Of a stretch of DNA of 38,267 nt, positions 1 through 38,267 are shown piece after piece. The number at the start of each line of letters is the position of its first letter. Position 1 is the first letter of the stretch. A program made the position numbers and the translations under genes. Source of the DNA: Flavobacteriales bacterium (lineage in GTDB: Bacteria; Bacteroidota; Bacteroidia; Flavobacteriales; Flavobacteriaceae). Under the pieces are notes generated by a model. That model searched no databases. It saw only the letters and a list, made by a program, of their open reading frames with translations, and was not told the origin of the DNA. The DNA is taken from NCBI GenBank assembly GCA_024641135.1, contig JAHEDS010000016.1, forward strand, positions 1 through 38,267, given 5' to 3'.

Positions 1-626
1 CGTTCCAATACGCGTTCTAAAACTAATTCTCCCCAGTTCCCTTGCATTTTGGTGTCACCTTTTAACGCTTTGGTTAAATTATTGGTGTCCTTACTCATTT
101 GTTCATTAAGCTCTTTTAAACCAATAATTTGTCTGCGCAAATCAGCACTTCGGGTAATATCTTCTTTATTCGTTTCTTCAACGCGCTTTTCAAAATGTTG
201 AATCTTCTCTTGAAGTGGTTTTAATATTGTATCTAAATTTTCTTTATTCTGAATGGTGAATTTACTAGACTTTTCATCTAATATTTTATTTGCAAGATTC
301 TCAAATTCTTTGGTGAATTTTTCCTGAAGTTTTTCAACTTCTGCTTTTTGCTCTTCATTTTTTTGCTTTAAGTTCTCAAAATCGGCGTTTTTCCTTGCAA
401 TTTCAGAGCTTAATAATTCTTTTTCATTTCTAATACTATCACGATCATTTTCAATTTTATTCAAATTTTTCTTTAAATCTTCACTAATTAAATGCATTTG
501 ATTTAATCGTTCTTCTAGCGAACTTTGCTCACCCTTATTTTTAAGTTTACTAAAATAGGTACCTAAAAAGAATCCTAAAACCGCGAAAATTAAAACAGCA
601 AAAAATTGAATAATAAAGTCAGTCAT
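1..626 (-). CDS. rmuC: RmuC family DNA recombination protein (3' end cut by window)
   Basis: The reading frame runs off the left edge, so only about the first 208 residues are present. The protein starts with one membrane-spanning segment (about residues 4-26, MTDFIIQFFAVLI...), then a long charged coiled coil rich in Glu, Lys and Leu (about residues 30-160). The visible end carries the family motif GNWGELVLERVLE, which opens the RmuC nuclease-like domain. RmuC proteins are membrane-anchored, nuclease-fold proteins that limit inversions at short inverted repeats. The start is the ATG whose complement is at 624-626; a TATCTTTG promoter box lies about 20 bases upstream. The gene is separated by 82 bases from the ABC transporter operon, which is transcribed in the same direction toward it. 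The coiled coil plus GNWGE motif makes the family call secure. Confidence 0.9.
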   Translation of the reverse strand, partial: MTDFIIQFFAVLIFAVLGFFLGTYFSKLKNKGEQSSLEERLNQMHLISEDLKKNLNKIENDRDSIRNEKELLSSEIARKNADFENLKQKNEEQKAEVEKLQEKFTKEFENLANKILDEKSSKFTIQNKENLDTILKPLQEKIQHFEKRVEETNKEDITRSADLRRQIIGLKELNEQMSKDTNNLTKALKGDTKMQGNWGELVLERVLE

Positions 627-645
627 AAATAAGAATGTATTTTAC

Positions 646-653
646 CAAAGATA
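646..653 (-). promoter_or_regulatory. Predicted -7 promoter box of rmuC (TATCTTTG)
   Basis: The minus strand reads TATCTTTG, an exact match to the Bacteroidota TAnnTTTG element. It would place the transcript start about 13 bases before the rmuC ATG. I see no clear TTG at the -33 position, as is common in this phylum. Confidence 0.45.
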
Positions 654-708
654 ATTTTTTTAGTTTGAAGTTTAAAGCTTTTAACCTCGTAAAGAGAATG
701 AGAAGTAT

Positions 709-1503
709 TTATTTTATCACTCTGAATTTTTTTGTTTTATCATCAAAAACAATTAAATCTTTTGGAAACAACTTATTGAAAGTACCATTTGAAATTAAAT
801 TAGAAGGATTATCTGTAATAACATTTTCATTTGTCATTACGATTATTGTGTCACATAACTGAATGGCTAAATCTATTTCATGTGAAGAAAACAAAATAGT
901 TTTTTTTGTCTCTTGCGCTAGCTTTTGTAATAATTTTAAAATATAAGCTTTATGATACATATCTAGATGAGTAGTTGGTTCATCTAAAATAATGAGATCG
1001 GTATCTTGTGCCAAAGCTCTTGCAATCATGGCTTTTTGAAGTTGTCCATCGCTTAACTCAAAGCAATTTTTATATTTTAAATTTTCAAGATTAGTGAGTT
1101 TTAAAGCCTCATTTACCTTCTCAATATCTTCCTTTGTTAGGGATCCAACCCAATTAGTATAAGGTTGTCGTCCTAAAGCGACGAGCTCAAATACAGTTAA
1201 ATTTTTTGAAGGCATGGCCTCTGTTAAAACAAGACTTAATACTTTGGCTAAATCTATGGATTGGTATTCGTTCAAGTTTTTGGCATTAATTTGAATACTA
1301 CCTTGCAATGGTTTTTGAACATTAGTTAATGTTCTTAAAAGTGTTGATTTACCAATACCGTTTGCTCCAATTAATCCTATAAGTTCGCCTTTATATAAAT
1401 TAATATTAATGTTTGAAGCAATAATGGATTGCTGTTTTTTTGAAGAATAACCTATGGTTAATTTATCCGTGCTTAAAATGATATGTTTTTGAAAATCTTT
1501 CAT
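709..1503 (-). CDS. btuD: ABC transporter ATP-binding protein, cobalamin/siderophore type
   Basis: This is the ATPase subunit of a type II (BtuCD/FecCDE-like) importer on the cytoplasmic face of the inner membrane. Visible motifs are Walker A GANGIGKST (residues 46-54), the signature ELSDGQLQKA, Walker B DLIILDEPTTHLD and the switch histidine in SSHEIDLA. Its 264 residues are normal for the family. It is the last gene of a three-gene minus-strand operon (binding protein, permease, ATPase), with 8 bases between the permease stop and this ATG. The divergent neighbour is a TonB receptor under a cobalamin riboswitch, so vitamin B12 is the most likely substrate; haem or iron-siderophore import cannot be excluded from the ATPase alone. 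Confidence 0.85.
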   Translation of the reverse strand: MKDFQKHIILSTDKLTIGYSSKKQQSIIASNININLYKGELIGLIGANGIGKSTLLRTLTNVQKPLQGSIQINAKNLNEYQSIDLAKVLSLVLTEAMPSKNLTVFELVALGRQPYTNWVGSLTKEDIEKVNEALKLTNLENLKYKNCFELSDGQLQKAMIARALAQDTDLIILDEPTTHLDMYHKAYILKLLQKLAQETKKTILFSSHEIDLAIQLCDTIIVMTNENVITDNPSNLISNGTFNKLFPKDLIVFDDKTKKFRVIK

Positions 1504-1511
1504 ATAAAAAT

Positions 1512-2543
1512 CTAAAATATCATTTTACGTTTCCTAACCAGTAACCATATCACCACTGGTGCTCCAACTAATGATGTTATTGCATTTATTGGTAAAGTAT
1601 AATCGCTATTAGGGACTTGTGCAATACTATCGCAAATAAGCATGACAATGGCTCCGAATAAAAATACGGCAGGTAGCAGAATTTTATGATTGGACGTATT
1701 GAAAATCTGTCTTGTTAAATGTGGAATTGCCAATCCAATAAATGCGATTGGGCCTGCAAATGCGGTTATAGTACCGGCAAGTAAACTAGTAGCTATAATA
1801 ATTATTAAACGGCTTTTTTTAATATTTAACCCTAAACTTTTAGCATAATTTTCACCTAGCAGTAAAGAGTTTAAAGATTTTATTGAACTAATACTTAATA
1901 TGATTCCAAAGCAATAAATAATGAATAAGATGCTTAGTTCATTCCATGATAAGTTACCTAAACTTCCAAAGCCCCAAAATATGTATTGTTGCAATTGTTC
2001 AGCCGAACCAAAATAAGATAGAACACTAACAATGGCTGCTGTTATACTTGAAAACATTAGGCCTATAATAAGAATAGCCATAGTGTCACGTATTTTTAAT
2101 GAAACCGCCATGACAGATATTAATACTAAAAAACTACCAAGACTTGCGGCAATTACAATACTCCATTTTGAAATCAATAATACAGCAAAAACACTTCCAA
2201 AAAAACTAGAGCCTAAAATAATAAGCGCAACACCTAAACTGGCTCCAGAGCTAATCCCTAAAACAAATGGGCCTGCTAAAGGGTTTCTAAATAAAGTTTG
2301 CATTAAAAGTCCCGAAATACCTAAGCCAGAACCTACTAATATAGCTGTAAATGCTTTTGGTAGTCTGTAATTTTGAATAATGTATTGCCAGGTTTCTTGT
2401 CCTGTTTCAATTCCAATAATACTATTAAATATGTCTTTTAAAGGAATGGACACAGAGCCTAGACTTATATTTATTATAAAACAAATAATTAAGACTATTG
2501 TTAGAATTGAAAATGAACGTGTATGTGTTATTTGGTTAGACAA
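1512..2543 (-). CDS. btuC: FecCD/BtuC family ABC transporter permease
   Basis: A polytopic inner-membrane protein of 343 residues with about ten hydrophobic helices, typical of BtuC/FecCD permeases. Characteristic segments include YRLPKAFTAILVGSGLGISG near residue 59 and the conserved GPIAFIGLAIPHLTRQ (about 265-280), the region that touches the ATPase. It forms the channel through which the binding protein delivers its substrate. The reading frame has no early ATG. The best start is the TTG at 2543, placed directly after the TAA of the upstream binding-protein gene, which suggests translational coupling. The riboswitch-linked receptor next door makes cobalamin the likely substrate. Confidence 0.85.
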   Translation of the reverse strand: MSNQITHTRSFSILTIVLIICFIINISLGSVSIPLKDIFNSIIGIETGQETWQYIIQNYRLPKAFTAILVGSGLGISGLLMQTLFRNPLAGPFVLGISSGASLGVALIILGSSFFGSVFAVLLISKWSIVIAASLGSFLVLISVMAVSLKIRDTMAILIIGLMFSSITAAIVSVLSYFGSAEQLQQYIFWGFGSLGNLSWNELSILFIIYCFGIILSISSIKSLNSLLLGENYAKSLGLNIKKSRLIIIIATSLLAGTITAFAGPIAFIGLAIPHLTRQIFNTSNHKILLPAVFLFGAIVMLICDSIAQVPNSDYTLPINAITSLVGAPVVIWLLVRKRKMIF

Positions 2544-3767
2544 TTAGTTTAATTTTTTAAAAAAATAAGGGATATAAGATTCTAATAGTTCAGGGTGGCA
2601 TATTTTAATTAAATCTTTTAAAACTAAATCGGGTCTTGTCAATCCTAACTCATAATATAAAACACCACCTGTTTCACCCATAGTGTTAGTGAATGAAAAT
2701 ACGTTTTTATTTTGAAATGATTTAAACATAGTATAGTGTTCATTACTTTTTCTTAGTGATTCTAAGCTGTTATAATTTGAAGGACTTAGCCAAATATCGG
2801 CATTTTTAGCTTTGGTAAATACGGTTTCAAAATTTAAAGCTAAGCTACCGGTTCCTTTAGAATCTTTAAAAAGGTAATTAGTGTTAGCGTCTTCCATTAA
2901 TTGTGCTTCTGTACTTGTTCCATTCGGCAAATACCAAATATCATTATGCATAGCGCCACTTAATATAGTAGGTTGGCTTTTAAGTTTTGATGCTATTTGT
3001 TTAGCTTCTAAATAGTTTTTTTCAATGTTATTAAAAATAGAGTCTGCTTCTTTTTCTTTGTTAAATAAAACCCCAAAAAGCTTTATCCATTCTGCTTTTG
3101 CTAAAGGAGAATCTTCAACCCAATCACCATTGTAAATAACCGGAATATTTGATTTTTTAATGGTTTCAAAAGTTTTATTATTTCCGTCAATACCAAAACC
3201 AATGACTACATTTGGTTTTAATTCTAATAAAACTTCAGTATTAATACTTTCATTTTTACCTAATTCTCTAACTAATTTATTATCAATTCTTTTTCTAGTT
3301 TTTTTAGAAGAGATGTAATCTGTTCCTGGAAATCCAACTAATGTTTCTTCCATATTTAACAATTCCAACCCAGGAATATGGGTAGTTGAGGTAACTACTA
3401 TTTTTTTTATGGGAATAGATAAAATAGCATCAAAATCTTCATTATTTAATTTTATTGTGGATAGATTATCTTCAGGTACTAACCCATATTTATAAATTTT
3501 ATCAGCATTTGGCCATGGATTTTTAATTTCTAAAACTTTATAATTTCCAAAATCTGTTATTGAGAATCCTTGGGCATACTTTAATGGTATTTTTATTTCT
3601 AATATAGAGGGCTCTATACTCTTTGCAACTTCTTTTTTACAATTTGTAAAAAAGAAAAATAAGGTTATTACTAAAAAATATGGAATGAATTTTATGTTTG
3701 ATCTTTGTAACAATTGTAACTGGTTCTTATTTTGATGGTTTATATTTTTGAATAAATTGATGGCCAT
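2544..3767 (-). CDS. btuF: ABC transporter substrate-binding lipoprotein, BtuF-like
   Basis: First gene of the importer operon. I start it at the ATG at 3767 (MAINLFKN); the frame stays open to a TTG three codons earlier. The N-terminus has a hydrophobic signal segment ending in a lipobox-like TNC followed by KKE, so the mature protein is probably a lipid-anchored periplasmic receptor. The rest has the TroA-like two-lobe fold pattern, including LELKPNVVIGFGIDGNN and ADIWLSPSNYNSL. The long N-terminal part before the fold (SITDFGNYKVLEIKNPWPNA) is common in Bacteroidota members. A candidate TAnnTTTG box lies only about 12 bases upstream (complement 3779-3786), so the transcript may be nearly leaderless. 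The start overlaps that of a divergent 35-codon ORF. Confidence 0.85.
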   Translation of the reverse strand: MAINLFKNINHQNKNQLQLLQRSNIKFIPYFLVITLFFFFTNCKKEVAKSIEPSILEIKIPLKYAQGFSITDFGNYKVLEIKNPWPNADKIYKYGLVPEDNLSTIKLNNEDFDAILSIPIKKIVVTSTTHIPGLELLNMEETLVGFPGTDYISSKKTRKRIDNKLVRELGKNESINTEVLLELKPNVVIGFGIDGNNKTFETIKKSNIPVIYNGDWVEDSPLAKAEWIKLFGVLFNKEKEADSIFNNIEKNYLEAKQIASKLKSQPTILSGAMHNDIWYLPNGTSTEAQLMEDANTNYLFKDSKGTGSLALNFETVFTKAKNADIWLSPSNYNSLESLRKSNEHYTMFKSFQNKNVFSFTNTMGETGGVLYYELGLTRPDLVLKDLIKICHPELLESYIPYFFKKLN

Positions 3768-3873
3768 GAGAGACAATTCAAATTTAACAATATATATAGT
3801 TGCAGGGGTAATAATACTTCATTTTTTGGTTGGCTTTATTTACTTGGTTTATAAAATGACAAAGAAAAAGTAA
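3766..3873 (+). CDS. Hypothetical 35-residue single-helix membrane protein
   Basis: An ATG-started ORF of 35 codons. The product has a short polar head (MRDNSNLT), one hydrophobic helix (about residues 9-29, with HFLVGFIYLVYK) and a basic tail KMTKKK, the layout expected of a small N-out/C-in membrane protein. Its ATG shares bases with the btuF start codon on the other strand, in a CATG at 3765-3768. A TATTTTTG box at 3743-3750 could start its transcript. I do not know its function. Its place in the B12 locus suggests a link to transport, but this is inference. It could be a chance ORF, although a perfect helix plus a triple-lysine tail within 35 codons is suggestive. Confidence 0.5.
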   Translation: MRDNSNLTIYIVAGVIILHFLVGFIYLVYKMTKKK

Positions 3874-3919
3874 ACCTTTAATAATTATTTTAATCTTAAT
3901 AATTACTTTCGCATAGAAA

Positions 3920-4095
3920 ATGGTTTCAACCAATTTATTATTGTTTGAATTAAAAGGGAATCTGGTTTAAATCCAGAGCTGTTCCCGCAACTGTAATCTT
4001 TGTTCCTTTAATGGAATGCTTAGTGCAAAACTTCAAGTCACTGGAAATATTTTCTGGGAAGACCAGCATTAAGACGAGAGTCAGGAGACCTGCCT
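3920..4095 (+). promoter_or_regulatory. Cobalamin (B12) riboswitch aptamer
   Basis: The region holds the conserved blocks of the cobalamin riboswitch in order: AAAAGGGAATCTGG then AATCCAGAGCTGTTCCCGCA, then ACTGTAA, TCACTGG, TGGGAAGACC, and the B12 box GTCAGGAGACCTGCC ending at about 4094. GGGAA pairs with TTCCC as in known members. It precedes the TonB-dependent receptor on the same strand, where high cobalamin would normally switch expression off. Outer limits are approximate. Confidence 0.93.
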
Positions 4096-4115
4096 TTTTT
4101 AAAAATATATAAGTC

Positions 4116-4136
4116 AAACTTTCGGGATAAAAGTTT
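4116..4136 (+). promoter_or_regulatory. Hairpin after the riboswitch, possible expression platform
   Basis: AAACTTT (4116-4122) and AAAGTTT (4130-4136) form a perfect 7-bp stem around the loop CGGGATA. It lies just 3' of the aptamer and touches the first possible ATG (4137). It may be the regulatory stem whose loop contacts the aptamer; this is inference from position. Confidence 0.4.
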
Positions 4137-4178
4137 ATGTATGTTAATTCATACTATTCTCGAATAATTAGTAATTTA

Positions 4179-6116
4179 ATGAACAACAAAAAAAAGGTAA
4201 TTAGTTTATTATTTTTTGGGGTTTCAACTCTTGGCATTAGCCAGCAAATAGTTGATTCTACACTGATACAACAATTAGATGAGATTGTTATAACCGATTC
4301 TAAATTTAAATTAAAACGAGAGAATTCCGGTAAAGTTATTACCAAAATTTCTCAAGCCGAACTGCAGAATCAGCAAGGAAAATCTATTGCAGAAATTATT
4401 AATACTACAGCTGGATTAGAAATTAATGGCACAAAAAGTAATGCAGGCCAAAACCTGAATTATTATGTTCGAGGAGGTCGTAACCGGCAGGTTTTAATAC
4501 TTATTGATGGTGTGGCATTAACCGATGCTTCACAAATAGCAAATGATTATGATTTACGTTTACTAAACACAGAACAGGTTGAAAGTATTGAAATTTTAAA
4601 AGGGGCCGCAAGTACACTTTATGGTTCTGGTGCTGCGACTGCAGTTATAAATATTAAGTTGAAAGAGGCTTCAAATAAACCCATTTCTGCGAGTTTTAGA
4701 AGTATTTTAGGAAGCAATAAATCACAATCAGACAATACATATAGTATTAATGATTTTAGAAATTCCGTGTCCATCAATGGAACTTTAAATAAGTTTAATT
4801 ATTTAGCAAGTTTTGGTAATCAATTCACAGATGGATTATCGTCCTTATCTAGAGGTGTTGAGCCAGATAAAGATGTGTTTAATTCCATTAATGGGAAATT
4901 TAAAATAGGATATAATTTCTCTAATAACTTTAAAATTTCGGCTTATGGTAGCTTTGACGATTTTAAAGCTGAATTTGATGATGTTTATTCTGGACCAGAA
5001 ATTGAGGATGCGGCTGTAACAGACCAAAGTCGTTTCGGAATTTCTTCAGAGTTTAACTATAGTAATGGCAGCATAACTTTAAATGCAGTTTACAATACTA
5101 TAAACCGTGATATAAGGTCAAGCTATCCCGCTAATTACAAAGCGCAAAGTTTTGTTTCAGATGTTTTCAACCGGTATCAATTTAATAATAAAATATATAC
5201 AGTCTTAGGGGTTAATGCTCAGAAAAACAATATGGAAAGCCTTATAATTCCTTATGGGAGTTCATATTTAGAGCAAAGTATAAATCCTGATATTGCGAAT
5301 TTTGTGATTTTGGATCCATATGCTAATATGGTTTACGTATCTGATTTTGGATTGAATATGAATTTTGGTACCCGCTTGAATAATCATTCAGAATATGGGT
5401 CGCATTTGGTATATAGTATAAATCCATCGTTTAAAAAAAATGTTGCATTTGGCTATTTAAAGGGATTGGCGAGTTTTAGTACGGCTTATATTACTCCATC
5501 TTTATATCAGTTATTTGAACCAACTTATGGGAATTCAGATTTACAACCTGAGGAAAATACTACTTTAGAATTTGGAATAGAGGTAAATGCTAAAAATAAA
5601 GCCACTGTTAGTCTGGTTTATTTTAACAGAAAGGAATCTAATTTTATTGATTTTGTCGATTTAGGTAGCTATGTATATAAGTATCAAAATATTGATAATA
5701 CTTTTAATGCTAGCGGGTTAGAATTAAATATAAATTTTAAATTTTCAAATCAACTGTCAGTTCAAAGCAATGCTACTTTTACTCATGTTGAGGAGGATTT
5801 AAGTTTAAGGATTCCAAAAGTTAAAATCAATGCTTCGTTATCCTATCAATTATCTAAAACGACGTTTACGAATCTATCTTATCAGTTCAATGATAGTAGG
5901 CATGATGCCTTTTTTAACGATACAACATATAATACTGAACAAGTAATATTAAATAAGTATGCGCTATTCAATTTTTATATTAGTCATAAATTAAAAAATA
6001 AGAAAATCTTACTTTTTGCCAATGTGACCAATATTTTGAATGAAGATTATGAAGAGTTATATGGGTATTCAACCAAAGGGCGAAATATAAATTTGGGGTT
6101 GAATTTCGATTTTTAA
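4179..6116 (+). CDS. btuB: TonB-dependent outer-membrane receptor, BtuB-like (vitamin B12)
   Basis: An outer-membrane beta-barrel receptor of about 645 residues. The frame is open from an ATG at 4137, but the ATG at 4179 gives a standard signal peptide (MNNKKKVISLLFFGVS, cleavage near GISQQ), so I prefer it. Next comes a TonB-box-like DEIVITDSKF, then the plug domain (GKSIAEIINTTAGLEINGT, NYYVRGGRNRQVLILIDGV, VESIEILKGAASTLYGSGA), then the barrel with LYQLFEPTYGNSDLQPE and a C-terminal strand ending in aromatic Phe (NLGLNFDF). The cobalamin riboswitch directly upstream points to cobalamin or a related corrinoid. The matching ABC importer is encoded divergently. A bidirectional terminator follows the stop codon. 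Confidence 0.92.
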   Translation: MNNKKKVISLLFFGVSTLGISQQIVDSTLIQQLDEIVITDSKFKLKRENSGKVITKISQAELQNQQGKSIAEIINTTAGLEINGTKSNAGQNLNYYVRGGRNRQVLILIDGVALTDASQIANDYDLRLLNTEQVESIEILKGAASTLYGSGAATAVINIKLKEASNKPISASFRSILGSNKSQSDNTYSINDFRNSVSINGTLNKFNYLASFGNQFTDGLSSLSRGVEPDKDVFNSINGKFKIGYNFSNNFKISAYGSFDDFKAEFDDVYSGPEIEDAAVTDQSRFGISSEFNYSNGSITLNAVYNTINRDIRSSYPANYKAQSFVSDVFNRYQFNNKIYTVLGVNAQKNNMESLIIPYGSSYLEQSINPDIANFVILDPYANMVYVSDFGLNMNFGTRLNNHSEYGSHLVYSINPSFKKNVAFGYLKGLASFSTAYITPSLYQLFEPTYGNSDLQPEENTTLEFGIEVNAKNKATVSLVYFNRKESNFIDFVDLGSYVYKYQNIDNTFNASGLELNINFKFSNQLSVQSNATFTHVEEDLSLRIPKVKINASLSYQLSKTTFTNLSYQFNDSRHDAFFNDTTYNTEQVILNKYALFNFYISHKLKNKKILLFANVTNILNEDYEELYGYSTKGRNINLGLNFDF

Positions 6117-6123
6117 TTTAAAA

Positions 6124-6155
6124 ATCAAAGGCTAATTTAAGTATTAGCCTTTGAT
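6124..6155. terminator. Bidirectional intrinsic terminator between btuB and the S41 protease gene
   Basis: ATCAAAGGCTAA (6124-6135) and TTAGCCTTTGAT (6144-6155) form a perfect 12-bp stem with an 8-base loop between two convergent genes. The U-tracts are weak on both strands, so efficiency is uncertain. Confidence 0.75.
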
Positions 6156-6163
6156 GTAATTAA

Positions 6164-7651
6164 TTAATCAAAATGTTTTTTATTAATAATGTAATCAGGA
6201 ATCTTTTTATCAGTGTACATGTCGTCTGAAAAAGGAATAAAACTGTTACTGTCTTTTATTAGTTTTAAGTTTGGTATTGCTTTCGCTTTTATATCAGCAA
6301 TTTTTCCTGTATTTTCAATTTCAGAAATAGCAGCAGCTAAAAGTGTTTCATTGATGTCACCAATTACGCCCAAATTCAAGTAGCTCTCTTTTAGTTCAAT
6401 GTCTGGAGTTAATCCATCGTAGTAATCTGTATATCCTACTTTGTTTAAAGATTTAAAAATAAGGGGTTGCATAGCATAAGCATGATTTGGATTCGCATTA
6501 TCGCGACCAAAATTATCAGAATCATATAATGTTGTAGAAGCCTGATATTTTCCATAGGTATTTTCACCAATGTGAATCACGTCTATATAAGGATCAAGGC
6601 TGTTTATTACTAATTCACTTGCTGAAGCAGACGATTTAGTAGCTAAAATATACACTTTTGATAAATTTAAACTATTCAATGCTGTACCATCGTCATTATT
6701 AGTAAATCTGTTAATTAACAATTCTGGGTCTTCAGCTTCAAAAGCTGCTTGAAACTCACTATTCCATAGTTCCGTGCTAAAAATATCTCCATTAAACTGA
6801 CCAGTAATCATACTTGATAAAAGAATGGCAGAATTTACAGAACCACCTGGGTTATAACGTAAATCTAAAATTAAATCTTGTACATTATTTGCTTTAAAAT
6901 TTGAAAAAACATCATTTAATTGGCCATCATAATTAGCAGTAAACCCATTATACATTAAATACCCCACATTATTTCCTCCAACGTTCAATATTTCCGATTT
7001 ATAAATAGGGTTTTCACTGTATTCTAACTTATTAAGACTAACAGATTCGGTCCCGGGTATTACTACATCATCCGTTTTATCATCTGGAGTGCCATTATCA
7101 TCATAAGTTGCTTTATTTATAGTATAAGTGTTGTTAGATAATAGGCTATTATAATTTGTTGTTGTTAAAGGTGTATTATTGATAGTATTAAATATATCAC
7201 CTCGTTTTACCCCTTTATTATCTGCATCGCTATTCGGCAATACTAATCTTACAACACCCATTACCATTGTATTACTATTAGGCTCTAAGAAGAGTTGAAA
7301 TTCCATTCCATTACTGGTTGTAATACCACTAAACATTTGCTCTAATGCTATATAATCATCAACTATCCAACTGTATTTATCAACGGTTTCTCTCTGATAA
7401 ATCAAACTTTCAAATAAGTCTTCTGGTGTGTCGTAATTATTTAAATAATTAACATACTGTTCATTATTAGAAAATCTGTCATTTGCTAAATCAGGGATGT
7501 TGTCTTTATACAAGTAAAAAATATTCATTCCTTTCCAAACAAAATCACTGATTTCATTACCTGAAACAGTATTATCGTCATTATCTTCAAAGCAACTAAT
7601 TAATAATAAAGTGGAGAAAAAAATAAGTATTATGGCTTTTAAGTTTTTCAT
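6164..7651 (-). CDS. S41 family C-terminal-processing-type protease, lipoprotein
   Basis: A 495-residue envelope serine protease. The N-terminus is a lipoprotein signal (hydrophobic stretch ending LLLISC, Cys20) followed by acidic EDNDDN. A PDZ-like segment lies around residues 115-165 (VKRGDIFNTINNTPL). The S41 core covers about 225-440, with GYLMYNGF, LILDLRYNPGGSVNS and ATKSSASASELV. Ser343 and Lys368 (GENTYGKYQAS) are 25 residues apart, matching the Ser-Lys dyad spacing of Prc/CtpA. The family cleaves proteins near C-termini or degrades envelope proteins; the substrate here is unknown. The gene stands alone, convergent with btuB and divergent from the ECF sigma operon. The acidic insert DDNGTPDDKTDD near residue 185 looks like a surface loop. 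Confidence 0.88.
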   Translation of the reverse strand: MKNLKAIILIFFSTLLLISCFEDNDDNTVSGNEISDFVWKGMNIFYLYKDNIPDLANDRFSNNEQYVNYLNNYDTPEDLFESLIYQRETVDKYSWIVDDYIALEQMFSGITTSNGMEFQLFLEPNSNTMVMGVVRLVLPNSDADNKGVKRGDIFNTINNTPLTTTNYNSLLSNNTYTINKATYDDNGTPDDKTDDVVIPGTESVSLNKLEYSENPIYKSEILNVGGNNVGYLMYNGFTANYDGQLNDVFSNFKANNVQDLILDLRYNPGGSVNSAILLSSMITGQFNGDIFSTELWNSEFQAAFEAEDPELLINRFTNNDDGTALNSLNLSKVYILATKSSASASELVINSLDPYIDVIHIGENTYGKYQASTTLYDSDNFGRDNANPNHAYAMQPLIFKSLNKVGYTDYYDGLTPDIELKESYLNLGVIGDINETLLAAAISEIENTGKIADIKAKAIPNLKLIKDSNSFIPFSDDMYTDKKIPDYIINKKHFD

Positions 7652-7722
7652 AAGGGCAAATTTTTAAATATATTGTTTTCAAAACTTAAAATTACTTACA
7701 TTATTGTACAATAAAAATTTTT

Positions 7723-7750
7723 TGTAACAATTTTAATTGTAGTTCGTCGT
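7723..7750 (+). promoter_or_regulatory. Predicted ECF-type promoter of the sigma factor operon
   Basis: TGTAAC (7723-7728) is followed after exactly 16 bases by CGTCGT (7745-7750). An AAC-type -35 and a CGTC-type -10 with about 16 bp between them is the classical ECF sigma promoter layout. It lies 62 bases before the sigma factor ATG, which fits autoregulation. Confidence 0.6.
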
Positions 7751-7811
7751 AATATCAAAAGCACAAAAAAAGCATTTTTTAAAACAAACTATACCAAACC
7801 AAAAAAAGAAA

Positions 7812-8321
7812 ATGACGCAGACAGAATTTTTAAATATTGTCTTGCCCTTTAAAGATAAAGTGTTTCGCTTGGCGAAACGATTGTTAGTGTCAACGGAAGA
7901 GGCTGAAGACGCTACACAAGAAGTTCTTATCAAGCTTTGGAATAATCAATCAAAGTTTGAAGAGTATAAAAATGTTGAGGCATTTTCAATGACAATGACT
8001 AAGAATTATTGTTTAGATAAATTAAAATCGAAACAAGCACAAAATTTAAAAATTGTTCATAGTAACTATCAAGATCATAATATTTCTTTGCAAAAAGAAA
8101 TAGAAACTAAAGATAGTTTAGATTGGGTAGGAAGAATTATTCAAGATTTGCCAGAACAACAAAAAATGGTGATTCAATTAAGAGATATTGAACAATATGA
8201 ATTAGATGAGATTAGCGAAATGCTTGGTATGAATAATACTGCAGTACGAGTAGCCTTATCTAGAGCGAGAAAAACAATACGTGAAAAATTAACTAATACA
8301 CACAGTTATGGTATTAAATAA
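7812..8321 (+). CDS. ECF-type RNA polymerase sigma factor
   Basis: A 169-residue sigma-70 family protein of the ECF group, with region 2 and region 4 only. Region 2 spans about residues 10-75 ([31 protein letters not shown]), and region 4 about 110-160 with helix-turn-helix [20 protein letters not shown] and [12 protein letters not shown]. It would direct RNA polymerase to stress or envelope-response promoters. It is the first gene of a four-gene operon with a probable anti-sigma factor (overlapping by 14 bases) and two DUF4252 proteins. An ECF-like promoter upstream suggests it transcribes its own operon. The signal is unknown. Confidence 0.93.
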
Positions 8322-8793
8322 TATAGAAAAGTTACTTGAAAAGTACGAAAACGGGGAAACAAGCTTAAGAGAAGAGCAACAGTTAAAAAACTATTTTTCT
8401 CAAGAAACTGTAGCGCCACACTTAGAAATGTACAAGCCCATGTTTGCTTATTTTTCAGTAAATCAAAAGGAGCAATTTACTAAAGCCCTTCCATTAAAAA
8501 CTAAAAGAGTGTTTAACTATAAATGGATTGCTGTAGCTGCTGTAACTGTTCTTATGATAGGGTTTTATTTTAAATCCAATTATCAACAACAAGATGATTT
8601 AGGAACTTATGATGACCCACAAATGGCTTATAATGAAGTAGTAAAATCGTTAGCCATGATCTCAACTCAATTCAATAAAGGTACTTCAACCGTAAATTAC
8701 CTGAATGAAATGAATAAAGGAACCGCTACTGTTGGTTACCTAAACGAAATTGAAAATACAAGAAACATAATTTTTAAACCAATTAATCGATAA
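8308..8793 (+). CDS. Single-pass membrane protein, probable anti-sigma factor
   Basis: Its 161 residues show a charged cytoplasmic part (1-70) beginning [20 protein letters not shown], one membrane helix (about 72-88, [16 protein letters not shown]) and a polar outer part. The size, topology and the 14-base overlap with the sigma gene fit an anti-sigma factor that holds the ECF sigma at the membrane. I do not see the HxxxCxxC motif of zinc-containing anti-sigma factors, so it would be a non-classical one. The outer part carries a 13-residue tandem duplication (residues 123-148, [13 protein letters not shown] and [13 protein letters not shown]). Function is inferred from position and topology only. 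Confidence 0.75.
8674..8751 (+). repeat. In-frame 39-bp tandem duplication inside the anti-sigma candidate
   Basis: Two 39-base units (8674-8712 and 8713-8751) encode near-identical 13-residue repeats, with 10 of 13 residues the same. Base differences are mostly at third positions, so the duplication is old and kept at protein level. Confidence 0.7.
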
Positions 8794-8831
8794 TAAAAAT
8801 GAAAACTTTAAATAAAATAAAATTAAAAACA

Positions 8832-9392
8832 ATGAAAAATAAATTAGTAGTAATCGTAATGGCAATCATGTTAATGCCAGCAATCTCATCAGCTCAAGAT
8901 GTTTTCGAGAAATATAATGATAATGCAGATGTAACATATGTGTCTATTAAGCCTAAAATGTTTCAAATGATAGCTAAAATGGGAATCAATGTTGATGATC
9001 CTGAAGCTAAAGCATTTATGGATATGGTAAACAGCATAACAAGTTTTAAAACTTTAGTTACCGATAATAAATCTATTTCTGCAGACATTACAAAATGGGT
9101 TAAGTCGCGTTCAAGTTCTTTAGAAGAATTAATGGAAGTAAAAGATGAAGGCTCTGAAGTGAAGTTTTATGTAAAAGAAGGAAAAGATTCAAACCATGTA
9201 AAAGAACTATTAATTTATGTTAATGGTATAGACAAAGCCATGAAAGGACAAGGTGTTGAAATTAATGGTGAAAACCGAAAAATTGAGACTGTAGTGGTGT
9301 CTTTAACTGGAGATATAAATTTAAATGAGATATCTAAGCTTACCGATAAAATGAATATTCCTGGTGGACAACACTTAGATAAAAAGAAGTAA
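8832..9392 (+). CDS. DUF4252 domain secreted protein
   Basis: A small exported protein with a clear signal peptide (MKNKLVVIVMAIMLMPAISS, cleavage near SSAQ). I start it at the second ATG (8832), because the ATG at 8799 would add 11 polar residues before the signal. The mature part (DVFEKYNDNADVTYVSIKPK and so on) matches the DUF4252 pattern: an opening FEKY.......VSI strand, a mid-protein cluster of charged helices and a final segment ending in VVVSLTGDINLNEIS. The biochemical role of DUF4252 is unknown. The gene follows the anti-sigma candidate and precedes a second DUF4252 gene, so both are probably outputs or sensors of the ECF pathway in the periplasm. Confidence 0.85.
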   Translation: MKNKLVVIVMAIMLMPAISSAQDVFEKYNDNADVTYVSIKPKMFQMIAKMGINVDDPEAKAFMDMVNSITSFKTLVTDNKSISADITKWVKSRSSSLEELMEVKDEGSEVKFYVKEGKDSNHVKELLIYVNGIDKAMKGQGVEINGENRKIETVVVSLTGDINLNEISKLTDKMNIPGGQHLDKKK

Positions 9393-9408
9393 TAAATAAA
9401 AATCAATC

Positions 9409-9954
9409 ATGCAACGAACAATTATATATATTACAATCACTTTAGTTACAGCCCTACTTTTTCAGGGCTGTAATGATGGTGCTAGTTTACAACGTTATTT
9501 CGTAGATAATCAGGAATCTGCAAATTTTACAACCATTGATTTGCCAATCTCTATTGTGAAAATAGATGAATCTAAATTAACAAATGAGCAAAAGGAAGCT
9601 TATAGTTCTGTAAAACGATTAAATTTTTTAGGCTATAAATTAGATGAAAGTAATTTAGATAGGTTTAATGCAGAATTATCTAAAGTTAAAACAATTCTTA
9701 AGGGTAAAAAATATAATGACCTGATGGAATTTAATGATAAAAGCACCAAAGTATTGGTAAAGTATTTAGGAAACGATGATAGTGCTGAAGAGTTTATTGT
9801 ATTTGCTAGTTCAAAGGAATTGGGGTTTGGAATTGTTCGTGTGTTAGGGGATAAAATGAGCCCAGAGAAAATGGTTACATTGGCAGATGCTATGAGAAAT
9901 TCAGATATTGATAAGTCTCAATTTGGTGGTATAATCGATTTTTTTCAAAAATAA
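9409..9954 (+). CDS. DUF4252 domain lipoprotein
   Basis: The 181-residue product starts with a lipoprotein signal (MQRTIIYITITLVTALLFQG then Cys21), so it is probably lipid-anchored in the envelope. The remainder is a second, divergent copy of the DUF4252 pattern (YFVDNQESANFTTIDLPISI, KSTKVLVKYLGNDDSAEEF, FGIVRVLGDKMSPEKM). It begins 16 bases after the first DUF4252 gene and closes the sigma operon; a strong GC-rich terminator follows the stop codon. The soluble-plus-lipidated pairing suggests partners, but no function is known. Confidence 0.85.
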   Translation: MQRTIIYITITLVTALLFQGCNDGASLQRYFVDNQESANFTTIDLPISIVKIDESKLTNEQKEAYSSVKRLNFLGYKLDESNLDRFNAELSKVKTILKGKKYNDLMEFNDKSTKVLVKYLGNDDSAEEFIVFASSKELGFGIVRVLGDKMSPEKMVTLADAMRNSDIDKSQFGGIIDFFQK

Positions 9955-9970
9955 CAGATAAATACAAAAC

Positions 9971-10002
9971 AAAAAAGGCCCGCAATTTGCGGGCCTTTTT
10001 TG
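9971..10002. terminator. Strong bidirectional rho-independent terminator
   Basis: GGCCCGC (9977-9983) pairs with GCGGGCC (9989-9995), flanked by A6 (9971-9976) and T6 (9996-10001). It sits between the convergent DUF4252 lipoprotein gene and the small membrane protein gene, and serves both strands. Confidence 0.93.
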
Positions 10003-10011
10003 TTTTATGGT

Positions 10012-10194
10012 TTACTCTTCCTTTGTTTCTTTTTTTCTCAAATTAGTAACAATTAAATTAGTTACAATTACTAAAAAAAGTATAGTTAAAATAGTTTTAG
10101 TAATAAAATTATCTAAAATTTCCAGTACTCCAGTCACAAAAATACCAGCGCCTAGTAACCCACAAAGAAAAAGAGATTGTTTATCTGTTAACAT
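10012..10194 (-). CDS. Small two-helix membrane protein, hypothetical
   Basis: A 60-residue product with two hydrophobic segments (about residues 8-27 and 32-50) and a charged tail (RKKETKEE). It begins 3 bases after the purB stop codon on the same strand and ends just before a terminator, so it belongs to the purB transcript. An opposite-strand ORF of similar length covers the same bases; I prefer this one because of the operon spacing, the even helix lengths and the charged termini. I do not recognise a family. A role in purine synthesis is not implied by the sequence. Confidence 0.6.
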   Translation of the reverse strand: MLTDKQSLFLCGLLGAGIFVTGVLEILDNFITKTILTILFLVIVTNLIVTNLRKKETKEE

Positions 10195-10197
10195 AGT

Positions 10198-11541
10198 TTA
10201 AATTCCGGTATAATTACTTGGTGTAATACGGTTTAATTCCTCTTTTATTGTATCAGATACCTCTAAAGTACTAATAAAATTGGAAATTGAATTTTGATTT
10301 ATTTTTTCATTGGTTCTGGTTAATCCTTTTAAAGCTTCATAAGGATTAGGATACCCTTCTCTTCTTAAAATTGTTTGAATGGCTTCGGCTACAACGGCCC
10401 AGTTTTGTTCTAAATCTTCACCAAATTTAGTTTCATTTAATAACAATTTATTCAGTCCTTTTAAAGTTGATTTAAAACCAATCAAAGCATGTCCAAAGGG
10501 TACACCAATATTTCTTAACACAGTACTATCTGTTAGATCTCTTTGTAATCTAGAAATAGGAAGTTTACCAGATAAATGTTCAAAAAGAGCATTGGCGATT
10601 CCTAAATTCCCTTCACTATTTTCAAAATCAATAGGGTTTACTTTATGAGGCATGGCAGAACTTCCAACTTCTCCTGCTTTTATACGTTGTTTAAAATAAT
10701 CCATTGAAACATAGGTCCAAATATCACGATTCAAATCAATAAGAATAGTATTAATACGTTTCAAATTATCAAATAACGCCGCCATATGATCATAATGCTC
10801 AATTTGAGTTGTAGGAAATGAATGGTGTAAGCCTAATTTTGTATGAATAAAATTAGAGCCAAAAACTTTCCAGTCAATTTCAGGGTAAGCGACATGGTGA
10901 GCATTATAATTTCCTGTGGCACCACCAAATTTTGCTGCATTTGGTATAGTTTTTAATGAGTTGAATTGTTGCTCAAGTCTTACCACGAAAACCTCAATTT
11001 CTTTCCCTAAACGTGTTGGAGAGGCTGGCTGTCCATGTGTTCTTGCTAGCATTGAAATGTTTGACCAATCTGATGATAACCCTTTTAATTTTTCAAAAAT
11101 AATGAGGTATTCAGGAATGTAAACATGTTCAAGTGCCTCTTTTATACTCAATGGTATAGCGGTGTTATTAATATCTTGAGAAGTGAGTCCAAAATGAATA
11201 AATTCCTTGAATTGAGAAAGGCCTAATGCATCAAATTTTTCTTTTATAAAATATTCAACAGCCTTAACATCATGATTGGTTACATTTTCAATCTTTTTTA
11301 TAGCTAATGCATCATCTGTAGAGAAATTTTGGTAAATACTTCTCAAATCCGTAAAAACATTTTTTGAAACTGTTTTAAGTTGAGGTAAGGGTAGTTCGCA
11401 AAGTGCAATAAAATATTCAACTTCAACTAAAACGCGATATTTTATAAGGGCTTCTTCAGAAAAATAAGAAGCTAACTCCTTTACTTTACTTCTATATCTT
11501 CCATCAATTGGTGAGATGGCATTAAGTTCGGATAATGACAT
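10198..11541 (-). CDS. purB: Adenylosuccinate lyase
   Basis: A 447-residue enzyme of the fumarase/aspartase superfamily. It cleaves adenylosuccinate to AMP and fumarate, and SAICAR to AICAR and fumarate, in cytosolic purine synthesis. Visible features are the N-terminal NAISPIDGRYRSKV, the LTSQDINNT substrate loop (about residues 123-131), the ARTHGQPASPTRLGKE region with its catalytic His, and the signature SSAMPHKVNPIDFENSEGN holding the catalytic Ser loop. Length and start (MSLSELNAISPIDGRY) match the long, E. coli-type PurB. A TATCTTTG box lies 27 bases before the ATG. A small membrane protein gene follows within 3 bases. Confidence 0.97.
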   Translation of the reverse strand: MSLSELNAISPIDGRYRSKVKELASYFSEEALIKYRVLVEVEYFIALCELPLPQLKTVSKNVFTDLRSIYQNFSTDDALAIKKIENVTNHDVKAVEYFIKEKFDALGLSQFKEFIHFGLTSQDINNTAIPLSIKEALEHVYIPEYLIIFEKLKGLSSDWSNISMLARTHGQPASPTRLGKEIEVFVVRLEQQFNSLKTIPNAAKFGGATGNYNAHHVAYPEIDWKVFGSNFIHTKLGLHHSFPTTQIEHYDHMAALFDNLKRINTILIDLNRDIWTYVSMDYFKQRIKAGEVGSSAMPHKVNPIDFENSEGNLGIANALFEHLSGKLPISRLQRDLTDSTVLRNIGVPFGHALIGFKSTLKGLNKLLLNETKFGEDLEQNWAVVAEAIQTILRREGYPNPYEALKGLTRTNEKINQNSISNFISTLEVSDTIKEELNRITPSNYTGI

Positions 11542-11567
11542 ATGTTGTTGGGTTTAACAAGAATTGG

Positions 11568-11575
11568 CAAAGATA
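11568..11575 (-). promoter_or_regulatory. Predicted -7 promoter box of purB (TATCTTTG)
   Basis: The minus strand reads TATCTTTG, an exact TAnnTTTG match, 27 bases before the purB ATG. The implied leader is about 20 bases. No clear -33 TTG is visible. Confidence 0.5.
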
Positions 11576-11671
11576 GCTATTTGTATTTCGAATACCGAAT
11601 TAGAATTTGTGAATTTTTGATTTGGGATTTTATTACTAAGAATAACTATATTAGTATTAAAATATGTAATT

Positions 11672-12652
11672 ATGAAAACACTGAATTTAATTTTTATATT
11701 ATTTATATCACAGGTTGTATGCTCTCAGGTTTATAAAACGACTGAACCATTGGCTCATACCTATTCAATTGTTGCAAGAGATTCTGTAACAGGTCATATT
11801 GGTGTAGCTGTGCAGTCTCATTGGTTTAGTGTAGGAAGTGTTGTCACTTATGGAAAAGCTGGAGTTGGTGTAGTTGCTACACAATCGTTTGTAAATCCCA
11901 GTTACGGCCCAAAAGGTTTGGCTTTAATGGAACAAGGGCTGACACCACAACAGGCATTGGATGCTTTATTGAAAAATGATACGGGTGAAATGTTCAGGCA
12001 AGTGGCTTTCCTAAACACAAAAGGAGAGGTTGCAACGCATACAGGTAGTTCTTGTATAGAAGCTGCCGGACATCGACAAGGAAGGAATTTTTCAGTTCAA
12101 GCCAATATGATGCTTAATAATACGGTTTGGGATGCCATGGCAAATGCTTTTGAAACCACCACAGGTGATTTAAGTGACAGAATGATAGCAGCACTAAAAG
12201 CAGCACAAGATGAAAAAGGAGATATTAGAGGAAGTCAATCGGCCGCGATTTTAATAGTTAAAGATAAAGCAACTGGAAATTCATGGGAAGACATTATAAT
12301 GGATTTAAGAGTTGAAGATCATGCAAATCCTGTGGCCGAATTGGAAAGAATCGTTAAGGTGCAAAAGGCATATGATTTTATGAATAAAGGAGATTTAGCT
12401 ATGGAAGCCGGAGACTCTAAAATGGCAGAAAATTTATATTTAAATGCTCAGAAATTATTTCCTGACAATTTAGAAATGAAATACTGGTACGCAATTAATT
12501 TGCTGAATAATAAAGAGTTTGAGAAGGCTCATCCTATTTTGAAAGAAATTTTTAAAGAAGATCCAAACTGGAAAATATTAACTTCTAGAATTGTAAAAAA
12601 TAAACTATTAGTAATTTCAGAAGTAGAACTACAAAAGGTGATGAAATTATAA
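11672..12652 (+). CDS. DUF1028 domain secreted protein with a TPR-like C-terminus
   Basis: A 326-residue protein with a signal peptide (MKTLNLIFILFISQVVCS). Residues about 28-225 form the DUF1028 domain, an Ntn-hydrolase-like fold. It opens with THTYSIVARDS-type sequence (HTYSIVARDSVTGHIGVAVQ), then GAGVVATQS-type sequence (GVGVVATQSFVNPSYGPKGL) and RQGRNFSVQANMM. The C-terminal part (about 235-326) looks like one or two TPR helix pairs (NLYLNAQKLFPDNLEMKYWY). The substrate of the family is not established; a hydrolase role is inferred from the fold. It is divergent from purB and convergent with the helical-repeat gene, 12 bases apart. Confidence 0.88.
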   Translation: MKTLNLIFILFISQVVCSQVYKTTEPLAHTYSIVARDSVTGHIGVAVQSHWFSVGSVVTYGKAGVGVVATQSFVNPSYGPKGLALMEQGLTPQQALDALLKNDTGEMFRQVAFLNTKGEVATHTGSSCIEAAGHRQGRNFSVQANMMLNNTVWDAMANAFETTTGDLSDRMIAALKAAQDEKGDIRGSQSAAILIVKDKATGNSWEDIIMDLRVEDHANPVAELERIVKVQKAYDFMNKGDLAMEAGDSKMAENLYLNAQKLFPDNLEMKYWYAINLLNNKEFEKAHPILKEIFKEDPNWKILTSRIVKNKLLVISEVELQKVMKL

Positions 12653-12664
12653 ACCATAAATCTT

Positions 12665-13234
12665 TTATATTTCAGCTTTTATTTTTTTTAAAATATGTTT
12701 GGCTCTGGCCTTAAAACCTGCACTTTGTGAGTGATAATCTTGTTCAAGTATTTGAACAAGCTCTGGGTGTATCCATTTATAATCTTTCCCAAAAAAGTAT
12801 AAAGTGTTCATGCAATAAGCCTTTACTGCTATTTTTTGATCTGTTATCATCCAGTCAAAACAGGTTTCAATAATGTATTCTTTGTGTTTTGGTAAAAGCA
12901 TAGTCTTTATTGGGTTGGGTTCTTTTGAATAGTTTGCTTTTGCTAAAAATTCACAAATTTTAGCTACAGGTCTTACCGCAGAATCTAAATGGACTTTATG
13001 CATATTCCTAGTGAATTCATCTAAATAAGGGACAATAGCTAAAAGGTATTCTGCACATACATACTCTAAAATCCAAGCAGCTTTGCATGAAACTTTATCT
13101 TCTGTCATAAATAGGATGGCCATTAACTTTGGTAATAAGCTTAAATCATTTAAAATTAACCTGGAATATTTTAATCTGTTTATCCGTAAGGCATTAACAT
13201 AGCTTAACTCTTTATGTAATTCTTCTAAAGTCAT
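12665..13234 (-). CDS. HEAT-like helical-repeat protein, function unknown
   Basis: A cytosolic, all-helical protein of 189 residues without signal peptide or membrane segment. Pairs of amphipathic helices (SCKAAWILEYVCAEYLLAIV, LDSAVRPVAKICEFLA, AVKAYCMNTLYFFGKD, GFKARAKHILKKI) resemble HEAT/armadillo repeats. Related flavobacterial proteins are, as I recall, often labelled adenylosuccinate lyase in databases. This sequence has none of the lyase motifs that are plain in the real purB at 10198-11541, so I would not carry that name over. A scaffold or binding role is likely from the fold. The gene is divergent from the haem-binding gene, with starts 40 bases apart. Confidence 0.75.
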   Translation of the reverse strand: MTLEELHKELSYVNALRINRLKYSRLILNDLSLLPKLMAILFMTEDKVSCKAAWILEYVCAEYLLAIVPYLDEFTRNMHKVHLDSAVRPVAKICEFLAKANYSKEPNPIKTMLLPKHKEYIIETCFDWMITDQKIAVKAYCMNTLYFFGKDYKWIHPELVQILEQDYHSQSAGFKARAKHILKKIKAEI

Positions 13235-13273
13235 TAAATATTTTGCTATTTTAGAGTTCTAAAATTACCTAAA

Positions 13274-13747
13274 ATGAAAACGATAAAAAAAATCCTTCTG
13301 GCTTTATTAGTATTATTGTTGATTGCACAGTTTTTTGGACCAGAAAAAAACCAGGGAGAAATGAGCTCTATAGAACCATTTTTAGCAGAAACTAATCCGC
13401 CTGAAAATGTTCAAATCATATTAAAAGAAAGCTGTTACGATTGTCATAGTAACGTTACACGTTATCCATGGTATAATAATATAACACCGGTAAATTATTG
13501 GTTGGCTAGTCATATTAATGATGGTAAAAAGCATTTTAATGTTTCAGATTGGGTAGGAAATTCTGTTAAACGTAAAGATCATAAAATGGAAGAACTTGTT
13601 GAAATGGTTGAAAAGAAATACATGCCAATAGACTCTTATACACTTGTTCATTCTCAAGCAAAGCTTTCAGATGATCAAATAAAAGCGGTTGCTGATTGGG
13701 CGAAACAAGTAAGACTAAAGTATAGTTTGGAACCTAAACCAGAATAA
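13274..13747 (+). CDS. Haem-binding domain protein (haem_bd, c-type CxxCH)
   Basis: A 157-residue envelope protein with an N-terminal membrane anchor or signal (residues 5-21, KKILLALLVLLLIAQFF). The haem motif CYDCH (Cys54-Cys57-His58) lies in KESCYDCHSNVTRYPWYNNI, followed by WLASHINDGKKHFNVSDW and MPIDSYTLVHSQAKLS, the pattern of the haem_bd family. Covalent haem attachment would take place outside the inner membrane. A Met in KKYMPIDSY could be the second axial ligand (inference). An electron-transfer or redox-sensing role is possible. It starts 40 bases from a divergent gene and ends 15 bases before a glycosyltransferase gene, so the two are probably co-transcribed. Confidence 0.9.
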   Translation: MKTIKKILLALLVLLLIAQFFGPEKNQGEMSSIEPFLAETNPPENVQIILKESCYDCHSNVTRYPWYNNITPVNYWLASHINDGKKHFNVSDWVGNSVKRKDHKMEELVEMVEKKYMPIDSYTLVHSQAKLSDDQIKAVADWAKQVRLKYSLEPKPE

Positions 13748-13762
13748 ATAGCAATTTTTTCT

Positions 13763-15004
13763 ATGATTAAACAGGTATTAATTATCGGTTTTGTTTGGCC
13801 TGAACCTAAAAGCTCGGCAGCTGGAAGCCGTATGATGCAGTTAATAGAAACATTTCAATCTTCTAATTATAAAATAACCTTTGCAAGTAGCTGTGGAAAA
13901 CAGGATAATGCCTTTGATTTAAGTGTGCTTGATATTCCACAAGTTTCAATCGAGTTAAATAACACAAGTTTTGATGATTTTTTAAAGGAATTACAACCTG
14001 ATATAGTTGTTTTTGACCGTTTTATGGTGGAAGAACAATTTGGATGGCGTGTCACAGAACAATGCCCAAATGCCTTAAAAATTTTAGATACTGAGGATTT
14101 ACATTGTTTGAGAAAAGGTAGAGAAATGGCACTGAATGACGAAGTACTTTTTGATAAAGGGTATTTGTTTAATGACATTTCAAAACGTGAAATAGCCAGT
14201 ATTTACAGATGTGATTTAAGTCTTATTATTTCTGAAGAAGAGATTGAAATTTTAAAAAATCAATTTAAAGTTAATGAGCATTTATTATACTATTTGCCTT
14301 TTTTAACTAAAGGCATATCGGTTGAATCAAAGAAAAAACTACCTAAAATTAAAGAGCGCGAACATTTTATTTCGGTTGGAAATTTTATTCATGCGCCAAA
14401 TTATGATGCATTACTGTTTTTAAAAAAACAAATTTGGCCGTTAATTAGAAAAAAGTTACCAAAGGCTGAAATGCATTTGTATGGAGCATATCCATCTGAG
14501 AAAGTACATCAGCTTAATAACAAAAAGGAAGGTTTTATAATAAAGGGATTTGTTGAAGATATAAACGAAGTAATGAGAAATGCTAAAGTATGTCTTGCGC
14601 CTTTACGATTTGGAGCTGGCTTAAAAGGCAAACTTATTGATGCCATGTTAAATGGTACTCCTTGTATTATGACGACTATTGCTGCCGAAGGTATGTTTGG
14701 TGGTTTTGAACCTAATGGATTTGTCGCCGATGACGCTCAAAAATTTGCTGATAAAGCCATAGAACTTTATACTGATAAGATTTTTTGGAATGGAAAACAA
14801 AAAAACGGATTTATTGTAATTAATGCACGGTTTGATAAACATCTTTTTGTTTCAGATTTTATGTATAAAGTCAATGCCATTCATAATAATTTAAAAGCAC
14901 ATCGTTTAGATAATTTTACCGGCCAAATGCTTCAGCAGCATACTATGCAAAGTACAAAGTATATGAGCAAATGGATTGAATTGAAAAATTCAAATAAAAA
15001 TTAA
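13763..15004 (+). CDS. Glycosyltransferase, GT-B fold (group 1/4-like)
   Basis: A 413-residue cytosolic GT-B enzyme. The N-terminal half has the acceptor-side pattern (IIGFVWPEPKSSAAGSRMMQ, LQPDIVVFDRFMVEEQFGW). The C-terminal half has the donor-side pattern: HFISVGNFIHAPNYDALLFL, KLPKAEMHLYGAYP, GFVEDINEVMRNAKVCLAPL and RFGAGLKGKLIDAMLNGTPC, ending the domain near AAEGM. The GAGLKGK/E-type motif contacts the nucleotide sugar in this family. Sugar donor and acceptor are unknown, but transfer onto surface polysaccharide or glycolipid is usual. No other polysaccharide genes are adjacent, so it is an isolated transferase after the haem-binding gene. Confidence 0.88.
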   Translation: MIKQVLIIGFVWPEPKSSAAGSRMMQLIETFQSSNYKITFASSCGKQDNAFDLSVLDIPQVSIELNNTSFDDFLKELQPDIVVFDRFMVEEQFGWRVTEQCPNALKILDTEDLHCLRKGREMALNDEVLFDKGYLFNDISKREIASIYRCDLSLIISEEEIEILKNQFKVNEHLLYYLPFLTKGISVESKKKLPKIKEREHFISVGNFIHAPNYDALLFLKKQIWPLIRKKLPKAEMHLYGAYPSEKVHQLNNKKEGFIIKGFVEDINEVMRNAKVCLAPLRFGAGLKGKLIDAMLNGTPCIMTTIAAEGMFGGFEPNGFVADDAQKFADKAIELYTDKIFWNGKQKNGFIVINARFDKHLFVSDFMYKVNAIHNNLKAHRLDNFTGQMLQQHTMQSTKYMSKWIELKNSNKN

Positions 15005-15039
15005 CAAAAAAGGTATTTATTTTTAAAAGTGTAGTAAAA

Positions 15040-16920
15040 TTAAATTTTCATATTTGCAATCGTCCGGTCTTTAATACTATTTACAAAATACATTTTCATT
15101 GAACCTTTATTCTTAACTTCAACTTGACCTCTATACTTGCAAACAAAGTAATCTTTTATTAGAAGATAGGTGTTTTCTGTGATATTAATTTTTCCTTCTT
15201 TTGAAGTAGATTCCATTCTTGACGCCACATTGACGGTATCTCCCCAAATATCATAGGCGAATTTTTTAGTACCAACAACTCCGGCGACAACAGGCCCAGT
15301 GTTAATGCCTATTCTCACATCAAAATGTACAATTTCAGAATTATTAATCAGTTTAGTGTCTTCAACGAATTGAAGCATTTCAAAGGAGGCTAATGTCATT
15401 TTTAACGCGTGATCTGTAGTATCAAAATGTAATCCGCCAGCACACATAAAAGAATCCCCAATACTTTTTATTTTTTCTATCCCGTATTTTTCAATAATCT
15501 CATCGAAACGGGAAAAATAAAAGTCAATACTTTTTACGAGTTTTTCTGGTGTCACATTCTCTGAACTTTTTGTAAAATCTTTAAAATCAGTAAATAAAAC
15601 GGTCACTGATTCAAATCGTTTGGCTTCTACTTTACCGCTTATTTTTAATTCCTGAGCAGTTTCTTCTGGCAGTATATTTAGCAATAAGCCATCTGAGCGG
15701 TTCCTTTCTTGTTCTATGATCTTTTTAGTTCTTTGGATGAATTTATTTCGCCTGAATAGCCCAAAAGCTAATAAACCGATTAAAAACAGCGCAATTGCTG
15801 TAGCAATCATCACTATGCTCTGATTCTTTTTTTGCTGATTTAAAAGGTTTACTTCAGATTGCTTGAGGTCAATTTCTGTTTGTTTTTTAGTCACTTCAAA
15901 ATCAGTCCTTAAATCAGCTGTTTTTTGAATATTTTGTAGGTTGGCGATACTATCTTTATAAATTTCATATTTTTTAAAATAGGAGAGGGATTCCTTATAG
16001 TTTCCTGACTTTTCATATAAATTGGAGAGTTGAAGATTGGCTTCGCTAATTTGTCCTTTTAAACTGTATTTAGTTGCTAAATCAAGACTTTTTTTAGAAT
16101 AGTTTAAAGCAGATTTCCAATCATTTTTTTTTAAATAAATATCAGACATATAAGTGAGGTATTCCGAAATTGCGGAATACAATTCAGATTTTACCAAAAT
16201 TCCAATCGCTTCGTTGATGTTGGCTTCGGCTAAATTATCTTTACCTTGTTCAGCGTATATTATTCCCATATTCCCTAAAACGTAAGCTTCCCCTTCGGGC
16301 GAATTTATTTTTCGAAAAATGAGTCCGGCCTCCATAAAATGTTCTATGGCTAAATCATTATCTTTATTAGTTAAATATTCATCTCCTAGATTAAATAATC
16401 CATTAGCAAAATTCAAAGTATCACCTACTTGCTTCAATAAATCGATGCCTTTTTCATAATATGAAACAGCATTTTCATGATTTTTCATTTCAGAATATAC
16501 ATCGGCAATGGCAATATTTACTAAACCTATATCTCTATTGTTTTTATTTTTTATTGCAATACTGGCAGCTTCGAATAAAAATTCTAATGCTAGGGTATAA
16601 TCGCCTTTTAGTCTTAATGCTTGTCCTTTTTTTAGAAATCCTGTATATAAATATTGACTTGAATCTAATAATTTTGCTTTTTCAATAAGTTTTGAACTAT
16701 ATTGAAGTGTTTTTTGAGGATCGATTAGATTGTTTGAAAGCTCCTCTATTATTTTTAATTGATCTTTTTTATCATATGCCCCCATTCTATAAACAGACTC
16801 TAAACTATCTGTATATGACATTTTTTGTGAAAAGGAAGTATTTTGAATAAGACAAAAAAAGCCTATTAATAAATAGGCCTTAAAAGGAAATATAGAATGA
16901 AATGTAAAATTAAATTTCAT
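15040..16920 (-). CDS. TPR sensor with membrane helix and class III adenylate cyclase domain
   Basis: A 626-residue signalling protein. After a signal or first helix (residues 12-31) it has a periplasmic TPR array (about 60-325), a short coiled coil (330-365), a membrane helix (about 368-389), a signalling helix (390-430) and a cytoplasmic class III cyclase domain (435-620). Catalytic residues all look intact: metal ligands Asp445 (LFTDFKDF) and Asp489 (SIGDSFM), adenine-selecting Lys485 and Asp557 (YDIWGD), and transition-state Asn564 and Arg568 (NVASRME). The Lys/Asp pair predicts cAMP rather than cGMP. The TPR array outside the membrane suggests sensing of an envelope protein. A small secreted-protein gene lies 24 bases upstream on the same strand and may be its partner. 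Confidence 0.9.
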   Translation of the reverse strand: MKFNFTFHSIFPFKAYLLIGFFCLIQNTSFSQKMSYTDSLESVYRMGAYDKKDQLKIIEELSNNLIDPQKTLQYSSKLIEKAKLLDSSQYLYTGFLKKGQALRLKGDYTLALEFLFEAASIAIKNKNNRDIGLVNIAIADVYSEMKNHENAVSYYEKGIDLLKQVGDTLNFANGLFNLGDEYLTNKDNDLAIEHFMEAGLIFRKINSPEGEAYVLGNMGIIYAEQGKDNLAEANINEAIGILVKSELYSAISEYLTYMSDIYLKKNDWKSALNYSKKSLDLATKYSLKGQISEANLQLSNLYEKSGNYKESLSYFKKYEIYKDSIANLQNIQKTADLRTDFEVTKKQTEIDLKQSEVNLLNQQKKNQSIVMIATAIALFLIGLLAFGLFRRNKFIQRTKKIIEQERNRSDGLLLNILPEETAQELKISGKVEAKRFESVTVLFTDFKDFTKSSENVTPEKLVKSIDFYFSRFDEIIEKYGIEKIKSIGDSFMCAGGLHFDTTDHALKMTLASFEMLQFVEDTKLINNSEIVHFDVRIGINTGPVVAGVVGTKKFAYDIWGDTVNVASRMESTSKEGKINITENTYLLIKDYFVCKYRGQVEVKNKGSMKMYFVNSIKDRTIANMKI

Positions 16921-16944
16921 TTGTAACTTAACTATAATCTAAAA

Positions 16945-17442
16945 TCAAGGTTTAACGGTTATTTTTGGATCAATTTGATAAGTTCCACCATTTTGATTTC
17001 CATTATTAAAAACTTTAAATTTGATTGCATATTTTTCCGTCTGGCCATTTGTTCCGACTCTTACCACACCGACTACTTCTTCTGGTGAACCTCCATTTCC
17101 ATTTAAAACATTCTGATCAAAAACATTATCACCACCATGATAATTGATAGAAGAGATATTAACGGTATCAGCACCTGGATTATTTGATGACTCTCCGCGC
17201 CATATAATCGTGTCACCAGCATTCACAACAGTTGTAAAATCTTCAATATTACCATCAGAAGTCGTGGAATTTCCATCTGGTGATTGCGAGGTAAAATAAC
17301 AAACCTCTAATTCGTTTTGACTGTTAATTTGCTGCGTATTAACATGTAATGTTATGTAATGAGTTTGTTGAGAAAAAGAAGTTGTTAATACAAAAAAGAA
17401 TAACAGAAGAAGTACTTGAGATAATCGATTGGTAGTTTTCAT
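16945..17442 (-). CDS. Small secreted protein, function unknown
   Basis: A 165-residue product with a signal peptide (hydrophobic LLLLFFFVLTTS, cleavage near SFSQQ). The mature part is rich in Asn, Gly, Thr and Ser, with beta-strand-like segments (THYITLHVNTQQIN, NAGDTIIWRGESS, EEVVGVVRVGTN). NAGDTIIWRGESSNNPGADT recalls the beta-sandwich look of cupredoxin-like or adhesin domains, but I see no complete copper site, so I give no name. It precedes the TPR cyclase gene by 24 bases and is probably co-transcribed with it. A ligand or accessory role for the TPR sensor is possible. Confidence 0.7.
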   Translation of the reverse strand: MKTTNRLSQVLLLLFFFVLTTSFSQQTHYITLHVNTQQINSQNELEVCYFTSQSPDGNSTTSDGNIEDFTTVVNAGDTIIWRGESSNNPGADTVNISSINYHGGDNVFDQNVLNGNGGSPEEVVGVVRVGTNGQTEKYAIKFKVFNNGNQNGGTYQIDPKITVKP

Positions 17443-17782
17443 AAGAAAAAATTAAGTTGGTTAATAAAAAAATATATAAGTGATATTTATAAAAAATAGT
17501 ATATCATTTACATATATAAGTAGGAGGATCCTGTAATGAAAGGGGCGGTTGTGGAATGTTTAATAGCAAAAATTAAATATAGTAAATAATAACTTACAAA
17601 AAAACTATTTCTAATTCCTTAATTTGAAAATAATAAATATTTCCATTTGATAAAATTTAAAAATAGGTCATTAATCAATATTTATAAGAGAATTTTATTT
17701 GGTAGAGTAAGCATGAAAATAACCATATTTTACTTTCTACTCATATACTTTTTTATAGTTTTGCAGCTTTAAAAAATAAACC
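17443..17782. other. AT-rich intergenic region between divergent genes
   Basis: About 340 bases between the secreted-protein gene (minus) and the ABC-F gene (plus). It holds an imperfect inverted repeat (17473-17486 with 17501-17516, cores TGATAT and ATATCA), a small GC-richer patch with AGGAGG (about 17522-17554), and the ABC-F promoter box. I see no convincing gene. Confidence 0.6.
17756..17763 (+). promoter_or_regulatory. Predicted -7 promoter box of the ABC-F gene (TAGTTTTG)
   Basis: TAGTTTTG fits TAnnTTTG and lies 19 bases before the ABC-F ATG, implying a leader of about 13 bases. Confidence 0.4.
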
Positions 17783-19420
17783 ATGATTTCAGTTGATAAT
17801 TTAGCAGTTGAGTTTGGAGGACAAGCTTTATTTAGCGATGTGTCTTTTACAATTAATGAAAATGATAAAATAGCCCTTATGGGTAAAAATGGCGCTGGAA
17901 AATCGACCATGATGAAAATTATTGCGGGAGAACAAAAACCAAGTCGAGGAAATGTTCGTTTTCCTAAAGATGCCATTATTGCTTATTTACCGCAACATTT
18001 ATTAACTGAAGATAATTGTACTGTTTTTGAAGAAGCATCCAAAGCGTTTATTCATATTTTTGAAATGAGGGATGAAATGGAGCAACTTAATAAAGAGTTA
18101 GAAACCAGAACGGATTATGAGTCAGATAGCTATATGTCTATCATTGAAAAAGTCTCCGATTTAGGTGAAAAGTATTATGCACTTGAAGATATTAATTATG
18201 ATGCTGAAGTTGAAAAGGCTTTAGGTGGATTGGGTTTTAAGCGTGAAGATTTTAATAGACAGACCAGTGAATTTAGTGGAGGATATCGTATGCGTATTGA
18301 ATTGGTTAAAATTTTATTACAAAAGCCAGATTTAATTTTATTAGATGAGCCTACCAATCATATTGATATTGAATCTGTTATTTGGCTTGAAGACTTTTTA
18401 ATTAATAAAGCTAAGGCGGTAATGGTAATTTCTCACGATAAGGCCTTTATTGATAATATTACCAATAGAACCATTGAGGTTACAATGGGGAAAATTTACG
18501 ATTATAAAGCCAATTATACGCATTACTTACAGTTACGAGAAGACCGCAGAACGCATCAAATTAAAGCTTATAACGAGCAACAAAAATTTATTGCAGATAA
18601 TATGGCTTTTATCGAAAGATTTAAAGGAACTTACTCTAAAACCAATCAAGTAAATTCAAGAGAACGCATGCTTGAGAAGTTGGAAATTATTGAGATTGAT
18701 GAAATTGACACTTCTGCATTAAAATTACGTTTTCCACCAGCACAACGCTCAGGAGATTATCCGGTAACGGTTAAAGATTTATCTAAAGCATATGATGAAC
18801 ATGTTGTTTTTAAACATGCTAATATGTCTATTTCTAGAGGTGAAAAGGTGTCATTTGTTGGACGAAATGGAGAAGGTAAGTCAACAATGATTAAAGCTAT
18901 TATGGGTGAAATTGAAGTGGAAGGGAAATGCCACTTGGGACATAATGTAAAAGTGGGTTATTTTGCACAAAATCAGGCCTCATTGCTGGATGAAAATTTA
19001 ACTATATTTCAAACTGTAGATGAAGTTGCAGAAGGGGATATTAGAACTCAGATAAAAAATATATTAGGACGCTTTATGTTTAAAGGTGATGATATCGATA
19101 AAAAAGTAAGTGTCCTTTCGGGTGGTGAAAAAACTCGTCTAGCAATGGTAAAGTTACTTTTAGAGCCTGTGAATTTATTAATATTAGATGAGCCTACTAA
19201 CCATTTGGATTTAAAATCGAAAGACGTTTTAAAGGAAGCTCTTTTAGATTTTGATGGGACATTAATTCTGGTGTCACATGATCGTGATTTTCTTCAAGGT
19301 TTATCACAAAAAGTATTTGAGTTTAAAGATCAACGAGTGATTGAACATTTTGAAACAATTGATGATTTCTTGGTGCGTAACCGTATTGAAAATTTAAAAC
19401 AAATTGAGTTGAAGAAATAA
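17783..19420 (+). CDS. ABC-F family ATPase (ribosome-associated, YbiT-like)
   Basis: A soluble protein of 545 residues with two ATP-binding cassettes and no membrane segments. Cassette 1 has Walker A GKNGAGKST (about 34-42), signature FSGGYRMRIE and Walker B LILLDEPTNHIDI. Cassette 2 has GRNGEGKST, LSGGEKTRLAM and LLILDEPTNHLDL. Between them lies a charged linker of about 80 residues (NEQQKFIADNMAFIERFKGT), the P-site tRNA interaction motif of ABC-F proteins. Such proteins bind the ribosomal E site and modulate translation; some protect against antibiotics. The start MISVDNLAVEFGGQALF matches the family. No resistance context is visible, so a housekeeping role is more likely. A terminator follows. 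Confidence 0.93.
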   Translation: MISVDNLAVEFGGQALFSDVSFTINENDKIALMGKNGAGKSTMMKIIAGEQKPSRGNVRFPKDAIIAYLPQHLLTEDNCTVFEEASKAFIHIFEMRDEMEQLNKELETRTDYESDSYMSIIEKVSDLGEKYYALEDINYDAEVEKALGGLGFKREDFNRQTSEFSGGYRMRIELVKILLQKPDLILLDEPTNHIDIESVIWLEDFLINKAKAVMVISHDKAFIDNITNRTIEVTMGKIYDYKANYTHYLQLREDRRTHQIKAYNEQQKFIADNMAFIERFKGTYSKTNQVNSRERMLEKLEIIEIDEIDTSALKLRFPPAQRSGDYPVTVKDLSKAYDEHVVFKHANMSISRGEKVSFVGRNGEGKSTMIKAIMGEIEVEGKCHLGHNVKVGYFAQNQASLLDENLTIFQTVDEVAEGDIRTQIKNILGRFMFKGDDIDKKVSVLSGGEKTRLAMVKLLLEPVNLLILDEPTNHLDLKSKDVLKEALLDFDGTLILVSHDRDFLQGLSQKVFEFKDQRVIEHFETIDDFLVRNRIENLKQIELKK

Positions 19421-19440
19421 TTAAATATAATTTTAATAAT

Positions 19441-19468
19441 AAAAAAAATCTCACTTGAGATTTTTTTT
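19441..19468. terminator. Intrinsic terminator after the ABC-F gene
   Basis: A8-TCTCA (19441-19453) faces TGAGA-T8 (19456-19468): a short stem followed by eight T residues, 20 bases after the stop codon. Confidence 0.85.
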
Positions 19469-19484
19469 ATTCAATAATGTAAAG

Positions 19485-19536
19485 TATATTTGTCAAAAAG
19501 TAAAAAAAATTTGTCTTAATATAAAATATATTTGTC
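19485..19536 (+). promoter_or_regulatory. Three TTTGTC motifs exactly 21 bp apart, probable operator/promoter
   Basis: TTTGTC occurs with its final C at 19494, 19515 and 19536, a constant step of 21 bp (two helical turns). The first and third copies extend to TATATTTGTC. TATATTTG at 19485-19492 also fits the TAnnTTTG promoter box, with a leader of about 38 bases. The last copy abuts the ATG at 19537. The array is a good candidate binding site for the Xre regulator encoded by the second gene of the operon. Confidence 0.55.
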
Positions 19537-19983
19537 ATGAATTTAAATGAATCAAAAAATTGTGAACGTACTAAATTAGAGCAGTTTTTAAATAAAGTAC
19601 AATTACCTCATTGGTATAAAAAAATAGGTATTGTAATACTTATTTTAAGTTTTATAACACTTTTAATTTTAAAATTTATTAATGATGTTCCGCTTTGGTT
19701 TGGAATCGGGTTAAAACATTTAATGCTTATTGCGTTACTTTTAATATCCTTATCTAGAGAGAAAGTTGAGGATGAGATGATTGAAACTCTAAGATCAAAA
19801 TCATATGCCTTAGCATTTATCATTGGTGTTGGGTATTCTTTATTACAAACGATAGCTAATTACTTTGTTGATTTATTTTTAGGGCGATATGACTTTTCAA
19901 ACGATTTAGGGCATATACAAGTGTTATTATTTATGCTATTAATTCAAGTTGGATTTTTCGAACTTTTAAAACGAACTAGGTAA
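19537..19983 (+). CDS. Four-helix membrane protein, function unknown
   Basis: A 148-residue inner-membrane protein. After a polar head with charged residues (NESKNCERTKLEQFLNKVQL) there are four hydrophobic helices (about 28-46, 54-72, 88-108, 122-141), with a cytoplasmic-looking EKVEDEMIETLRSKS between helices 2 and 3. It is translationally coupled to a small Xre-type regulator (TAATG overlap). Membrane-protein/Xre pairs with this EDEMI..R motif are common in bacteria, but I know of no assigned biochemical function. Three phased repeats precede the start codon. Confidence 0.8.
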   Translation: MNLNESKNCERTKLEQFLNKVQLPHWYKKIGIVILILSFITLLILKFINDVPLWFGIGLKHLMLIALLLISLSREKVEDEMIETLRSKSYALAFIIGVGYSLLQTIANYFVDLFLGRYDFSNDLGHIQVLLFMLLIQVGFFELLKRTR

Positions 19984-20183
19984 TGGAAAACCGAATTAAA
20001 ATTGAACGTGCAATTATTAATATAACTCAAGACGAATTAGCCCAAAGAATTGGAGTTTCTAGACAAACCATTAATTCAATTGAAGCAAATCGATACGTTC
20101 CATCAACAGTTTTAGCATTAAAATTATCCCAAATATTCAATAAATCAGTGAATGAATTTTTTATTTTAACTGAAAAGGATTAA
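19983..20183 (+). CDS. Small Xre/Cro-family HTH transcriptional regulator
   Basis: A 66-residue, single-domain DNA-binding protein. The helix-turn-helix is plain: TQDELAQRIGVSRQTINSIE, with recognition helix SRQTINSIEANRYVPS, ending LKLSQIFNKSVNEFF. It belongs to the short YozG-like group, which acts as a dimeric repressor. Its ATG overlaps the membrane-protein stop codon by one base, so the two are made together. It most likely regulates its own operon through the TTTGTC repeats at 19485-19536 (inference). It is convergent with the sirtuin gene, 11 bases away. Confidence 0.92.
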   Translation: MENRIKIERAIINITQDELAQRIGVSRQTINSIEANRYVPSTVLALKLSQIFNKSVNEFFILTEKD

Positions 20184-20194
20184 CCCTGTGTTTT

Positions 20195-20884
20195 TTATTT
20201 TGATTCTATTTTTTTAAAAGAGTCTAATAATATTTTTACTCCAATAGTCGCTGGTTCAGCTATAACAGTTAGGTTATCTTTGCTATTCAATGACGGGTTT
20301 GGATCTATAAAATAAATAGGTATCCCTAGTGGCACATAGTGAATTAAACTGGCAGCGGGATATACTTGCATTGAGGTTCCAATAATTATTAAATAATCTG
20401 CCAACATACAAACTTCTATAGCTTTTTCCATCATTGGAACAGGTTCACCAAACCAAACAATATGAGGTCTTAATTGATAACCCATTTTACATGTGTTACC
20501 TATAAGCAAATCAGTTCTCCAGGGTATAATATCAGTTTCATTAAAAGTACTTCTTACTTTAAATAATTCGCCATGTAAATGCATCACATTGGTACTCCCT
20601 GAACGTTCATGTAAATCATCAATATTTTGGGTAATTATAGTTACTTTAAAATCTTTTTCAAACTTCACTAAATCAAAATGGCCAGGATTTGGTTTAGCTT
20701 CTAAGAGTTGTCTTCTCCTTTGGTTATAAAAATCTAATACTAATGCTGGATTCGTATTAAAGGCTTCGGGTGTAGCCACTTTGTTTACATCGTGTCCTTC
20801 CCATAAACCTCCTGCCTCTCTAAATGTTTTTAGCCCACTCTCGGCACTCATACCAGCTCCTGTAAGTACAACAAAATGTTTCAT
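20195..20884 (-). CDS. cobB: NAD-dependent protein deacylase (class III sirtuin), zinc site lost
   Basis: A 229-residue cytosolic sirtuin. The NAD pocket is intact: GAGMSAESGLKTFREAGGLW (residues 9-28), TQNIDDLHERSG (85-96), catalytic His104 (HLHGELF), IGTSMQVYPA. Tyr53 and Arg56 (FYNQRR) form the YxxR motif that lets SIRT5/CobB-type enzymes remove succinyl or malonyl groups from lysine. The small domain is unusual: instead of two CxxC pairs only one cysteine (Cys132) lies in the region 110-145, so zinc cannot be bound in the usual way. The Rossmann half is complete, so activity is likely kept. It is convergent with the Xre gene. Confidence 0.92.
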   Translation of the reverse strand: MKHFVVLTGAGMSAESGLKTFREAGGLWEGHDVNKVATPEAFNTNPALVLDFYNQRRRQLLEAKPNPGHFDLVKFEKDFKVTIITQNIDDLHERSGSTNVMHLHGELFKVRSTFNETDIIPWRTDLLIGNTCKMGYQLRPHIVWFGEPVPMMEKAIEVCMLADYLIIIGTSMQVYPAASLIHYVPLGIPIYFIDPNPSLNSKDNLTVIAEPATIGVKILLDSFKKIESK

Positions 20885-20938
20885 GGATTGATTTTAAAAT
20901 TAATTGACTAACCCCTATTTATTAAGACTGGGATAATG

Positions 20939-20972
20939 TTTTTAGTTGTAAAAGGTGTACTTCAACTAAAAA
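20939..20972. repeat. 10-bp inverted repeat in a divergent intergenic region
   Basis: TTTTTAGTTG (20939-20948) and CAACTAAAAA (20963-20972) are perfect inverted copies 14 bases apart. No T-run follows on either strand, so it does not look like a terminator. It lies 55 bases before the sirtuin start and 88 before the SRPBCC start; an operator is possible. Confidence 0.5.
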
Positions 20973-21059
20973 TAATAATTTAATTAGGAAGATATGCTTT
21001 GTTTTTATTAAATATTTTTATTTACTTTTAATCAACTAACTAACTAATAAATAGCATTT

Positions 21060-21587
21060 ATGTTGTTCTTCATAATCGCACTACTAATTGTAGCAGTTAT
21101 TGTAATACTTGCTTTTGTAGCTCCTAAAAAATATGAGGTTATGAGAAGTATAATTATCGACAAACCTCATACCGGTGTGTTTGATTATTTAAAATATATT
21201 AAAAATCAAGACCATTGGTCACCTTGGAAAAAAAAAGACCCAAATATGAAGCAGGAGTTTTTTGGAATTGACGGGGAAGTAGGGTTTATAGCAAAATGGG
21301 AAGGAAATAGTGACGTTGGAACAGGTGAACAAGAAATTATAAATATAGTAAAAAACGAAAAAATTGAGGCTGTATTGCGTTTTCAAAAACCATGGGAATC
21401 GATGTCACATGCGATTATAAAAGTTGAAAATTTAGGTAAAATGCAAACTAAAGTGACTTGGGGTTTTTCAGGTAAAAATAAATTTCCAATGAATCTACTT
21501 ATGCTATTTTATAATATGGATAAAGCTGCTGGTAAAGATTTTGAGGAAGGTTTAAAAAATTTAAAGGACTTATTAGAAAAATCTTAA
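21060..21587 (+). CDS. Membrane-anchored SRPBCC (START-like) domain protein
   Basis: A 175-residue protein with an N-terminal hydrophobic helix (about residues 2-22) and an SRPBCC/polyketide-cyclase-like domain (about 27-170). The usual landmarks are present: RSIIIDKPHTGVFDYLKYIK, QDHWSPWKKKDPNM, GFIAKWEGNSDVGTGEQEI and TKVTWGFSGKNKFPMNLLML. The fold forms a deep hydrophobic pocket for lipids or other ligands; the ligand here cannot be read from sequence. It is divergent from the sirtuin gene and convergent, 11 bases away, with the carboxypeptidase-like-domain gene. Confidence 0.88.
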   Translation: MLFFIIALLIVAVIVILAFVAPKKYEVMRSIIIDKPHTGVFDYLKYIKNQDHWSPWKKKDPNMKQEFFGIDGEVGFIAKWEGNSDVGTGEQEIINIVKNEKIEAVLRFQKPWESMSHAIIKVENLGKMQTKVTWGFSGKNKFPMNLLMLFYNMDKAAGKDFEEGLKNLKDLLEKS

Positions 21588-21598
21588 TAAATCTAGAT

Positions 21599-22375
21599 TT
21601 ACAATCTATTGGTTCTTCCTCTACTTAATAATTTGTATTCTTCATAACATTCACTAATGGCGTCTAATATTTGTAAATCATTAGCGGTTTGAATAAATCC
21701 TTTAGAGTAGTTACACTGACTCACAATTTCATCTAAATCTACACGGTCTACTTGTAACAATGCAGTTAGCATTTCCCTGTCAAATCTTGAAGCAAGAAGA
21801 TTTCTTATCTCATCATCCTGTTTCATTTTTTTGAGTTTTCGCATTTCATTTGGTTTTTTACCAAACATTCTGTTTAAAAAATCTGCAGGATTGAATATCG
21901 CACCTAATACTTTAGTAATAGCTGATGGTGAACTAGCTTCATAACCTGTACTAGGTAAGCCGGAGATGCTATAACGATAATTATTATTTATAGGAACTTG
22001 CTTAATATCTACTTCTAAATAGCCTGTGAGTCTTAATTGATTGATAACAATTTCTTCAAGTGCTAATGCTACTTCTGTTAATTCAATATTTGAACTCCCA
22101 AATTTAATCCAGTCATTCGTCACTCTAACTCTTATAGATTTAAAACCTAAATAAGAAAAATGTAAGGTGTCATCTGGTTTAGCTTTTATTTCAAATTCAC
22201 CTTTAGAATTAGTCGTAGTTCCAATAACTTCATTTAAATTAACAATGTTAACACTCTCAAGAGGTGTATCGTCTGAGCTATTCATTACAACTCCCTTAAC
22301 AGTGGTATTGATTTCCTGAGAAAAGCAATAAGTTGTTAGCAGTAAAGTTGAAATTAAGAGTAAAAGCTTTTTCAT
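21599..22375 (-). CDS. Carboxypeptidase-like regulatory domain secreted protein
   Basis: A 258-residue exported protein. I start it at the ATG at 22375 (MKKLLLLISTLLLTTYCFSQ), which gives a clean signal peptide; the frame stays open 14 codons further upstream. Residues about 20-105 form a CarboxypepD_reg-like beta-sandwich (VKGVVMNSSDDTPLESVNIV, GTTTNSKGEFEIKAKPDDTL, FSYLGFKSIRVRV), as found at the N-terminus of SusC-type receptors, but here no receptor follows. The C-terminal half is charged and helical (MRKLKKMKQDDEIRNLLASR). The domain alone suggests protein-protein or carbohydrate binding in the periplasm; the function is unknown. Confidence 0.85.
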   Translation of the reverse strand: MKKLLLLISTLLLTTYCFSQEINTTVKGVVMNSSDDTPLESVNIVNLNEVIGTTTNSKGEFEIKAKPDDTLHFSYLGFKSIRVRVTNDWIKFGSSNIELTEVALALEEIVINQLRLTGYLEVDIKQVPINNNYRYSISGLPSTGYEASSPSAITKVLGAIFNPADFLNRMFGKKPNEMRKLKKMKQDDEIRNLLASRFDREMLTALLQVDRVDLDEIVSQCNYSKGFIQTANDLQILDAISECYEEYKLLSRGRTNRL

Positions 22376-22454
22376 TAAATTATTAATTGGGCATAAAAAT
22401 AGTAAACTAAATGTCAAAATTTATGCCAGCGCTATAATTTGACTTAAAATTAAC

Positions 22455-22483
22455 AAACCTCTTAGTTTTCTCCTAAGAGGTTT
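22455..22483 (-). terminator. Intrinsic terminator after the DEAD-box helicase gene
   Basis: AAACCTCTTAG (22455-22465) and CTAAGAGGTTT (22473-22483) form a perfect 11-bp stem with a 7-base loop. On the minus strand it follows the helicase stop codon by about 10 bases and is followed by a T-rich stretch. Confidence 0.82.
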
Positions 22484-22493
22484 GATTTATAAA

Positions 22494-24335
22494 CTATCTT
22501 CTTGAGCGTCTTGGTCTGTCAAATCCAGATGATGACGATTTAGAGTCCGATCCACCAGAACGTCTTGGTTTTGAAGCGTTCTCCGATCGTCTTCTTTCGC
22601 TTCTGTTTCCAGAACCTGCGCTAGTACTACGATTTTCGCTTCTTGAACCACTACGTCTGTCGCTTCTTCCTTTCTCTCCACCTTTTCTATCATCACGTCT
22701 AGGACCACGACTTCTGCTTCTGCTTCTGTCGCCCCCTCTGTTTTCAGAGACTTCAACATTTACAAATCTTCCTTCGTGTTTAAAATCGGTAAAAAAGGCT
22801 AATACTTTTTCTTGTAATTCTTTTTCTGTATTGAAGAAAGAAAAACTATCCTTAACTTCTACTTTAAAAACATCATCTCTACCAAGTTCTAAAACATCTT
22901 TTAAGAAGTCTTTTAAACTCATCCAGTCATATCCATCTTTGCTACCAACATTTATAAAATAGCGGGTAGAGTTAGATTCTTTTGAAAACTCTCGTTCATC
23001 AGAAAAAGAGGCTTCCACATTAAGATTTTTTGTTTTTTTATAGTAATTGTAGAAACGTGTAAATTCAACAGAAAAGAATTTTTTAATCAATTCGTCCTTA
23101 CTAGTATCTGCAAATAAGGAATTAATGCTCGTTAAATATTTATCAATTTCATGGTTGATTTCTGTATTATGAATTTTATTTGCAAGTGACATTAACTGTA
23201 CTTCACAAATTTCCATACCATCAGGAATTTCTTTTTTATCAAATTGTTTTTTGATAATGCGTTCGATACTTTTTATTTTTCGCACTTCACTTTTTGATAC
23301 AAGCACCATTGAAACACCAGTTTTACCTGCACGACCTGTACGACCACTACGATGGGTATAGGTTTCAATTTCATCGGGTAGTTGGTAATTAATTACGTGT
23401 GTGATGTCATCAACATCAATACCACGAGCGGCTACATCAGTAGCTACCAACATTTCAATTTGTTTATTTCTAAAAGATTTCATTACCAAATCACGCTGAT
23501 TCTGACTTAAATCGCCATGTAAAGCAGCAGCACTATAACCATCTTCAATAAGTTGTTCTGCTACTTTTTGTGTGTCACGCTTAGTTCTGCAAAAAACCAC
23601 TGAAAATATATCCGGATTGGCATCAGATAATCTTTTTAAAGCATCATAACGATCTCTTGAATTAATTAAATAATACTCGTGTGATACTTGATTGGTACTT
23701 TCATTTTTGTTTCCAACAGTAATTTCTGTTGGATTACGCATGAATTTTTTTGCGATTGTAGAAACCTCTTGAGGCATGGTAGCCGAAAATAACCAAGTAT
23801 TTTTCTCTGCTGGTGTATAAGATAAGATATCAGTAATATCTTCATAAAATCCCATATTAAGCATTTCATCAGCTTCATCTAATACAGCGTATTCAATTTT
23901 TGAGATGTCAACCAGTTTTCGGTTAATCATATCTTTCATTCTTCCAGGTGTAGCAACAATAATTTGAGCTCCTTTTTTTACATCTCTAGCTTGGTCTGTT
24001 ATACTAGACCCACCATAAATTGCCACCACATTAAGTCCTTTACAGTATTTACCATAAAGTTTCATTTCATTGGTAATTTGCAAACAAAGTTCGCGTGTAG
24101 GAGAAAGGATTAAGCCTTGGGTGGTTCTGCTATCAATATTTATTTTTTGAAGCATCGGGAAACCAAAAGCAGCAGTTTTACCTGTTCCTGTTTGAGCAAG
24201 AGCAACCAAATCAGTTTCTTTGTCAACTAAAATTGGAATGGCTTTTTGTTGTACATCACTAGGTGTTTCAAATCCTAAATCTGTAATAGCGTGTAATAGG
24301 TCCTCATTAAGACCCAATTCTTGGAATGTGTTCAT
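22494..24335 (-). CDS. deaD: DEAD-box ATP-dependent RNA helicase with an Arg/Ser-rich tail
   Basis: A 613-residue RNA helicase of the DeaD/CsdA type, acting on structured RNA and ribosome assembly, often needed in the cold. All motifs are present: Q-motif (FETPSDVQQKAIP), Walker A AQTGTGKT (47-54), PTRELCLQ, TPGR, DEAD (153-156), SAT (184-186), VVFCRTK, ATDVAARGIDV and HRSGRTGRAGKTG. A DbpA-like RNA-binding domain follows (about 455-535: RYFINVGSKDGYDWMSLKDF). The last 75 or so residues are extremely rich in Arg, Ser and Gly with many RS/RR/RG pairs, likely a disordered RNA-binding tail. The leader before the ATG can fold into competing hairpins, suggesting autoregulation or cold control. A terminator follows. 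Confidence 0.95.
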   Translation of the reverse strand: MNTFQELGLNEDLLHAITDLGFETPSDVQQKAIPILVDKETDLVALAQTGTGKTAAFGFPMLQKINIDSRTTQGLILSPTRELCLQITNEMKLYGKYCKGLNVVAIYGGSSITDQARDVKKGAQIIVATPGRMKDMINRKLVDISKIEYAVLDEADEMLNMGFYEDITDILSYTPAEKNTWLFSATMPQEVSTIAKKFMRNPTEITVGNKNESTNQVSHEYYLINSRDRYDALKRLSDANPDIFSVVFCRTKRDTQKVAEQLIEDGYSAAALHGDLSQNQRDLVMKSFRNKQIEMLVATDVAARGIDVDDITHVINYQLPDEIETYTHRSGRTGRAGKTGVSMVLVSKSEVRKIKSIERIIKKQFDKKEIPDGMEICEVQLMSLANKIHNTEINHEIDKYLTSINSLFADTSKDELIKKFFSVEFTRFYNYYKKTKNLNVEASFSDEREFSKESNSTRYFINVGSKDGYDWMSLKDFLKDVLELGRDDVFKVEVKDSFSFFNTEKELQEKVLAFFTDFKHEGRFVNVEVSENRGGDRSRSRSRGPRRDDRKGGEKGRSDRRSGSRSENRSTSAGSGNRSERRRSENASKPRRSGGSDSKSSSSGFDRPRRSRR

Positions 24336-24379
24336 TCTTATGTAAGTATTCGATGTTGTTATGTGGTGTTACATAAGAA
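24335..24379 (-). promoter_or_regulatory. Leader inverted repeat with two competing hairpins ending at the helicase ATG
   Basis: On the minus strand, segment A TTCTTATGTAA (24379-24369) can pair with segment C TTACATAAGAA (24345-24335), a perfect 11-bp stem whose last base is the A of the start codon. Segment B ACATAA (24364-24359) can instead pair with TTATGT of segment A, with a 6-base loop. The two folds exclude each other, so one hides the start region and the other frees it. Confidence 0.55.
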
Positions 24380-24462
24380 GCGAATCGACATACTTAACTT
24401 AACCTTCTAGTAACACATCCTCACTCTGAGGAATACAAACCCATATTCTGGATTTCAAGCGG

Positions 24463-24470
24463 CAAAGATA
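24463..24470 (-). promoter_or_regulatory. Predicted -7 promoter box of the helicase gene (TATCTTTG)
   Basis: TATCTTTG on the minus strand is an exact TAnnTTTG match 128 bases before the helicase ATG. It implies an unusually long leader of about 120 bases, compared with 10-40 at other boxes in this window. Confidence 0.5.
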
Positions 24471-24516
24471 GTCTTTTATTTGTGATTAACTAATGTTAAT
24501 ATAAATCTTTGATTTT

Positions 24517-24590
24517 GGGCGTTTTAACACGCTTTTCGCTATATCTTTTTCTCGTGCCTCAAAAAAGGATGCCGCTGCAATCGTTAACGC
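24517..24590 (-). ncRNA. Candidate structured RNA or conserved flavobacterial intergenic element
   Basis: The minus strand reads GATTGCAGCGGCATCC, a CTTTTT...AAAAAG stem around GAGGCACGAG, then GATATAGCGAAAAGCG and a trailing GTTTTAACG segment. The pattern of GCAGCGG, a U/A stem and ATAGCGAAAAGCG recalls an element I have seen in flavobacterial intergenic regions, perhaps the Rfam flavo-1 RNA; I cannot confirm that here. It lies upstream of the helicase promoter on the same strand. Confidence 0.4.
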
Positions 24591-24906
24591 AATGATTTAA
24601 ATATTCAAATTTTCACCTTATAAGGCTGCATTGTTGTAGTTAATCGATTAAATGTTAGAAATATTATTTTTATTGATTACTTTAAATTAGTTCAAATTAA
24701 AATTTAGTACTTCCCTAAAAATAGCATTTTTATAATTTGAACAGTATCAAAAATTGAACGATTAAAGTAAGCCTCTTTTTTACTATCTATTTGACTTTAA
24801 TGGAATTATAGTACATTTTCTAAATTTAATAAGTGTAAATATTCAAAGGTTAATTATTACTGTTTGAATATTATTATAATTTTTAACCAATTAAAACCAA
24901 CCAATT
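24591..24906. other. AT-rich intergenic region before the beta-propeller lipoprotein gene
   Basis: About 315 bases of AT-rich sequence with no ORF of note and no clear hairpin. It probably holds the promoter of the plus-strand lipoprotein gene, but I see no exact TAnnTTTG box close to the start. Confidence 0.6.
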
Positions 24907-26652
24907 ATGAAAACAATTTTTAAGTTTACGCTTTTATGTTTAATTCTTTTTTCATTTTCCTGTAGCCAGGAAACTTTTGTCGACTCCACAGATAATTTGA
25001 ATTCTGCAAATGCCAAATCTAAAAAGGCAGTAAATTCTGTTTTGAAAACATTAGTCAAAGGCGCTGCCCTGCACGGAGCCAATGGTATTGACATTGGACC
25101 CGATGGCAATCTATATGTTGCAAGTGTTCTTGGTCTTGAAATTGTCGTGATGGACAAGCAAAATGGTAAGATTATTAAACGACTTGGTCAAGAAGTAGGG
25201 GTAAAGGGTCCTGATGATCTTGTGTTTGGACCAGATGGATCGCTCTACTGGACTAACATCCTACTTGGAACCGTAGGCAGATTAAAACCAGATGGGACAA
25301 CTTCTGAACAGTTTGTTGACCTTGGTGTTAACCCAATTACATTCTCACCTGAAGGACGTCTCTTTGTAGGACTTGATTTTCTTGGTGATGGCTTGTATGA
25401 GCTAGACCCCAATCTTATTGAGCCTCCACGACATATCATTGCATCCACTCCAGAAAACCCTTTTCCTCTTGGGTTTTTTAATGCCTTTGATTTTGGTCCG
25501 GACGGACTATTATACGGCCCTTTGTTTGCAGCGGGTATGGTAATAAAAGTAGATGTTGGAGGTCCTGGTGATCCTGTTTCTACAAATCCTTTTGTTGATG
25601 GAACGGCAGAAGTTGTAGCAGATGGTTTTCATAATCCGGCATCTGCGAAATTCGATCCGGATGGTCTTCTTACTGTATTAGATCAAACAGGTGAGGTCTT
25701 TAAGATAAATACTCAGACTGGCGAAAAAACATTGTTCCTTAACAACCTCGATCCAGGACTTGATAACATGGTCTTTGACACAGATGGTACCTTATATATG
25801 ACGAATAATGACTTCGGCTGGGTGGTCGAGATATTAAAAAGTGGACAACCACGCACTTTAAGCGGAGGTGGTATGATATTTCCTCAAGGATTGGCAGTTT
25901 TACCAGGATCGAACAATCAAGATGCGGTCTTTGTGGCTGATCAATATTATTTGAGACAATTTAATGGGAATAACGGCAGAGAGGGTAATAGTTATAAAGG
26001 CCCTTTAATTCCTGAAAGTGAGCTAACGCTCATTTCACCGATGAATATTTCGGCAGACGGAGAAAACCTAATCATTTCTTCATGGTTTGCTGGTGCTGTT
26101 CAGGTGTTTGACCCTCAAGCTGGTCAAGTCCTCGAGAATTATATAATGGGAGCTCCTATTGATGCCGTCCGGTGCAAGGATGATATTGTAGTATCAGATA
26201 TAGGTTTAGGTGGTGTGGTCTGGGCAAGTGACCATTCGATGATAGTTCCGATAGACAATACTAATGTATTTGCACCTGGTGGTTTGGCAACTGATGGTGA
26301 AACCGTATGGATGGCAGACTGGGGTACAGGTATTGTGTGGCAGATAGGTTTTGATGGCAAAACTCCACAAGCACCTGTTCCTGTTGCATCCGGTCTTTCT
26401 TTCCCTGAAGGATTGGCTTTTGATCTGGACGGTAGTTTATTAGTTATTGAGACAGGGACTTCTAGTCTATCCCGTATAGACTTAACTACTGGAGAAAAGA
26501 CGAAAGTTGTAGATGGTCTTGAACTTAGTGGTCCTGGTCTGGAAGGTTATCCCCCAACCTGGAGTTTTGATGGTGTGGACGTTGGTCTATCTGGTGATAT
26601 TTATATTTCAGGCGGCGGCAAGAATGTTATTTATCGCCTTAAGAATAATTAG
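24907..26652 (+). CDS. SMP-30/gluconolactonase-like beta-propeller lipoprotein
   Basis: A 581-residue exported protein with a lipoprotein signal (LLCLILFSFSC, Cys19, then SQET). The rest is a series of NHL/SMP-30-like propeller blades: GANGIDIGPDGNLYVASVLG, PDDLVFGPDGSLYWTNILLG, NAFDFGPDGLLYGPL, NPASAKFDPDGLLTVLD, DNMVFDTDGTLYMTNND, PQGLAVLPG, PEGLAFDLDGSLLVIETG. The repeated PDG(N/S)LY turns are typical. Such proteins are lactonases, streptogramin-lyase-like or binding proteins; I cannot tell which. GC content in three 60-base lines I counted is 40-42%, against 27% and 35% for two lines of the downstream gene, so recent transfer is possible. A hairpin terminator follows. Confidence 0.85.
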   Translation: MKTIFKFTLLCLILFSFSCSQETFVDSTDNLNSANAKSKKAVNSVLKTLVKGAALHGANGIDIGPDGNLYVASVLGLEIVVMDKQNGKIIKRLGQEVGVKGPDDLVFGPDGSLYWTNILLGTVGRLKPDGTTSEQFVDLGVNPITFSPEGRLFVGLDFLGDGLYELDPNLIEPPRHIIASTPENPFPLGFFNAFDFGPDGLLYGPLFAAGMVIKVDVGGPGDPVSTNPFVDGTAEVVADGFHNPASAKFDPDGLLTVLDQTGEVFKINTQTGEKTLFLNNLDPGLDNMVFDTDGTLYMTNNDFGWVVEILKSGQPRTLSGGGMIFPQGLAVLPGSNNQDAVFVADQYYLRQFNGNNGREGNSYKGPLIPESELTLISPMNISADGENLIISSWFAGAVQVFDPQAGQVLENYIMGAPIDAVRCKDDIVVSDIGLGGVVWASDHSMIVPIDNTNVFAPGGLATDGETVWMADWGTGIVWQIGFDGKTPQAPVPVASGLSFPEGLAFDLDGSLLVIETGTSSLSRIDLTTGEKTKVVDGLELSGPGLEGYPPTWSFDGVDVGLSGDIYISGGGKNVIYRLKNN

Positions 26653-26719
26653 AACTAATGAAGGTTATTGAAAAAGAAATTATTTATTTATAAAATTTTA
26701 AATAATAACCAACAACACT

Positions 26720-26777
26720 AAATCGGTAACTATTATTTGTCGTCCAAAAAGATGCACTAATTGTTGCCGATTTTTTT
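26720..26777 (+). terminator. Probable terminator after the propeller lipoprotein gene
   Basis: AAATCGGTAAC (26720-26730) pairs with GTTGCCGATTT (26763-26773) with one G-U pair and a 32-base loop, and is followed by a T-run overlapping the end of the M48 gene. Confidence 0.6.
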
Positions 26778-28008
26778 ATTTTCTTAAATTCTTAATCCTT
26801 TCTAATAATGTAGGATGCGAATAATGCATAAAAACATAAGCAGGGTGCGGTGTTAAATTACTTAAGCTATTTTTTGATAATTTTTTAAGTGAAGTTATTA
26901 AGGGTTCTGCTTTAAACGTATTTTTAGCATAGTTGTCTGCCTGATATTCAAATACTCTGGAAAAGTAATTCATTATCAAACCAGTTATTTCAGAAATTGG
27001 TGAATATAACAAACCAAAAGCAATTAATCCTATATGAAAACTTGGAATTTCAACACCAATAGCATTAGAAAGTAAAGGATTATTAATAAATAAAGATAAA
27101 ATATAAAGCGTTAATCCAGTGAGTAAAATAGAAGTAATTAAATTAAAAATAATGTGCTTCCTCTTGTAATGCCCAACTTCATGAGCTAACACAGCAACAA
27201 TTTCATCTTCATCTAAATCTTTTATTAATGTATCATAGAGCGTAACACGTTTTTCTCTTCCAAATCCAGAAAAATAGGCATTCGCTTTAGTGCTTCGTTT
27301 TGAACCATCAATCACAAATATTTTATCTAATTTAAAACCTACTTTTTCGGCATATTCAGATATACTATCTCGTAATTTTCCAGTTTCCAAAGGCGTTTGC
27401 TTATTAAATAATGGCACAATTAATCTTGAATAAAACATATTCGTGAATAGTGTAAAAACAGCAACTAAAGCCCATGCATATAACCAAAATTGTTTCCCAC
27501 TTATCTCATAAAACCAAATGATAAGTGCTAAAATACCGCCACCTAAAACAATCATCATCAACCATCCTTTCAATTTATCAAGGAAGAATGTTTTTATTGT
27601 GGTTTTATTAAAACCGAAACGCTCTTCAATAACAAAGGTGCTGTAATAAGAGAATGGAGTAGTTAGTAGATCACTTGCAATCATTATAATACCGAAGAAA
27701 ATTAAAGCAATTATTATAGGGTTTTTACTATAACTACGGGCAATAGTATCAACAAATTCAAAGCCATCCAGAAAAAGGAATCCTAAGGTTAAAATAATGG
27801 AAAATGTTGAGGTTATAATTCCAAATTTATAATTGGTTGCTTTATAATCTTGAGATTTTAAATATTCAGATTCATCATAGACATCTTTTAAGTCATTTGG
27901 CAAAACGTCTTTGTAATGTTTGGCATTTAATGCATCAATGATTTTATCAATTATAAAATTGATAACGATAATGGCGATTATAATGTAAAATAAAATTGTT
28001 GAAGTCAT
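26776..28008 (-). CDS. M48 family membrane metalloprotease (Ste24/CAAX prenyl protease 1-like)
   Basis: A 410-residue polytopic zinc protease of the Ste24 type. An N-terminal CAAX-protease extension with several helices (residues 5-22, 62-81, 95-112, 147-168, 175-195) precedes the catalytic part. There AHEVGHYKRKH (about 277-287) supplies HExxH, and EYQADNYAKN (about 350) supplies the third zinc ligand Glu. Just before it lies KANAYFSGFGREKRVTLYDT, the family's substrate-side segment. Bacteria lack CAAX prenylation, so the likely role is membrane-protein quality control. It begins 5 bases after the SpoU methyltransferase gene on the same strand and is probably co-transcribed. Confidence 0.93.
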   Translation of the reverse strand: MTSTILFYIIIAIIVINFIIDKIIDALNAKHYKDVLPNDLKDVYDESEYLKSQDYKATNYKFGIITSTFSIILTLGFLFLDGFEFVDTIARSYSKNPIIIALIFFGIIMIASDLLTTPFSYYSTFVIEERFGFNKTTIKTFFLDKLKGWLMMIVLGGGILALIIWFYEISGKQFWLYAWALVAVFTLFTNMFYSRLIVPLFNKQTPLETGKLRDSISEYAEKVGFKLDKIFVIDGSKRSTKANAYFSGFGREKRVTLYDTLIKDLDEDEIVAVLAHEVGHYKRKHIIFNLITSILLTGLTLYILSLFINNPLLSNAIGVEIPSFHIGLIAFGLLYSPISEITGLIMNYFSRVFEYQADNYAKNTFKAEPLITSLKKLSKNSLSNLTPHPAYVFMHYSHPTLLERIKNLRK

Positions 28009-28013
28009 ATATT

Positions 28014-28811
28014 TTATAGAAAATTTCGTTGTCTTTTAGCTTCAAAAATAAGGATTCCTGCTGCTACTGAAACATTCATGGAATCTATTTCACCCTGCAT
28101 TGGAATGATTATATTTTGAGTTGAGTTTATTAACCATTCATCGCTTAACCCGGTTGCTTCAGTTCCTACAATAATGGCGGTCGGTTTTGTAAAATCTTGT
28201 GTATTATAATTTACCGAGGCTTGTAAGGCTGCGCAGTAGATATTAATATGATTTGTTTTTAGAAAATTAATAATTTCTGAAGTACTGCCTGTTGCAATTT
28301 GTTTGGTGAAAACACAGCCTACACTCGACCTTATTATATTTGGATTGTATAAATCACTTTTAGGATTCGCTATGATTATCGCATCAACATTGGCGGCATC
28401 AGCTGTTCTTAAGATGGCACCAATATTACCGGGCTTTTCAGGGGCTTCGGCAACTAATATAAGTGGGTTTTTGGTTTTAAACTGTACTGTTTCTAAACCG
28501 TGATACTTATTTTTTGCTACAGCAATAATACCTTCGGTAGAGTCTCGATATGCCAATTTTTGAAAGACTTCTCTTGAAATTTCTATAAGATCTGTTTTTG
28601 GTGACAAAAGATTTATAATGTATTCTTCCGAAACTAATTCGGGCATAAACAAAACAGTTTCAATACTGTAGTTCCCTTTTATTGCTAATGATAATTCTCT
28701 TTGACCTTCAATTAAAAACAACCCCGATTTTTTGCGTTCTCGAGATTTGTCTTTTAACTGAACCAATTGTTTTATTAAAGGGTTTTGAAGACTTAAAATT
28801 TGCTTGTTCAT
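28014..28811 (-). CDS. SpoU/TrmH family RNA 2'-O-methyltransferase
   Basis: A 265-residue SPOUT methyltransferase that methylates the 2'-OH of a ribose in rRNA or tRNA with SAM. The N-terminal substrate-binding domain (about 1-90: NPLIKQLVQLKDKSRERKKS then GLFLIEGQREL) is of the RlmB/TsnR type. The catalytic half has motif 1 (EKPGNIGAILRTADAANVDA, with the essential Asn and Arg), motif 2 (IIVGTEATGLSDEW) and motif 3 (IPMQGEIDSMNVSVAAGI), which forms the SAM knot. I start it at the ATG at 28811; the frame is open to a TTG at 28823, inside the promoter box. The exact target nucleotide cannot be read from sequence. Confidence 0.93.
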   Translation of the reverse strand: MNKQILSLQNPLIKQLVQLKDKSRERKKSGLFLIEGQRELSLAIKGNYSIETVLFMPELVSEEYIINLLSPKTDLIEISREVFQKLAYRDSTEGIIAVAKNKYHGLETVQFKTKNPLILVAEAPEKPGNIGAILRTADAANVDAIIIANPKSDLYNPNIIRSSVGCVFTKQIATGSTSEIINFLKTNHINIYCAALQASVNYNTQDFTKPTAIIVGTEATGLSDEWLINSTQNIIIPMQGEIDSMNVSVAAGILIFEAKRQRNFL

Positions 28812-28820
28812 ATCAGTAGG

Positions 28821-28828
28821 CAAAAGTA
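28821..28828 (-). promoter_or_regulatory. Predicted -7 promoter box of the methyltransferase/M48 unit (TACTTTTG)
   Basis: TACTTTTG on the minus strand fits TAnnTTTG only 9 bases before the ATG at 28811, so the transcript would be almost leaderless. It argues against the upstream TTG start. Confidence 0.4.
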
Positions 28829-28856
28829 ATGTTTTATAATACTAGATTTAAATAAA

Positions 28857-28880
28857 AAAGCGAGCTAATTAGCTCGCTTT
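28857..28880 (-). terminator. Intrinsic terminator after the amidohydrolase pair
   Basis: AAAGCGAGCT (28857-28866) and AGCTCGCTTT (28871-28880) form a perfect 10-bp stem with loop AATT. On the minus strand a T-rich run (CTTTTTTATTT) follows, about 10 bases after the amidohydrolase stop. Confidence 0.9.
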
Positions 28881-28886
28881 CCATGA

Positions 28887-30191
28887 TTACTGATTTTTAT
28901 ATTTGTCTGAATAGCGTTTCCAGAGTTCTGTTTGATGTGTTTCTAAACTAATTTCCCGACCATTTATAAATGCATGTGTAAGCTTGTTGGTACGCATATC
29001 TAAAGCATCCCCTTCACTTATAAATAACGTCGCATCTTTACCAGTTTCTAAAGTGCCTAATTGTTTATCGATACCTAAAATTTTAGCAGTATTTGAGGTT
29101 ATGAGCTTTAAAGCTTCTTCTTTATCCATGCCTTGTCCTACAACTTGTCCAGCATAAAATGGGAGATTTCGGGTTTGAAAATTTGCGGGTTCGCCATTTT
29201 GAATGCCGACCAATACTCCAGCATCGGCTAAAAGTTTTGGATTTTTATAAGGCAAATCATAATCATCATCCTCTAGAGAAGGTAATTCATGAGTATCGGT
29301 TAATAAAACAGGTATATTGTTGTTTTTTAATAGATTAGCTACCTTGAATGCATGATAACCTCCAATAACAACCATGTTTTTTATATCATTAGCTTTTGCA
29401 AAATTTACGGCATCGGTAATTCCTTTTTCGTCATCCACATGAATATACAAATTTTCAGTGCCATTGAATAGACCTTCCATGGCTAAAAAAAGTAAATTTT
29501 TAACCGCCCGATTACCGTTTAGGTAAGCTTTACTTTCAGAAATAAAGTCTGCAACTTCTTTGATTTGGTCTGCGTAATCTGAGTTAGGTTTTAAACCACT
29601 TGGCTCTCCAAGCCACCGACGTCCTCTACTAAAACTACTTGGCCAGTTTAAATGTATTCCGTCGTTTGCTTTAATTGTGGCATCTTCCCAATTCCAGGCA
29701 TCTAATTGCATGATGGATGATTTTCCGGCAATACGTCCTCCGCCAGGAGCAACCTGTGCAATTAGTACGCCATTTGGACGCATGGATTCCACAACTTTAG
29801 ATTCTGCATTATAAGCAATTTGACTTCTAACATTTGGAATAAGGCCACCAATTTCAGATTTGTCACTAGAAGCCCTTACAGCATCGACTTCTATTAGACC
29901 TAATGATGTGTTTGTAGCTATAAATCCTGGGTAGACATCTTTTCCTTTTGCATCAATTACATCCATTGCTTGTAAAGTTATTGGTGTAGTATCAGCATTT
30001 CCGATCGTTTTGATTTTACCATCACTTATAACAATAATACTATTTTCAATTACAGTACCATTGCCAATATGGGCAGTTCCTCCCATAATAGCAATGTCTT
30101 TTGTTTGTTTATTAGCAGGTGTTTGTTGTGGCATGGCTATTGATGAACACAACATAACAAGTATTAATACTTTTATTTTTAAATATTTCAT
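28887..30191 (-). CDS. Amidohydrolase-family secreted protein lacking the HxH metal motif
   Basis: A 434-residue exported protein with an N-terminal signal (KVLILVMLCSSIAMPQQ). It has the composite beta-sandwich and TIM-barrel layout of imidazolonepropionase-like amidohydrolases: ENSIIVISDGKIKTIGNADT, VIDAKGKDVYPGF and, at the end, GIDKQLGTLETGKDATLFIS. After YPGF, where active members have a D-x-H-x-H metal site, the sequence is IATNTSLGL (residues 91-99), so both histidines are missing. Later histidines (YIHVDDEKG, GGYHAFKV, LTDTHELPS) are kept. It could be an inactive partner of the longer amidohydrolase encoded 12 bases upstream, or use a single metal. Both are probably co-transcribed. 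Confidence 0.88.
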   Translation of the reverse strand: MKYLKIKVLILVMLCSSIAMPQQTPANKQTKDIAIMGGTAHIGNGTVIENSIIVISDGKIKTIGNADTTPITLQAMDVIDAKGKDVYPGFIATNTSLGLIEVDAVRASSDKSEIGGLIPNVRSQIAYNAESKVVESMRPNGVLIAQVAPGGGRIAGKSSIMQLDAWNWEDATIKANDGIHLNWPSSFSRGRRWLGEPSGLKPNSDYADQIKEVADFISESKAYLNGNRAVKNLLFLAMEGLFNGTENLYIHVDDEKGITDAVNFAKANDIKNMVVIGGYHAFKVANLLKNNNIPVLLTDTHELPSLEDDDYDLPYKNPKLLADAGVLVGIQNGEPANFQTRNLPFYAGQVVGQGMDKEEALKLITSNTAKILGIDKQLGTLETGKDATLFISEGDALDMRTNKLTHAFINGREISLETHQTELWKRYSDKYKNQ

Positions 30192-30203
30192 TTTTTTAAG
30201 TTT

Positions 30204-33191
30204 TTAGTTGGTTTGATCAATAGTATCACAAGTCATTAATTCTTTTTCTTTTTTCTTAATAGGCTGAGTTTTTAGCCCTTTATTTTTTTCTTGTAACATC
30301 ATATTAATGAGTTCACTTTTCTCTTCTTTAATTTGTTCTCTTGCTTCAGAATCACGATTAAGATCAAAATAGGTTACACCTTCAATAATTGTTTTTTCCG
30401 CTTTTGAATAAACAGATAAAGGATGGCCATTCCAAAGGACTACGTCGGCATCTTTACCTACTTTTATACTACCAACACGGTTATCAAGATGAAGTAATTT
30501 TGCAGGATTCAAAGTCACCATTTTCCATGCATCTTCTTCTGAAACACCACCATATTTTACTGCTTTAGCCGCTTCTTGGTTTAAACGTCTGGACATTTCG
30601 GCGTCATCACTATTAATTGCGGTAACAATTCCAACATTGTGCATAATAGCGGCATTATAAGGTATAGCGTCGTTAACTTCAAATTTATAAGCCCACCAAT
30701 CGCTAAAGGTCGAAGCACCAACTCCATGAGCTTTCATTTTATCTGCTACTTTGTAGCCTTCAAGGATATGAGTGAATGTATTAATATTGAAATTGAATTG
30801 ATCGGCCACTTTCATTAGCATATTAATTTCACTTTGCACATAGGAATGGCAAGAAATAAAGCGCTCTTTGTTCAGAATTTCAGCTAAAACGTCTAATTCT
30901 ATATCTTTTCTGTAAGGCTTTCCACTTTTCTTAACAATATCATATTCTTTGGCTCTTGTAAAATAATCGACATATAATTGTTCAACACCCATTCTGGTTT
31001 GTGGAAATCTAACGCGTTCAATGTCTCCCCAGTTGGATTGCTTAACGTTTTCCCCTAAGGCAAACTTTATATATTTTGGACTGTTTTTATATATTAAATT
31101 TTCGGCAGACTCTCCCCATTTTAATTTAATAATGGCTGAGCGGCCACCAATTGGATTTGCAGAACCATGTAGTATTTGAACAGATGTTACCCCTCCTGCA
31201 AGATCACGGTAAATAGAAATAGCAGTGTCGTCAATAACATCTTCAATAGATACCTCGGCAGACGAATTTTGCCCGCCTTCGTTAATGGAAGAGGCTGCAA
31301 TATGGGAGTGTTCATCAATAATACCAGCTGTTAAATGCTTGCCAGAGGCATCAATAATTGTTGCACTTAAGGCTGAAAGGCCCTGACCAATTTTATCAAT
31401 TTTTCCATTTTTAATTAGCACATCGGTGTTTTCTAAAATACCATCTTCCTCATTAGTCCATACGGTTGCATTTTTGAATAATAAAGTTTCAGGTTTTGGA
31501 AGTTCTTTAAAACCATAAGCAACATTAGGATAGGTTACAGGAAGTACGGTTACAGTTTTGTCATCTTTATCATTTTTTTTGTCCTTTCCATCTTCAGATT
31601 CATTAGCCTTTTCTTGTTTTTTAGCGAAAAAGGACACCTCGTTTCCACTAGGGAAAGTTGCTTTTCCATTTAAGCTATTATCTTGAAATGTATTAGCTAC
31701 AATACGTATAAATTCTTGTTTGGTTGAATCTACCGTTGTCATAGCAATATTTACCCAATCGTTACTGTAAGATACTTTAGATCCACGGGTTTTTTCGTCA
31801 CTTGTAATTTCAGATTTTAACTTACTCAATTCACCTTTAAGGGACAGTTTGAAAGTTTCTCCAGCCAAATTAAATTCATAGTCACCTCTGATGTCTTTGG
31901 TGTTCATGTCTTCCAAAATAGTTTGTCTTCCTTGAACCCAGTTTTCATAAAGGGTTGTTTTTTCATCAAAAACATCACCTGAAGTGATTAAAAAGTTAGC
32001 ATAACTTCCATTTTTAAGTGAACCAATCATATTCGACTTACCTAGTAATTGAGCAGGCATTGTTGTTAAAGCTTCCAAGGCCTTTTCTTTGGAAAGACCA
32101 TATTTTATAGCTTTCATAAGATTGGATTTAAACTCTTTAGGTGATTTTAAGTCATGGGTTGTAAATGCAAAATTGATATTGTTGTCTGCAAAAACTTTGG
32201 GGTTTGATGGTTTTTGATTCCAGGCTCTCATATCGCCTAATGACAATACAGAACTTAAAAAAGAATCTTCGACATCATAAGCGTCCGGAAAATTTATGGG
32301 TAATATAAAGGATGCATTTGAAGCTTTAATATTGTCAATGCGTTCGTATTCGTCACCTCCACCTAATATGACATACTGAACATTACTTTCATCACCAACT
32401 TTATCGGCCCTTAAGTCATTGGCACGACTACCAGCTTCAAAAATCTGTACTAGCCCTTTATTTTTATTTAAAGCTTCCAGTGATAAATCTTTAGTTTTTG
32501 AATTTCCTTTTGAATACCAATCGGCATCAAGATACATTTGGCGTAATAAAGCCATACTTCCCATAATAGAACCTGGATAGGACTGATTGGATAGTACACT
32601 TTTGCTAAAAGAAAGATATTGCGCTGAATTTGGGTCTAGAACTCTCATTTCGTTGCCATCTTTACTATTTAAAGCAACAAGTAAACCGGTACCTCTTACA
32701 ATACCATCTTGTATATGAGTATTGACAACACCAAAACCAGCATTTAAAAAATCTTTGGCCGATTTTGTGTCAAAATCAAACTTGTCCATGGCATTATTTT
32801 CTGGCATCACATGATCATTCCAATAATAGCCTGTGCGAGTGGCATCATATTGAGCACTTCTACTACGCCCAGATTGCCTTTTAGGTTTTTCAATTCCAAA
32901 ATCGGAATACATGTCAATAAATGAAGGATAGATACTTTTTCCTAAAACATCAATTACATTGCTATTTTTTGGAATAGTAACGGAAGTACCTGTACTTACC
33001 ACTTTACCATCTTTAATCAATAAGGTACCATTTTCAATTATTTGCGTTGGTGTAACAAAAATTTTTGCATTTGTAAATGCTGTATAATTAGTATTGTTAG
33101 CTACGACACCATCATTTTTGGGGAAATAATCTTGTGCACTTAAGGTTAAAGTACACATAAGTGTAATTAATGCCAGATATTTTTTTATCAT
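30204..33191 (-). CDS. Double-domain amidohydrolase, secreted (N-domain degenerate, C-domain intact)
   Basis: A 995-residue exported protein, about twice the usual amidohydrolase length. After the signal (MIKKYLALITLMCTLTLSAQ) comes a first amidohydrolase-like domain (about 38-430), where the metal motif after YPSF is IDMYSDFGI (residues 91-99) and lacks HxH. A charged linker (GKDKKNDKDDKT, near 535) leads to a second domain (about 568-980) with an intact HSH (628-630, AGIIDEHSHIAAS), a His in SCHSYVQSE, a His in FTHILEGYK and the metal Asp region INSDDAEM. The closing GSIKVGKDADVVLWNGHPLS is typical. It is probably a periplasmic hydrolase of a cyclic amide or peptide-like substrate. The next gene encodes a third, degenerate copy. 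Confidence 0.9.
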   Translation of the reverse strand: MIKKYLALITLMCTLTLSAQDYFPKNDGVVANNTNYTAFTNAKIFVTPTQIIENGTLLIKDGKVVSTGTSVTIPKNSNVIDVLGKSIYPSFIDMYSDFGIEKPKRQSGRSRSAQYDATRTGYYWNDHVMPENNAMDKFDFDTKSAKDFLNAGFGVVNTHIQDGIVRGTGLLVALNSKDGNEMRVLDPNSAQYLSFSKSVLSNQSYPGSIMGSMALLRQMYLDADWYSKGNSKTKDLSLEALNKNKGLVQIFEAGSRANDLRADKVGDESNVQYVILGGGDEYERIDNIKASNASFILPINFPDAYDVEDSFLSSVLSLGDMRAWNQKPSNPKVFADNNINFAFTTHDLKSPKEFKSNLMKAIKYGLSKEKALEALTTMPAQLLGKSNMIGSLKNGSYANFLITSGDVFDEKTTLYENWVQGRQTILEDMNTKDIRGDYEFNLAGETFKLSLKGELSKLKSEITSDEKTRGSKVSYSNDWVNIAMTTVDSTKQEFIRIVANTFQDNSLNGKATFPSGNEVSFFAKKQEKANESEDGKDKKNDKDDKTVTVLPVTYPNVAYGFKELPKPETLLFKNATVWTNEEDGILENTDVLIKNGKIDKIGQGLSALSATIIDASGKHLTAGIIDEHSHIAASSINEGGQNSSAEVSIEDVIDDTAISIYRDLAGGVTSVQILHGSANPIGGRSAIIKLKWGESAENLIYKNSPKYIKFALGENVKQSNWGDIERVRFPQTRMGVEQLYVDYFTRAKEYDIVKKSGKPYRKDIELDVLAEILNKERFISCHSYVQSEINMLMKVADQFNFNINTFTHILEGYKVADKMKAHGVGASTFSDWWAYKFEVNDAIPYNAAIMHNVGIVTAINSDDAEMSRRLNQEAAKAVKYGGVSEEDAWKMVTLNPAKLLHLDNRVGSIKVGKDADVVLWNGHPLSVYSKAEKTIIEGVTYFDLNRDSEAREQIKEEKSELINMMLQEKNKGLKTQPIKKKEKELMTCDTIDQTN

Positions 33192-33270
33192 AAGAAAAAG
33201 GATTGAATTAGATTTTAAATATAAGTAAATCTCTTTTAGATTAACCCTTATATTATTTTATTTAAATCCA

Positions 33271-34338
33271 CTATGAAGGATTCTTTTCAAAATAATTAAC
33301 CATTAGCGCAACAACATAACTATAGCTTTCCATACCTTTATCTTGCTTGTTGGCTTTTAAATAAGAACCATAAGTTTTTTTAAATAAAGGTTCTGCAGGA
33401 TTTTCATAAGCTTCCCAAAAAAGACGCATTTCTTTATAATTTTTCAAAATGCCTTTATTTACGGTTTTTGAAAGAGATTCAAATAGAGATTCGTCCCGCT
33501 TATAGATTTCATTTAAGCAATAACGGAGTGCAAAGGTGTAACCAGTATATTTAAAATAAATATCATCGTGATTAATTGCAGCTAAACACCCAATAAAATT
33601 GGCTTCATTTTCTGCGGCATAACCTAATTGGTGTGCAATTTCATGAGATGCTGTTGTTGGAAAAATATAAATTGGAATTAAGGCATCAACCTGAGATTCA
33701 TTCGTTAATGGATTTAAATAACCACTAAAACCCATGTAGGTTAATGGCAGGCTGAATAAAGATTTTTTAATACTTTTTTGATGGTATGCCAGATGTGGAT
33801 ATTGCGTTTCTAAATTCTTATAACCCAAAGGAACCAAGTCTAAAATTTCACTCCTATTATATGGTATAGCAACAGGAATGGTATCAATATTAATAATTCC
33901 TGCATGTATTTTATTTGATTTAATAATGAGGTTTTTAGTAACATTAATAAGTTGTTCGGTAGTGTATTCAGGTTTTAAATTCAAACTTTTATGAAGAGGT
34001 ATTCGATAATAATTTAAACCCCAAAATACATGAAAGGCAAAATATATAATTGATACTGCCGAAAACACATCAATTAACCAGTTCTTAGTATCTGTTTTAA
34101 GTCGTTTAAAATTTTTTATAACCCACCATAAAATATAAATAATGGAAAATGCATATACAATATCTCCAAAAGAAAACGGAATCCAGCCCAACATAAATCG
34201 AAAGATCTTTGAAAGGTAGGGGTAAATGCCATTGCTATAATAAGTTTCAATAAACTCAGGATAATGTGATAACCATTTCACAATGAAGTACTGAGGAATT
34301 ATAGAAAGGGCAATGACTATTTTTTTGTGATGCAGCAT
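33271..34338 (-). CDS. DUF3810 domain membrane protein with an HExxH motif
   Basis: A 355-residue membrane protein. Three hydrophobic segments lie in the N-terminal third (about 7-24, 57-77, 88-110); the rest is a soluble domain. It contains PLTYMGFSGYLNPLTNESQV and then FPTTASHEIAHQLGYAAENE, where HEIAH is a metalloprotease-like HExxH and the following ENEANF could give the third ligand Glu. This matches DUF3810, a family of predicted but uncharacterised membrane metallopeptidases. The start MLHHKK lies within 12 bases of the opposite-strand start region of pepD, whose own ATG is at 34411. Substrate unknown. Confidence 0.9.
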   Translation of the reverse strand: MLHHKKIVIALSIIPQYFIVKWLSHYPEFIETYYSNGIYPYLSKIFRFMLGWIPFSFGDIVYAFSIIYILWWVIKNFKRLKTDTKNWLIDVFSAVSIIYFAFHVFWGLNYYRIPLHKSLNLKPEYTTEQLINVTKNLIIKSNKIHAGIINIDTIPVAIPYNRSEILDLVPLGYKNLETQYPHLAYHQKSIKKSLFSLPLTYMGFSGYLNPLTNESQVDALIPIYIFPTTASHEIAHQLGYAAENEANFIGCLAAINHDDIYFKYTGYTFALRYCLNEIYKRDESLFESLSKTVNKGILKNYKEMRLFWEAYENPAEPLFKKTYGSYLKANKQDKGMESYSYVVALMVNYFEKNPS

Positions 34339-34382
34339 ATGTCAAAAATAGGGAAATGTTTATTAATCCTAATTAGTTATGC

Positions 34383-34390
34383 TATCTTTG
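34383..34390 (+). promoter_or_regulatory. Predicted -7 promoter box of pepD (TATCTTTG)
   Basis: TATCTTTG exactly matches TAnnTTTG and lies 20 bases before the ATG at 34411. It falls inside the longer open frame that begins at 34327, which supports the later start. Confidence 0.55.
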
Positions 34391-34410
34391 TTAAACTTAA
34401 AATAAACATT

Positions 34411-35871
34411 ATGAATTCTGAAATAAGACAATTACAACCAACCCAACTTTGGAACAAATTCGCTGATTTAAATGCCGTACCACGTGGCTCAAAAAAGGAA
34501 GAACGCGTGATTGCTTTTGTAAAGAATTTTGGAGAAACTCTTGGTTTAGAGACTATAGTAGATCAGGTTGGTAATGTCATTATTAAAAAGCCTGCCACTA
34601 AAGGAATGGAGTCAAAAACCACAGTGGTGTTGCAGTCACATTTAGATATGGTTCACCAAAAAAATGGAGATACTGTTTTTGATTTCGATACGCAAGGGAT
34701 TGATATGTTTATTGAAGGTGATTGGGTAAAAGCTAGGGGTACCACACTTGGAGCTGATAATGGGTTAGGCGTTGCTACTATTATGGCACTTTTAGAAAGT
34801 ACAGATATCCCGCATCCTGCTATTGAAGCCTTATTTACTATTGATGAAGAAACTGGTATGACTGGAGCCATGGGTCTAAAAGGAGGTTTACTTTCAGGTG
34901 GTATTTTATTGAATTTAGATACTGAAGAAGATGATGAAATTGGAGTAGGGTGTGCAGGAGGAATTGATGTAACTGCTAAACGAACTTATAAAGAAGAAGA
35001 AACCCCAGAATTTAAAATAGGGTTTAAGATAACTGTAAAAGGATTGCAGGGTGGCCATTCCGGCATGCAAATTCATGAAGGTTTAGGAAATGCCAATAAA
35101 ATTATGAATCGTTTATTATTTGACGGTTTTGAGAATTTTGGTTTGCGTATTTCAGAAATTGACGGAGGTAGTTTACGTAATGCTATTCCAAGAGAAAGTA
35201 ATGCTGTGGTAGCTATTGATTCTATGAATAAAGAAGCCTTTTTACTTGAAATGAAGGAACAGGCAGATACCATTAAAACAGAGCTAAAAACCATGGAACC
35301 TGATTTAGAAATCATTTTTTCTAAATGTGAAGCTCCTAAAAAAATAATGGATTTAGGTGTGCAAGAAGGATTAACAAGAGCATTATATGCCGCACAAAAT
35401 GGCGTTTATAGAATGAGTGCCGATATACCAGATTTGGTTGAAACTTCAAACAACATCGCTAGGGTAGTAGTTAAGGAAGGTGAGATTATGATTGCCTGTT
35501 TAACGAGATCTTCGGTAGAAAGTTCTAAAATGGATTTAGCGAATACCTTACGTGCCACTTTTGAATTAACAGGTTGTGAAGTAGAGTTTACAGGAGATTA
35601 TCCTGGTTGGGCGCCCAATATGGATTCTGCTATATTGAAAGTAATGTCGAAACTGTATGAAGATTTAAATGGTAAAAAGCCACATGTAGCTGCATGCCAT
35701 GCAGGATTGGAATGTGGAATTTTAGGAACTAATTATCCAGATATGGACATGATAAGTTTTGGGCCTAATATTAAAGGCGCACATTCTCCAGATGAGCGTA
35801 CACAGATATCATCTGTTCAAAAATACTGGAAGTTTGTTTTAGAAATATTGAAGCAAATACCTAATAAGTAA
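34411..35871 (+). CDS. pepD: Cytosolic aminoacyl-histidine dipeptidase (M20 family, PepD)
   Basis: A 486-residue di-zinc peptidase that splits Xaa-His and other dipeptides in the cytosol. Motifs in order: VVLQSHLDMVHQKN (His and Asp metal/base region), TLGADNGLGVATIMALLE (bridging Asp), FTIDEETGMTGAMGL (catalytic Glu-Glu pair), LNLDTEEDDEIGVGCAGG, VKGLQGGHSGMQIHEGLGNA in the lid domain, ACHAGLECGILG and SFGPNIKGAHSPDE (last metal His). I start at 34411 (MNSEIRQLQPTQLW), because the open frame from 34327 adds 28 residues that overlap the divergent gene and contain a promoter box. Length then matches E. coli PepD. Confidence 0.94.
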   Translation: MNSEIRQLQPTQLWNKFADLNAVPRGSKKEERVIAFVKNFGETLGLETIVDQVGNVIIKKPATKGMESKTTVVLQSHLDMVHQKNGDTVFDFDTQGIDMFIEGDWVKARGTTLGADNGLGVATIMALLESTDIPHPAIEALFTIDEETGMTGAMGLKGGLLSGGILLNLDTEEDDEIGVGCAGGIDVTAKRTYKEEETPEFKIGFKITVKGLQGGHSGMQIHEGLGNANKIMNRLLFDGFENFGLRISEIDGGSLRNAIPRESNAVVAIDSMNKEAFLLEMKEQADTIKTELKTMEPDLEIIFSKCEAPKKIMDLGVQEGLTRALYAAQNGVYRMSADIPDLVETSNNIARVVVKEGEIMIACLTRSSVESSKMDLANTLRATFELTGCEVEFTGDYPGWAPNMDSAILKVMSKLYEDLNGKKPHVAACHAGLECGILGTNYPDMDMISFGPNIKGAHSPDERTQISSVQKYWKFVLEILKQIPNK

Positions 35872-35887
35872 AAAGACTTATTTCGTT

Positions 35888-36016
35888 TAACGGTCTTGTG
35901 TATGATTTCGTTGCGTGTTTAAGCACTAAAGTTAGCAAATAAAATACAGATAGAAAGTCCGCGAGGATTTTTATAAGTATGTAAGTATGAGCAATTTTTT
36001 ATATACGGTGTTGTAA
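35888..36016. repeat. Candidate non-coding repeat/MITE-like element or small RNA
   Basis: Between pepD and the fusion gene lies a stretch starting TAACGGTCTTGTGTATG and ending ATACGGTGTTGT. At its centre AAAGTCC-GCGA-GGATTTT (35954-35971) forms a hairpin with a GNRA tetraloop. GCACTAAAGTTAGCAAA and AAGTCCGCGAGGA resemble intergenic repeats I recall from other marine Bacteroidota. No ORF fits here. Boundaries are approximate. Confidence 0.45.
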
Positions 36017-36095
36017 AATGTTTTTTATCTTACACCAACTGCTATTATTATTTATTTATAGCTATATTTTTAAAAAGCAAGAATTTTAAAAAAAA

Positions 36096-38099
36096 CTAGT
36101 AATCAAAATTAAATAATGAATGAATTGTATCTTGAATTGAATATTTTGGTTTCCATCCTGTGTCATTAATAAATAAAGTAATATCCATTCCAAACTTTAA
36201 ATCAATTTCTTTTTCTTCAAAGTCAACTTTTGAAGTGTTATCTACTCTATAAATTTTGCCGATTTTTATTATTTCTTCAGCTAAATCTAAAAGTTTAATT
36301 TGGGTGTTTGAACCAAGGTTGTAAACAGGTTTCCACTTATGAGAAGGAGTGTTTAACAAAGAAATAATACCCGATACAGCATCTCTTATATCCAAACGTT
36401 CAATTTCTTGCATACCTCCAATAACCTTTAAGTTTTTATTGTTTTTTACATTTTCAACAAATTTTGACACCAAATCAATATTAATTAATCCTTTTGCACC
36501 ACCTACAATTCCTGCTAGCCTTAAAGAGGTTGTATGGATTTGTTTATGTTGATGTGAAATTTCGCTAAGCATTATTTCTGAACTATATTTAGCAAAAGAA
36601 TAAGGTGAGTTTGGTGCAACTTTAGTTTTTTCTTCATGCCATAGAGGCAAAGAAGTTTGACCATAGACGCTTTGCGATGAGATATTAATTATACTACCCA
36701 CTTGATTTGCAATTGCTCTCCTAAATATTTTTCCTGTGAAAGCTAAACTTTGTGCAATTTCTAAATGACTTTTATGTGGACGAGCAAATCCTAAGTGCAA
36801 TAAAACGTCAATATTGCCGAAAGATAATTTGCCTATTTCTAGATCAACTTCATCAAAAATTTGAACTTTTTTAGGTAAAAGTAATTTTGCCTTTTTTATG
36901 TCCCTAACTAATGTAATAATGGTAAAACCAGCATTTTGATTAAGAAGCTCGGTAATCAAATTTCTACCTAAAAACCCTGTTGCTCCAGTAATTAATAGTT
37001 TTTTACTTGATACGGTGTCTAATTTATTTATTTGAGAAAACAAATTTTGAACATCTTTATTCCTGTCATTATTAACTACTTTGTTCTTAAACTGCCTAAT
37101 TCCAAAAACAGTGTGGTTTAATTGAAGTATATTATTGTTTTTAGGTAAATTCAGCCAGCTTTTGATGCAAGCTTCCACTTCATTAAACCCCATAATTGCG
37201 CGTAAACCTGTTATTCCAGTAAACCTTGCATTTATCTCAAAAATCTTCAGGCCATCGTCTGTTATACGTCCCTGTAAATTTAAAGGACCTTTAAAACCTA
37301 TAGTTATTAAGTGTGGAATTAATTTATCAATTTCATCCCAAATAGAGGTGTTTTGATATGGAATGATTTCGATAGGCACACCATTTTTTAGACGATTAAA
37401 GGAAGCCATTTTTCCTAAAATATTACCTTTTTTTGAAACAACTAGTTGAATTGAAATTTCTGAAACTTGAGGGTTTATTTTTTTAGCAATTAATTTTTGA
37501 AAAAGTTCAACGTTAATATCGCCTTTGTGAGGTCTTGCAATTTCTTGAATTATATGCGTTTTTGTAATTTTTTCTAAATCAGAATTATCAAATATGATAT
37601 ATACTCCATCTGATGCAGAACCATTTGAAGGTTTAGCAATTACAGGATAGAAAACTTCCTTATTATCTAACGCATTTAAAAACTCTTTTTTATTGGAAAA
37701 ACTCTTTACAAAAATATTTGTGAACTGGCTTAGTCTTTCAGTTGAAAGGGCTTTGTTTCTAACAAGACTTAATAAAGGTTCATAAGAAACAATTACTTCT
37801 ATACCCTCTTTATTAAACTTTTTTATATTACGCGAAAACAATAAAACTTCATCGTCTACACCTGGGATAATGATTTTTATTTTTTGTTTCAGACAGATAT
37901 CAATTATTTTCTCGATATAGTTTTTGGTATCAATCTTAGGCGTCTGAATAATATAATCACAATCATACAACCCATATGATAAAGGATTATTATCTAAACC
38001 AAAGATTACTAATGGTAAGTCTGAAAGTCTACATGAATCTATAATTGATTGCCCTATCCCACTTCCAGCACAAGAAATAGCTATATTAATTTTTCTCAA
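36096..38099 (-). CDS. ATP-grasp ligase fused to NAD-dependent epimerase/dehydratase (SDR)
   Basis: A 667-residue cytosolic fusion. Residues 1-335 form a carbamoyl-phosphate-synthase-like ATP-grasp unit: a pre-ATP-grasp Rossmann part (NIAISCAGSGIGQSIIDSCR, IIIPGVDDEVLLFSR), the nucleotide-binding YPVIAKPSNGSASDGVYIIF (Lys156) and the Mg site FEINARFTGITG (Glu288, Asn290). Residues 366-667 form an extended SDR domain with the NAD motif TGATGFLGRN (371-380), a Ser-Tyr-Lys-type site (INISSQSVYG, SPYSFAKYSSE) and LDIRDAVSGI. The first half would join a carboxylate to an amine, the second would modify a nucleotide sugar; together they suggest a modified sugar for a surface glycan. The substrate is unknown. 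Neighbour upstream is yidD. Confidence 0.9.
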   Translation of the reverse strand: MRKINIAISCAGSGIGQSIIDSCRLSDLPLVIFGLDNNPLSYGLYDCDYIIQTPKIDTKNYIEKIIDICLKQKIKIIIPGVDDEVLLFSRNIKKFNKEGIEVIVSYEPLLSLVRNKALSTERLSQFTNIFVKSFSNKKEFLNALDNKEVFYPVIAKPSNGSASDGVYIIFDNSDLEKITKTHIIQEIARPHKGDINVELFQKLIAKKINPQVSEISIQLVVSKKGNILGKMASFNRLKNGVPIEIIPYQNTSIWDEIDKLIPHLITIGFKGPLNLQGRITDDGLKIFEINARFTGITGLRAIMGFNEVEACIKSWLNLPKNNNILQLNHTVFGIRQFKNKVVNNDRNKDVQNLFSQINKLDTVSSKKLLITGATGFLGRNLITELLNQNAGFTIITLVRDIKKAKLLLPKKVQIFDEVDLEIGKLSFGNIDVLLHLGFARPHKSHLEIAQSLAFTGKIFRRAIANQVGSIINISSQSVYGQTSLPLWHEEKTKVAPNSPYSFAKYSSEIMLSEISHQHKQIHTTSLRLAGIVGGAKGLINIDLVSKFVENVKNNKNLKVIGGMQEIERLDIRDAVSGIISLLNTPSHKWKPVYNLGSNTQIKLLDLAEEIIKIGKIYRVDNTSKVDFEEKEIDLKFGMDITLFINDTGWKPKYSIQDTIHSLFNFDY

Positions 38100-38228
38100 T
38101 TGAAATTAGTTTGATTTTTTTGTAAATGTTTTAACAATGCTTTGATATGGATTGTTTAAATGATTTATATCAGCAGTTAAACGAAGTTATCGTTTTTTTT
38201 ACACAAAGGCAAGCATGTAAAATCTTAT

Positions 38229-38267
38229 TTAAGGAACGGGGTCATAACCAGAACCACCCCAAGGATG
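38229..38267 (-). CDS. yidD: YidD, membrane protein insertion efficiency factor (C-terminal end only)
   Basis: Only the last 12 codons lie in the window: HPWGGSGYDPVP and a TAA stop. The ending HPWGGSGYDPVP is the conserved C-terminus of YidD, a small membrane-associated protein that helps YidC insert inner-membrane proteins. The 5' part is beyond the right edge. A gap of 129 bases separates it from the downstream fusion gene. Confidence 0.88.
   Translation of the reverse strand, partial: HPWGGSGYDPVP

Follow-up and report, generated by a model that had tools for sequence, protein, structure and literature searches.

A conserved pseudoknot-bearing leader before a DEAD-box RNA helicase gene of Flavobacteriaceae, a putative cis-regulatory RNA

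Several bacterial genes for RNA-binding or RNA-remodelling proteins carry leaders that feed back on their own expression. The Escherichia coli helicase gene csdA/deaD has a long 5' untranslated region and is autoregulated, and to our knowledge its leader holds no pseudoknot of the kind described here. In the autogenous leaders of the ribosomal proteins S15 and S4, a pseudoknot at the ribosome site controls translation initiation on the mRNA of the RNA-binding protein itself. The nearest functional parallels that we met are the RNA helicase CrhR of Synechocystis, whose expression is summarized as depending on the helicase itself, in part at the post-transcriptional level (PMC3485376), and RNase J of Helicobacter, summarized as subject to feedback through a helicase-containing degradosome (PMC5874925). 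For Flavobacterium johnsoniae, translation initiation is outlined as proceeding without reliance on Shine-Dalgarno pairing and as being tuned by mRNA structure (PMC6847099, PMC9976891).

The locus considered here lies in a window of 38,267 nt (contig JAHEDS010000016.1, assembly GCA_024641135.1, a Flavobacteriales bacterium of the family Flavobacteriaceae), which is the whole stretch of DNA analysed; the helicase gene and all elements of its leader are on the reverse strand. Like csdA/deaD, the locus joins a long leader to a helicase gene of related type, but it belongs to another phylum, the comparison being with the E. coli leader as generally described. With the S15 and S4 leaders it has in common a pseudoknot at the ribosome site. 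Those leaders are rRNA mimics, whereas the present locus matched the 3' part of its genome's own 23S rRNA no better than shuffled sequences did, with a local score of 15 that was reached in 58 of 200 shuffles. As with CrhR, a DEAD-box-type helicase is tied to its own expression, here by proposal; CrhR differs in being cyanobacterial and in the temperature-dependent half-life of its transcript and protein, and the abstract of that work names no such leader structure (PMC3485376).

The gene occupies 22,494-24,335 (613 codons) and encodes a DEAD-box RNA helicase with DEAD, Helicase_C and DbpA-type RNA-binding domains, the last at residues 458-528. In a comparison with NCBIfam, CshA was the top model, all of the best 25 matches listed being below their cut-offs. 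Upstream of the start codon (24335-24333) stands the promoter-like box TATCTTTG (24470-24463), which we take to be of the TAnnTTTG promoter type and which is kept in many relatives. The end of the box at 24463 lies 127 nt before the ATG and places the leader at about 120 nt, with the transcript presumably starting near 24457, in agreement with the preliminary description, which had put it at about 120 bases. Such a box was found within 250 nt upstream of 8 of the 28 ORFs checked, the helicase among them; for the seven others it lies at 142 nt in one case and at 44 nt or less in six. These few genes are a small basis for the preliminary view that the leader is much longer than others in the window. 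Just upstream of the helicase box, at a distance of 50 bp and on the same strand, is a Flavo-1 RNA (RF01705, 47.2 bits, 24595-24521), of which the genome has eight copies above the cut-off, besides one weaker match. Flavo-1 is likewise a flavobacterial RNA family, but it is a separate, multi-copy element that does not overlap the leader. Elsewhere in the window, a cobalamin riboswitch (RF00174, 103 bits) occupies 3904-4111 of the forward strand, directly 5' of the ORF at 4137-6116.

The leader is strongly conserved and is shared by many relatives. By blastn, it was found in six of seven genomes of the genus sample, including the window's own; G006, from the window's genus, is the sole genome of that sample with no match, and its fragmented assembly may explain this. 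In the family sample, 78 of 199 genomes gave matches, although in six of these the match was limited to 22-31 nt at the promoter end. The 80 named loci come from Yeosuana, Algibacter, Tamlana, Winogradskyella, Bizionia, Hyunsoonleella and others. The close alignment (A1) comprises 98 leaders, 97 of them distinct; L063 was left out because its P1 region is replaced. In L225, apparently the same organism as L063, the leader seems to be interrupted and partly duplicated, with two model matches (94-201 and 252-374) and two blast pieces 162 bp apart.

Orthologs of the helicase are present in 183 of the 199 family genomes, and upstream DNA was taken by region for 120 helicase places in these 183. 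With covariance models, every one of the 37 sources L199-L235 gave the leader, as did nine of nine additional close sources and 61 of 83 mostly divergent helicase-upstream stretches (E<0.1). Of the 22 unmatched sources among these 83, a promoter-like box stands only 5-22 nt upstream of the ATG in 15 (eight of these distances were obtained by subtracting the coding part), and in these 15 the leader is absent or replaced. The existence of such leader-less orthologs means that the leader is dispensable.

In whole-genome searches, 9 of 21 genomes matched, all of them Flavobacteriaceae and each with one copy, and the copy adjoins the helicase start wherever its location was compared. No match was obtained in one member of the genus, three other members of the family and all eight genomes of other families. 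With the close model, matches were found in 8 of 296 genomes of the order, seven of them Flavobacteriaceae, and in 1 of 198 genomes of the class, namely the window's own; these wide searches scored 12-18 candidates per genome and missed divergent copies, G007 giving no match there and a match in the 21-genome search. Additionally, none of 25 helicase loci from the order sample was matched by the broader model; 15 of these loci belong to other families and 10 to leader-less Flavobacteriaceae. A candidate from another family of the order, L129 (G275:C19:4131-4241), scored 28.2 bits with the close model R1 (E 0.0062) and 19.9 bits with the broader one (E 0.83), and was rejected. Among the genomes searched, convincing copies of the leader were thus found in Flavobacteriaceae only. 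Four sources from another family of the order (L144, L146, L147 and L148) have different helicase leaders, in which by eye a long stem seemingly closes at the AUG.

Comparison among relatives shows that the conserved leader is composed of a predicted hairpin, P1, and a predicted H-type pseudoknot of two helices, P2 and P3, which ends just before the AUG. P1 (UCCUC/GAGGA, loop AGAGU) pairs 24432-24428 with 24422-24418. P2 consists of P2a, in which GUGUUAC (24416-24410) pairs with GUAACAC (24372-24366), and P2b, in which GAAG (24407-24404) pairs with CUUC (24380-24377). The 5' strand of P3, UAAGUAU-g-UCGAU (24396-24384), lies within the P2 loop and pairs downstream with AUCGA-AUACUUA (24354-24343), which ends 7 nt before the AUG, so that the two helices cross; both have covariation support. 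Further 5', an optional hairpin, P0 (24455-24449 with 24443-24437), was recognized by eye and seems to be compensated in several relatives and missing in others. A short AUG or GUG frame after P1 was considered as an upstream ORF and rejected, as visual inspection showed it in the close set only and not in the divergent leaders viewed.

In A1, 7 of the 23 pairs of P1, P3 and P4 (a hairpin described below) are double-changed, and their covariation score was reached in none of 500 shuffles, although, of the 12 P3 pairs, one is not formed in 34 of 97 rows and another in 24. P2 is paired in 99.0% of cells there, and its single double-changed pair out of 11 was equalled by 235 of 500 shuffles; P2 varies so little in the close set that this set alone is insufficient proof of it. 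In the wider alignment A2 (72 rows, two of them, L225:94-201 and L175, spurious), which was fitted to P1 and P2, 15 of the 16 pairs of these helices are double-changed, including all five of P1; double-changed cells number 102, where shuffles give 16.6. The two spurious rows were left out of the set of 33 representatives used below.

Further evidence was obtained by comparing the pairing of each leader's own strands with that of strands from other leaders. The set consisted of 42 representatives less than 75% identical, drawn from the first 61 of 104 rows of alignment A4 (E<0.1), and this thinning to 75% identity was the sole treatment of kinship. For P3, to which the divergent alignments were not fitted, own strands gave a mean of -9.30 kcal/mol and foreign ones -5.67 kcal/mol (z -10.7, 0 of 50,000 permutations). 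P2a gave z -7.7 (0 of 50,000 permutations, 42 representatives), and a control pairing of segment A with the region before the ATG gave z -0.2 in the same 42. Divergent leaders carry P2a variants such as GUACU/AGUAC, GCGUU/AACGC and AAGUU/AACUU. In 50 of the 61 leaders the P3 duplex is predicted to reach at least -6 kcal/mol in strength, and there it ends no more than 14 nt from the AUG; in the other 11 it is weaker. A free pseudoknot descriptor applied to single sequences was dropped in favour of these tests because it separated real from shuffled sequences poorly (mean 41.5 against 34.6, sd 4.0, for 49 sequences that included leader-less ones).

Besides the pseudoknot, the leader can form a hairpin, P4 (UUAUGU/ACAUAA, 24376-24371 with 24364-24359), which is the shorter stem with 24359-24364 noted in the preliminary description; it is present and covaries in the close group. 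In the Yeosuana-like close group, own P4 strands pair better than foreign ones (z -8.0 with 63 representatives, z -5.4 with 29 distinct arms). Across all subgroups z is -0.8 (42 representatives), and support for P4 is accordingly confined to the Yeosuana-like group. P4 overlaps P2a by two bases, the first two of the P2a 3' strand, and the full P2a and P4 cannot coexist because these bases are shared. At one shared-base site, the P2a partner, the shared base and the P4 partner read A-U-A in 77 of 98 rows. The shared base is C in four rows (three Hyunsoonleella and one Jejuia), and in all four both partners are G. This concerted change from A-U-A to G-C-G leads us to conclude that P2a and P4 both appear to be under selection, never both complete, and in the Yeosuana-like subgroup these mutually exclusive helices both show covariation. 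A shortened P2a, in which GUGUU pairs with AACAC of the P4 loop, could possibly coexist with P4. The proposal of mutually exclusive hairpins had therefore identified an overlapping pair that includes the short hairpin, but it had placed the rival strand at the start codon, whereas it is found at 24416-24410, in P2a.

An overlap of this type resembles an expression switch, which brings to mind a ligand-binding riboswitch with the pseudoknot as putative aptamer for a small molecule or ion. The pseudoknot is compact, and some unpaired letters look conserved by eye (AGNGU in the P1 loop, GUCG before P2b). The leader is, however, single-copy in the whole-genome searches and stands before one non-metabolic gene where this was checked, and it has no Rfam match, so that we regard a riboswitch as distinctly improbable.

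In the preliminary proposal, a hairpin at the start codon (24379-24369 with 24345-24335) closes the ATG and competes with the short hairpin. This 11-bp Watson-Crick stem, including the A of the ATG (24335), is perfect exactly as described, and it is not easily obtained by chance: of 2000 dinucleotide-shuffled leaders, none had an 11-bp stem that ended on this A, and three had one anywhere. Moreover, fragments of 45 and 80 nt taken in isolation are predicted to fold into it. Once upstream leader is added, in three fragments folded at 10, 25, 37 and 45 °C, the stem is no longer predicted. Among the 98 aligned leaders, the full stem is private to the window and a very close relative, L009; its covariation score was equalled by 68 of 500 shuffles, and the strand next to the ATG that it needs varies in sequence and length among relatives. 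Own strands in pairings of this type were no better than foreign ones (z +0.4 with 42 representatives, +2.5 in a set of 33). By the rule that the preliminary description set itself, conservation of the segments, the start-codon hairpin is refuted as a conserved feature, and it is extremely improbable as the controlling structure; a leader switch as such is not refuted by this.

A different strand of the start region might be sequestered instead. The strand AACACAUUCC (24332-24323), over codons 2-5, is complementary to GGAUGUGUU (24420-24412). In the close set 98.5% of cells are paired, yet there is no covariation, and own against foreign strands gave z -1.7 (33 representatives) and -0.9 (42 representatives); as an established helix this sequestor was rejected. 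It is kept as possible for three reasons: codons 3 and 4 are unusually fixed, a 121-nt fragment is predicted to fold with it, and it tends to accompany P4. Codon 3 is ACA in 79 and codon 4 UUC in 72 of the 80 named relatives, compared with same-gene synonymous backgrounds of 39% and 34% (kinship uncorrected). Its complementarity tracks P4 strength weakly (Spearman 0.33, n=93, kinship uncorrected).

Temperature could be imagined as the signal, since a role in the cold is common among such helicases and the leader holds numerous weak A-U pairs. An RNA thermometer for the cold would open or close the start at a set temperature. Two predicted changes fall in with it: in the two longest fragments the predicted fold passes from P3 and P4 to P2 between 37 and 45 °C, which is taken to be above the growth range, and a fold with P3 only exchanges rank with the 11-bp stem at about 15 °C, the difference being some tenths of a kcal/mol. 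The best three of the nested folds, however, at -15.6 (P1 and P2), -17.5 (P1, P3 and P4) and -17.9 kcal/mol (sequestor, P3 and P4) at 37 °C, drop nearly in parallel and hold their ranking from 4 to 42 °C, the energy of the pseudoknot not being included. Furthermore, the conservation of sequence and pseudoknot would exceed what a thermometer needs. These models make temperature alone unlikely as the signal, and we consider a cold thermometer very unlikely.

Beyond the AUG, comparison of coding sequences indicates that a predicted hairpin in codons 7-13, P5 (24316-24309 with 24304-24297), is under selection. In 81 genes, codons 7-16 have a mean MFE of -7.35 kcal/mol, compared with -2.72 kcal/mol for synonymous recodings (mean z -2.57), and codons 1-6 folded alone are unstructured (mean MFE -0.01 kcal/mol). 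The next strongest of ten other stretches in the 81 close genes is codons 87-96, with a mean z of -1.44. Own P5 strands pair better than foreign ones with z -8.8 in a set of 116 distinct sequences that takes in divergent and leader-less ones. The glycine codon in P5 and the downstream strand tend to change together, GGU standing with ACC in 33 of 54 cases and GGG with CCC in 14 of 22; GGA (UCC in just 7 of 25) and GGC (GCC in 2 of 15) are exceptions. In ten loci of the order, of which seven have short leaders, codons 11-20 show more excess structure (z -1.74) than codons 7-16 (z -1.25), so that P5 is not strictly tied to the pseudoknot. Short-leader orthologs of one genus (L133, L134 and L136-L139) have a predicted coding hairpin from about codon 11. 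P5 may thus be a separate feature, as genes without the leader also have a slightly shifted coding hairpin.

Taken by comparison, the AUG sits between two predicted structures, P3, which ends 5-11 nt upstream in the 98 close rows, and P5, at about +20 to +39. The narrow spacing of P3 and the presence of P5 beyond the AUG indicate the ribosome site. They also speak against an mRNA stability element, in which the pseudoknot would shield or expose the 5' end to nucleases with no direct control of initiation. Such a role would suit helices that start near the inferred 5' end; we hold it to be improbable. An attenuator with an intrinsic terminator finds little in the alignment, as UUUU directly follows P3 in 2 of 98 rows.

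No described family accounts for the leader in the collections searched. With the 4227 Rfam models of release 15, none matched it at the gathering threshold in the window, nor up to E 5 in the region 24280-24700, and 20 divergent and close leader stretches gave, up to E 1, one sub-threshold snoRNA match outside the leader. No description of this leader was found in open-licence literature on helicase leaders, autoregulation and structured RNAs in Flavobacteria. We read the leader as a new cis-regulatory RNA outside the known Rfam families.

On the comparative evidence, the helicase leader probably acts in cis on translation initiation. Initiation in this phylum is taken to be independent of Shine-Dalgarno pairing, so that local structure would govern how the 30S subunit gains access, and with P3 and P5 abutting the ribosome site, the leader would set this access. 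The balance between the pseudoknot of P2 and P3 and a fold that contains P4 would then set initiation; if P4 won, GGAUGUGUU would be free to pair with AACACAUUCC over codons 2-5. A role of the helicase in this control is possible and is suggested by the identity of the gene itself. Through its RNA-binding domain and its unwinding activity, the helicase might shift the balance and so adjust its own synthesis, a step that we find plausible yet hesitate to favour, and the sign of such feedback, at a guess, would be negative. The most elaborate version, in which the upstream pseudoknot and the coding hairpin mark the start and hold the 30S subunit while the helicase switches a three-way contest among P2a, P4 and the pairing over codons 2-5, is rather unlikely as a whole.

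The regulation of translation in bacteria that initiate without Shine-Dalgarno pairing is poorly known. The leader described here is a compact, strongly covarying RNA attached to a single gene. It offers a testable candidate switch at the ribosome site, cultured strains exist in genera that carry it, and the leader-less orthologs provide natural controls. If the helicase acts on the leader, this family would present a clear case of an RNA-remodelling enzyme that is sensed by the folding of its own mRNA.
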